Virus record (IMG/VR): IMGVR_UViG_3300036979_000228
Span: 1-43,841 of that record
DNA from: a virus
DNA: 43,841 bases
Direction: 5' to 3' (one strand)
This document shows, in pieces, positions 1-43,841 of the stretch; within the stretch, counting starts at the first letter, position 1, and each line of letters opens with the position of its first letter. The notes under the pieces were generated by a model, which did no database searches, was not told the DNA's origin, and worked only from the letters and a program-made list of their open reading frames with translations. The translations under genes and the position numbers were made by a program.

Positions 1-244
1 GGCGTTGATCAATCTCAAGTTTGTTGGCGTTGACTGTTGCGTATCGCTTCATTGCGTCGAGCGCATCGGTTGCCTTCCAGATGTACGAATGAAGTGTGTC
101 GTAGTCCTTGCGGGTAATCGTGCCAAGTTGCAACTCTCGCGATAGCAGTAGTTCCAACGACAAGCGCATTGTTTGCTTGGCGCAGTAGGTTGCGTCAGCA
201 ATGATGCGGAGGTTGATCTCGCGGCGGCGTGCAGTTCTATCCAT
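1..244 (-). CDS. Partial small phage protein, unknown function
   Basis: A leftward gene starting at ATG 244 and still open at the window edge. About 81 residues are visible, beginning MDRTARRREINLR. The ribosome-binding sequence AGAAAGG lies 7 nt upstream of the ATG, which makes the start convincing. The visible protein is alpha-helical and charged, with an Arg-rich N-terminus, and no family was recognised. If the window is circular, the frame continues without a stop through 16 codons into the gene at 43540-43797, giving one product of about 182 aa. Otherwise the gene ends outside the window. It is the last gene of the leftward group that includes the SF3 helicase. Confidence 0.7.
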   Translation of the reverse strand, partial: MDRTARRREINLRIIADATYCAKQTMRLSLELLLSRELQLGTITRKDYDTLHSYIWKATDALDAMKRYATVNANKLEIDQR

Positions 245-298
245 GTCGTGACCTTTCTGTTAGTGATGGTTGTTCTCACAACGAGTGGGAACGGGATG

Positions 299-320
299 CC
301 ACTCCCCGTGTGGAGAGTGG
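299..320 (-). other. Stem-loop between two leftward genes
   Basis: CCACTCCCC at 299-307 pairs with GGAGAGTGG at 312-320 (9 bp, one G-U pair when read leftward) around a 4-nt loop. It lies in the 101-bp gap between the stop of the 100-aa gene and the partial gene at the edge. No U-run follows on the minus strand, so it is not a standard intrinsic terminator. It may be an mRNA processing or stability element. Confidence 0.45.
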
Positions 321-345
321 ACACCCGCGCTCACGCGCTAGTTAC

Positions 346-648
346 TCAGACGATGACCTTGCGCGACCACTTGCCCTTGATCTGGGTCAGGGTGCACACA
401 ACGTCCATCTTGTCACCGATCGCAATGTCCTTGCGCTTGGTGAGGTTGACGAGCATCCCGTCGTGGGTGCCACCATCTGCATCCTCAACTTCAATGAGGT
501 AGTAGATGTTGCCCAACTTGACGGACTTCTCCTCGCTCAAACCGATCACCGTGACGGCAACCGGAGTAGACAAGGCGACGTACTTGCGCTCCTTGACCTC
601 GACCTTGGTGGCGGAGGTGGCGGACGCGGTCTTGAGGCTGATCTTCAT
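346..648 (-). CDS. Small basic phage protein, possible beta-barrel, unknown function
   Basis: A 100-aa protein with start ATG 648, preceded by AGAAAGG 7 nt upstream, a strong ribosome-binding site. It is rich in beta-strand-type segments: VAVTVIGLSEEKSVKLG, then NIYYLIEVEDADGG, then GDKMDVVCTLTQIKGKW. This resembles a small OB-like barrel, but no family was recognised and the fold is a guess from the strand pattern. It lies in the leftward group downstream of the SF3 helicase, separated from it by a structured non-coding region that includes a likely terminator. It therefore probably has its own promoter or leader. Confidence 0.75.
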   Translation of the reverse strand: MKISLKTASATSATKVEVKERKYVALSTPVAVTVIGLSEEKSVKLGNIYYLIEVEDADGGTHDGMLVNLTKRKDIAIGDKMDVVCTLTQIKGKWSRKVIV

Positions 649-686
649 GGAAGATCCTTTCTGCTCCGTAGAGCGTGACTACTCAA

Positions 687-767
687 CTAGTTGCAGGTAC
701 TCGCTAGCACGCGCTAATCGTCGTACTTGCAATCAGTAGGTGGACGTAGCCAATCCACCTAGTTGCA
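687..767. repeat. Direct repeat pair CTAGTTGCA
   Basis: CTAGTTGCA occurs at 687-695 and 759-767, 72 bp apart. The second copy directly overlaps the right arm of the first hairpin. It is short and could be chance, but lies in the same block as the CGTAG copies and hairpins. Confidence 0.4.
737..761. repeat. Inverted repeat 1 (8-bp stem)
   Basis: TAGGTGGA (737-744) is the exact reverse complement of TCCACCTA (754-761), with a 9-nt loop. It resembles inverted repeat 3 (TAGGTGC / GCACCTA), which also has a 9-nt loop, so the two look like versions of one element. Confidence 0.6.
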
Positions 768-778
768 CGTGTGAGCGG

Positions 779-816
779 GGGAGATGCTCACTACATAGAC
801 GTAGTGAGAATCTCCC
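779..816. repeat. Inverted repeat 2 (15-bp stem, one mismatch)
   Basis: GGGAGAT (779-785) pairs with ATCTCCC (810-816). After a single G-A mismatch, CTCACTAC (787-794) pairs with GTAGTGAG (801-808). The loop is ATAGAC. It is the longest hairpin of the region and is not followed by a T-run on either strand, so it does not look like a terminator. Confidence 0.75.
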
Positions 817-839
817 GAGCACAGCGAGATGATTTCTTG

Positions 840-862
840 TAGGTGCGATAACATTGCACCTA
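840..862. repeat. Inverted repeat 3 (7-bp stem)
   Basis: TAGGTGC (840-846) is the exact reverse complement of GCACCTA (856-862) with a 9-nt loop. It is similar in stem sequence and loop length to inverted repeat 1. Confidence 0.55.
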
Positions 863-876
863 GCCCCGTTGCGTAG

Positions 877-922
877 ACGAATCAAGTCGACAGACCTCCC
901 AAGCCCCCCAGGGTTGATTCGT
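877..922. repeat. Inverted repeat 4 (9-bp arms)
   Basis: ACGAATCAA (877-885) is the exact reverse complement of TTGATTCGT (914-922). The 28-nt spacer contains C-rich sequence and a possible inner CCC/GGG pairing (898-900 with 911-913). Confidence 0.55.
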
Positions 923-999
923 AGAAGCAGGGGAAAGAGGGAATCCTTCTCAAAATCCCATAACTACTAACCGGGTATTCCGGGCTGTTCTCTCTTTCT

Positions 1000-1025
1000 T
1001 CTATATATTCTTCTATACATTAGGA
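1000..1025 (-). promoter_or_regulatory. Possible leftward promoter, AT-rich
   Basis: On the minus strand this stretch reads TATAGA and TATATA within an AT-rich run between the helicase terminator and the downstream genes. No good -35 box was found. It is listed because the 100-aa gene needs a promoter after the terminator; the match is weak. Confidence 0.2.
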
Positions 1026-1063
1026 AGAAAAGATACGGTACTCTAGGTACTGGCCCGCCTACT

Positions 1064-1097
1064 AAAACCCCCCTGGGCTTTATGGGCACCAGAGGGG
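1064..1097 (-). terminator. Probable intrinsic terminator after the SF3 helicase
   Basis: Read leftward, CCCC-T-CTGG pairs with CCAG-GGGG (8 bp with a single T bulge) around a 12-nt loop, followed by GG and TTTT. It starts 12 nt beyond the helicase stop codon. The U-run is short, so efficiency is uncertain. Confidence 0.55.
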
Positions 1098-1108
1098 CAG
1101 ATTGGAGG

Positions 1109-2509
1109 CTAATGTTCGTCCGCGTGTTCTTTCCGCAAACTGACCCCGTGGATCCCGCGGTCGTGACCCTGACTTTCAGGAAGCCGGGTCTGTCTCAATC
1201 CCCAACTTGATTCCTGACAGATCCTGACAAACAACATGTTATTCGGGACATGTATGCGAATCCTGTTTGATTCCACCCAATCATCCCACTGTGCCCGAAT
1301 CACTTCATTTGCCACAAATCCATCCTTGCGCGCTATAAACCGGGCACTCAGGAACGAATCAAACGGGTTGTTCTGCAAATGATACAGCCGAACAGCATCC
1401 GCACTCGCAGCTGGAGCCGGCCATCTATCAGAAACAGGTGCAGCCAACAACCGTTGCGCTCCCCTTACCGCCCACATAGCGATTCCCTGCAACTCTTCCT
1501 CCAACTTATCCTCCAAAGACAGGTCTTCTCTCCCCTCAAAGCTCACATCAAAGGGCAAAACCAACATTTTTCCACTTAGACCCCTGCCTTTATTGGGCAA
1601 AACCGGTATTTCATTGCTCTGAACCATCGGTGCGGCGTTAATTACCACGTTCCGCTGCTGTCTTTGGTGCTTTGCATTGATAGTCATCGGATCTTGACCC
1701 ACAATATTCTTCAAAACTCGGCAAACTCGCTCTCCTCCCTTGGAGTCCATCTCGTTTACCTCGTTAATTGCAAGCACTTTGCTCCTCTCCAGCCCATCCA
1801 TGCCAAATTCATTCGCTAAATCTTCCAAACTACTGCTCATAAACGCCGCCCTACCAATCAACTTCCTCATAACCGTCGTAATGGTGCCCTTACCCCCACG
1901 AATCTTGCCGTACATCAGCATCCAGCGCGCATATCTACGGGTTCCCATCAAGCAATACCCCATCCACCTCGCCAAAAGCTCAGCCCAAGCCGGATCCCCG
2001 TCACCCCACTCCGATACCGCCTGTTCCCACCGCGGACATTTGGCCCCCTCATCAAAATCGACCGGCAATACCGCCGGATCAAACCAGTTCTTCGGCCTAC
2101 CCATGGTCTTTCCGTTCTGCGGGTTAAACAAAACGTCCTGAAACGCAATAGTCGTCCCCGGCGGGAAGTCTCCAATGGGTGTACCGATCCAACAAGGCAC
2201 AATCTCCGCGTCAATCCGCACCAACGCCTCAAGTGCCCGTGCCACACCATCAATCTTCTGCCTATCTGGACCAAATCTTTCCAGTGCTATCCCGTTTCTG
2301 GTGGGCTTCTCCCAAACAGCGTCCTCAAGACACACCCAAACAAGATCCTTCAACCGCTCATCGTCAAGGACAGCCCATCGGTGATCTTTCCAGACCCACC
2401 AATCGTTCCTCCAACGATAGACACCTGAATCCCGGAACCTCTCTTGCATCACTCGACGTGCAACCTTCGTCGGCTCAATTGAATTGAGCGGGTCTTGTCT
2501 CCAATCCAT
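1109..2509 (-). CDS. SF3 (D5/P4-type) replicative helicase
   Basis: A 466-aa ATPase expected to unwind DNA at the replication fork or origin. Walker A is GKIRGGKGT (about residues 201-209). Walker B is KVLAINEVNE (244-253), with the acidic residues typical of superfamily 3. Motif C is VVINAAPMVQSN (288-299), ending in the expected Asn. The N-terminal 190 residues, rich in Trp, resemble the D5_N region of P4/poxvirus D5 helicases. The C-terminal part (about 395-435) looks like a winged-helix DNA-binding segment. No AEP or TOPRIM primase domain precedes it, unlike many P4-type proteins. Start ATG 2509 has AGAAAGG 5 nt upstream. It is transcribed divergently from the virion block. Confidence 0.88.
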   Translation of the reverse strand: MDWRQDPLNSIEPTKVARRVMQERFRDSGVYRWRNDWWVWKDHRWAVLDDERLKDLVWVCLEDAVWEKPTRNGIALERFGPDRQKIDGVARALEALVRIDAEIVPCWIGTPIGDFPPGTTIAFQDVLFNPQNGKTMGRPKNWFDPAVLPVDFDEGAKCPRWEQAVSEWGDGDPAWAELLARWMGYCLMGTRRYARWMLMYGKIRGGKGTITTVMRKLIGRAAFMSSSLEDLANEFGMDGLERSKVLAINEVNEMDSKGGERVCRVLKNIVGQDPMTINAKHQRQQRNVVINAAPMVQSNEIPVLPNKGRGLSGKMLVLPFDVSFEGREDLSLEDKLEEELQGIAMWAVRGAQRLLAAPVSDRWPAPAASADAVRLYHLQNNPFDSFLSARFIARKDGFVANEVIRAQWDDWVESNRIRIHVPNNMLFVRICQESSWGLRQTRLPESQGHDRGIHGVSLRKEHADEH

Positions 2510-2528
2510 GTTATCCTTTCTTTAGGTC

Positions 2529-2558
2529 TTGAAACCTCATTTTTGATTGTACCATAAA
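2529..2558 (+). promoter_or_regulatory. Possible rightward promoter of the virion block
   Basis: TTGAAA (2529-2534) is separated by 18 bp from CATAAA (2553-2558). Alternatively TACCAT (2550-2555) fits a TAnnnT -10 box 6 nt before ATG 2562. Either would give a leaderless or nearly leaderless first mRNA. Matches are partial; the main support is position, since a rightward block of about 31 kb begins here. Confidence 0.3.
2546..2554 (-). promoter_or_regulatory. Leftward promoter for the SF3 helicase (extended -10)
   Basis: Read leftward, TGG-TACAAT matches an extended -10 box (TGn followed by 5 of 6 consensus bases). It lies 36 bp upstream of the helicase ATG, leaving a short leader with a good ribosome-binding site. 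No clear -35 box is present, as is allowed for extended -10 promoters. Confidence 0.45.
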
Positions 2559-2561
2559 TCC

Positions 2562-3068
2562 ATGCGAAGCCCATACAGACAAGAACCAAACGAAAGAAGT
2601 CCAGTAAAAACTTTTGGAAAGATGGCGGGGAAGCATTTGGCTTCTGATTTGATTGGAGAAGTAAGTCCAATGGCTGGCAAACTAACAAGTCTTGCTGGCA
2701 AAGCTCAATATGCAGCAACTAATGCAGCTGACTTTGGAATCGCATCAGGATCAAAATTACTAGGCAAAGCTGGTGGCGGTCTTGCATCAATCCTTGTTGA
2801 CCCAAGTGAAGTTGCAAACGATCCAATGGAGGGGGCCTATGGAGACATGTTGCGATCAGAACACAACTACCGCAACCGCGATATTGAACTTGGTGACGCA
2901 ATGGGTCCGCCAACACCAGCCGAAAACATCCGCAAAATTGTGGACGCACAAATCGATGAAGGACAGAATCGCGCTGAAATAGCAAGAAAGAAAAAAGCAG
3001 AACAATCTGCGTTTGGTATTAGTCAACTTATTGGCTTACTATCAAATATGGGTGGCGGAATTCGATAA
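2562..3068 (+). CDS. Putative small virion or internal protein, unknown function
   Basis: A 168-aa basic protein beginning MRSPYRQEPNERSP. It has Ala/Gly-rich helical stretches (AGKLTSLAGKAQYAATNAA; GSKLLGKAGGGLASILV) and a charged helix near the C-terminus (RAEIARKKKAEQ) ending in GGGIR. ATG 2562 was chosen over an in-frame TTG at 2547. Neither has a clear ribosome-binding site, which would fit leaderless initiation. Its amphipathic Gly/Ala-rich pattern resembles the internal proteins encoded at 27056-27655. It is the first gene of the rightward block; no family was recognised. Confidence 0.7.
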   Translation: MRSPYRQEPNERSPVKTFGKMAGKHLASDLIGEVSPMAGKLTSLAGKAQYAATNAADFGIASGSKLLGKAGGGLASILVDPSEVANDPMEGAYGDMLRSEHNYRNRDIELGDAMGPPTPAENIRKIVDAQIDEGQNRAEIARKKKAEQSAFGISQLIGLLSNMGGGIR

Positions 3069-3077
3069 AGGAACAAC

Positions 3078-3662
3078 ATGGCATTCTTCAGTCAAGATCC
3101 AAACATTGGTATTCGCCAAGCCGGTATGGGCGCGTTTATCCCACCAGCGATTAACTCAATGTCCTTCAAAGGAAACGCGGGAGTTAATGCACGCCGCCAA
3201 TCCGCAGGCGATGGCGCTCGCAAGAAACCAAAGGTAGCAAAGGCTGGTGTAACGCCTGGTGTCTTTGGCCCACCCTCTTCGCTTGCAAACCCAGATAGCA
3301 AGCCAAGCAAAACATTTGTGCCAAGAGATCTAATGAAACGCATGCCAGCCCCGGGAGTTTTAATGGCAAAGATGCCGGGAACAGGAGCGCCAGTAACGCC
3401 AACTACAACTGTTGGTGGTGTTCGTATGTCTCGACTTGCTGATGGCATTGTTAAAAACCAAGAACTAGATGATGCATCACTTGCAACATCTATGGCTCTT
3501 GATCCATCCAAGCGCCCACTCAACTTAAACGGTATAGACCCAGAAGACTTCGTTAAGGGTCGAGCAGCTGCTCGAGGCAAGAAGCCAAGTTTTCAATTAG
3601 GTGGAACACTTGATTCGACCAGCCAAACGTTTGGCAATAACCCTGGTATGCGATTCACTTGA
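3078..3662 (+). CDS. Hypothetical protein, probable virion component
   Basis: A 194-aa Pro/Gly/Ala-rich basic protein beginning MAFFSQDPNIGIRQ, with ribosome-binding sequence AAAGGA 6 nt before ATG 3078. It is largely low-complexity and probably disordered, with Pro/Thr-rich stretches around residues 60-110. No known domain was seen. The gene starts 9 bp after the preceding stop and its own stop overlaps the TTG start of the next gene. Its place suggests a structural or ejected protein, but the role is unknown. Confidence 0.7.
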   Translation: MAFFSQDPNIGIRQAGMGAFIPPAINSMSFKGNAGVNARRQSAGDGARKKPKVAKAGVTPGVFGPPSSLANPDSKPSKTFVPRDLMKRMPAPGVLMAKMPGTGAPVTPTTTVGGVRMSRLADGIVKNQELDDASLATSMALDPSKRPLNLNGIDPEDFVKGRAAARGKKPSFQLGGTLDSTSQTFGNNPGMRFT

Positions 3663-4225
3663 AACGGGTAAGCCCATCCTATGTTTCATTTGGAGGCGGC
3701 CTTCGTCTGCTTGATGAGGACTATTACCTTGATGAACTCAAAGGTTTCATTCGTTCGCGCCGCGGGTTTCGTGGTTTGTGCCGCGCCATCGGGTGCCCCC
3801 TTATCTTCACAGATGGTGGTAAAGCCTACGTCGACCCGATGACTTTCCAGATCTGCATGAAAGCCATCACTCGGGCTGGTGGGCGTGACTTCCTTATGCC
3901 GGGTGCCAAGAACAAAAACGGCAACCGAACCAATTACCCACACGCTCGCGTGTCTATCCCACCAGAGGAGATCCGTCAACATTGGCGCTGGCTAGTAGGC
4001 GAACTCTGTGCCGGCAAGCGCCTTGCCAAGATAGGCACCCCTGCTCAAGTTAAGCGAGCAATGCTTGACCTGACTACCCGTTTAGCAGAACTCTCGTACT
4101 CCACTCTTCCAACTGTGATTGCAGAGGAGTACGATATGCGAGTACCAACAGCACGACTACCAGAGGATCCCGACAATGGCCAAGCTCAGTCTGACAGCGA
4201 AGAAACAGAAACCAGTTGCGGGTAA
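3659..4225 (+). CDS. Hypothetical protein, unknown function
   Basis: A 188-aa protein read from TTG 3659, whose TTG overlaps the preceding TGA (TTGA). No in-frame ATG exists near the start, so TTG is the best choice. The first 140 residues look globular, with aromatic and basic residues (RSRRGFRGLCRAIGCPLIF; then IRQHWRWLVGELCAGKRLAKIG). The last 30 are acidic and probably disordered. GTPAQVKRAMLDLTTRLAEL is a probable helix. The fold could bind nucleic acid, but no motif proves it. It overlaps the next gene by 50 nt. Confidence 0.65.
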   Translation: MKRVSPSYVSFGGGLRLLDEDYYLDELKGFIRSRRGFRGLCRAIGCPLIFTDGGKAYVDPMTFQICMKAITRAGGRDFLMPGAKNKNGNRTNYPHARVSIPPEEIRQHWRWLVGELCAGKRLAKIGTPAQVKRAMLDLTTRLAELSYSTLPTVIAEEYDMRVPTARLPEDPDNGQAQSDSEETETSCG

Positions 4226-7016
4226 AGCAGCTGCTGGTACTAAAGTTATTGAGGAGCTTGGTAGATTAGTTGCCCAGCGACCTGGTGCTCCTGCTGCTAA
4301 AGAAGACTCAGTAGCAAGACAAACAGCATCTGCAACCGGCATTAGTGCTGGAGCTGTTGTCCGCCCAGTAGGAGCAACTGGACTAGAAGAAACTAGAGCT
4401 AGTCGCTTGGGACGTTCTGCTGTTGCTAAGTGGTCTTTACCAGCCACCTACAGGCAGTTAGAAAAACAAGCTAAACAAGAAATCATTGCTACAGAACGGG
4501 CACCAGGTGGAGCACAACATAAGAACCCAAGTTTTGTACCAGACAATACAGACATCCGCGAGCGCGCATACCGATTGGCAAAGCGCGAGATTGATAGTTA
4601 CCCAGAAGATGAACGCAACCTTGCAACTCGATTCCTTTTATCGCGTTTTCCAGAAACCGCAAGAACAAAACTAGGCGTTGCAGAACAAGGTACCTCTGCA
4701 CCAGAAGGCGGGAACGTAGCCCCTAAGTTTGAACCAACCAAGGCGCGCAAGGGTCTTACTGCTATTACAGAAAAGCAGAACGAAATCCTTGGTGCCGCCG
4801 CAAAGGCAAGGGCTGAACGCCCAAATCGAATTGCAAATCTTGGTCTAGATGCGACTATAAAAGAATCTCAAAAGCAAATGGCAATTGCCGAAGCTGAAGG
4901 AGATAGAGGTTTATACGAGACCCACCTTCGAGACTTTGAAGCTGCATCTGCTGCTAAATCCATACTTCAAAAGAAGCATTCTTCATTCGACCCAACAAAG
5001 CACGGCTCACAAACCAACCAAGAGTCGCGTGAAGAAGGCGGTCGCAAGTCAAGGTTTGGTGGTTCTAAGAAAGAAGATGGTGATCGCGAATCATTTGAAG
5101 GCAAGATTGACCAGCCGGGCGCGCTTGCAAGAGAGCCATCTCAAATCCTTAAAGACGCATACGAAATCATTGCTGCTGATGAAGCAATGCTTGCAAAGTA
5201 TTTAAGACGTTTTAATGCTGCTGACAAAAAAGCAATTCAAAAGAGACTAGAGAAGTTTGAACTAGATCCAACTTCTTCTATTCATTCAATGGAGCGCGGT
5301 GACATTCTTCGTGCTGCATCCAAGGGAATCTTTGTTGAAGCACAGGTAAAAAGTTCTGGGCCATCACAGCAATCAAAGCGCGCACAAGGCGGAACCTTTG
5401 AGAGTGGCGGGTTTGATCCTCGCGCTGTAGAGCCAGAAGAAAGTCCTAAAGAACGCGACCCAATGGACAGGCTTAAGGCTGAGCCAGCACTAGACGAAAT
5501 CAGTGGCATCCGTTCGCCAGCTGATCGCCTTCGCATGGTGGGGCTTCTTAAGAAGATTGCAGAGGGTCACCGTGGTGGTCGGCAAGTCAAAGTTCAGCCG
5601 CACGAACGTGGAAAGTTTGCTCAACAGCAGCGATCTATTGTCGCCGACATGGATCGGTTGACAGACTTTGGAATTAACAGAACTGATGCTCGTAAGATTC
5701 TTCAAGATCCAAAAGAAGCATTGCGCGTTATGCAAGCCTTGATGGCTGGCGAAGCAGAACTGACAAGACCAAGGCGTTCGCCTGAAGAACAAGAGAAGCG
5801 ACGTGTTGGTAGTGGTTCTTCAATGGAAGCAATCATTGGTGAACTAAGACCGACTTCGGTTCCAAACCCATCAACGCAAGCAATGAAGCGTGGTGAACCA
5901 GGTGTTCCGGTTCCGATTGGGCTTGAAGCAAAGAATGAGTTTAAGAAAACTCCTGGTCAAACAATCAAAGACCTAAGCGAACTTCCTGTAGCTGCTGATC
6001 GCGGCAAGCGATACAGGCCAAAAGAAGCGCCGGTTAAACCATCTGGTAACACTGACATCAAAGAATTGTTGTCAGAAGTCAACGAGCGTTACATGAAGGA
6101 AGTAGTAAACCTTAATGGCAAGTTGGCGACCCGCCGCGAACACATTCGGATGGGTCACATATCTCCACTAGATGTCAGAAAAGAACAAGGTCGGATGGCC
6201 GAAAAAGACATCAAGGAGTTCACTAAGGCGTACAAGCTTGAAACAAAGAAGTTAGCAAAGCAAAAAACAATTGGTAGCAGCAGGGATAGCGAGCTAAATT
6301 CATCACGACTTCTTGATATGGCATACGAAGACAAGAAGAACTTAGAAGCTCAAATTAAATCTGGCAAGGCCAAGCCAGTTCGTAGAAGCAAAACCGTAAC
6401 CGGTAAGTTGCTTGAGGCTGGCCGCGAAGATTCTGAAGGCAAGCTGCTCCCTGGTGGGGCTAATTTGTACGGCGAACTACCAGAGTTCTCATACAACGTC
6501 ATGCCAAAGGAGTTACTCCGCGAAATTAACAACCGGATCAAGATGCTTGAGCGTCAAACAGATCCGCACATGTACAGGGTGTACAAGAAAACCAAGGATT
6601 CAAAGGGAACACCGGCTGCTGTTGATGCAATTGCACGCCTTGTTAGCGCCAAGGTTCAGAACCCACCAAATGCACCGTACCGTCGGCGCATTGAACGAAA
6701 GTCTGAAGAAGGCCGACCAGCAGCACAGAGCACGCCTCCAATTCCAGCCATGTTTGTACCGCAGCCCGGAGCGCCTAAGCCACAGGTCATGTACACCGGC
6801 GGAATGCTTCGTGATAAGCCACAATCACCTGGTCGAGCGGTAACAGAAGTTACACGACGCGTTGAAAACAATAAGAAGAAAAGAAAGAAAGATAAAACTG
6901 CTAGACAACAACGCGAAAGCGACATTAGTGTCGTTCGCCAATCGGGCAGTGTTCCGGTACATTCAGTTAAAGAGGAATATGGTTTGTCACGGTTGATAGC
7001 AGGACTACCACGTTAA
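4176..7016 (+). CDS. Large basic protein of about 946 aa, unknown function
   Basis: The third-longest or second-longest structural-type gene of the block, beginning MAKLSLTAKKQKPVAG. Start ATG 4176 is preceded by GAGGA at a suitable distance, and is preferred to an in-frame ATG at 4119 deep inside the preceding gene. The protein is highly charged, rich in Lys, Arg, Glu, Ala and Pro, with many probable helices (for example KYLRRFNAADKKAIQKRLE). A polybasic run (KKKRKKDK) lies near the C-terminus. No enzymatic motif was found. It sits just before the packaging genes. Possible roles are a DNA-associated ejected protein or an assembly factor. No family was recognised. Confidence 0.75.
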   Translation: MAKLSLTAKKQKPVAGKAAAGTKVIEELGRLVAQRPGAPAAKEDSVARQTASATGISAGAVVRPVGATGLEETRASRLGRSAVAKWSLPATYRQLEKQAKQEIIATERAPGGAQHKNPSFVPDNTDIRERAYRLAKREIDSYPEDERNLATRFLLSRFPETARTKLGVAEQGTSAPEGGNVAPKFEPTKARKGLTAITEKQNEILGAAAKARAERPNRIANLGLDATIKESQKQMAIAEAEGDRGLYETHLRDFEAASAAKSILQKKHSSFDPTKHGSQTNQESREEGGRKSRFGGSKKEDGDRESFEGKIDQPGALAREPSQILKDAYEIIAADEAMLAKYLRRFNAADKKAIQKRLEKFELDPTSSIHSMERGDILRAASKGIFVEAQVKSSGPSQQSKRAQGGTFESGGFDPRAVEPEESPKERDPMDRLKAEPALDEISGIRSPADRLRMVGLLKKIAEGHRGGRQVKVQPHERGKFAQQQRSIVADMDRLTDFGINRTDARKILQDPKEALRVMQALMAGEAELTRPRRSPEEQEKRRVGSGSSMEAIIGELRPTSVPNPSTQAMKRGEPGVPVPIGLEAKNEFKKTPGQTIKDLSELPVAADRGKRYRPKEAPVKPSGNTDIKELLSEVNERYMKEVVNLNGKLATRREHIRMGHISPLDVRKEQGRMAEKDIKEFTKAYKLETKKLAKQKTIGSSRDSELNSSRLLDMAYEDKKNLEAQIKSGKAKPVRRSKTVTGKLLEAGREDSEGKLLPGGANLYGELPEFSYNVMPKELLREINNRIKMLERQTDPHMYRVYKKTKDSKGTPAAVDAIARLVSAKVQNPPNAPYRRRIERKSEEGRPAAQSTPPIPAMFVPQPGAPKPQVMYTGGMLRDKPQSPGRAVTEVTRRVENNKKKRKKDKTARQQRESDISVVRQSGSVPVHSVKEEYGLSRLIAGLPR

Positions 7017-7414
7017 TGACACCAAGAAGTTTAGCTACTGTAGATAGTTCACATGATGATCAGATCATGTCGTTCTTCAACCCATCTAAGGTGGGGACTG
7101 CTATCCGAGCCACTGGTTGGGATGTGTCTGAAGAGATGGAGCGTCTAGTAGACCTTGCTAGAAACAGTAGTGGCAAGACATCTATTGATGCAATGAAGCG
7201 TATAAGAGAGATTGTTCGAGAGGTCGCCGAACTCAACGGCATGATTACAACAGCCACCGCAACGGTGGTAGAAGCAGATGGCAATGGAAAAACAATTACA
7301 CAATCCGCAACGAAACTTGTATCAAGCATCCAAAGAAGTCCAAACGCAATCAGCCAAGACTCCACTGGAACCATTGCCGCCATCTACTTGCCATCTCGGG
7401 GATCTACCACCTAG
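7016..7414 (+). CDS. Hypothetical protein, candidate small terminase or packaging accessory
   Basis: A 132-aa protein starting at ATG 7016, which shares its A with the preceding TAA (TAATG). A start at ATG 7067 (MSFFNPSKVG) is also possible. Residues about 35-75 form probable helices (DVSEEMERLVDLARNSS; SIDAMKRIREIVREVAEL), as seen in small terminase subunits. No specific family motif was found. It lies two genes before TerL, the usual place for TerS. It overlaps the next gene by 134 nt in another frame; both frames look coding. Confidence 0.6.
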   Translation: MTPRSLATVDSSHDDQIMSFFNPSKVGTAIRATGWDVSEEMERLVDLARNSSGKTSIDAMKRIREIVREVAELNGMITTATATVVEADGNGKTITQSATKLVSSIQRSPNAISQDSTGTIAAIYLPSRGSTT

Positions 7415-7736
7415 CATCCACGACGCGTTCTTGCACATCACCTCAATGGACAACATGCAAGCCGCACGCGCCGGTGCTCCTATCCTATTTTCCTTGGGCA
7501 TTGTTGACCCGGGAACCTGGTGGGGCGAAGTATCCGAACTTGGTACCGCCATCTTGGATCGCATCAAAACCAACAACCACAACTTCCACCAGCGGTTTGT
7601 GGACATGGCTATCGAACTCCATGCAACCAGCCCAATGGTTTCAGACCATGTAGTTCTTGCTGCAAGCATTCTTCGTGTAGCGACAACCGAGTTGATTGCC
7701 GTCAAGGGCATGCAACGGCGCATGGTTAACCTTTGA
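7281..7736 (+). CDS. Hypothetical protein immediately upstream of TerL
   Basis: A 151-aa protein beginning MEKQLHNPQRNLYQ if started at ATG 7281. ATG 7275-7280 in the same frame, and ATG 7447, are alternatives. The second half is helical (VSELGTAILDRIKTNNHNFH; SDHVVLAASILRVATTELIA). The stop TGA overlaps the TTG start of TerL (TTGA), which suggests translational coupling. Either this or the preceding gene could be the small terminase subunit. Because the two overlap by 134 nt with both frames plausible, a frameshift fusion cannot be excluded. Confidence 0.6.
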   Translation, partial: AMEKQLHNPQRNLYQASKEVQTQSAKTPLEPLPPSTCHLGDLPPSIHDAFLHITSMDNMQAARAGAPILFSLGIVDPGTWWGEVSELGTAILDRIKTNNHNFHQRFVDMAIELHATSPMVSDHVVLAASILRVATTELIAVKGMQRRMVNL

Positions 7737-9700
7737 TTCCAGTTGCCATCCCGCTGCCTGAAGACGGCAACACTATGTGGCCATTGCCACACGACTATCT
7801 CACGCTTACGCCTGAAGGTCAGCGGCTTGCTCGCGTAAACGCGTGTTCGCAGTGGTTGTTACCCACCAGTGATCTGCGGTTAAAGGCAACGCGGTTTGCT
7901 GGCAGCGTCAACTTCTTTGACCAGTGGTACCTCTATCCGGATTGGGATGAGGAGTTCAACCCATACTTTTACGACGATGATCCGGTAGAACCGCCGGCAG
8001 GACACTTTGCAATCTATCGAATGTGGGCTATGTCACCCCGCTCAATTGCAATTGCACCCCGTGGATTTGCCAAGAGCAACTGTTTCCGCAAGACTGCGCT
8101 GTTGCAAATGCTTACGCGCCCTGCATATTCATTCATTTATGCAACCAGTTCGGTGGATAATGCAGAGCAGACTGGTCAAATCATCAAGAGCCAGTTCATT
8201 GGCAACAAACGAATCTTTGATGACATGGCTCCTGAGTTCCCAGACGGTCGCATTACTCCGCGGCGCGGCGAGGCATCCTTTGGTGTGGAGATGATGTACC
8301 TCAACAACGGCAGTTGGTTCCGCGCCATGAGTGCTGAGAGCCGTCAGCGTGGTGGTCGCCCCCGCGTGTACGCGTTGGATGACCCGGAGTATGACCCAAA
8401 GGCATCGACCAGCATGACCATCCTCCGTTCCTACATGGAGCGGTTGTTGTTCAAGGTGGTCATGCCCATGATCACCCGTAAGGACACAAGCGTGCGGTGG
8501 TTGGCTACGTTTGTGAGTCGCCGTCACTACGCGTGGCACGCCATGATGACCGAGCTGTTGGCTGACGGTAGCAAGATTGCCAAGGACCCCCGCTTTGACC
8601 AGTGGGCTCGTCTGATCCTGCGTGCCGAGTACGACGACAATGGTGTGCAGAAGAGCACTTGGCCGTCTATGTGGCCGCTTGACCGCAAAGCCCGTGACGC
8701 TGATGATGCCAACGAAGGTCGTGTTAGTCTCCAAGAAATCAAGGAAATGATCGGTACTCACAACTACATGGCTGAGTATCTAGCTCAGCCGGGTGAGTCA
8801 GAAGACGTGTACTTTGGGGAGATCACCCAAGAGAAACACGGGTGGTGGCTAGAAAGCCCCGACCTCAACAGCGACCTCGATCCCTATTCCTCAACTGCCA
8901 CTATCTGCTGGCGGGGCAAAGGAGACGTCATTGAGAAGTTGCCACTGCCCGACTTCCTTACTCATCGCATCAAACTGTTTGCCACAGTCGACACCAGCTA
9001 CACGGCAACCAGTGATAGTGACTTTAAGGTCTGCACGGTCATGGGTTACGACCCTGTAGACGCAGTTCTCTTTGTCCTAGACACTTGGGGAGGTCAGGTT
9101 CGGGAGCCAATCCTCATCGAACACGCCTTCAAGATGATCACCAAGTGGCGCGTACCGGCTGTTCATGTCGAGGTCGTACGGCAGTCGTTCAGTCTGTATG
9201 CGGCCATGGAGTCCATGGTAAAGCAGCGCGCCGACCAGATTACGGGCATGACCCCACCGAGGATCATCAAGTTGAATCCGGGAGTCATGGACAAGACCAG
9301 CAAGATCAGCGCACTCAACTACCGGTTTGAACACGGGTTAATCAAGTTGCCAACGTGGCGACGGGGGTCTCAGCCGTGGCGTTCTGTCTTTGAGCAGTTT
9401 GAGCAGTTCAATCCGGATGCTGAAAGTGGTGGTCTGGCCCACGATGACTTCATCGACACCATAGCCATGAGCATGTTTGTCGTTCGTGGTCGTATGGAGA
9501 GGTCGGCTATTAAGGTTGATGGCGAAGATGACACCTTGGTTGTTGAAAATCCGATGGAAGAAATTGCCAATGGGAACGTCATTGATAAGAAATACGGGAT
9601 CCACATTGCCGAGCTGATGAACCTAAACGGCATTTCGGTTCAAGATGCACTCGGTATGATGAAGGAACCAGTTCCACAAATCGGAGGATCCCGTGTCTGA
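7733..9700 (+). CDS. terL: Terminase large subunit (packaging ATPase and nuclease)
   Basis: A 655-aa motor that cuts concatemers and drives DNA into the prohead. The ATPase domain has the terminase-style Walker A APRGFAKS (about 108-115), Walker B VYALDDPE (212-219) and a coupling-type segment at SAESRQRGGRP (200-209). The RNase H-like nuclease domain shows ATVDTSYT (D420), VHVEVV (E480) and HDDFIDT (D571/D572). Length suits the family. The start is taken as TTG 7733, overlapping the previous stop; ATG 7775 (MWPLPHDY) is an alternative. It is followed by an overlapping 87-aa gene and the portal. Confidence 0.93.
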   Translation: MIPVAIPLPEDGNTMWPLPHDYLTLTPEGQRLARVNACSQWLLPTSDLRLKATRFAGSVNFFDQWYLYPDWDEEFNPYFYDDDPVEPPAGHFAIYRMWAMSPRSIAIAPRGFAKSNCFRKTALLQMLTRPAYSFIYATSSVDNAEQTGQIIKSQFIGNKRIFDDMAPEFPDGRITPRRGEASFGVEMMYLNNGSWFRAMSAESRQRGGRPRVYALDDPEYDPKASTSMTILRSYMERLLFKVVMPMITRKDTSVRWLATFVSRRHYAWHAMMTELLADGSKIAKDPRFDQWARLILRAEYDDNGVQKSTWPSMWPLDRKARDADDANEGRVSLQEIKEMIGTHNYMAEYLAQPGESEDVYFGEITQEKHGWWLESPDLNSDLDPYSSTATICWRGKGDVIEKLPLPDFLTHRIKLFATVDTSYTATSDSDFKVCTVMGYDPVDAVLFVLDTWGGQVREPILIEHAFKMITKWRVPAVHVEVVRQSFSLYAAMESMVKQRADQITGMTPPRIIKLNPGVMDKTSKISALNYRFEHGLIKLPTWRRGSQPWRSVFEQFEQFNPDAESGGLAHDDFIDTIAMSMFVVRGRMERSAIKVDGEDDTLVVENPMEEIANGNVIDKKYGIHIAELMNLNGISVQDALGMMKEPVPQIGGSRV

Positions 9701-9956
9701 CCAAATGCATTACGAAGCCCCACGCCCAAATCCGGGGCAGTTAACGGTAACTATCCCGCTTTCCTATTTCAATTTGCTGGTTGAGTCGTATTATGCAGGG
9801 AGGGGGCACAACGAGCCGCCGGCTCCTGTTGCTCCCCAGGCTGAAGAAACCGATTTGGCTTTCATCAACAAGAACATGGGAAGCGTTGATCTCTTAGAAG
9901 ACATGCCTCCTGGTTGGACCAAAGTTATGAGGAAGGCGAAACCCGATGGCAAGTGA
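9693..9956 (+). CDS. Small hypothetical protein between terminase and portal
   Basis: An 87-aa protein starting at GTG 9693 with the strong ribosome-binding sequence GGAGGA 4 nt upstream. It overlaps TerL by 8 nt and the portal gene by 11 nt, so it is part of a tightly coupled packaging cassette. It is Pro-rich and acidic in the middle (NEPPAPVAPQAEETD). There is a short beta-like segment (QLTVTIPLSYFNLLVESYY) near the N-terminus. No family was recognised. Small genes at this spot in other podoviruses are often portal or terminase accessories, but nothing here shows this directly. Confidence 0.75.
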   Translation: MSDQMHYEAPRPNPGQLTVTIPLSYFNLLVESYYAGRGHNEPPAPVAPQAEETDLAFINKNMGSVDLLEDMPPGWTKVMRKAKPDGK

Positions 9957-11946
9957 TGGAGTAAACCTTCCTAAAGATCCAAGAACACTTGGCAAGATTA
10001 TTGACGCTCACGTATCCCGTGAGATGCTCAAGCTCACTTACCGCCGCACCCTATGGTTGTTGGCGTGGTACTACCTCAATGGCTTTCGCCGCTTTGATGT
10101 CTTTGATCCGCGAACGGGTCGCATCACTCCTCATTATCTTGATGAGGAAGGCAACATGGAGTTTCAATCTACCGAGTTGCTTGCAATTGTAGATAAGACA
10201 ACTGCCCGCCTAAACACAATGGATCTTCGCCCACGCGCATTGCGTCAGGGCTTTTCACTTGCAGGTCTTCGGGAGCGCTCAGTAGCGCAGTTAATTGCAG
10301 ATGCAGTCGTTAGTGATCAACAGCTTTCTCAAGTTCAGCGAGATTTCAACTACCTCTATGCTCTGTTGGGTTCCTGCGGCATTACGGGTCATATGGTTGA
10401 TTCTCCTACTGTTGGTCTTACTGCCGATCTTGAAGTCATCCACCCGAAAGAATTGATGCCGTTCCCATCATTGGGACACGATCACACAAAGGTTCGTGGC
10501 ATGATTCGCCAGCGCCTTGTTCCTCTTAATTTCCTCAAGGACAAGTACGGAACTGGCAAGATTGAAAGCAACATCGAAGAGATGAACGTATGGCGCTGGC
10601 AATACGGCCATCAGATGGAAGAGTCACAGGATGCACCGTGGAACGGTACTGGTTACTTTGTTTCCACCATGGCTCAAGGTGGGGTTCGTGGCAATGTTGA
10701 AGATTCAGACACCCAACAAGTTGCCAAGATCCGAGAGACTTGGATCCACGGCGAACGCGGTACGGTCAGCCGCTACATTGTGTCAAGTGGTGATGTCATT
10801 ATTGACGATCAAGACCTAAGTCGCGTTGAAGCGTATTGCCCAATTGGCTTTGCTCGCTTTATGGACAACGGCACTTTCCACGGCGCTGGCTTGTTTGACC
10901 TGATGTTTGGCATCGTTCGCGAGATGGAGCGACTCCTCAAGAGTTTGTTCAACAACATCCGCACCATGGACCGATACGGTGTGATGCTGATTCCCCAGGG
11001 CACCATCAACGAACGAGCGACTATGCGTGAGGTTGGTCAAGGTCTTCGCTACTTGTCGTATAGCAAAGATGCCTTGATGGGCGATGACTTCAAGCCATTG
11101 GTCATCCAGCCGTTCAATGCTGGCGATGTTCCCGGCAAAGTCGCTCAGTTTGCCAAGACTATTGTTGATGGCCTGTCGCCGGTGCAGGATTTGATTGCCG
11201 AGAAGGGTCGAGTAGATAGTGCAAGCGGTCTACAGTTCCTTGACGAACAGATCAGTAAGGCGATGACCAACCCCACCAGTGGTGTACAGGTGGCATTTGG
11301 CACTATGTACCGTGCCGTTGTGGCTAAAGCAGCTGGTCAAATGCTGGTAAGCCAGCGTGCGTTGCCGGTAAACAAGCTAACTACTGAGTTGGCTGGTGCA
11401 ATGATTGATCCTGACAACGGGACTGTTTCCTTTAAGAACAACCCGCTGCCAAACTTTAGCCAGATTGCCTTTACGGTCAAAGATACCGCTCCAAAGAGCG
11501 AAGTAGTCCGCAAGCAAGAGGCAATGAGCTTGTTGCAAGCCGGTCTAACTGATGCAGATGGCCTCAAGTTGTTTGCTATGAAGGAGGGTCTTGACTTTGC
11601 TATGTGGATGGAAGAGGAAAAGAGTGCATATGAGAGCGTTGTTCGTAATATTCTCTTGCTCTTTGGCGACGGAAGCACTACACAGCAAATCATTCTTACG
11701 CCACATACAGCAAGACCCGACATTCAATTGAAGATGCTTAGCGCATTTATGTCTAACCCAATCATGTCTGTTTCAAGCCCGCAGGTGCAGGATGCGTTTA
11801 AGGCATATAGAGAGACTTTGATTGGATTCATGGGACAGACACTGCCAGCAATGGTCCCAAATCCAGATGACATGGCCAACGTGGCTGGTCAGCCTGGACA
11901 ACAACAGCAGGCACAACAGCAAGGGATGCCAGTAAATGGACGATGA
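9946..11946 (+). CDS. Portal (head-tail connector) protein
   Basis: A 666-aa protein expected to form the dodecameric portal ring at one capsid vertex, through which DNA is packaged and ejected. The N-terminal region (RRTLWLLAWYYLNGFRRF), the mixed stem region with the phrase VIHPKELMPFPS, and a C-terminus ending in a Gln-rich tail (GQQQQAQQQ) are typical of podovirus-type portals. Position between TerL and scaffold/capsid supports the call. Start ATG 9946 overlaps the preceding gene. The last 11 nt overlap the scaffold gene. Confidence 0.88.
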   Translation: MASDGVNLPKDPRTLGKIIDAHVSREMLKLTYRRTLWLLAWYYLNGFRRFDVFDPRTGRITPHYLDEEGNMEFQSTELLAIVDKTTARLNTMDLRPRALRQGFSLAGLRERSVAQLIADAVVSDQQLSQVQRDFNYLYALLGSCGITGHMVDSPTVGLTADLEVIHPKELMPFPSLGHDHTKVRGMIRQRLVPLNFLKDKYGTGKIESNIEEMNVWRWQYGHQMEESQDAPWNGTGYFVSTMAQGGVRGNVEDSDTQQVAKIRETWIHGERGTVSRYIVSSGDVIIDDQDLSRVEAYCPIGFARFMDNGTFHGAGLFDLMFGIVREMERLLKSLFNNIRTMDRYGVMLIPQGTINERATMREVGQGLRYLSYSKDALMGDDFKPLVIQPFNAGDVPGKVAQFAKTIVDGLSPVQDLIAEKGRVDSASGLQFLDEQISKAMTNPTSGVQVAFGTMYRAVVAKAAGQMLVSQRALPVNKLTTELAGAMIDPDNGTVSFKNNPLPNFSQIAFTVKDTAPKSEVVRKQEAMSLLQAGLTDADGLKLFAMKEGLDFAMWMEEEKSAYESVVRNILLLFGDGSTTQQIILTPHTARPDIQLKMLSAFMSNPIMSVSSPQVQDAFKAYRETLIGFMGQTLPAMVPNPDDMANVAGQPGQQQQAQQQGMPVNGR

Positions 11947-12832
11947 GAAATCAAGCGGATCAGATAGTGTGAAAGTGATCCGCGATATGTCTGCGATGGT
12001 AGAGATTGACGGCGAAACATTCTCGCTATCTCAATTGGTAGATAGTCTTCGCAAGGCCGGAGACCTTGTTGATGAGGTGTCCAACCTTCGCGACTTCCAA
12101 GAGTCGACTACTAAGTTCATGCGACGAGACGGTGAGCCCCACCAGTTGGCAGAGGCGGCATCACGCATGCTTTCTGGAGCTGGGTACGACCCAGAAGAGA
12201 TCAAGGAATACATTAGTGAATGGAGCAAGAACTCAAATGCGTCTACAGAGGAAGACGACAATGAGGCAGATGTGGATGACAGCGAACAGGAAGAACCACC
12301 CATGAAAAACGACCCACGATACGACCAGCTTTCACGCGAAACCCGCCAAATGCGCCTCCGTTTAATGCAACAAGAAATGCAAAAAGGAGTCACTGAGGCT
12401 ATTGACAGTAATTCAGACATTGGGAAGATGTTGACGGGCCTGGATAAGACACGTGGTCGTGAACACGCCACGGGTGCCTACCAGGCCATTCAGGATCAGA
12501 TTCGCAAGGCAACCATGGATCGGCTCTACGAACGCCGAGACAAGTCTGGTGGCAACTTTAGCGAAGACTGGATTCAGGAAGAAGCAGCACGGGCTGCCGA
12601 AGATGTAGCAAAGTCTTATTCGACAGTCATCGGTGACTTTGACCAAATTGGTCGGACACCGGAAACAGTTACGGAAATGGACACACTTGCTTCAAAACCA
12701 CCGGTTGCTGTGCCTGAGTTTAAGAAGGGCATGGAACGCGGCGATATTGATACGAATGTTCGAGCCTGGAATACAGACTCTCTCTCTCGACTGGCTATGG
12801 AAACCTCCGCTGGTGGGGAATCCAAAGCATAA
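11936..12832 (+). CDS. Scaffolding protein
   Basis: A 298-aa acidic, helical, probably elongated protein between portal and capsid, the normal position for the scaffold that guides prohead assembly. The middle (about 100-122) is very acidic (STEEDDNEADVDDSEQEE). Residues about 125-165 form a coiled-coil-like region (SRETRQMRLRLMQQEMQKG). The C-terminus mixes helices with an acidic stretch. Start ATG 11936 lies 3 bp inside the end of the portal gene's last codons, with a modest AAGGGA ribosome-binding site. Sequence families of scaffolds diverge widely, so the call rests on composition and place. Confidence 0.75.
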   Translation: MDDEKSSGSDSVKVIRDMSAMVEIDGETFSLSQLVDSLRKAGDLVDEVSNLRDFQESTTKFMRRDGEPHQLAEAASRMLSGAGYDPEEIKEYISEWSKNSNASTEEDDNEADVDDSEQEEPPMKNDPRYDQLSRETRQMRLRLMQQEMQKGVTEAIDSNSDIGKMLTGLDKTRGREHATGAYQAIQDQIRKATMDRLYERRDKSGGNFSEDWIQEEAARAAEDVAKSYSTVIGDFDQIGRTPETVTEMDTLASKPPVAVPEFKKGMERGDIDTNVRAWNTDSLSRLAMETSAGGESKA

Positions 12833-12844
12833 CTAACCAACTAA

Positions 12845-12868
12845 CCGCCAAGGAGGCGGATTAAAATG
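12845..12868 (+). promoter_or_regulatory. Strong ribosome-binding site in a small hairpin before the capsid gene
   Basis: AGGAGG at 12851-12856 is 9 nt from ATG 12866, the strongest Shine-Dalgarno match in the window. It is flanked by CCGCC (12845-12849) and GGCGG (12855-12859), which can pair around a 5-nt loop and partly mask it. It may tune translation of the most abundant protein. Confidence 0.55.
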
Positions 12869-14512
12869 CCTGCACAATTCTCTAGTACTGGATCTCTGTT
12901 TGACAAGCAGTCAAGCCGGATCCAGGAAATCCTCAACAAGAACATCGAAGTGTTCTTGCCTGCCCTTGATCCCGCTTGGCGTGACACCTTTGTCACCAAC
13001 CAAGGTGTTGGTCCTGCGAGCATGATCGGACGCGACCTCAAGATCCTCAAGATCTACATGGGTTCGATGGCCGGCGTGCTCGACATGGCTGACAACCGTG
13101 ACAACTTTGTTCTCTACGGTGATAAGACCGTCAGCGATATTGGTGCAAAGCTGCAACAGCAGACCAACACCAATACTTGGCCCGATGCAACTGACGGAGT
13201 TATGGCTCGTCCATTCCGTCTTGGTGTTGGTATGAAGGCAATGGTTTCCAACCTGTACATGTCGCTTGGCGAAATGACAGCGGAAGCCACACCAGCTTTC
13301 ATCGGCGAAGTCATTGGACCGAAGCTGGAAGGTCATGCCCGTCTGATTGCACACACCCTGTGCAACTACTGGTATTTGGCTGAGAACAACGCTTACCAAG
13401 TTGGTTCTATTACGTTTACCACTGGTACCGCGTTCTACTCAACCGACTTCCTTTCGTCGGCAACGCCAACGTTTACAGCTGCTGGTACTTCTGCCACTCA
13501 GACAGCAGTTACTGCAATCAAGTTCTATGCCAATGAAAAGAACATTGACCGTTATGCACTTGGCATGCGCGTCGATGTGTTTGATGCAAGCACCCCTCAG
13601 ATTCGTAAGAACGATTCGCAGTCTACTGCTGCTGCACAAGGACCTACCACTCGTATTTCAGCGTGGGTTGCTGCTGTTGACGAAGTTACCAACTATGTAA
13701 CGATTGCATTTGGTTCTGGCATTTCGATTACTTCTGGTGCTACCCACTACGTTTACTTTGCTAACGCTCGTACGCTCAACAACGGATCTGCAACCACTGG
13801 TACCGGTTATGGTTTTGCCGGCATCAATAGTTGGCTTCGTTCGGGAGCAAGTGGCGCATCTGACGCAAGTCAGTACTTGCTTGGTAATGATCGTGATACG
13901 GGTAATCAGATTGACGTTAACGTCCATCCTGAGTTCCGTTCGTACATGAAGTCCAGCGTAGGCACGTTGACTGAGCACAAGATGCGTCAGTACCTCCGCG
14001 GATTCCATCGTGCTAAGGAGAAGTACGGCCAGTACATCGACACGCTTATTGCGTCCGATGGTGTTTGGCTGAACTACGAGTCGCAGAAGATCGGCCAGTA
14101 CATGCTGGACCGCACCAACCGCCTCTCAAGTCTCCAGAACGAAGGTTCACAGGAAGGCTTCAAGTTCTCCTTTGACGGTCGCACGTACACGGGCTACACC
14201 TCGAATTACATTGAGGACGGCACCGTTTACGGCATTCGTAAGGGCGGAACGAACTGGAAGAAGTACGTCCCACCATCGCCAAAGGGCACCCAGAAGTTCG
14301 ACAAGGCGGAATCGTTTATTCCGTTCGAGTTCGTTGGACCGTCCTTGGGCTATGCAGACGTGAAGGTTCCAATTCAGCGCGTGTCTGGCAACAGCACGCT
14401 CGTTACCGAAGGCATGCAGATGCCGGGAATGCTGCGTATGCAGTTGGTCCCAGATCAGCCTGCTGGTATGAAGCTGACCAACGTGACTACTGACCGTCAG
14501 TACGGCGAGTAA
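12866..14512 (+). CDS. Major capsid protein
   Basis: A 548-aa protein expected to form the icosahedral shell (HK97-like fold by family inference). Evidence is its place after the scaffold, the strongest ribosome-binding site of the window, a strong terminator directly after it, and capsid-like phrases such as RDTFVTNQGVGPASMIGRD, HPEFRSYMKSSVG and LIASDGVWLNYES. A beta-rich inserted domain at about residues 220-300 (GMRVDVFDAS; ISAWVAAVDEVTNYVTIAFG) resembles the surface insertion domains of podovirus-type capsids. The C-terminus (GMLRMQLVPDQPAGMKLTN) is beta-rich. No protease was seen nearby. Confidence 0.85.
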   Translation: MPAQFSSTGSLFDKQSSRIQEILNKNIEVFLPALDPAWRDTFVTNQGVGPASMIGRDLKILKIYMGSMAGVLDMADNRDNFVLYGDKTVSDIGAKLQQQTNTNTWPDATDGVMARPFRLGVGMKAMVSNLYMSLGEMTAEATPAFIGEVIGPKLEGHARLIAHTLCNYWYLAENNAYQVGSITFTTGTAFYSTDFLSSATPTFTAAGTSATQTAVTAIKFYANEKNIDRYALGMRVDVFDASTPQIRKNDSQSTAAAQGPTTRISAWVAAVDEVTNYVTIAFGSGISITSGATHYVYFANARTLNNGSATTGTGYGFAGINSWLRSGASGASDASQYLLGNDRDTGNQIDVNVHPEFRSYMKSSVGTLTEHKMRQYLRGFHRAKEKYGQYIDTLIASDGVWLNYESQKIGQYMLDRTNRLSSLQNEGSQEGFKFSFDGRTYTGYTSNYIEDGTVYGIRKGGTNWKKYVPPSPKGTQKFDKAESFIPFEFVGPSLGYADVKVPIQRVSGNSTLVTEGMQMPGMLRMQLVPDQPAGMKLTNVTTDRQYGE

Positions 14513-14553
14513 GCCTCTCAGAGCACCCACTGCCACACCAGTGGGGAAACCTC

Positions 14554-14592
14554 CAGCCACCAGGATTTTCGGATCTTGGTGGCTGTGTTTTT
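14554..14592 (+). terminator. Strong intrinsic terminator after the capsid gene
   Basis: CAGCCACCA (14554-14562) pairs with TGGTGGCTG (14577-14585). The stem extends inward through a G-U pair and GAT/ATC to a 6-nt loop. It is followed by TG and TTTTT (14588-14592). This is the clearest rho-independent terminator in the window and would reduce transcription of downstream genes relative to capsid. Confidence 0.9.
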
Positions 14593-14603
14593 GGCCTGCC
14601 GCT

Positions 14604-14609
14604 TATAAT
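14604..14609 (+). promoter_or_regulatory. Consensus -10 box (TATAAT) for a probably leaderless mRNA
   Basis: A perfect TATAAT lies 12 nt after the terminator T-run and 6 nt before ATG 14616. Transcription would start at about the ATG itself. No good -35 box was found (TGGCTG at 14580-14585 would be 18 bp away). Together with the terminator it separates the capsid from the tail segment. Confidence 0.6.
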
Positions 14610-14615
14610 GCCTAC

Positions 14616-14966
14616 ATGTCATGCATCACACATCTTCTTGAAGCCCAGTTGTCTATCCGTATGCGACACTGGCTTACTACGTCTCATGCAGAACACAAGG
14701 CATTAGGCAAGGCATATGAAGCTTTAGATGGCCTGATTGACACCTTTGTTGAAACACTTATTGGTGAACAAGGGCGCGAGGTTCTTTCTAAAGTCAACAC
14801 TATTACTGTCAACGATGACATTGCAGATGCTCTTGATGACCTCGAAGACACCCTTCGTGATGACATTCCAAAGGATTTTGGCGAAGACGAAACCGCATTG
14901 CTCAATATCCGCGACGAAATGCTTGCTCTTGTTCAGCACACCAAGTACCTACTGACGTTGAAATAA
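14616..14966 (+). CDS. DUF5856-like helical protein
   Basis: A 116-aa, all-helical protein. The segment HWLTTSHAEHKALGKAYEALDGLIDTFVE and the ending NIRDEMLALVQHTKYLLTLK match the pattern known from DUF5856 proteins of aquatic phages, which are thought to be ferritin- or Dps-like helical bundles. The His/Glu in SHAEHK and the Asp/Glu residues could bind metal, but this is not proven. ATG 14616 was chosen because the -10 box lies 6 nt upstream; an in-frame GTG 14541 start would be inside the terminator. It is the first gene of the post-capsid transcript. Confidence 0.65.
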   Translation: MSCITHLLEAQLSIRMRHWLTTSHAEHKALGKAYEALDGLIDTFVETLIGEQGREVLSKVNTITVNDDIADALDDLEDTLRDDIPKDFGEDETALLNIRDEMLALVQHTKYLLTLK

Positions 14967-14967
14967 C

Positions 14968-15183
14968 ATGGCAAAACAAATCAAAATTTCTTCACCACGC
15001 GGATTGTCTAAAACAATGCGGCAACTTGAAGACCTATACAATTCAATGCCAAAGTTTGATACAGACAATGCATCAGATCAAGGTGAGTATGCGCACTTAT
15101 CCCACTTGGTTAGAGAACTAAAGAAGGGACCGCAAGCAACCCCGCCATCTTCTACTCGCAAGCTGATTAAAAAACGCAAGTAA
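14968..15183 (+). CDS. Small basic protein, unknown function
   Basis: A 71-aa Lys/Arg-rich protein (ends STRKLIKKRK), starting at ATG 14968 one base after the preceding TAA. The middle is helical (SKTMRQLEDLYNSM; YAHLSHLVRELKKG). It opens a run of three small basic genes (14968-15570) with minimal gaps and weak ribosome-binding sites, suggesting translational coupling. Such proteins may bind DNA in the head or the RNA/DNA of the host. No family was recognised. Confidence 0.7.
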   Translation: MAKQIKISSPRGLSKTMRQLEDLYNSMPKFDTDNASDQGEYAHLSHLVRELKKGPQATPPSSTRKLIKKRK

Positions 15184-15187
15184 TAAC

Positions 15188-15436
15188 ATGGCAAAGAAAA
15201 AATTTGCGTTCAAGAAGAAGCACAAGAACCCGCTGGGTGGGCTAAGCGAGTTGGGTCGCAGTGCTTACAACCGTGCAACGGGCAGCAATCTGCAGCGTCC
15301 GCAGCCCGAGGGCGGCTCGCGCAAGAAGTCGTTCTGTGCCCGTATGGGCGGCATGAAGAAGAGACTGACCAGCGCCAAAACAGCAAATGATCCCAACTCG
15401 CGTATCAACAAGAGCCTCCGGGCGTGGAAGTGCTAA
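15188..15436 (+). CDS. Small basic DUF6321-like protein
   Basis: An 82-aa protein with a Lys/Arg/Phe-rich N-terminus (MAKKKFAFKKKHKNP). The C-terminal motif SFCARMGGMKKRLTSAKTAN, followed by DPNSRINKSLRAWKC, resembles a conserved element in podoviruses and cyanophages (DUF6321-type). The element keeps two Cys, the MGGM core and a final Trp-x-Cys. Function is unknown. The GC-rich gene ends at TAA 15434-15436, whose last A is the first base of the next ATG. Confidence 0.7.
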   Translation: MAKKKFAFKKKHKNPLGGLSELGRSAYNRATGSNLQRPQPEGGSRKKSFCARMGGMKKRLTSAKTANDPNSRINKSLRAWKC

Positions 15437-15570
15437 TGTCATCACACAATCCACTTAACTCACTGGTGGGCAATATCAACAAGCGTAAGAAGCTTGGGAT
15501 TAGTCGATCTAAGTCTAAGTCCACCATAGACCCAAAGCAGTACGCCAAGATGAAGCGCGGCTGGAAGTAA
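15436..15570 (+). CDS. Small basic 44-aa protein
   Basis: A short gene read from ATG 15436, sharing the A of the preceding TAA (TAATG), to TAA 15568-15570. The product begins MSSHNPLNSLVGNINKRKK and ends YAKMKRGWK. It is strongly basic, with repeated Lys/Arg/Ser and a C-terminal Arg-Gly-Trp-Lys. Only one base separates it from the next ATG at 15572. The tight packing, full open frame and composition like its two neighbours support a real gene. Function is unknown. Confidence 0.65.
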   Translation: MSSHNPLNSLVGNINKRKKLGISRSKSKSTIDPKQYAKMKRGWK

Positions 15571-15571
15571 A

Positions 15572-16336
15572 ATGGCAAAGAAGCCTAGTAAAACTCCAAT
15601 TGCTAGACTTCAAGAACTGGTACGTATTTTCCACGCTTCGCCGGATACTGGCATTCACCCACACCGAGCACGATCTAATCCTCATATATCAAAGGGCGAA
15701 GGTCAAGGGCGCGGGTTCTACGCGTTTACAGATCCAACTCGGGCAGAACAATTTGCTAAAGGTACTGTTCTTGGTGGCATTAAAAGTGATTTGTTTGAAA
15801 ACATGTCTGCTAGAGATCCTGCAAAAGCTGTTCGTATTTACGAAACACAAGTTGCTAGAAAACATCTATTGCCTGATGCAGAACTTTCATATGGCATTTT
15901 AGAACCTTTTCTTATTAAGTATGCCGACAGAGTTCAAGCAGCAATTGCTAAAGGCAATAAGCGCATCCCTGGTGGAATTCGAACAAGCCAGTTGTTAGAC
16001 CGCAAAAGAGAATCAAGAAAAGCCTGGCCGCACAGAATTGAAAGCTACAACATTAAAGATGTTGAAGGCAAGCCTACTCCAAGTGTTACATGGGGTATTC
16101 CAAAATCAAAAGATAAACCGCCGGGTGCATACACTGCTCCTCTTCCACAAACAGAACTTGATGCAACAACTAACAGTGCGCAACTTCTTGGTCCAATCCT
16201 AAAACAAATTAAGGCTCATGATCCAGAACTTATGGATTTGATGCTTGAAGAGACAATTAGTAAGGGTGGCGCTGTAAGATCTCGTATTGGAAGTAGTCTT
16301 AAACTCATTAATGAAATGCATAGTGGACGCAAGTAA
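15572..16336 (+). CDS. Putative ADP-ribosyltransferase-fold protein
   Basis: A 254-aa protein whose N-terminal third resembles the H-Y class of ADP-ribosyltransferases. Phe-His-Ala-Ser-Pro gives H21, then GRGFYAFTD with Y50 and the usual following helix TRAEQFAKG. Next come a strand YETQVARKHLLPDAE, and a loop-rich C-terminal half. Such proteins transfer ADP-ribose from NAD+ to host targets. In T4 Alt, a similar enzyme is carried in the virion and injected. The third catalytic residue was not identified with certainty, so this is a fold-level call. GC is about 35 per cent over the sampled part (15781-15960), much lower than the next gene, suggesting acquisition. The stop overlaps the next start (TAATG). 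Confidence 0.5.
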   Translation: MAKKPSKTPIARLQELVRIFHASPDTGIHPHRARSNPHISKGEGQGRGFYAFTDPTRAEQFAKGTVLGGIKSDLFENMSARDPAKAVRIYETQVARKHLLPDAELSYGILEPFLIKYADRVQAAIAKGNKRIPGGIRTSQLLDRKRESRKAWPHRIESYNIKDVEGKPTPSVTWGIPKSKDKPPGAYTAPLPQTELDATTNSAQLLGPILKQIKAHDPELMDLMLEETISKGGAVRSRIGSSLKLINEMHSGRK

Positions 16337-16863
16337 TGGATATTGAGATCACATTTGACGCTAAGTACGAGGCTGCGTGTGCTGGCCTTGCCATGTATGA
16401 AGATCATGAGATCATGCCCGATGGTGATTGGATCCGCTTTGCGCGCCGTGTGACTGGTATCCCTGAGTTGTTCATGTACCACCACAAGCGCACCGGCAAC
16501 TACGTGTTTGCCAAGTGGCTGTTCAAGCCGGACGTGTGTTTGGAATTGGAGTGTTTTGATACCCCACCAGATCGGGGTGGTTGGATGTCGGCATCGGAGT
16601 TGAAGGCGCGGTGCTCGCCGGTTGACGATACGGTGCGTTCTATGAAGGACAAGATGCGTTTGGGTGTGAGCCAGCGCAAGCATGAGTATGAAGAAAACGA
16701 GCTGCAAAAGAAAGAAGCAATTAAGATGCTTCACAAGCAGGGCAATGATGTTGAGGCTCGTAATATTGCTACTGGCAAAACGCCTTGGATTGGTGCTGCT
16801 AGAGGCGGCGCGTCGTATGCACGGACTTGTGAAACTCTTCGCCAAATGGCAGGTAGACACTAA
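16336..16863 (+). CDS. Hypothetical protein, probable tail/connector accessory
   Basis: A 175-aa protein starting at ATG 16336 (TAATG overlap) and ending at the TAA 16861-16863, which overlaps the next ATG. The first 110 residues look globular, with many aromatics (KYEAACAGLAMYEDHEIM; MYHHKRTGNYVFAKWLF). The rest is a charged helix (SQRKHEYEENELQKKEAIKM). GC is high (about 55-65 per cent in sampled lines), in contrast to the gene before it. No known domain was seen. Its place before the adaptor suggests a head-to-tail joining or virion role, but this is only position. Confidence 0.65.
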   Translation: MDIEITFDAKYEAACAGLAMYEDHEIMPDGDWIRFARRVTGIPELFMYHHKRTGNYVFAKWLFKPDVCLELECFDTPPDRGGWMSASELKARCSPVDDTVRSMKDKMRLGVSQRKHEYEENELQKKEAIKMLHKQGNDVEARNIATGKTPWIGAARGGASYARTCETLRQMAGRH

Positions 16864-18017
16864 TGGACGCAACAGGTGGATTTATCCAAACAGTCCTAGA
16901 TCGCACCCGTGCGTATCTTGATGATCCATCTATTGATGCTAAGTACGATGACAATTTCCTCGTAAAACACGTCATTAGCCCGATGTTTGCATCGGTGTCA
17001 TCGCGCATCAACAACTCTCTAACGAATCCAATTAGCGTGTGGATTCCATTTCCTCTTACACAGGGAACGCAGTACTACGCGCTCCCACCATGTGTTGGCG
17101 AGGTGTGGCGTATGGCTATCCGAAACGATGACAAGTACGTTAGTCGCGAGGCAATGCCACGTACCGAGTATCACTACCGTGGTCCAAACTGGAAGGTAGA
17201 AGGCAACATGATTGTCTTCAATCCAACACCTGACCAGGACTACGATGACATTGAATTGCAGTTCATGCACAATGGCGAGATCATGCCATTCATTACGCCG
17301 GCAACTCTTGTTGGCCCACCAGTACTAGCAAATATTGGAAGCAGCGGCGTATTTACCTGCACCACTGCAACAACAATTGTAGTTGGTCAAGACATTACTA
17401 TCACTGGTACAAATGGTGGAACTGGCATCATTACCGGATACACAACCGGTACAAAGTATTACGTTATTGCAACCAACGGAACTACAACATTTACGCTGTC
17501 AGCAACTTCTGGTGGTGATGCAATTAGTACAACTGCTGGAAGTGTTAGCGGTTTGACGTGTGCTACAGACAAAGGAATCATCACAATTCCCTTGTCAACA
17601 TCACCAACTGTTGGTGTCATTGATCGCCGTGATAATGCCTATCTTGGTAGCACGGTTCGTATCTTGACCACTACTGGGATTATTGAAGAACGCATTGTTT
17701 CTGCGTGGACCAAGGACAATACGTCTTGGAAAACAACCGTTCGCCTCCCGTTTACCTATGCGTCTGCTGGCACGGTAACGGTTGAGTACGCGCCGTTTGG
17801 CCTTGAATCCCTCTATGAAGCTGTAGCGGTTGGTGGGGCTATGAAGCTCGGGACGTACAAGAAGATCCCAATGTCACAGTTCCAATTGCTTCAGTTGCAG
17901 TACAAGGACGCAATGAAGACGTGCATGGATCACTTCAGTAGCCAGCAGATGCGCGTGCCGAAGTACTTCGAGCGCAGCACTGCGGACAACAAGTTGAACG
18001 ACTGGAGAAACATCTGA
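16863..18017 (+). CDS. Tail adaptor (tail tubular protein A-like)
   Basis: A 384-aa protein resembling T7 gp11-type adaptors, which bridge portal and tail. The helical N-terminus (QTVLDRTRAYLDDPSIDAKYDDNFLV) and C-terminus (SLYEAVAVGGAMKLGTYKK through LLQLQYKDAMKTCMDH) are typical. A Thr/Gly-rich beta domain is inserted at about residues 160-240 (TTIVVGQDITITGTNGGTG), like inserts seen in other phage structural proteins. ATG 16863 overlaps the previous stop, and its stop overlaps the next start (TGATG). Length is roughly double T7 gp11, explained by the insert. Confidence 0.7.
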   Translation: MDATGGFIQTVLDRTRAYLDDPSIDAKYDDNFLVKHVISPMFASVSSRINNSLTNPISVWIPFPLTQGTQYYALPPCVGEVWRMAIRNDDKYVSREAMPRTEYHYRGPNWKVEGNMIVFNPTPDQDYDDIELQFMHNGEIMPFITPATLVGPPVLANIGSSGVFTCTTATTIVVGQDITITGTNGGTGIITGYTTGTKYYVIATNGTTTFTLSATSGGDAISTTAGSVSGLTCATDKGIITIPLSTSPTVGVIDRRDNAYLGSTVRILTTTGIIEERIVSAWTKDNTSWKTTVRLPFTYASAGTVTVEYAPFGLESLYEAVAVGGAMKLGTYKKIPMSQFQLLQLQYKDAMKTCMDHFSSQQMRVPKYFERSTADNKLNDWRNI

Positions 18018-19030
18018 TGCCTATTCCTGGGCAAGATAAAGACATCACGGATAACGAAGGCAACTACCCAAACACGCCAAATCAATGGCTGCTTCGTAAT
18101 TTGTTTGGTGGTACCCAGGTAGGCTGGTCGTCGGGTGGTTCTAGTCCTACCTCATTTAACCTTGCATACCCAACAGTTCCATCAACTAGTTTCCTAATTC
18201 CCTGGGTTCCTGGGCCACCAGTTGGTGGGTTCAATCCAACCAATATCTTTATTGGAGGCGGAAACGGTGGTAACACGGAGGTATTTAATGGCACTAATGG
18301 AACCAACGGAACCAACGGTGGCGGGGATCCAATTACATGTAAGTTCTACGACAGCAGCAGCAACGAAGTCATTGTTGATCCAGTAAGTCAAATCTTCTTT
18401 AACTTTCTACCCGGTGAAGTAACCGACGCTGGTGATGGTGTTGTTGAGGTTACATACAACACAGGTGGTTCTACCGGCAACCTAACTGCAACACTTCCAG
18501 TAGTAGTTACTCCGGGCGGAAGCATGTCTAACAATCAGGTTGCAAGCCTGAATTACGACAGCACTGATTCGTTTGTGTTGTCAGGCGGAAGTTCGCTTCA
18601 GTTAAAAGCAATTTCGGTGACCCCACCTACTGATCTTGGTGCTGTAAATGACATTACGGTTGACGGCTTTGGTCGCGTAACAGCGTATACCAGGCAGCTA
18701 CACGGGATCTATAAGATTACAAGTTCTACGTTTGTTAGTCCAGGACACTGGGAATACAACGTCCTTGAGCAAACATCTGTTGGTTCAACGTGGCCGTTCT
18801 TTGGAAGTGGATCAACTACGCTTGTTGCCTACAACCTTTTAGAGACTGCAAATACATCGTCTGTAGCTTATGGATTGGCGGCTACTGGTACGGCGGCTCC
18901 AATTGTGTTGACTAATCAAGGCGATTACAAGATGTATCCAGTGCCAAACAATCTAATGGTTGAGGTGTGGAAATGGGGTACTAAGTATTTCTTCTCTGCA
19001 CCTAACGTCATTGATGGTGCTTGCCCATGA
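18017..19030 (+). CDS. Beta-rich virion protein, probable tail appendage
   Basis: A 337-aa protein beginning MPIPGQDKDITDNEGN. It is rich in Gly, Thr, Ser and Asn and dominated by beta-strand sequence. Gly-Thr-Asn repeats lie at about residues 92-100. The C-terminal domain (APIVLTNQGDYKMYPVPNN) resembles elements of phage tail or decoration proteins. The start overlaps the previous stop, and the stop overlaps the next gene's ATG (ATGA). It lies between the adaptor and tail tubular B genes, so it is probably a tail fibre, whisker or joint protein. The exact role is unknown. Confidence 0.65.
   Translation: MPIPGQDKDITDNEGNYPNTPNQWLLRNLFGGTQVGWSSGGSSPTSFNLAYPTVPSTSFLIPWVPGPPVGGFNPTNIFIGGGNGGNTEVFNGTNGTNGTNGGGDPITCKFYDSSSNEVIVDPVSQIFFNFLPGEVTDAGDGVVEVTYNTGGSTGNLTATLPVVVTPGGSMSNNQVASLNYDSTDSFVLSGGSSLQLKAISVTPPTDLGAVNDITVDGFGRVTAYTRQLHGIYKITSSTFVSPGHWEYNVLEQTSVGSTWPFFGSGSTTLVAYNLLETANTSSVAYGLAATGTAAPIVLTNQGDYKMYPVPNNLMVEVWKWGTKYFFSAPNVIDGACP
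18290..18316 (+). repeat. Three tandem 9-nt repeats encoding Gly-Thr-Asn
   Basis: GGCACTAAT (18290-18298), GGAACCAAC (18299-18307) and GGAACCAAC (18308-18316) stand in tandem within the preceding gene. The last two copies are identical and the first differs at three wobble positions. This looks like a recent small expansion. Confidence 0.75.
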
Positions 19031-20460
19031 TGAGTGCTGTTATCCGAAGGCAGTGTTGTTGCACGCCCAAGGTTAAACAGTGGACGGCATCTCTTTGTTC
19101 TAATTCTTGTATTGTTACATGCTCTGGTACTGGTGCAATTTGCATTCCAGAAATCACTTTTTGCGATTCGTATCGCCAGTCAATTGGTCTTCCAGATGCA
19201 TTAGATCCTGCAAAGTGCTACATTATGATTCTTGGTGGTTGCTTGTTTGTGGTAAATGACCCTACTTATGTTGCAAGCTGTAATCCAACACCAACGTCAA
19301 ACCGCAACATTGGAAGTCTTTACGGTGTTTTTGACCAACCCGAAGATGGTGGGTGCGACGTAATTTGTACTGAAATTAAAGACGATGCTTATCTTGTTGG
19401 CCCAGATGTATGGACTGGCGGCTTTGCTTGCGGAACCAATTTAACACTTACGTATCAGTGGCCAGATGCATATTGCCGAAGAGAAACATTTACAACCAAT
19501 GGTTCGTGTAGTCCAATATGTGTTGATCCATGCGTAAAAAAAGTTGGAACAATTGTTTCAGCGTGGAGCCTTGGTCAGTTTGCAGATCAATGGTATTCCC
19601 AATCGGTTCCATGCAGTTTGCTTACTCCAAGTTGTACTAATTGTGGTGGATACCTTCCTAGTGGATATCCATTTGGATTTGGAAGAAAACAAAATCATCA
19701 AATAGGTTCTAACTTTTGTCCTAATGTTCCAGCAAATAATTGCAATAGTCCAGCGTGTCAAGTACTTGATGATTTTAATTGTTTTATTCAACCAGTTGCA
19801 ACAGAATATAGAACATACGTAGAAGCACTTACTATTACAAGAAGTTGTGTGTATCCAATTGGTGATGGAACGGGGTGGATTAATTTAGGACCAGGATCGG
19901 ATACCCTTGGAATTGATAGTTGCGTATTTAGAAATCTGTATCCCGGGTGCAGGGCATCAACGCTTGCTACGGCAATCAATAGCGCGCTTGGTCAAGCATC
20001 ACAAGTTGGATCAACTACATTTGTTGCAACAGGAACAAATGCATGGATTGGCTCTGCTTGTATTCTGCAATCTTGTATTGGAACTGCGTGCATTAATATT
20101 AGCGGGCAAGGAGGAAACCCTTATTTATGGGATGGCCCGTATTACTCCAATAGTGGCAAAACCGCCACGTGGTACGCAGCTCCTTGGTTGACATATGTAA
20201 TGACATCCGGTTTAAGTTCAACAAGTTTTATTCGTAACTTTTCTGATAGTGGATGCAGTTGCGGAGGTGGTGATGGTTCTATAGATTGTTTTGGAATTCA
20301 AACCGGAATTACTTCTGGGATTTACCAATCAAACAATGCTGCAACTTTGTCTGGACCTTTTATTGAGTATGGTGTTTCATTTAGTGGTTCTACTTTTACT
20401 ATGGTTGACAATCCAGCTGGCAATAACCAGCCATGTTGTCCACCGCCGACTATCTCATGA
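19027..20460 (+). CDS. Cysteine-rich virion-type protein, unknown function
   Basis: A 477-aa protein with about 36 cysteines (about 7.5 per cent), spread along its length in pairs and triplets (RRQCCCTP; SNSCIVTC; LTPSCTNCGG; SGCSCGGGDG; QPCCPPP). ATG 19027 overlaps the previous TGA (ATGA); its TGA overlaps the next ATG. The protein is Gly/Ser/Thr/Asn-rich and beta-like, as in tail appendages. The cysteines do not form one recognised zinc motif; disulfides in the mature particle are possible. GC is about 32 per cent at 19681-19860, well below neighbours. It has no recognised family, but sits among tail genes. Confidence 0.65.
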   Translation: MMSAVIRRQCCCTPKVKQWTASLCSNSCIVTCSGTGAICIPEITFCDSYRQSIGLPDALDPAKCYIMILGGCLFVVNDPTYVASCNPTPTSNRNIGSLYGVFDQPEDGGCDVICTEIKDDAYLVGPDVWTGGFACGTNLTLTYQWPDAYCRRETFTTNGSCSPICVDPCVKKVGTIVSAWSLGQFADQWYSQSVPCSLLTPSCTNCGGYLPSGYPFGFGRKQNHQIGSNFCPNVPANNCNSPACQVLDDFNCFIQPVATEYRTYVEALTITRSCVYPIGDGTGWINLGPGSDTLGIDSCVFRNLYPGCRASTLATAINSALGQASQVGSTTFVATGTNAWIGSACILQSCIGTACINISGQGGNPYLWDGPYYSNSGKTATWYAAPWLTYVMTSGLSSTSFIRNFSDSGCSCGGGDGSIDCFGIQTGITSGIYQSNNAATLSGPFIEYGVSFSGSTFTMVDNPAGNNQPCCPPPTIS

Positions 20461-20861
20461 GAATCAGTATTAACGGCAAGATTATTGAGAGCGTCGACTG
20501 TCAGTCGTGGTCGCTGGATGTTGACCGGCCATTTTGCCACAAGGGTCTAGACGTATCTGGATGCGGTACATGCGCCCTGCGGGTTGAGCGTGTAAAAGCC
20601 CCACCCGCTAAGGTGTTTGAAAAGGCGGCTTCATGGGTTCGGGCTGAAGTCAGCAAGTTCACCCAAGAGATGGCAGAGGGTCAATACGAGGCTCGGCTGG
20701 CTACCTGTCGGGCGTGTGAGTTTCTAAACCCTCGAGAGGCTCCACTGGTGGGGTTCTGCAAAGCATGTGGCTGCGGGGAGAATCCAAGGGCAGAACTGAC
20801 AATTAAAGGAAACATGCCAGCTGCTACTTGTCCGAAGGGGAAATGGACGGTTGTACCGTAA
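20457..20861 (+). CDS. Zinc-ribbon-like protein
   Basis: A 134-aa protein starting at ATG 20457 (ATGA overlap). The C-terminal half carries CRAC (about 90-93), FCKACGCG (about 107-114) and ATCPKGKW, a cysteine pattern common in small zinc-binding proteins of aquatic phages. The N-terminal half has further Cys (SVDCQ; PFCHKG; SGCGTCALRV) and could hold a second metal site. The middle is helical (ASWVRAEVSKFTQEMAEGQY). The motif suggests metal binding; the function is not known. It directly follows the cysteine-rich gene and precedes tail tubular B. Confidence 0.65.
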   Translation: MRISINGKIIESVDCQSWSLDVDRPFCHKGLDVSGCGTCALRVERVKAPPAKVFEKAASWVRAEVSKFTQEMAEGQYEARLATCRACEFLNPREAPLVGFCKACGCGENPRAELTIKGNMPAATCPKGKWTVVP

Positions 20862-20871
20862 GATGTAGCCA

Positions 20872-23586
20872 ATGCAGGAAATCACTTGGCCACTCCCGCT
20901 GAACAAAGCCTCCCAGAGCAAAGATGTCTGGAAGGGTGGCGCTACCACTAGTCCTATTTGGGAACTAGTAGGTGTTGACGGCACAAACCAAGGCGCAATA
21001 GTTCCGCACCCTGGTTTTAAAGAAGCCTGGGTATTTCGATATGACGAGATTCCAAACGCAAGTTTTATTGGCGAAGACAATCCATACAAAACGGATACGT
21101 TTAGAGCAGAGGTTTTAGACTTCTGGACATTTAGTGCTCGTATTGGATCAGACCATTACTGTTACGGAGTGGTTTATCTAGCGCAGCGTCCAAAAGAAAC
21201 AACACGCGATTTGCTTATGGAGGGGTACAGGACTGATGGTGGCGGTAGTTACTTCAACAAAGTTCTTGTAGACGGTGGATCTGGTGATGCAACAAAGCTT
21301 GGTCTTACGTTTACGGATTACGCCATCAGCGTGACATCTACACCGCGTGTGGTGTACGTTTGTATTCGCGGGTTAAATCCCCGTGCAGTGACGTTCCCCA
21401 CCGGTAGTGTTGTATCTGTAAACGCAGGTCCAGGTGTTAAGCCAGTGGGTTCGTATGTGTCCACAATTGTAAGTGGTGCGTACAGTCCATCAAATACTCT
21501 GCTTCCAAATCCCGCTACAAGTCCTTACCCTGTTGGCTCGTTTATTGTGTACTCAAGTGCGGGTACATCGCCTACCGAATGGGCGGACAATGCAACTCGT
21601 TGGGGTACTGCTGTTAGCCAAAAGGCTGGTGACTACGCGTTTGCGGTGCAGTTTGAAGATTCGTTGAGTGGCCGGCGATCACAGTTAAGTGATTCTATTC
21701 CAGTTACGTTTGCGTCTACAACCGCAATACCAACTCGCAAGTTTAGTGTTGTTGGAATTGTTGATACCGCTAAGTACGACACCGTAAAGATCTGGCGCAC
21801 AGTACGAAATACAAACGCATCCGGTGTATTTACCGCTGGCATCTTGCAGCTTGAAGCAACATTCCTTGCATCTGAATATGTACTTAGTCCTTCACCTGCT
21901 GCTCCTACATGGACAAGTCCAGCGCTTCCTGCAACTGTAGTGAAGTGGGGGTATGCGGTACAGAAAGACGACCGTCAGTTGGTGATGCAAGACACCTTCC
22001 AAGACCGTCCATCTTTCTTGAGCGCCGTTCCTTTTGGTGGGGCATCTGCGGCATATCAGAGTCAGTTGTTTGTCTCTAACACGTCTGGTCAGGTTTCTAA
22101 TAAAGAAGATCAGATGCAGTCGGTTGGCGAGATTCGATACTCAAGTGCATCAGATGGTTCGTATGAACTGTTTGCACCCAAGGGTCGATGGACACCTGAC
22201 ATTTATGGTGACAGTCCAATTGCGTTTCAACAGTGCGGCCAGATCCTTCTTGGGTTCTCAGGCAATCAGGTGTACTTCATCATGCGCGAGGGCGCGTTTG
22301 TTCGCGTCATGGGCGCGCACAATGGGTACGGCATTACGAGTCCGTATGCGCTTGCCAATGTAGGCCCGATGGTTTACTACGTGACCCACCAGGGTCTGCG
22401 GGTTGTGTATGCAGATGGTCGGCTAGATGAAGTTGGTGCAGTTGACTGGCTGTTGTCCATTGATTGGGCAGACGATTTAAGTCGCATTTCAATGGCGTTT
22501 GATCCGCGGACTACTGCGCTTTACATCCACAATCCGGTGAAGAATAAGACTGCCGTTATGTGGTTCTCTAGCGGAACGTGCAGTGAATTGCATCACATGC
22601 CGTTTGTTAAATGCACGCGCGGATTGTTTGCAAAGACCGCTGGTGGCCCGCTGGAAGACACTGCATTGTTCTTGTTGTCACAAACAGCAATTATCAATAA
22701 TGCTGCTAATGCTGGATATCGAGCACGATTGATGATGCCGGCAGAAGATCCACTTGATCGCGTGCGAGTTCCGAACCCACTTAATACGTTTGAGGGTGTG
22801 CATTACGGATTAATTGACGGCGCTTCTGATCGTTGCGTGTTGGCAACAATTACTGAAAGTGGTGGATATTACACGTTTACTTGGGCATCTCGTACATATG
22901 GCTGGACTCCCGATTACACCATTATTGGTGCGTACATCAAGATTGTTGGTAGTACTGCGTCAAGAGCATCTTCTACATCTAATACTGATTTCTATCAGTA
23001 CACATTTAGGATTGTTAGTTTGCTGAGTGCTCTTGGTGGCTTTGCACGCGTGCAAGCTGTATTGGTTGATGATGAAATAGACCCACCAGCAGCAACCCCG
23101 TTCTATGCAAGTTCGCCAACCGTATTGATTGCTATCAATCCAGTTGTAGTAAAGGTGCAGACAGCCATCCTCCCTGGTGGCCAAGAAGCTGGCATGTTTA
23201 TGAACTCAAAGCAGGTGTCTTCGGTTGGTGCGCTTATAAGCGGGTACGAGTACTCGGGTGCGGTTGACTCGACTATTGGGTACAACCAGTTCTCGCGGTG
23301 GTTTGCCAACCTTTACCGAGGTGAGGAAGACACCGTGTACCTCAAGGGCTATTCGTACAACCCGTCAACGGATGACACCAAGAAGACAATTGTCAACGGA
23401 ACGTCACCTATTCATGCAGCTTGGAACCAGACAAAGGTCACTGGGACTGCTTCGTCTATGGTCCTTGGCCCGCAGTGGAGCGTTGAATTTGCAGCATTTG
23501 TCGTAGGTCAGACATTTAGGCTACTTGCCCTGAGTATAAAGGGACGTATCCTTGACACCGAAAGGAACACAAATAACTATGCCTAG
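20872..23586 (+). CDS. Tail tubular protein B-like (nozzle) protein
   Basis: A 904-aa protein resembling T7 gp12-type tubular B proteins, which form the tail nozzle. It begins MQEITWPLPLNKASQSKD, and its phrases KASQSKDVWKGG and VPHPGFKEAWVF near the start, beta-propeller-like segments such as LVMQDTFQDRPSFLSAVPFGG, VGPMVYYVTHQGLRVVYADG and IDWADDLSRISMAFDPRT, and its size fit this family (T7 gp12 is 794 aa). ATG 20872 is 10 nt after the preceding stop. The adaptor lies four genes upstream. The last 8 nt overlap the next gene's start region. Confidence 0.75.
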   Translation: MQEITWPLPLNKASQSKDVWKGGATTSPIWELVGVDGTNQGAIVPHPGFKEAWVFRYDEIPNASFIGEDNPYKTDTFRAEVLDFWTFSARIGSDHYCYGVVYLAQRPKETTRDLLMEGYRTDGGGSYFNKVLVDGGSGDATKLGLTFTDYAISVTSTPRVVYVCIRGLNPRAVTFPTGSVVSVNAGPGVKPVGSYVSTIVSGAYSPSNTLLPNPATSPYPVGSFIVYSSAGTSPTEWADNATRWGTAVSQKAGDYAFAVQFEDSLSGRRSQLSDSIPVTFASTTAIPTRKFSVVGIVDTAKYDTVKIWRTVRNTNASGVFTAGILQLEATFLASEYVLSPSPAAPTWTSPALPATVVKWGYAVQKDDRQLVMQDTFQDRPSFLSAVPFGGASAAYQSQLFVSNTSGQVSNKEDQMQSVGEIRYSSASDGSYELFAPKGRWTPDIYGDSPIAFQQCGQILLGFSGNQVYFIMREGAFVRVMGAHNGYGITSPYALANVGPMVYYVTHQGLRVVYADGRLDEVGAVDWLLSIDWADDLSRISMAFDPRTTALYIHNPVKNKTAVMWFSSGTCSELHHMPFVKCTRGLFAKTAGGPLEDTALFLLSQTAIINNAANAGYRARLMMPAEDPLDRVRVPNPLNTFEGVHYGLIDGASDRCVLATITESGGYYTFTWASRTYGWTPDYTIIGAYIKIVGSTASRASSTSNTDFYQYTFRIVSLLSALGGFARVQAVLVDDEIDPPAATPFYASSPTVLIAINPVVVKVQTAILPGGQEAGMFMNSKQVSSVGALISGYEYSGAVDSTIGYNQFSRWFANLYRGEEDTVYLKGYSYNPSTDDTKKTIVNGTSPIHAAWNQTKVTGTASSMVLGPQWSVEFAAFVVGQTFRLLALSIKGRILDTERNTNNYA

Positions 23587-24937
23587 CCCATTTGGAAACT
23601 TCGATTCAAGCAATCCTTCTGGCCGTGGAACTCCTGGTCGCGGAACTGGCCCTGGTCAGTTTGGTGGTGTTGGTCGCTCTCGGATGCGTAATCCAGATGG
23701 TTCACTTCGGCAGGGATACGTTAACCCACACGGGCAGATGCCTCCTGGAATGAACCCACCAATGCAAACGCATGGCGGAAGTACAAGTCGCATGTTTGGT
23801 GGTGCGCGGGGTGGAAACATCCCGATGCAGAACCGCAACTCATCTACGGCTCCAACCCCACCAGCGGGTGGTACTGGTAGGTTTAGTCCTGGTGGCGGAC
23901 CGGGTGCGCTTTACGGAATGCCAAGCGCAAGTGATTCGTATGCTCGTCAGCAATTCTTGCAGTCAATGAATCCAGGCGGCCAACAGCAACAGGGCGGTGT
24001 GCGTTCCGGTGATTACTTGTCTGAAGCGTTTGCTCAGGACTACACAAATACCGAGCAGGGACGCCAACAACAGTACAACGCTCTTATGGGTTTGATGGGT
24101 GGCGCAAGACAGGCCGGCAACATGGGCATGGAGGGCTTGCAAGACGCTCGTCAAAATGAGCGACAAGGTATGGATATTGCTGCTAGAGGTGCTCAAAGCA
24201 TGACTGATGCTGCTGGAACCGCTAGTAATGTGTATGGTCAATCGCAACGTGATGTCCGTAATTCGCTTGGTGAAGCGCGTTCTAATATGAACGCCGGCAT
24301 CAACACGATGGAAAATGCCATTAAAGATCAGGACTTCTTCCGGAAAGACACGGTTGCTGGTGGGGTCTCGGGCATTCAAAGCCAGTTTGCATCTGCCAAG
24401 CAGCAAATTCAATCGGACCCAAACATGAGTCCCGATGACAAGCAAGCTGCAATGGACAACCTCAACAACACCATGAGACAGCAGACTAGTGCGTTTGCGT
24501 CACAGGCTGATGCGCAAGCGGCTGATAGTTTGCTACAAGCCAAGAACGCGCTTAGTCAAGCACAGTTGTCTAAGGGTCAAGCAATGGGCGGCATGGGACT
24601 TCAGGGTGCATCCATTACTGGTGGGTTTGGCATGAACGCTTCACAGATGCAAACGCAAGCTGCTGAAGCCGGCGCTCGGTTGATGGCTGCACAGAGTCAG
24701 TTTCAAGGCAGTTTGAATCAGTCGGCAATGGCCGCTGCAATTCAAGCGCAGTTGAATGGCAATATGCAGCAAGCAAACATTATTATGAATGCACCTTACG
24801 GTGCTACTCGTCTTGCTGACACCATTCTTTCAATGCACAACGCGCAGGGAGTGCGACCTGGTACTCAGACCTCTCCTCGGTACGGCGGTCGAATTAGTGG
24901 TCTTCTCGGCAATCCAACCTTCACCGGATACGCATAA
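23579..24937 (+). CDS. Gly/Gln-rich internal virion protein candidate
   Basis: A 452-aa protein beginning MPSPFGNFDSSNPSGRG. ATG 23579 has AAAGGA upstream, though 13 nt away. The first 130 residues are Gly/Pro/Ser/Arg-rich and disordered; the rest is helical with Gln, Ala and Met-rich stretches (for example LSQAQLSKGQAMGGMG). It follows the tail tubular B gene, the place of T7 gp14-type ejection proteins. No enzymatic motif was found. It may be part of the channel through which DNA leaves the virion, but this is inferred from position. Confidence 0.65.
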   Translation: MPSPFGNFDSSNPSGRGTPGRGTGPGQFGGVGRSRMRNPDGSLRQGYVNPHGQMPPGMNPPMQTHGGSTSRMFGGARGGNIPMQNRNSSTAPTPPAGGTGRFSPGGGPGALYGMPSASDSYARQQFLQSMNPGGQQQQGGVRSGDYLSEAFAQDYTNTEQGRQQQYNALMGLMGGARQAGNMGMEGLQDARQNERQGMDIAARGAQSMTDAAGTASNVYGQSQRDVRNSLGEARSNMNAGINTMENAIKDQDFFRKDTVAGGVSGIQSQFASAKQQIQSDPNMSPDDKQAAMDNLNNTMRQQTSAFASQADAQAADSLLQAKNALSQAQLSKGQAMGGMGLQGASITGGFGMNASQMQTQAAEAGARLMAAQSQFQGSLNQSAMAAAIQAQLNGNMQQANIIMNAPYGATRLADTILSMHNAQGVRPGTQTSPRYGGRISGLLGNPTFTGYA

Positions 24938-24945
24938 GGAAACAC

Positions 24946-26712
24946 ATGGCATACGAACCCACCAGTGCAGTTAGTCAAGGAGCGGCGGCAGGAGCGGCTA
25001 CGTTTGGAACCGAGGATCCAAATGCAGCAAATACTCGTCTTGGTTTTGCTGGTCTTTTACAGCGCAGGAATGAGGCTGCTGGTGAACGCGAAGACCGCGC
25101 AACTGACCGCAATATGCAAATGCAGCAGTTTCAGGCTGGTCAAGGTATGCAGCAGCAAGGTCTTGACCTTCAGAAATCTGGTCAGGAACAATCTCAAAAG
25201 CAATTTACTGCCGGTCTTGCACATACAGAAAAAATGGCTCAGGCGGATCGTGACCACGATACTGAACTGATGAACCGCAAGCAACGGATTGAAGACAATC
25301 GAAAGATTCTTGAACTTGAGTTTGCACAGGCAACCGGTGAAGAACGCGAGGCTCTTGCTAAAGGTGTGATGTCCGCACGCGCTGAAGCTGCTGATATTGA
25401 CGGCAAGATTGCTGCCAAGAAAATGTTGCTAGATAAATCTATTACAGATATAGCTGGCATTCGAGATACAGCTACTGAGTTCCACAAGAATGCACTTGAA
25501 GTAAAGAATCAAGCACGGGAATACGGCTCGCGTGCTGGTAAAAATGCAGTAAACGAGGTGTATCAAGGTCTTACTGAAGAAGGAAATAAGAACCTTCGCC
25601 AGTTAAATGATCTTGATAAGGGCGGATACGGATCACTACTTCAAATGGTTGGACTTGGCGGCATTGATGCTGAAGGAGCCATTGGTATTGGATTCTTAAA
25701 ACCATCTGGCGACCTTTTGCAACGCGGCGAAACAGATGCAACAGGTGTTACGCCGGTGGGCACACTTTTAGGTGGTGATTTTATTGGCGCTCTAAAGCAA
25801 TATGGAGGTGCTGTAGAAGGAGTTGCCAAGCAACTTGGGGGCACTGTTGGCATGTATGAATCTTCAAACCTTGCTGAGATTGATGACAACAAGATTAAGT
25901 CTGCGGTTAATCAGACGCTTGCCAAGAACATTGGTATTGCTCTTAGTAAGGCATCAGACGGCAAGGGTGTCAATGTTGAGCAGGTCAATGAGATCATTGA
26001 CAAGATGGCGCGTGGTTTATATACGGACAAAAAGACCACTAATGAAGATGGAACGCCTGGTATTACTGAGACAAAGATTTATCAAATTGGAAACGCGCTT
26101 TCTGCAGCTGGTCTTTCAAGCGATGTCATTCACTCTACGTTTATGCACATGGCTGATGGCCTTGATGGCACCGATACAGATGGCGCGTTTAATGTAATGA
26201 ATTTGACTGCTAAGCGAAATGAAATGCTTCAGAAAAGTGGTGGTGCAGAAACTGTTGGAAGCAAAGCACTAGAAGCATCAATCAAGTTTGCTAAGCAACT
26301 TGCAGCACAAACAAGAACCATGAGTCTTGATGTTCCAGAAGTAGACTTGAATGGCGTGCAAGCAATGCTTCGGTATTTGAACTCTGCTGCTCAAGGCCGA
26401 GGCGGAATTAAGCGCAATGAACTTGAAGCGTTTATTCCTGAAATTGCTGGTTCAAATATCGACCAAGAGTTCCGTGAAAACATTCGTCAGAACCGTGGTC
26501 TTTCTGATCTTGAAAGATATCAGCAAGAGCGCGGTGGTACTACTGACATTCTTGGTGATATGGACAGGGAGTTTAAGCAATTCCAGGGTATCAAGCCGGC
26601 TGCGGAATTGCGTCGCCAGCAGCTTGAAGACGAAATGGCAAACGTACAGAACAGTCCACGCGCGCTTGCGAAACTCCTTGCTAAATACAAGGCGTTGGGC
26701 GCTGGCCAATGA
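24946..26712 (+). CDS. Internal virion (ejection) protein candidate
   Basis: A 588-aa protein beginning MAYEPTSAVSQGAAAG, with ribosome-binding sequence AAGGA 5 nt before ATG 24946. Residues about 35-190 are a long, Gln/Glu/Lys-rich coiled-coil-like region (RNMQMQQFQAGQGMQQQG; RKILELEFAQATGEEREAL). A more globular Gly/Ala-rich part follows (about 215-300), then helices. This architecture fits a T7 gp15/gp16-type ejection protein. Its end overlaps the next gene by 4 nt (ATGA). Function is inferred from place and shape. Confidence 0.65.
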   Translation: MAYEPTSAVSQGAAAGAATFGTEDPNAANTRLGFAGLLQRRNEAAGEREDRATDRNMQMQQFQAGQGMQQQGLDLQKSGQEQSQKQFTAGLAHTEKMAQADRDHDTELMNRKQRIEDNRKILELEFAQATGEEREALAKGVMSARAEAADIDGKIAAKKMLLDKSITDIAGIRDTATEFHKNALEVKNQAREYGSRAGKNAVNEVYQGLTEEGNKNLRQLNDLDKGGYGSLLQMVGLGGIDAEGAIGIGFLKPSGDLLQRGETDATGVTPVGTLLGGDFIGALKQYGGAVEGVAKQLGGTVGMYESSNLAEIDDNKIKSAVNQTLAKNIGIALSKASDGKGVNVEQVNEIIDKMARGLYTDKKTTNEDGTPGITETKIYQIGNALSAAGLSSDVIHSTFMHMADGLDGTDTDGAFNVMNLTAKRNEMLQKSGGAETVGSKALEASIKFAKQLAAQTRTMSLDVPEVDLNGVQAMLRYLNSAAQGRGGIKRNELEAFIPEIAGSNIDQEFRENIRQNRGLSDLERYQQERGGTTDILGDMDREFKQFQGIKPAAELRRQQLEDEMANVQNSPRALAKLLAKYKALGAGQ

Positions 26713-27056
26713 ATCTATGGAAACAGGCTGTTCGGCTGGCGTTTGAGTCCGTTGAAGAGAACGGGGTAGCGGTTGTCACCCCGGACGCCGAAGACGGGAT
26801 TGACATATCGCTTGACGAGGGTCTTCTGTTCTACGACTGCGGCACCCCCACCCGCCGGTTGGCAGTTGAGAAGCCGTCGCAGCGGGTCATTCGTGGGTGG
26901 TTGTGGGGGCTGCGCCATGATCCGCTGTGGTCTAAGGGCAAGCCAGCGTTTGTAATTATTGCGGACGGAAACATGTGGAACTGTACGATTGGCGTACTTG
27001 TGTCCGCAGAAATGTCGTCTATCCTAAACCCAGCAGACACAATGGAGTTCTCCTAA
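26709..27056 (+). CDS. Hypothetical protein, 115 aa
   Basis: A 115-aa protein beginning MNLWKQAVRLAFESVEENG. It overlaps the preceding gene by 4 nt (ATGA) and the next by 1 nt (TAATG). It is compact and looks globular, with aromatic core segments (LLFYDCGTPTRR; RGWLWGLRHDPLW; PAFVIIADGNMWN). GC is higher than in neighbours. It contains two Cys but no metal motif. No family was recognised. It sits between two ejection-protein candidates, so it may be a small virion or assembly component. Confidence 0.65.
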   Translation: MNLWKQAVRLAFESVEENGVAVVTPDAEDGIDISLDEGLLFYDCGTPTRRLAVEKPSQRVIRGWLWGLRHDPLWSKGKPAFVIIADGNMWNCTIGVLVSAEMSSILNPADTMEFS

Positions 27057-27655
27057 TGGCATACGCAGAAGAAGGCATGGCTCAAGCTTTGAAAAACCAA
27101 TTTGGTCAGCCAATGGTGCGACCAAAGAAAGCAGCACAAACTGCCGCGGCTATTCAGCGCGCATGGAAGATGCGTCAGGCCGGACGAGCAGTAGGTGGTG
27201 CTACCAAACTTGCTAAGGTCAGCAATACGCTTTCCAAAATTGCAAAGGTAGCAACCCTTGGGGGTGGACCTGTTGGAACTCTTACATCTATTGCAGCCTG
27301 GACAATTGTTCCTAAGATTCTTGAAAGCTTAATAAGTGGCGGTGGCGAACAACCACCAATGGAACAAGCTCCCCAGACTTCCCAAAATCCAACTGCCGCG
27401 ATGCTCGGTGGGGGCGACATGGGTGGCCAACCGGCTTACAGATCATCGGACATGAGTGATTTGATTGCTGAAAACAATTCGGTTCGTAGAATGCGTGAAC
27501 TTGGTACGACTAGTAACAACTTGACTAGATCGTTGCAAAATCAAAGTGCATCTCCTGAATTGCGAAATCTAATTGGTGTTGATGAAGCGCGGGTTCGATC
27601 CCTTCAAACCCCACGAACATTGTCCCCATACGAAGTGATGAACCTCATTGGCTAA
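27056..27655 (+). CDS. Small internal virion protein candidate with hydrophobic segment
   Basis: A 199-aa protein beginning MAYAEEGMAQALKNQF. ATG 27056 overlaps the previous TAA and has GGAG 6 nt upstream. A Gly/Ala-rich hydrophobic region at about residues 65-95 (VATLGGGPVGTLTSIAAW, then IVPKILESLI) could insert into membrane. The rest is helical or disordered, with Pro/Gln-rich linker. Start ATG 27056 is preferred to a longer reading frame beginning inside the preceding gene. The hydrophobic patch suits an ejection protein, but the role is inferred. Confidence 0.65.
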   Translation: MAYAEEGMAQALKNQFGQPMVRPKKAAQTAAAIQRAWKMRQAGRAVGGATKLAKVSNTLSKIAKVATLGGGPVGTLTSIAAWTIVPKILESLISGGGEQPPMEQAPQTSQNPTAAMLGGGDMGGQPAYRSSDMSDLIAENNSVRRMRELGTTSNNLTRSLQNQSASPELRNLIGVDEARVRSLQTPRTLSPYEVMNLIG

Positions 27656-29093
27656 GCGCAAAAAAGCAAGAAAACTTACAGGCGAAGAAGCCGCAGAAGC
27701 CGCACGCAAATTGCGCGAGGGCGGTCCAGTTGCTGATATTGACTATCCAGATGTTGAGCAGTTTTCATTTGGTCCTAATGGAGAATTTCCAAGGGCGTTT
27801 CCAGAAGAGATGTATTCCGATGTTGGTTTTGGAATGTCTAGTCATGAATATGTAACAGCATCTAGAAAAAAAAGTCTTACTGAAGAACAAGTAAAAAATG
27901 GTTGGTATTTCTCTCCGTCTTTAGATGGCAAATTGATACATAAATCAGATCCACAGTATCAAATTGATTCTGCAAATAAAAAGAAACCAACTAAAGGTTC
28001 TAAACCAAAAGCTGAGCCAACGCAATCAAGTCCGGACGTTCCAAACGTAGTTGCCCCACCTGCTAAGAAGCCTGTTAGCCCGGAAACAAATGCGCGCGTT
28101 CGCGCTGCTCTTGAAGCAAGTGCTGCTTCGCGTGGTGTAGGGCCACAGCCTGGTACTCCTAATCAAAGAAATCTAGAGAGGTATGACTCAACTAAGGGCA
28201 GTCTCAAAGAATCTTTAGCCAGACTAAATCAACTAAGAGAAAAAGTTGATAGCGAACTTCATCTTGAATTTTTCCAAAACAAGCTTCCGCTTGAACTACA
28301 CAATCAGCTTCTTGATCCTGCAAATCCTAAATACAAGGAAGCAGTTGCAGCTCTTCAAGCAATAGTTGATGAACAAGAAACAGGACGCTGGGAGCCTTCA
28401 CACAAACCATTAAAGGAATACGTAAACCTTCTTGGGACTGTGTCTAGGCAATTTCAGACTGTAAAGAAACATCATCCTTTACACCTGCGTAACAAGATTG
28501 AAGAATCAGTTGTCAAGGGAAGACAGAATGCTCGCGCGCAAAATGCTGCGAGACGCGAGTCTGCACAAATTCGACTTCCAAGTGGTAGGGTTGTTAGCGC
28601 AAAGATGATCCGTACCCGGGTCAATCAGATCAAGGGTAAACAAGCAGCAGTAGTAAAGAAGTTTGGTGGCCCTCTTCAGAACAATCTTTATGGCAATGTT
28701 GAGAATGTAAAGAGGGCTTTTAAGTCTGGTTACGCCGGCAATGGCGGACCACTTATGGGTCTAGCCGCGCTTGCTGGTGGGGCTGGCGCTGGTATGTTGA
28801 TCAAGGGTTTTAGAGAATTTGGTAGTGAAAGCGAATCGCGGTTGCAAAATGTGCAGCAGCAGGCTCAGCGCGATTCTCTTACGTTGATGCAAAATCAGGG
28901 TATGAAAGCCCACCTGGAAAATAGCATCAATGAAAATCTGATGCGCCTTCAGTCGGAGTCTCCTGATCTGTATGCTCGGGTATCTGCTGGCCGCGTCTTG
29001 CCACAGGGCGCAGTGGTCATTGGTGGGGCACCTCGTCAAGATCTTTTGCAACAACTCGGAATGTCAATGTCAAATAATGAGTTTGCTGAGTAA
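27648..29093 (+). CDS. Internal virion protein candidate, TTG start
   Basis: A 481-aa protein read from TTG 27648 (MAKRKKARKLTGEEAAEA), overlapping the preceding gene by 8 nt. No ATG nearby fits better. The N-terminus is Lys/Arg-rich. The middle is helical (SLARLNQLREKVDSEL). A Gly/Ala hydrophobic segment lies near the C-terminus (about 372-385, GLAALAGGAGAGML), followed by a Gln/Ser-rich helical end. GC is about 32 per cent at 27841-27960, lower than in the surrounding genes. The profile fits an ejection protein, but no family was recognised. Confidence 0.65.
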   Translation: MAKRKKARKLTGEEAAEAARKLREGGPVADIDYPDVEQFSFGPNGEFPRAFPEEMYSDVGFGMSSHEYVTASRKKSLTEEQVKNGWYFSPSLDGKLIHKSDPQYQIDSANKKKPTKGSKPKAEPTQSSPDVPNVVAPPAKKPVSPETNARVRAALEASAASRGVGPQPGTPNQRNLERYDSTKGSLKESLARLNQLREKVDSELHLEFFQNKLPLELHNQLLDPANPKYKEAVAALQAIVDEQETGRWEPSHKPLKEYVNLLGTVSRQFQTVKKHHPLHLRNKIEESVVKGRQNARAQNAARRESAQIRLPSGRVVSAKMIRTRVNQIKGKQAAVVKKFGGPLQNNLYGNVENVKRAFKSGYAGNGGPLMGLAALAGGAGAGMLIKGFREFGSESESRLQNVQQQAQRDSLTLMQNQGMKAHLENSINENLMRLQSESPDLYARVSAGRVLPQGAVVIGGAPRQDLLQQLGMSMSNNEFAE

Positions 29094-29122
29094 CATAATT
29101 ACACCCCTAACAGGAGATACAC

Positions 29123-29539
29123 ATGGCTGGCGAAAACGTTCTTCCAAACGAGCACTACCCCGACTACTTTCAGCTTATTAGCGTGAACATGAATCATGCT
29201 GACGTTCCGGCTACACTTGATTGTGTGCCAATTATGTATGTTGAGCCACGCGCTTCTAACGGCACTGGCATTGTGGTTGATGACATTATCATTGGCGTTC
29301 AAGTTATTGACGCTGGTGAAGATGTTGAGCTTATCTACGCCTCTACTCCGCAGGCAACCACGGGTACGTCATTGCAGACTGCAGTTACTAGCGTTGCTAC
29401 TGTTGGAACGTACGAGCCAACCATTAACACAGCAAACAACTTTGTACCTGCTGGCAATTGGATTCTCGCCAAATTCTCTGATGGCGTTGACGCCGCTCAC
29501 ATTGCAGTAACTCTTCGATTCCGCTCACGACTCAAGTAA
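29123..29539 (+). CDS. Beta-rich small virion protein (decoration or fibre candidate)
   Basis: A 138-aa protein beginning MAGENVLPNEHYPDYF. AGGAGA 7 nt before ATG 29123 gives a strong start, suggesting good expression. The protein is beta-rich (IVVDDIIIGVQVIDAGEDVELIYA) and ends HIAVTLRFRSRLK. The next gene encodes a protein of similar size, composition and ending. Two small proteins with strong ribosome-binding sites near the end of the late block suggest head decoration or minor fibre roles; no family was recognised. Confidence 0.65.
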   Translation: MAGENVLPNEHYPDYFQLISVNMNHADVPATLDCVPIMYVEPRASNGTGIVVDDIIIGVQVIDAGEDVELIYASTPQATTGTSLQTAVTSVATVGTYEPTINTANNFVPAGNWILAKFSDGVDAAHIAVTLRFRSRLK

Positions 29540-29563
29540 TCTTCTTCTTCAAAGGACACTCAC

Positions 29564-30007
29564 ATGGCAACTATTGCAAGCACAGATTTTCGTGGTACTG
29601 ACATTACGGAATACATTCCACTCAACATGCTGGCTGCCGGTACTGTAATTCCAGTAGCTACTGCTGGTGCGTACCGTGTATTCCAGACTACCGCTTCATG
29701 CAAGATTCTTGCATTAAAGGTTGTTACTGGCAGCACTGCTGTTGGCAGCGTAACCTTTACTGCTGGATACGACGTTCGCGCAGTTGATGGAACTGTCCTT
29801 CCGGCCACTGTACTCAATACAACTCTTGGATCAGCTTCGGCAGCCGCAGTAGCAAGCTCAACCGTTTCATGCCCAATTGATGTTGCTACTACAGACAACT
29901 TGCCACCAACTATTCCAGCTGGTGCATACGTTGGTTTTAACCACTCAAGTAGTGCAAGCAATGCAGGTGGTGTCTGCGGAGTTATTATCACGTTCCGATA
30001 CCTTTGA
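29564..30007 (+). CDS. Beta-rich small virion protein (decoration or fibre candidate)
   Basis: A 147-aa protein beginning MATIASTDFRGTDITEYI, with AAAGGA 7 nt before ATG 29564. It is dominated by short Thr/Val/Ala strands (SCKILALKVVTGSTAVGSV) and ends VCGVIITFRYL. Its overall pattern resembles the preceding protein and the 163-aa leftward protein at 40740-41231. All may share a small beta-sandwich fold, but identity is too low to show by eye. It may be a capsid decoration protein. Confidence 0.65.
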   Translation: MATIASTDFRGTDITEYIPLNMLAAGTVIPVATAGAYRVFQTTASCKILALKVVTGSTAVGSVTFTAGYDVRAVDGTVLPATVLNTTLGSASAAAVASSTVSCPIDVATTDNLPPTIPAGAYVGFNHSSSASNAGGVCGVIITFRYL

Positions 30008-30020
30008 TTTAAGGTAATGA

Positions 30021-33000
30021 ATGTTTGATCCGATTCGGATCTACGACAAGCCCGCTGTCATTCTCACGCAGTTAGGGAATGGCATTGCGACAACCGACAG
30101 CGTACGCAGGGCTATGTTTGACCCTGGTGCGCTGTCGCCAATTGAGCGGCAGTCGTACGTAGATGAGTTCAAGAAGTCGGTCGGCGGCGGGGGGGTTACA
30201 GATACCATCATTGATGTGATCTCTAACCCCCTTAGCTGGGCTGCGTTCATTGCCGGTGGGGCAATGGCAACCAAGAACTTTGCAAAGACCGGGCGCTTCT
30301 TTACTGGTGGGCTAGAGACCGCCGGCTTTGGTGAGTGGGCAAAATCAAAGTGGCCGCTATTGAGGTCAATGAGGTTGCTAAGCGCATCTCAGGAATTACA
30401 AGGCACTGCGCTTCCTGCAATTCTTGAAGCAGTTCCAGCGCAAATGAAGCGCTTGCAGAACAAGTTCTCCGTCCACGTAAACGATGGCGTGCGTGAAGCG
30501 CTTGAGAAGTTGAGTGCAAAGCACGGCGTAAAGATCACTACCCTCCATCCCGGCAGTGCGCCAAACGCTGCGGTTGAAGAAGACCTCAAGCGTATCCGGG
30601 CTACGCTGCATGCCAAGTTTTCGGGGTATGACAAGGATGTTTCATTCAAGTACATCGTTGGCATGAAGCCAGGCGCACATGAGATTCTTACTCGCTGGAC
30701 AGATGCCAAGGGTAAGGAGCATTCCGAGTGGATCAATGTTGGAACACAGAGAGAGTTCAACAAGTACGAAGAAGCAATTGCAAGCGGTAAGGGGAACTAC
30801 TTAAAGATTGTCACTGACAAAGATGGGCTGCCAACTATTGGTGACATGATGTCAGCAGACACCCATTCGACCACTACGCTTGCTGATCGGAACAATGGAA
30901 CGTACAGGTCGTTTCAGATTGTTGATCCAAAGACCGGTGTGCGTGGCGATTCGGTTCTTCACTCTGGTCCTCAGATTGATATTGAGAACATTGAACGCGG
31001 TGCTGTCATTGGTGACATTGGCAAGCTTGATCGAAACATCAAGGAGTTTGGACTAGAGAAGCTTGTTAGGGGTGTAGATGCCATGCGTGCAGATATCCGC
31101 ATGGAGCTTTACGGAAACGAAAGCCACTACGCTAAGACCGGAAAGTTTCAAGTTGATCGCGAGAAGGTTCTACGGATTGCTCGCGGTGCAATTGGTGAAC
31201 TCAAGAACCAAAAGATCATTGGTAAAGATGGCCGACTGAACTTTACAGAAGCAACAACCGTCAATGGAATGCTGTCTGAAGAGGTAGCTGGTGTCATTAC
31301 TCAGTACGCAAAGGACAATCCTGGTCGCGGTGCAAACGCCCAAGACCTTGAAAGCCTGATGGTTCGTGCGTATGAACATCTTGTTGAAGATCCAAACTAC
31401 TTGCCCCGTAATACAAGTGCGGTGTACAAGAACTCAGGCGGCGTAAAGGTTGAGGTTGAACCCTCTCCTTTCTCGCAGCCGGGTTCGTTTGCGGAAGCGT
31501 CTGGCCGCGAGTTGACCCCTTCGGGTCGTACTAAGTTTCGCGTGCGCGCGTCCCCACCAATGGATCCGGATGACATCCGGTTGTTGATTGATGAGTTTGG
31601 GGGCACTCCTGATCTTCACAAAATGCTTGCGGATGCCACTGCAAACATTGCTGCACAACAGCAGAAGGATGTGCGCGGTCACTACAAGGTGCACCAGATG
31701 GCACCTGACGAGGCGCTTCAGAAATACATTGTCTCGGCATCCCGTGATGCGGTCATGTTTTCGCAAGACCCTATGAAGAACCCGTCGATAGTTGCGGCTC
31801 TTCAGGACTTTCGCGGACCCGCCACAAACATGATGTACCCCGCCCCCACCGGCGAGAAGGTGGGATTAAGTGGAAGTAAGAAGCCACACCTTGCTCCCGA
31901 AGGACTGAAGCCAGCTGGTGGGTACTCGTTGAGCGACATTGTGAATACACATATGTCGACCATTGAAGAGCACGTTGGTGCGGATGCGTACATCCCAAAG
32001 GCCATGCGTGAGCACGTGCTGCCTTCCGTGTTTGGGTACAGGACTATCGAAGACGGTGCATCGCGTGCGCTTTCGGAGTGGACTCGCGGCAAAGCGCTGA
32101 GTGTTTCTAATAGCGACTTCTTCAAAGCAGTTGAAAGACAGGGCGGTATATCGGAACGCTTTGTTCGTGGGATGCGTCAGTACGGGAAGTCAGCACCAAG
32201 TTCAAACAACGACTTTGGTACCGGTATTGCAAAGATGTTCTACGGCTCAACAATGGGCTTGAACATGCAGACTGCGTTGACAAACCTATTGCAGCCGCTT
32301 CAGAACCTGCATCATTTGGGGTTTAAAAATACTGTAAGGGCGTACAGTCAATCTATTAGTCAGATGGCCGAGTACGCACGCCAGCGAAATAGGCTTGGTC
32401 CAAATGCTTCTCCGGTAGAGATTGAAGCAGCAATGGATAGAGCAATGTCACGCAATCTTGCTGGCAACGTCAATGTAAAGCTGCGCGAAGTCGCTGACAT
32501 TGGTGGCGCATGGGATTCGGTTGAGCGCTCTGGCTATGGTTCTCACTTGACAAACCCAACTGGTGGGATCTTTGAAATCGTAATGAAGCCATTTCAAATT
32601 ACTGAAATGACAAACCGATTGGTTACGGCCAACTCGGTGTTGAACTCTGCTGAGGCTGGATGGCGTGCTGGCGGTAGAAAGAACGTGCATGATCCGTACC
32701 GCGCTATTCAGGATGCGCGTCAAGCTGTTGAGATGATGCAGTTTGGTAGCAGTCCAATGAATCGTCCTATGTTGTTCTACAAGGACTTCCTTCGTAACCC
32801 TGCTATCCGTCAGTTCATGCAGTTCCCTGTTCGTACTGCGGTAAATATTGCCGCTATGCCAGCGATGGTTGGTGGGTCGCGCACCGTGTTTGGCAAAGAG
32901 GTCACAAGTAAGTATGGCGTAATGGGCGTTGATACATTGCGAATGCTTGGTGTATCTGCAATTGCATATGAGGTTGGGAAGAACATGCTTGGTGCGGATA

Positions 33001-33734
33001 TAAGTCGTGGTCTTTCTGTTGGGTTTATTCCCGACATTGATATTGATCGCGACAAGAGTCTTCAATTGCCCGTGCCTCCATTTGCTGATGCAATGTACTC
33101 AGGCATTCGTGGTGTTCTGTCTGGTGGTGATGTTGAGGTAATGAGCAGCGTTGTCCCTCTCATCATCCCTGGTGGGGTTGCGTTGAGCCGTGCGTTAGGT
33201 GCTGCTCCGCAAAGTGACCTGTTGCAAACAGTTGGTTTGCAGAAGCGGTTTGCTGATTGGAGTTCACCTGATGAGCAGGGTAATGTTCCTGTGTTTGATC
33301 AGGACTCACGAATGCTTGGCATGTATTCGGGTTCAGATATTGTGCTTCGTGCAATGGGTACTGATCTTGGTCGCTTTCAAAACCAAGGCGAAGTAACTCA
33401 GTTCTTGTTGAAGAACCGTGATGAGATGCGTGATGAAAGACGGCAATGGATTGCTGCTGTGTTGAGTAACAACATGCAACAAGCCGGCAAGATCAAAGCC
33501 AATTACGAACGTCAGTTTGGAATGCCGCTTACCGTGACGCAGCAGCAGATGCAACAGGCTGTCAAGGTTCGTGAACAAAGTGTTTCGAGTCGAACACTTG
33601 ATTCGATGGACAAGGATCTTCAGAGTCAGTATCAAGACATCATGAGTCAGTCAGTGCCGGCAGCAATGACGAGCTACAAGATGCCGATTGAACAGAACGC
33701 GCAGTATGTGTGGAGCAATCTGCCGAAGCGTTAA
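30021..33734 (+). CDS. Large internal virion (ejection) protein of 1237 aa
   Basis: The longest gene of the window, beginning MFDPIRIYDKPAVILT, with AAGG 8 nt upstream of ATG 30021. Length and place at the end of the late block resemble T7 gp16-type proteins that leave the head and form the channel across the cell envelope. A hydrophobic Gly/Ala stretch lies near the N-terminus (about 74-85, WAAFIAGGAMAT), and other patches occur around residue 980 (TLRMLGVSAIAYEVG). The C-terminal 200 residues are helical. No transglycosylase or other lytic motif was recognised, unlike T7 gp16. It overlaps the leftward gene at 33731 by 4 nt, tail to tail. Confidence 0.75.
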   Translation: MFDPIRIYDKPAVILTQLGNGIATTDSVRRAMFDPGALSPIERQSYVDEFKKSVGGGGVTDTIIDVISNPLSWAAFIAGGAMATKNFAKTGRFFTGGLETAGFGEWAKSKWPLLRSMRLLSASQELQGTALPAILEAVPAQMKRLQNKFSVHVNDGVREALEKLSAKHGVKITTLHPGSAPNAAVEEDLKRIRATLHAKFSGYDKDVSFKYIVGMKPGAHEILTRWTDAKGKEHSEWINVGTQREFNKYEEAIASGKGNYLKIVTDKDGLPTIGDMMSADTHSTTTLADRNNGTYRSFQIVDPKTGVRGDSVLHSGPQIDIENIERGAVIGDIGKLDRNIKEFGLEKLVRGVDAMRADIRMELYGNESHYAKTGKFQVDREKVLRIARGAIGELKNQKIIGKDGRLNFTEATTVNGMLSEEVAGVITQYAKDNPGRGANAQDLESLMVRAYEHLVEDPNYLPRNTSAVYKNSGGVKVEVEPSPFSQPGSFAEASGRELTPSGRTKFRVRASPPMDPDDIRLLIDEFGGTPDLHKMLADATANIAAQQQKDVRGHYKVHQMAPDEALQKYIVSASRDAVMFSQDPMKNPSIVAALQDFRGPATNMMYPAPTGEKVGLSGSKKPHLAPEGLKPAGGYSLSDIVNTHMSTIEEHVGADAYIPKAMREHVLPSVFGYRTIEDGASRALSEWTRGKALSVSNSDFFKAVERQGGISERFVRGMRQYGKSAPSSNNDFGTGIAKMFYGSTMGLNMQTALTNLLQPLQNLHHLGFKNTVRAYSQSISQMAEYARQRNRLGPNASPVEIEAAMDRAMSRNLAGNVNVKLREVADIGGAWDSVERSGYGSHLTNPTGGIFEIVMKPFQITEMTNRLVTANSVLNSAEAGWRAGGRKNVHDPYRAIQDARQAVEMMQFGSSPMNRPMLFYKDFLRNPAIRQFMQFPVRTAVNIAAMPAMVGGSRTVFGKEVTSKYGVMGVDTLRMLGVSAIAYEVGKNMLGADISRGLSVGFIPDIDIDRDKSLQLPVPPFADAMYSGIRGVLSGGDVEVMSSVVPLIIPGGVALSRALGAAPQSDLLQTVGLQKRFADWSSPDEQGNVPVFDQDSRMLGMYSGSDIVLRAMGTDLGRFQNQGEVTQFLLKNRDEMRDERRQWIAAVLSNNMQQAGKIKANYERQFGMPLTVTQQQMQQAVKVREQSVSSRTLDSMDKDLQSQYQDIMSQSVPAAMTSYKMPIEQNAQYVWSNLPKR

Positions 33735-34225
33735 CCGAGTGGCATCCACAATTCGACGACTGCTGGTACGGGGTGCCATCGTGCGGCTCCGTGGATCCAG
33801 CGGTCTACGAATCGGGACCCCACCCACAGGGGGTTAAGTCCGGTGGCAGCCTCGGCTATTTGGGATACCGTCCGCCGGTTGAGGGTAGTGGACACATGGA
33901 TGTCGTCTTGGGTTGCCCATGTGCGGGTGTAGGTGTTGGCTACGTGCCGCACCTTGTACGGTCCGTGTTCGTGTGGACCCACCAGGTCATGGGGTTCTGG
34001 ATGGTTGGAGCCAATGGTATACCGGCTGACAAACCACCAGCGTCTTGGATGCTCCGGGAACTCTACTACTAAGGCGTACGAGGTTCCCCGTTTACGGTGC
34101 CTAGACGGCATCCAGAGGCGCGGGATGGTTGTGTTGAGGTAAAGTCGCTTTGTCTCCAAGCGACCGCCCCTGCCGGGTGCCCAGCCCGATTCAAGGGTAA
34201 GCCGAAGTGTCTTTTCCAGGCTCAT
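33731..34225 (-). CDS. Basic protein with possible HTH, unknown function
   Basis: A 164-aa protein read from ATG 34225 (MSLEKTLRLTLESGWAPG), overlapping the preceding gene by 35 nt without a clear ribosome-binding site. It is rich in Arg, Trp and His. A segment near residues 115-140 (STTLNRRTVSQIAEAATGLN) could be a helix-turn-helix. The leftward frame is preferred to a 120-aa rightward frame here because it matches the direction of the neighbouring operon and has more protein-like composition. It is the last gene of the right-hand leftward block and meets the rightward block with no spacer. Confidence 0.5.
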   Translation of the reverse strand: MSLEKTLRLTLESGWAPGRGGRLETKRLYLNTTIPRLWMPSRHRKRGTSYALVVEFPEHPRRWWFVSRYTIGSNHPEPHDLVGPHEHGPYKVRHVANTYTRTWATQDDIHVSTTLNRRTVSQIAEAATGLNPLWVGSRFVDRWIHGAARWHPVPAVVELWMPLG

Positions 34226-34673
34226 AGGGGGACCCGCGTACCTTTTGTAAACAGTCAATAATGAGCAGGCTATCTCGGCCAACGTCCTGCATCCAGTCAA
34301 TCATGCCATTGGTTGATACACCCTTGGCGCTCATGTCAATAAGGTGCTGCACCATACCGATGCCAATCATGCCGCTGGTTGTTTGGTTGGCCATATCTTC
34401 AAAGAACTTAGGTTGGCTAATACGGTGGATACGTTCGATTGAGGAATTAGGAAATCGTTGTTTCCAAGACAGGTTAATCTTGTCTAGGAACAGGGGTGAG
34501 GGGTGTTCGTAGTAGATGAAACCCCATGAATTGTGGGGATCACTTGTTACGGTGATCGACCACTTATCTGGGTCCATCTGGTATTCATTTGTTACAGCAG
34601 CAATGTGCTGTTTGATTTCCAGGAACGTACCGTCTTCTGGAATAGTCACAACGATGGTTGACTCGTATGGCAT
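34191..34673 (-). CDS. Hypothetical protein, 160 aa
   Basis: A 160-aa protein beginning MPYESTIVVTIPEDGTFL, with AGGA 7 nt before ATG 34673. It looks globular, mixing beta (IVVTIPEDG; DKWSITVTSDPHNSWGF) and helix (SGMIGIGMVQHLIDMSAKG). No family motif was recognised. It lies directly after a strong intrinsic terminator, so it must use readthrough or its own promoter; none was identified with confidence. The next gene begins inside its 3' end. Confidence 0.7.
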   Translation of the reverse strand: MPYESTIVVTIPEDGTFLEIKQHIAAVTNEYQMDPDKWSITVTSDPHNSWGFIYYEHPSPLFLDKINLSWKQRFPNSSIERIHRISQPKFFEDMANQTTSGMIGIGMVQHLIDMSAKGVSTNGMIDWMQDVGRDSLLIIDCLQKVRGSPYEPGKDTSAYP

Positions 34674-34696
34674 GCCAATATCCTATGTGTAGTAAT

Positions 34697-34733
34697 AAAA
34701 AGGATCGTGTGGATTCTCATCAACACACGATCC
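34697..34733 (-). terminator. Strong intrinsic terminator after the ssDNA-binding candidate
   Basis: Read leftward, GGATCGTGTG pairs perfectly with CACACGATCC (10 bp, arms 34724-34733 and 34702-34711) around a 12-nt loop and is followed by TTTTT (34697-34701). It separates the recombination genes from the last two leftward genes. Confidence 0.88.
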
Positions 34734-34759
34734 CTTCCGGGGGCTTGTTGCACCTATGA

Positions 34760-34793
34760 GGTGAGGGGGCACCTTGTGGGTAACCCCCTCACC
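34760..34793. repeat. Second tandem hairpin (10-bp stem)
   Basis: GGTGAGGGGG (34760-34769) is the exact reverse complement of CCCCCTCACC (34784-34793) with a 14-nt loop. It lies between the stop at 34813 and the intrinsic terminator, so the leftward transcript would carry two strong hairpins in a row. No U-run follows this one; it may be a processing or stability element. Confidence 0.65.
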
Positions 34794-34812
34794 GGCTGGT
34801 GGGGCATAGGAA

Positions 34813-35337
34813 TCAGGTCGAGAGAGCCTTTTGCAGGAACTCCTTGCGGTAGGTCTTACCGCCTGCTTGATCATACTGGCACTTAACCACAACCGCTACA
34901 ACAGAATCCGTGGATTCCAGACGATGGGAAATTTCTCCCAAAGCTGCACCCATGTCCTGTGGCTCACGGCGTAGGCACACGGTCAGGTGTCCCTTGAGGC
35001 GGCGCAGTTCGATCTCAGCGCGGATCTTAGCCTTCGGGTCCGTCAGGACATTGGTGTCCGTAGGGATGCGGAAGGGTGAGCCGACCCACCGGCGTGGCTC
35101 CTGCTGACCTGGGTCAGTAATAAGCTGGTAGGAGAACTGGATCTCAACACCGGGGTAGGTGCTGCCATCGGACTGCTTGAATGGGGACTCCTGCATGTTC
35201 ACGTCGGTAACCAAGCAATCGTGGTTGCCTTCTTCTGGCCACCATCCAAGTGCGCCAAGACCGGAGTCGGCCTGTGCGCTCTTGAAGGTGTCGTTGAGGG
35301 CGGAAAACATCGTCTTGACTTTCGAGTCAACTGGCAT
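34813..35337 (-). CDS. Putative ssDNA-binding protein, DUF669-like
   Basis: A 174-aa protein beginning MPVDSKVKTMFSALND with AGGAG 7 nt before ATG 35337. The pattern GNHDCLVTDVNMQES, followed by YPGVEIQFSYQLITDPG, resembles DUF669-type proteins. These are often found beside RecT or Sak4 recombinases and are thought to bind ssDNA through an OB-like fold. Its position right after the Sak4-type ATPase supports this. A C-terminal basic stretch (TYRKEFLQKALST) ends the protein; the acidic tip of classic SSBs is absent. Family assignment is tentative. Confidence 0.55.
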   Translation of the reverse strand: MPVDSKVKTMFSALNDTFKSAQADSGLGALGWWPEEGNHDCLVTDVNMQESPFKQSDGSTYPGVEIQFSYQLITDPGQQEPRRWVGSPFRIPTDTNVLTDPKAKIRAEIELRRLKGHLTVCLRREPQDMGAALGEISHRLESTDSVVAVVVKCQYDQAGGKTYRKEFLQKALST

Positions 35338-35395
35338 AGTAAGCTCCTAAATAGGAATGGAAATGAAACCAAACAAACGATAGTGAGAGAGGCGG

Positions 35396-35423
35396 ACGCG
35401 CCCCCCGCGTCAGCGGGGCGCGT
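35396..35423 (-). other. GC-rich hairpin spanning the ATPase stop codon
   Basis: ACGCGCCCC (35396-35404) pairs with GGGGCGCGT (35415-35423), 9 bp, with the stop codon of the ATPase gene (35410-35412) inside the loop. No T-run follows on the minus strand. It may protect the upstream mRNA or weaken readthrough into the ssDNA-binding gene. Confidence 0.6.
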
Positions 35424-36309
35424 TTGCCTCGTTGTACGCAACCTGTAGTTCTTGCCAAGCGTTCTCTGATGGCAACTTCAATGTCTCCATTGGTTGCATG
35501 GTGCGAACCTTGGCAATACCCTCAAACTTCGGGTTGCTGAATGTGGCAAAGTGCTGCCTGATACGGCGGCTAGTTACCTTGTTCTGCTTGATGACGTGCT
35601 CGCCTACCTTGTTCTCAACAACACGTGACTCCTCAACAGTGTCCCAGTTGGTGGTGATAGGGATCACAATGTCAAACATCGGGAACAGTCGGGCATACAA
35701 GCCATCGCTGATGATGATCTTGTATTCCTCTACGTGCTGGTTCTCGTTGAGTGGTATGTGCTTGCGTGACAGATGAGCAATGAAGTACACGCCGTAGCCA
35801 TGTCGGCGCAGCGCAACTGCAAACTCAATCAGCGTGTCAAACAAACGCTCCCAGCCAAGTCGACCGTCAACGTCAGTAAACTTCTCGCGTCCGTACAGGC
35901 TGGCGATATGTGGTCGCAACATACGAAGTGCTGCACCAAGGGTGTCAATCACAATGGTCTCTGGTCGTGGCAAGTTCTTGACTGCTAGTTCGATGAGTTG
36001 CTTCTGCTTCTCCTCGACTAGCTTCCATGACATTACAATCGGATTCCCATCCACACCAATCGTGCGGCCATCCGGTCCCGGTACCGGCCACATCGTCGAT
36101 TCACTCGTCGGGCATACCGCCGGCGTTTCGTCCAAGTTGATGATAAACGCATTCGGGTTTGATTGAAACAAGAATGACTTTCCACTACCTGCTTCGCCAA
36201 CAACCAAACCGAACATGCGCCCAATAGGGACGCGACCAGTGACCACCGAAGAGCCAAGTGAAGGGTATTTAGAAGCAATCGTTTTTCCTGTAGCGAGGGC
36301 ATGCGTCAT
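35410..36309 (-). CDS. Sak4-like RecA-fold ATPase (recombination)
   Basis: A 299-aa ATPase with Walker A GEAGSGKS (residues 38-45) and Walker B ETIVIDTLG (about 117-125), in the RecA-like core common to phage Sak4 / AAA_24 nucleotide-binding proteins. These stimulate ssDNA annealing in recombination and often pair with an ssDNA-binding protein, which is encoded next. Residues 160-190 (IEFAVALRRHGYGVYFIAHLS) give the expected third strand and helix, ending in a His-Leu-Ser motif. Start ATG 36309 has AAGG 7 nt upstream. The gene follows the small HTH-like gene after 9 bp. Confidence 0.75.
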   Translation of the reverse strand: MTHALATGKTIASKYPSLGSSVVTGRVPIGRMFGLVVGEAGSGKSFLFQSNPNAFIINLDETPAVCPTSESTMWPVPGPDGRTIGVDGNPIVMSWKLVEEKQKQLIELAVKNLPRPETIVIDTLGAALRMLRPHIASLYGREKFTDVDGRLGWERLFDTLIEFAVALRRHGYGVYFIAHLSRKHIPLNENQHVEEYKIIISDGLYARLFPMFDIVIPITTNWDTVEESRVVENKVGEHVIKQNKVTSRRIRQHFATFSNPKFEGIAKVRTMQPMETLKLPSENAWQELQVAYNEANAPR

Positions 36310-36318
36310 GATGGTGCC

Positions 36319-36729
36319 TTAATCTTGATAGTAAGAGGGTGCTTTTGCACCGCCTGGAAGAACCATTCGTTCTCCCATTTGGAACGAGTTTGAAGTGATG
36401 TCTGGTCTTGGTTCGTCGAAGACAACCGGCGAGTCGTCTTCTATCTCCTGCTCAGGGATGGTGGGCTGACGCGTTGCCGGTGTAGCGCGATAGCCTGGGA
36501 TACTCACCTTAACAACAGTCTCAAACCTTACGTCTAGTTGGTCGCACCAATCAGTGAACGTGGTGGTTGATACTTGTGAGTTGTATCTTTGATTGAACTT
36601 GCGGAGTAGATCACTCCGGCTGGTTGCTGGTTCTATGCTGACTACTTCCATGATCTTGGGAGCAATGATCTTCTCAAGGATCTCGGTGTAGAAGCATGTG
36701 AATGGGTGCTTGCGTTTCTCGTCGCTCAT
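36319..36729 (-). CDS. Small protein with possible HTH, unknown function
   Basis: A 136-aa protein starting at ATG 36729, overlapping the nuclease gene by 4 nt (ATGA), with GGAG about 7 nt upstream. Residues about 36-70 (TSRSDLLRKFNQRYN, then STTTFTDWCDQLDV) look like a helix-turn-helix, which would suit a DNA-binding regulator. The C-terminal half is Pro/acidic-rich and probably disordered. It lies between the RecB-type nuclease and the Sak4-type ATPase, so it may act with them. HTH assignment is by eye only. Confidence 0.6.
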   Translation of the reverse strand: MSDEKRKHPFTCFYTEILEKIIAPKIMEVVSIEPATSRSDLLRKFNQRYNSQVSTTTFTDWCDQLDVRFETVVKVSIPGYRATPATRQPTIPEQEIEDDSPVVFDEPRPDITSNSFQMGERMVLPGGAKAPSYYQD

Positions 36730-37937
36730 GCTGTGTCTCCTTCAATGATTGCGTCGTCGCGGTCACGTTGCACAAACCCTTCGCGATGAACGATGTCGGG
36801 CCACACTCCAGGTGAAGTCAACATGAATGGAAGGTATTGGGAAGGTGATCCGGTTCCTTGGATTGGATCACCCATCTCAAAGTTTTCTGGGTACGGTTCA
36901 AGCTCTGCGTACTTGCGACAGAATGCAAGACGTCGATTGTACATCTTTACCATGTCATCTTCAAGAAGATGTTGTGCACTTGTGTAAGAAAAGTTTACGC
37001 ATGGATTCGTGAGGCGCTCGGGCTCTAGATGTAGATACTCACCGGTACCCGCATACCACTCGTAGCATCTCTGCTGGTAGATAGCTGGGTCAGGGTCACC
37101 AACAAATATCTTCTCATTACGCGGTTCACCCTTACGAGGACCACTCTTAAGTGGCGAGGTGTCCATGGTGAAGGGACGATCCTTCATTCCAAACTCGATG
37201 GTGGGTTTCTGCACGGCAAGATGAATGACCCCACCCAGCGACTCACAGTTGTAGTCAGAGAGGTTGAGATCCAGCATAGTTTGGAAGTAGTGCTGAGTCT
37301 GGAACTCAATAGGGCATGCTTGCAAACGGTCAAAGGGGCTGACACTTGTGGTCTTGAAGTCAACGATCCACAATATCTTGGGGTTCATTGGGAATGTGAT
37401 GAGTGCATCTGGTTGGATCACTCGATCACCATGTCGGATGGTGGGTTCTTGCGCGACGATGTTTATTCCCGACATCCACTTGTTGAGGTTCATGCCGCTG
37501 TCTTCGTAGACAATCTCGGTAGCTGCACAGAACCAAGCCCATGCAGTACGTGCGTCTTTCTCCTCGCGCTCACAGATCTCACGGATCAGGTCGGAGTTAC
37601 GGCCAACAGACTTTCCGTGCTTGATGATCTCTTGGATGCGCGCGTCAATGGCGTTGTCGTACATCTGGAGCGCCTTCTCTGTGTCCTTGCGTAGACAGAG
37701 GGAGGCGAAGGCAAGGTGTGCCCATGAGCCACGGGATAGGGCAGCGCTGTAGCGGTCGGCTTTGGTTAGTCCCAGCCGGCGGGACAGGTACCACGTGAAT
37801 GGGCAGGAGCGCATCATGCGGTAGTCAGAGGAGCGGATGCCCACACTGCGGGGCGCAAGACCATGGAAGGCAAGCCACTCCATTGATTCCTTGCCTGAGT
37901 TGGTGGGGTAGATCGGACGTTCGGTTTCGGGTGGCAT
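36726..37937 (-). CDS. RecB-family PD-(D/E)XK nuclease
   Basis: A 403-aa exonuclease-type protein. Conserved features in order: SxxRMMRSCPFTWYL-type motif near residue 45, a helix with GSWAHLAFAS (His about residue 74), the catalytic PDAL (D177) and DFKTT (D193 and K195), and QTQHYF (Gln motif) shortly after. This matches the PDDEXK_1/Cas4-RecB group, without the four cysteines of Cas4 iron-sulfur enzymes. Start ATG 37937 (MPPETERP) has AGAAAG upstream and is preferred to GTG 37970, which lies in a long hairpin. It is co-directional with the Sak4-type ATPase and probably produces ssDNA ends for annealing. Confidence 0.8.
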   Translation of the reverse strand: MPPETERPIYPTNSGKESMEWLAFHGLAPRSVGIRSSDYRMMRSCPFTWYLSRRLGLTKADRYSAALSRGSWAHLAFASLCLRKDTEKALQMYDNAIDARIQEIIKHGKSVGRNSDLIREICEREEKDARTAWAWFCAATEIVYEDSGMNLNKWMSGINIVAQEPTIRHGDRVIQPDALITFPMNPKILWIVDFKTTSVSPFDRLQACPIEFQTQHYFQTMLDLNLSDYNCESLGGVIHLAVQKPTIEFGMKDRPFTMDTSPLKSGPRKGEPRNEKIFVGDPDPAIYQQRCYEWYAGTGEYLHLEPERLTNPCVNFSYTSAQHLLEDDMVKMYNRRLAFCRKYAELEPYPENFEMGDPIQGTGSPSQYLPFMLTSPGVWPDIVHREGFVQRDRDDAIIEGDTA

Positions 37938-37966
37938 AGCGTTCTTTCTGGGAATGGGTGAAGACA

Positions 37967-38002
37967 GCACACGCGGGGCGCGAAGCGCATCCCCGCGTGT
38001 GC
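37967..38002. repeat. 12-bp perfect hairpin upstream of the nuclease gene
   Basis: GCACACGCGGGG (37967-37978) is the exact reverse complement of CCCCGCGTGTGC (37991-38002), with a 12-nt loop. It is not followed by a T-run on either strand. It lies in the leader of the nuclease gene and may be an RNase III-type processing or stability element. Confidence 0.7.
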
Positions 38003-38023
38003 GGCATACCTTACGGTGGGTGG

Positions 38024-38041
38024 GTGAAGTACTTACTTCAC
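38024..38041 (-). other. Small hairpin directly after the 37-aa gene
   Basis: GTGAAGT (38024-38030) pairs with ACTTCAC (38035-38041) around a 4-nt loop, starting 1 nt beyond the stop codon of the 37-aa gene when read leftward. It is followed, not by U's, but by C-rich sequence, so termination is unlikely. With the next hairpin it makes a two-stem intergenic segment. Confidence 0.5.
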
Positions 38042-38155
38042 TCAGAACTTAGAGCCGTACTTGCCGCGGAGGAACCAGCCGGCACCAAGGCCGACAGCGC
38101 CGAGGAGTAGGGAGAACCACAGGGAACCGAGGACGGATGAGAAGTCAGCAAGCAT
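38042..38155 (-). CDS. 37-aa membrane mini-protein
   Basis: A very short gene, starting at ATG 38155 (TAATG overlap with the preceding stop), with AGAAAGG 6 nt upstream. The product begins MLADFSSVLGSLWFSLLLG and ends AGWFLRGKYGSKF. Residues about 7-28 form one hydrophobic transmembrane segment, followed by a short basic tail. The strong ribosome-binding site and coupling to the lipoprotein gene support a real gene. It might be a small holin or a membrane partner of the two proteins upstream. Confidence 0.7.
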   Translation of the reverse strand: MLADFSSVLGSLWFSLLLGAVGLGAGWFLRGKYGSKF

Positions 38156-38691
38156 TAGGAACCTTTCTTTTGTATTCGTCGCCACGCTGCATCAAACTCC
38201 GGGTCTGAGGCACGTCGCGCGGCGACATATTCACGTGCATTCTCAGGGTTGTTGGGATCAAGCATACCAACTGCGAGGTCAGCATCGCGGACCTTGGAGC
38301 GGGGGAGCCAGCCAATGGCAATACGGATGGCGCTGCCAATGCCGGTCTGCCACAGAACAATGACAATGCCCACGACCACCATGGCGAGTGCCGCCATCCA
38401 TAGAGTGGAGAGCCAGGCGGGGACTTTGTCCTCCAAGCCAGATAGACGGACATGAGTATCAGCAGCCAGGTTGCTGATGCGCTGGGCATGGGTAACTACC
38501 TCCTGGTCACCCGTGGCTTGGCCGTGGTCGATAAGGACCTGGGCCTCCTCGCGGATGGCGTTGGTGTTGCTACTCACACGGGCGAGGGGACTGCACCCCA
38601 CCAGACTAGCGAGCAGGATGAGTGATAGGGAACGCGTCAAGCTTGTTCTCAAATTTATCGAGGCGCTTGCTGATGTGCTCTTGGTTGGCAA
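38155..38691 (-). CDS. Lipoprotein with a second membrane segment, possible spanin-type
   Basis: A 178-aa protein with a signal-like hydrophobic N-terminus ending in the lipobox LVGC (Cys33). A helical region follows (EEAQVLIDHGQ to VRLSGLEDKV), then a clear transmembrane helix (about 92-115, LSTLWMAALAMVVVGIVIVLW), and an acidic/basic C-terminal 60 residues. A lipid anchor plus a later membrane span is the layout of one-piece spanins (u-spanins), though in those the TM is near the C-terminus. Superinfection exclusion is another possibility. It overlaps the 72-aa membrane gene by 86 nt in another frame. Confidence 0.6.
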   Translation of the reverse strand: MPTKSTSASASINLRTSLTRSLSLILLASLVGCSPLARVSSNTNAIREEAQVLIDHGQATGDQEVVTHAQRISNLAADTHVRLSGLEDKVPAWLSTLWMAALAMVVVGIVIVLWQTGIGSAIRIAIGWLPRSKVRDADLAVGMLDPNNPENAREYVAARRASDPEFDAAWRRIQKKGS

Positions 38692-38824
38692 TCACTACCT
38701 GAAGCAGTCGGTCGTGGTTGAGGTAGGCAGAACTGAATAGACCCAGTAGGGTAATGAGGACAGCACCAAGTGCAATCCAGTTACCAACAGAAAGGGAAAC
38801 GCGGTTGTTGGATTCAAGAGTCAT
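38606..38824 (-). CDS. Small membrane protein with coiled-coil, holin or i-spanin candidate
   Basis: A 72-aa protein with one transmembrane helix (about 14-34, WIALGAVLITLLGLFSSAYL) followed by a charged helix (LLQVVIANQEHISKRLDKFENKLDAF). This is the layout of inner-membrane spanin subunits and of some holins. ATG 38824 lies 12 nt after the preceding stop with only a weak AAGAAA ribosome-binding site. Its 3' third is overlapped by the lipoprotein gene, an arrangement known for spanin pairs. No direct lysis evidence exists. Confidence 0.65.
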   Translation of the reverse strand: MTLESNNRVSLSVGNWIALGAVLITLLGLFSSAYLNHDRLLQVVIANQEHISKRLDKFENKLDAFPITHPAR

Positions 38825-38836
38825 GTATTTAATTTC

Positions 38837-40186
38837 TTATCCGTTAGTAACAATCATCTGAAGTTCTTCTGACGACTTGTATTCGTTCCATACTTTACAC
38901 TTCCGAATGTAAAATAGTCTAGCGTCGTTGAGCGCAAGCCCCGGATCAAAAGCATTTAGACTTGTAATGTTTGTGCTTGATTGACTGAGACCAAATGTGC
39001 CTAAGCCCATGTTCCACGTAGCCGCACTTACTGTGCCGGTGGGGGTTCTTGTATCCCAAGAAATGGCAACTCTCAATATGTCATTAAGCACTCCATATAC
39101 CATAGCTTCGTAGTACCATTCACCAGAAGGTCCATCTGTTAGTCTCAGACCTACTTCATCACTACCGGGATTGGATGGATCTCTAAGAATATAAATTTGC
39201 CAAGTCTGATCTCCACCATCACTTAGGTTTATAGTTGCTTCAGTGTATTGAGCAACACCGCCTCGGTCGGACATATCTATTTCAAGAAAGAAGGTTCCGA
39301 CTTCTCCAGTAATAACCGAATTGTCTTGATTGTTAGGGTTAATGTTTACCTGGAAGTAATCACCTAGAGAGCTAGAAGTAATATTGGCAGAATCTCCAAT
39401 GATTTCGTTTGGGAGGGTAGTTGAGAATGAAGGTGTTACTCTATGAAGTTGCGGTGCGTACACATACACTTCGTCGTTTAGGTTTTGAAAACGAATTCCA
39501 ACACTTGAAGTTCCGCTGCCAGTACTTATTGAATATCGTTGCCATTCAGTTGTTATTGTTCGTGCAGACCAAGTTGTTCCGACGATTTTTATTTCAATAG
39601 CACCAATGCCAGTTTTTCGCTTGAGCCACACGCTAAAGTATTTTGTGCCACTAGCGGTCACGCCGCGAACTTGTTGAATAAATCCAAGATTGGCAGTAGC
39701 CTTGAGGGTAATAGCAGAAGTTGTTCCGTCCGGGCCAATAGCGTTAAGCGTTCCAGCACCCGTCATATTGGTAACTGTCCACTGATATGTGCCTACCCCA
39801 GTAGCCATAGTCCTAGAGTTTTCTAGGTAGTTAATGTTCTGTATGTCTATGTTTATTCCAAGCGGTCGAATTGGTGTACCAATAGGCGACGCTAAGTATT
39901 CAAAGCGAGGCTCCGCTGGAAGAGCGGTTCTCATTTTAAGGAACCCACTTGAACTAATAAAGCCCGGCCCCGCTTTGTTATTGCTATAAGTGGTTCCTTC
40001 ATACAATATAACGGAAGGTCTGTATGAACTTAAATTAACCGTTGTAGCAGCTGGATCTATGTTTAGGTATTCATTGGACTTAATGAAGTCAAGGTCTACC
40101 GGTGGTGGCTGCACAAGTTTGTCAACACGGCTGCGTTGCAAGCGGATGGGCGATGAGCGCAGGGGGTGTGTTCTGTTTCGATTCAT
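38837..40186 (-). CDS. Beta-rich adhesin-like protein (receptor-binding candidate)
   Basis: A 449-aa protein read from ATG 40186 (MNRNRTHPLRSSPIRLQ), with AGAGG 9 nt upstream; a longer reading frame from 40246 lies inside the preceding gene and is less likely. After an N-terminal tail it holds at least two beta-sandwich regions. One (about 125-260) contains QWTVTNMTGAGTLN, KYFSVWLKRKTG and APQLHRVTPS, typical of carbohydrate-binding modules in phage appendages. The second (about 290-440) has DYFQVNINPNNQDN, TWQIYILRDPSN and NDARLFYIRKCKVW, as in concanavalin-like folds. GC is about 35 per cent at 39301-39360. It probably binds cell-surface glycans. Confidence 0.65.
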   Translation of the reverse strand: MNRNRTHPLRSSPIRLQRSRVDKLVQPPPVDLDFIKSNEYLNIDPAATTVNLSSYRPSVILYEGTTYSNNKAGPGFISSSGFLKMRTALPAEPRFEYLASPIGTPIRPLGINIDIQNINYLENSRTMATGVGTYQWTVTNMTGAGTLNAIGPDGTTSAITLKATANLGFIQQVRGVTASGTKYFSVWLKRKTGIGAIEIKIVGTTWSARTITTEWQRYSISTGSGTSSVGIRFQNLNDEVYVYAPQLHRVTPSFSTTLPNEIIGDSANITSSSLGDYFQVNINPNNQDNSVITGEVGTFFLEIDMSDRGGVAQYTEATINLSDGGDQTWQIYILRDPSNPGSDEVGLRLTDGPSGEWYYEAMVYGVLNDILRVAISWDTRTPTGTVSAATWNMGLGTFGLSQSSTNITSLNAFDPGLALNDARLFYIRKCKVWNEYKSSEELQMIVTNG

Positions 40187-40188
40187 GG

Positions 40189-40740
40189 TTATGACCTCTT
40201 TGTGTACTGCGTCATAGTTGGACCACGTTCTAGTTGATAGCCCCACCAGAGGAACTTGCCAGCCACTTTAGATTCAACAGTGATATTGCTGCCCGCAGCG
40301 ACACCTGTTGTATTGGTGAAGGTAAATGTAAAGCGGGTGGGGGTTTGTGTTAAAGCAAAGGTGCCACTGTAGGTAGAACCTGTACCGTTGTAATAACTAA
40401 TGCCACCCTGTGTTGAGTTATTCTTGCCTGTTTCGGTAGCCATCCACACAGAGCAAGTAAAGACCTCGCCAATCCTGGCGTCTGCAAATCCGTTTGCCGT
40501 GAAGACTTGATAGACACCTGTTGCGCCAGAAGCGTTGAACAAGTTCATTGTCATTGTGCCATCAGGTGCAGCAATCGTTGTACTGTTTCCTAGTTTGCTT
40601 CCACCAAATGAAAGCCAAAGCGCATTGCTTTGGTCTTCGGAGAAGCGAATGAGATTGCTTGCGCCGGATAAGGGCTGCGTTCTATTTCTTTGCGAACGGA
40701 TTGCAAAGTTAGAAGTTGGCCACACACGGCACCGATACAT
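40189..40740 (-). CDS. Carbohydrate-binding-type phage protein
   Basis: A 183-aa protein read from ATG 40740, which overlaps the preceding stop by 1 nt. A single beta-sandwich (about 35-178) with FTCSVWMATETG, RFTFTFTNTTG and WWGYQLERGPTMTQY is typical of the concanavalin/CBM-like modules in phage receptor-binding proteins. The N-terminal phrase RNRTQPL is shared with the following protein (RNRTHPL), as is the overall module, suggesting duplication or a common attachment tag. Two nt separate its stop from the start of the next gene. Confidence 0.65.
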   Translation of the reverse strand: MYRCRVWPTSNFAIRSQRNRTQPLSGASNLIRFSEDQSNALWLSFGGSKLGNSTTIAAPDGTMTMNLFNASGATGVYQVFTANGFADARIGEVFTCSVWMATETGKNNSTQGGISYYNGTGSTYSGTFALTQTPTRFTFTFTNTTGVAAGSNITVESKVAGKFLWWGYQLERGPTMTQYTKRS

Positions 40741-41231
40741 CAGAGTCCTGAAGTCCAGACGTATACGGTTGGTGCATTGGCTCCGGCAACAAACGTCTCA
40801 ACGAACTGGGTGCCAAGAGTGTCAACAAGAATGAATGCTCCTGCTGTTGCAGTGGCTGGGCTGTTGTAAATCTTGGCGTCACCACTGGTGAGGACGTATG
40901 ACGTTACTTCGTACTGTGCAACGGTCGTGCCTGGAACTGTTTGCGTGCTGCCACCTTGTGAGGTGGTTAGGGTGGCAAGGAGTTGAGGGACGTAGCAGTT
41001 GAACTGCGATGCGTAAGACCAACCAAAGATTGAAACAGTAAGCGCATCGGTTGTTGAAGTATGAATCTTGAACTTCATGTAGTTCAAGCTTGAACCAATG
41101 ACTGATGATGCTGCTGTTGTTGCTGGCTGTGTGACAGTAATGATTTTATTTGGGACCGCTGTGCTCGCTGGTGAGATCGCTACTGATCGCTGAAAGTTCT
41201 TGACATCCGTTGTCAGTTGTACTTGTGCCAT
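40740..41231 (-). CDS. Beta-rich small structural protein
   Basis: A 163-aa protein read from ATG 41231 (MAQVQLTTDVKNFQR), chosen because AGGAAC precedes it at a proper distance; a longer frame to 41312 lies inside the nuclease gene. It is rich in Thr, Ser, Val and Ala with short strands (KIITVTQPATTAASSVIG; AQYEVTSYVLTSGDAK). It resembles the two small proteins at 29123-30007 in size and style. It is the first gene of the leftward adhesin cassette, and its start is embedded in the 3' end of the ERCC4 nuclease gene. Confidence 0.6.
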   Translation of the reverse strand: MAQVQLTTDVKNFQRSVAISPASTAVPNKIITVTQPATTAASSVIGSSLNYMKFKIHTSTTDALTVSIFGWSYASQFNCYVPQLLATLTTSQGGSTQTVPGTTVAQYEVTSYVLTSGDAKIYNSPATATAGAFILVDTLGTQFVETFVAGANAPTVYVWTSGL

Positions 41232-41724
41232 AGTGTTCCTGTGTAATGAGCCATCGTGCTGTCCATTCACCCGCTGCTCTACGTTGACCGGCAGTGCTGG
41301 TGGGGAGGACAAGAAGTTGAATGCGGTACTCGTTTAGGATACGCAGTAACGCATCAATCGCAAGACCCGGGTGGGGCTTTCCGGCTATGACTTCAGGCAT
41401 TATTACTAACCCCTCTAGCATGACGGCAGGGCAGGGTGACTCGTCACGGAGGCGGCGGCAACACTCAGTAAACCGCCTCCTACCCTCATGGGTCAGGAGG
41501 TTCTGGGAGATCTCGCTGATGGATCCCTTCCGTTCAAGGAGGGCGGGGTGGTTGTCGATCTTGTAGTCCCCGGTCTTCATCGTCCGCTTCTGCGTGATGA
41601 GGCGGACGGTCGTGCCAGTCTGGTGACAAGGATCCTTGCCGGGGTTCAGGCACACGATGTACTCAGGGAAGGTGAGGGGTTTCTTCTCACGCTCATCAAC
41701 GAGGATCGTGTACTCCTTCTTCAC
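41146..41724 (-). CDS. ERCC4-type nuclease
   Basis: A 192-aa protein with the ERCC4/XPF nuclease signature: VDEREKKP (residues 9-16), GDYKID (52-57) and ERKGS (64-68). In canonical enzymes the ERK is followed by three residues and Asp; here that position is not Asp (SISEI follows), so activity is to be tested. It is a stand-alone nuclease domain without helicase or HhH. The start is GTG 41724, overlapping the polymerase stop by 4 nt (GTGA). Likely role: cutting branched or recombination DNA. The last 86 nt overlap the next gene. Confidence 0.75.
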   Translation of the reverse strand: MKKEYTILVDEREKKPLTFPEYIVCLNPGKDPCHQTGTTVRLITQKRTMKTGDYKIDNHPALLERKGSISEISQNLLTHEGRRRFTECCRRLRDESPCPAVMLEGLVIMPEVIAGKPHPGLAIDALLRILNEYRIQLLVLPTSTAGQRRAAGEWTARWLITQEHYGTSTTDNGCQELSAISSDLTSEHSGPK

Positions 41725-43556
41725 TCCGCGGAGTATAACTTGAAAGTGAATCCGTAAGAGACACCAAACAAATCCTCACATGCCATCTGTACGCAGCGGT
41801 TCACGTCATCCCAGATAGCAGTGCGCTGGTTGGCGTAGGGTGTAGAGAAGACTAACTCGTCGTGTAGCTGGAGGTGGAACTCGTACTCCTGCTTGCCGCA
41901 GAACAGCATCTTCGACTGGATCATTGACATGAAGACGGCTGCCGTGCCCTGCACCTTGAAGGAGGTGGTGTCGTGGATTGTCTTGTTGGCATTGTGGTTG
42001 TACAGGATGTCGGCTTCGTCTAGACGGAGGTGACCACTCTGTCCGTGTGCCCACCAGATCTCGCGGGTATGGGCGTAGTCAGTCCACTCGGTGAAGATGG
42101 GTAGTTGGTCAATGTCGTGTTGGTTTACCCACTGGCCAGTCACAGCCATGGCGGTGCGTGCTGCCTTCTTCATGCCACCACCGTTGACGCCGACGAGAAG
42201 GGCGGTCTTCATGGCATCGCGTGACCCCACCAGGTTGGAGTAGGGATCAAGTTGGAAGGCGAATTGATTCATCTTGTGGTCACGGGAGATGGCTGCTGCT
42301 ACGCGTAGCTCGAAGGCAGTCATGTCCATGTGGTAGATGGTGCCCGTGTTGGGGCGCATGGAGTTGCGGATCTCCTTGCACCACGTCTGGGCTGCTGGTC
42401 GCCGGCATGACAGGCGTGCGGATTGGATGCCGCCTTCATCGGTTGGTGCGCCGTACCAAGATGGGTAGCACCGAGTCTGGTCACCGACTTCAATGCAGCC
42501 TGACACCACAGTATGTCCCTCTCCTCTGTCGATGGTGGGGCTGAGGATCCTCCGGCATTCTTGGTATGTGGCTACGTTCTGCGCGTGCTCGTTGAGTGCG
42601 CCGAGTAGTTTGTTCTCCAAGATAATGGCGCTGAGGATGTTGCGGTTCTCTTTGTTGTTGCGGACGCTGCGCTTCTTGTCCGTGTACTCGAGGAGTCCGC
42701 TGTCGTGGAGACCAGGGAATGACTTCTCTGCTTGGAGTACGGACTCGAAGATCAGGTTGGATTGCGTGGTGCCACTGCCCTCACCTGATGGGATGATCCC
42801 GTTGTGGGTGAGTGCGTACTCCCATGTGCCGGCTCGCTTGTCGGCTCGGGTTGCAATGTCAATGATGTCCTTGGTGTTGAAGGTCTGGCCGGTGCGGCTC
42901 ATGCTTTCGATACACCAGAGGCGGTCGCTATGGAAGTCGAGTGCTATGGATGTGGGTGTCTTGCTGTGCTCGTCGCGGATCCGCTCGGCAAGTGCGCGTG
43001 CTGCAAGGACAGCGTTGTGCGTGTCCTCGGCGTTGTACTTGATGGCATCAGCGGACATGGGGAATTCAAACTTACCGTCCTTGAGGGTGCGGTCGTAGGT
43101 GAACGCACCAAGGGCTGGGCCGAGTGCCTTGAGGGAACGTGACTTGCGGATACCTGAGTGCATCCATGACAAGATGATGGTGTCTACGAGGATGGGCTTG
43201 ATGTCATTCGTAAAGATCTTGCGGATGGACGGGAACTCTTGCAAGTACAGTAGATCGAACACGATGTTCGATCCGAGGATGACCTTGGCTTTGGCAAGGA
43301 TCTCTTCGACCATGGCAAGGTCGCTGCACATATCGAAGACCGCAGTCTTTCCGGGTGTCCAGCTGGTGGGGTCGTTCTCATTGCCGTCGACTAGGGTGAC
43401 GGCGCATTGTGGTACGAGCCGGCATGGTAGGCATGTGCCCATGTCGAAGCGCTTGGATAGGGCAGGGTGGAAGACGGTTTGGTTAGGGCATGCAACTCCC
43501 TTGGGTTCAAAGGACTTGAATGCGCCATAGGTTTCGATGTCAAGTGAGATGATCAT
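41721..43556 (-). CDS. polA: Family A DNA polymerase with 3'-5' exonuclease
   Basis: A 611-aa replicative polymerase. The exonuclease domain has Exo I DIE (D6, E8), Exo II NIVFD (97-101) and Exo III YNAED (174-178). Polymerase motif A is DMTAFELR (411-418), motif B begins RDAMK (446-450), and motif C is HDELV (565-569). Motif B is unusual: aligned to RxxxKxxxFxxxYG, the usual Phe (E. coli 762) is Leu454 and the usual Tyr (766) is Asn458. Four Cys at 23, 42, 45 and 51 lie in an insert of the exonuclease domain. The 5' nuclease of cellular Pol I is missing, as in T7-type enzymes. ATG 43556 has AAAGGA 5 nt upstream. Confidence 0.93.
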   Translation of the reverse strand: MIISLDIETYGAFKSFEPKGVACPNQTVFHPALSKRFDMGTCLPCRLVPQCAVTLVDGNENDPTSWTPGKTAVFDMCSDLAMVEEILAKAKVILGSNIVFDLLYLQEFPSIRKIFTNDIKPILVDTIILSWMHSGIRKSRSLKALGPALGAFTYDRTLKDGKFEFPMSADAIKYNAEDTHNAVLAARALAERIRDEHSKTPTSIALDFHSDRLWCIESMSRTGQTFNTKDIIDIATRADKRAGTWEYALTHNGIIPSGEGSGTTQSNLIFESVLQAEKSFPGLHDSGLLEYTDKKRSVRNNKENRNILSAIILENKLLGALNEHAQNVATYQECRRILSPTIDRGEGHTVVSGCIEVGDQTRCYPSWYGAPTDEGGIQSARLSCRRPAAQTWCKEIRNSMRPNTGTIYHMDMTAFELRVAAAISRDHKMNQFAFQLDPYSNLVGSRDAMKTALLVGVNGGGMKKAARTAMAVTGQWVNQHDIDQLPIFTEWTDYAHTREIWWAHGQSGHLRLDEADILYNHNANKTIHDTTSFKVQGTAAVFMSMIQSKMLFCGKQEYEFHLQLHDELVFSTPYANQRTAIWDDVNRCVQMACEDLFGVSYGFTFKLYSAE

Positions 43557-43797
43557 TGATGTCCTTTATGCCTAAGAATTCGAGTGTTCCGCGCAAGAGT
43601 TCGATCTCCTTCTTGCAGCGGAGGAATGTCTTCATGAGGTAGCGAGCGTTGCTGTCATGAGGTGTGCCGTAGAGGTCGAAGTACTTCTGCCAGTACTCCA
43701 TCGCTTCAGTGAGGGGTGCGTTCTCAAGAGGTCGGTTGTTCTTGAAGTCCTGTTCGGTTTGCGGGTCGTATGGGTCGGTGGTATCTGGCTTGGTCAT
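43540..43797 (-). CDS. Small acidic protein before DNA polymerase, unknown function
   Basis: An 85-aa protein beginning MTKPDTTDPYDPQTEQ, with AAGGA 6 nt before ATG 43797. The N-terminal third is acidic and Pro/Thr-rich; the rest is helical (LTEAMEYWQKYFDLYG; YLMKTFLRCKKEIELLRG). It overlaps the polymerase start by 17 nt, so the two are translationally linked. The frame upstream is open to the window edge. If the window is circular, it could be the C-terminal half of the partial gene at 1-244. No family was recognised. Confidence 0.7.
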   Translation of the reverse strand: MTKPDTTDPYDPQTEQDFKNNRPLENAPLTEAMEYWQKYFDLYGTPHDSNARYLMKTFLRCKKEIELLRGTLEFLGIKDINDHLT

Positions 43798-43841
43798 GTA
43801 GTTCCTTACACCTGGGTGCGGAGTTTCCGTCGTGGTTGTCC

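Follow-up and report, generated by a model that had tools for sequence, protein, structure and literature searches.

We find that the one long gene-free gap in the viral DNA analysed here (an IMG/VR virus record of 43,841 bp, hereinafter designated the window) probably combines two elements, a replication origin core at positions 898-1050 and a structured 5′ leader of an early mRNA at ~665-895. The origin most likely resembles those of staphylococcal pathogenicity islands (SaPIs) and SV40, with opposed short repeats and an AT-rich stretch behind a helicase gene. An earlier note on this DNA had offered an origin, a packaging site or an RNA leader for a hairpin array in the gap; the evidence below favours an origin for 898-1050 and a leader for the hairpins, and speaks against packaging.

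The early genes of the window, encoding an SF3 helicase, polymerase A, an exonuclease and a Sak4-like protein, occupy 1-2509 and 33.7-43.8 kb on the minus strand, and the late genes, including that for the large terminase (7733-9700), lie on the plus strand from 2547 to 33.7 kb. Complete relatives measure 49-54 kb, so several kb of small early genes are missing from the window. At 49-54 kb and with a large terminase, DNA polymerase A and a Sak4-like protein, these are genomes of tailed phages and not of phage satellites. Among 17 late or plus-strand proteins scanned (window 2547-33734), only the large terminase has a PHROG match, indicating that the lineage is poorly covered by databases.

The gap (649-1108) separates the helicase gene (1109-2509) from the next early gene (346-648) and is the sole gap above 150 bp in the window when ORFs of at least 45 aa are counted, in agreement with the earlier note. 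Both flanking genes are encoded on the minus strand, an orientation which that note overlooked, and the gap must therefore be read on this strand, as are all gap features described below. In this direction the helicase stop is followed by a terminator, the core, the leader, a ribosome-binding site and the small early gene. The terminator (1064-1099, TGCCCCTCTGGTGCCCATAAAGCCCAGGGGGGTTTT), likewise overlooked, is recognized from its sequence, which includes a T-run, and its fold (–21.4 kcal/mol) as the intrinsic terminator of the helicase transcript; most relatives carry a hairpin and T-run at the matching place with a different stem sequence. The ribosome-binding site GCAGAAAGGATC (653-664), assigned from sequence and comparison with relatives, precedes a 100-aa early protein of unassigned function, the first gene after the leader, which is replaced by other small proteins in relatives.

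The best conserved part of the gap is 898-1050, which escaped the earlier note; it lies mostly outside the hairpin array and overlaps only one of the four repeats listed there (877-922). Two GTACC-type pentamer pairs in opposite orientation flank an AT-rich tract and are followed by three boxes, AATTyTgAkA, CTTTC and GGGGGCY (hereinafter designated D, E and F). The left arm GTACCTAGAGTACC (1037-1050), defined by alignment of relatives, contains two GTACC 9 bp apart and follows the pattern GTACC-n4-GTACC. The 55-bp spacer (982-1036; 67% AT), the proposed melting region, includes TATATA (1002-1007) and a pyrimidine/purine palindrome TTCTTCCTAATGTATAGAAGAA (1008-1029); the corresponding tract in relatives is 52-61 bp long and 58-83% AT, usually with both of these elements. 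The right arm (968-981) follows the pattern GGTAY-nn-CTGGTAC in the alignment but is degenerate in the window clade (GGAATACCCGGTTA; GGTAYNNCTGGTAC in others): it has lost several consensus bases and scores 4.3 bits against a weight matrix at the expected spacing, and the window arm pair ranks second best in the window genome.

The D box GGATTTTGAGAAGG (945-958), the E box CTTTCCCC (930-937) and the F box GGGGGGCTTGGG (898-909; family rGGGGgCY) complete the core. About 20 variable bases separate E from F in relatives, and the D-to-F spacing is 47-51 nt in all of them, though the sequence between varies. Beyond the F box, relatives contain variable hairpin-rich DNA, the ribosome-binding site and a small gene that differs from one to another. 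The arms themselves hardly vary among relatives; their spacing ranges from 66 to 75 bp and thus shows no strict helical phasing, which, like the eroded right arm of the window, counts against an origin. Genomes of 37.5% to 62% GC all keep the core, suggesting that a protein of the phage, and not a sigma factor of the host, probably reads it.

Protein searches returned 26 helicase-bearing contigs (one of them incomplete), comprising a close group with 84-99% helicase identity, one contig at 76%, a group at 65-66% and singles at 59, 58 and 48%. All of those with downstream DNA have a gap 3′ of the helicase gene, and each one examined contains the core, down to 48% identity; with the relatives found by the pattern scans below, the core stands 3′ of an SF3 helicase gene down to 42% identity. 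It lies ~60-85 nt after the helicase stop in the window and the close group, 90-114 nt after it in L070 and L073, and ~260-370 nt after it, with a small ORF or spacer between, in L057, L093, L112 and the 66% group. The 65-66% group (L008-L023) carries an extra ORF of ~85-90 aa, ending in GEMD, between helicase and terminator, which is absent from the window.

The link between core and helicase is also seen when the DNA pattern alone is used. The full arm pair occurs once per genome, exclusively in the gap, in four complete genomes and never in 100 shuffled genomes. When 2.9 million viral contigs were scanned blind for the arm pair, without protein information, 89 loci emerged, 18 of which lie beside this helicase family. 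Among these are L070/L101 and L073 (44% helicase identity), L112 (51%) and the fragment L093 (42%), all missed by the protein searches; in these newcomers there are additional GTACC pairs, and the D-E-F module is again present, its D-to-F spacing being 49-50. The terminases of the newly found phages are homologous as well (51-57%), indicating a single phage lineage in which helicase, repeats and module are linked. The D-E-F pattern alone, searched in the same 2.9 million contigs, yielded six loci, namely five known relatives and the new L160, which starts with the end of a homologous helicase gene (E 4e-12) and continues with GTACC repeats and then the D-E-F module.

Of 11 inspected arm-pattern loci without the helicase, 10 fall within called ORFs, for the most part in repetitive coding sequence; a cruder open-frame count did not separate arm-scan loci with the helicase from those without. 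L118 has a helicase-like gene 2.3 kb away and was left out of the count. L043 matches the 17-mer GGGAATTTTGAGAGGGA exactly, but it is AT-rich and shows no core by eye, and the match is probably due to chance in a collection this large. Separately, GTACC repeats are more numerous in L070, L073, L093 and L160 (as many as 10 within 400 bp) than in the window, and the window clade may thus have a reduced form of the site.

The earlier note had placed the array next to an SF3 helicase, and profile searches bear this out: PHROG primase/helicase families match the 466-aa product at E-values down to 5e-48, and Pfam assigns DUF5906. The protein is of the D5/P4 type, lacks a fused primase domain and is our proposed initiator. 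Its profile has a sole sequence match in the PDB, the SaPI5 primase-helicase (7OLA, E 7.7e-13), and the best Foldseek matches of a low-confidence helicase model are SaPI5 and poxvirus D5/E5. GenBank phages show no DNA similarity to the window, and helicase relatives there are at most ~30% identical; a search of bacterial and archaeal genomes found none.

The SV40 core origin has four pentamers, arranged as two opposed pairs. The site described here shares with SV40 and its large T antigen the opposed pentamer pairs, AT-rich and palindromic DNA and an SF3 helicase, but its arms flank a 52-61 bp AT-rich tract, whereas the SV40 arms abut in the centre. Phage P4 offers a second parallel, as its alpha protein, acting with ori and crr, is an SF3 initiator helicase in a phage-related element; unlike here, the primase is fused to the helicase, the iterons are longer and there are two separate sites. 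The putative origin of SCCmec Cch2 is intergenic, lies downstream of a D5-type helicase gene and has pentamer iterons bound by the C-terminal domain of the protein, while the SV40 helicase recognizes DNA by its N-terminal domain (PMC7581432). Cch2 thus resembles the present site in the placement of pentamer iterons, but its three iterons are direct repeats rather than opposed pairs.

The closest likeness is to the origins of SaPIs and other phage-inducible islands (PICIs), which lie directly downstream of rep and have an AT-rich region with an iteron set on either side (PMC6092414, PMC7581432, PMC9894130). These origins are described as a "mirror" of SV40, with opposed repeats that load head-to-head hexamers (PMC9894130), and their organization is common to PICIs and reported in "no other known bacterial replicon" (PMC6092414). 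As in SaPIbov1, SaPI5 and E. coli PICIs, the site here directly follows the 3′ end of a gene for an SF3-type Rep helicase, most relatives have two short-repeat sets on the flanks of an AT-rich region (the left set of the window is intact, its right set degenerate) and the helicase is homologous (SaPI5, as above). In contrast to PICIs, the genomes belong to tailed phages of ~50 kb that encode a terminase and polymerase A of their own, the repeats are GTACC pentamer pairs, an extra D-E-F module with fixed spacing is present and the helicase has no fused primase domain.

From the observed layout, its conservation and spacing, the helicase link and the homology to SaPI5 Rep, we infer how such an origin might work. 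The SF3 helicase encoded just upstream would bind the GTACC-type pentamer pairs, probably via its C-terminal domain like SaPI Rep, and the opposed arms would bring a pair of hexamers into a head-to-head arrangement on the AT-rich, palindromic tract. This tract would melt, and bidirectional or unidirectional synthesis would begin nearby. The D-E-F module beside the right arm may be a further origin element, for instance for priming or as the site of a second protein; alternatively, a phage factor could use the boxes as its promoter. Tentatively, we go further and suggest that a lineage of ~50-kb tailed phages uses a PICI/SV40-like origin, in which GTACC pairs load a double hexamer of a stand-alone SF3 helicase and AATTyTgAkA-CTTTC-GGGGGCY is an origin element of a new class, determining where synthesis starts or which way it runs. 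If true, the PICI-like design is wider than PICIs, which hints at where the satellites obtained it, and the lineage offers a bacterial system in which to study SV40-like head-to-head helicase loading. The D-E-F spacing, kept within a few bases over ~58% helicase divergence, is unexplained and directly testable.

The main rival to an origin, which we consider unlikely, is that the core is a regulated promoter/operator of the early operon, with TATATA as the –10 element, the GTACC arms bound by a phage regulator, D-E-F exerting further control and no origin at all. Because the core stands between the helicase terminator and the early genes, the early promoter must lie in this region, and part of the conservation may reflect a promoter or operator. 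Moreover, TATATA is constant in the 66% group, several members of which have a TTGACC/GTGACC-like hexamer 16-18 nt upstream. However, neither this –35-like hexamer nor its spacing is conserved among relatives, and a sigma-70 consensus scan of the gap (–35 and –10 at 16-18 nt) detects no promoter. In L057, a sigma-70-like promoter of its own (TTGCAA-17-TAAAAT) is located well downstream of the core and apart from it. The layout is kept over a 25-point GC range, and a two-arm site found once per genome is unusual for a regulator.

We now turn from the origin core to the leader. All four inverted repeats that the earlier note reported within 186 bp are present. The first has 8-bp arms and a 9-nt loop (737-761), and hairpins with another stem sequence stand at the same place in L002, L004 and L005. 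The main hairpin (779-816) pairs 8 + 7 bp around one mismatch with a 6-nt loop; relatives keep the loop GTCTAT and alter the stem on both sides. The third (840-862; 7-bp arms, 9-nt loop) has been retained by L003, the nearest relative, alone. The fourth (877-922; 9-bp arms, 28-nt loop) encloses the F box. A further small hairpin, TAGC-GCGT-GCTA (705-716), has an invariant apical part and a variable lower stem in close relatives. In 500 dinucleotide shuffles of 649-1108, such repeats number 0.65 on average, and no shuffle reaches the observed five, or four within 186 bp. The minus strand of the whole gap folds better than all 100 shuffles (z = –4.7); the single-hairpin z-scores are –6.6 (772-823), –4.0 (735-763), –2.7 (838-864) and only –1.3 (868-931).

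The compensatory stem changes that the earlier note proposed to look for appear in close relatives for 779-816, 737-761 and 705-716, as judged from separate folds of five sequences rather than a formal covariation count, but not in the 66%-identity group. Members of that group instead have strong hairpins of unrelated sequence at this place, the one in L008 reaching 15 bp, and these stop 51-58 nt short of the start codon; inspection by eye shows no large hairpin in L057, an AT-rich relative. The next early genes are also preceded by ~100-nt spacers that combine a strong hairpin with the ribosome-binding site GAAAGG (window 285-330, minus strand; 2336-2437, 2750-2849 and 3255-3354 in rotated G003), and each early gene of the lineage may thus have a structured leader. 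Because the stems covary in close relatives, give way to unrelated hairpins in the 66% group and have counterparts before the next early genes, the three hairpins and those near the ribosome-binding site appear to fit an mRNA leader and not the origin itself. Lying between the D-E-F module and the ribosome-binding site, they may act as stability or attenuation structures in early mRNA, attenuation being suggested by a T-run after the hairpin in some relatives (L022).

The five copies of CGTAG that the earlier note singled out are likewise present at the positions it gave (667, 745, 800, 872 and 920), but a role as a meaningful repeat is not supported. Compared with an expected 0.47 on that strand, five seems high, yet the commonest pentamer of any kind reaches five in 11% of shuffles, and all five copies are kept only in L003, with one or two in the others. 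CGTAG therefore carries no evidence, and its copies are probably accidental. Another motif of the variable part, GTTATCGGAC, is found in 9 of 17 regions versus 7-8 in shuffles, which is only suggestive; it or its complement occurs, for example, at window 840-862 and in L013, L022 and L057 (complement/motif twice in L057).

The strong minus-strand fold, the pairing retained through two-sided changes in close relatives and the similar hairpins before the following early genes could also mean that the gap in its entirety acts as a structured RNA leader or a non-coding RNA, its conservation reflecting RNA structure, but we regard this as very improbable. The best conserved part keeps sequence rather than structure: no consensus RNA structure for D-E-F emerges across 18 sequences, and the arms are nearly invariant. 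In addition, hairpin sequences are unrelated between groups, an Rfam search of the region gives no match above chance and ARAGORN predicts no tRNA or tmRNA. A DNA packaging site (pac or cos), for which this sole large non-coding region might be a candidate, is scarcely credible, as the large terminase gene is on the other strand and several kb off, the conserved element is tied to the helicase, and one relative circularizes via a 127-bp assembly overlap, implying no fixed end at the gap.

Returning to the origin core, strand composition, which the earlier note proposed as a check, agrees in part. The cumulative GC skew has its maximum in the gap in five genomes and within 400 bp of it in two. 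At fourfold sites on the helicase-forward strand of these seven genomes (window to 65% identity), the skew is +0.24 to +0.78 in the helicase gene and mostly about –0.2 to –0.8 in early genes on the far side of the gap, though these are read in the helicase direction. The switch predicted for three distant complete genomes of the lineage is absent, with helicase values of –0.12 to –0.15, and, for forks starting at the gap, the sign is the reverse of what a typical G-rich leading strand would give. In view of both points, we downgrade the skew to weak support. As an observation in its own right, the helicase synonymous-site skew is opposite to that of nearly all other same-strand early genes (34-43.8 kb and 346-648) in the seven genomes. 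At its other end, the helicase gene is divergent from the first late gene, the two being only ~20-38 bp apart (window 2510-2546; G003 44938-44956), which requires promoters that are either very compact or located within genes.
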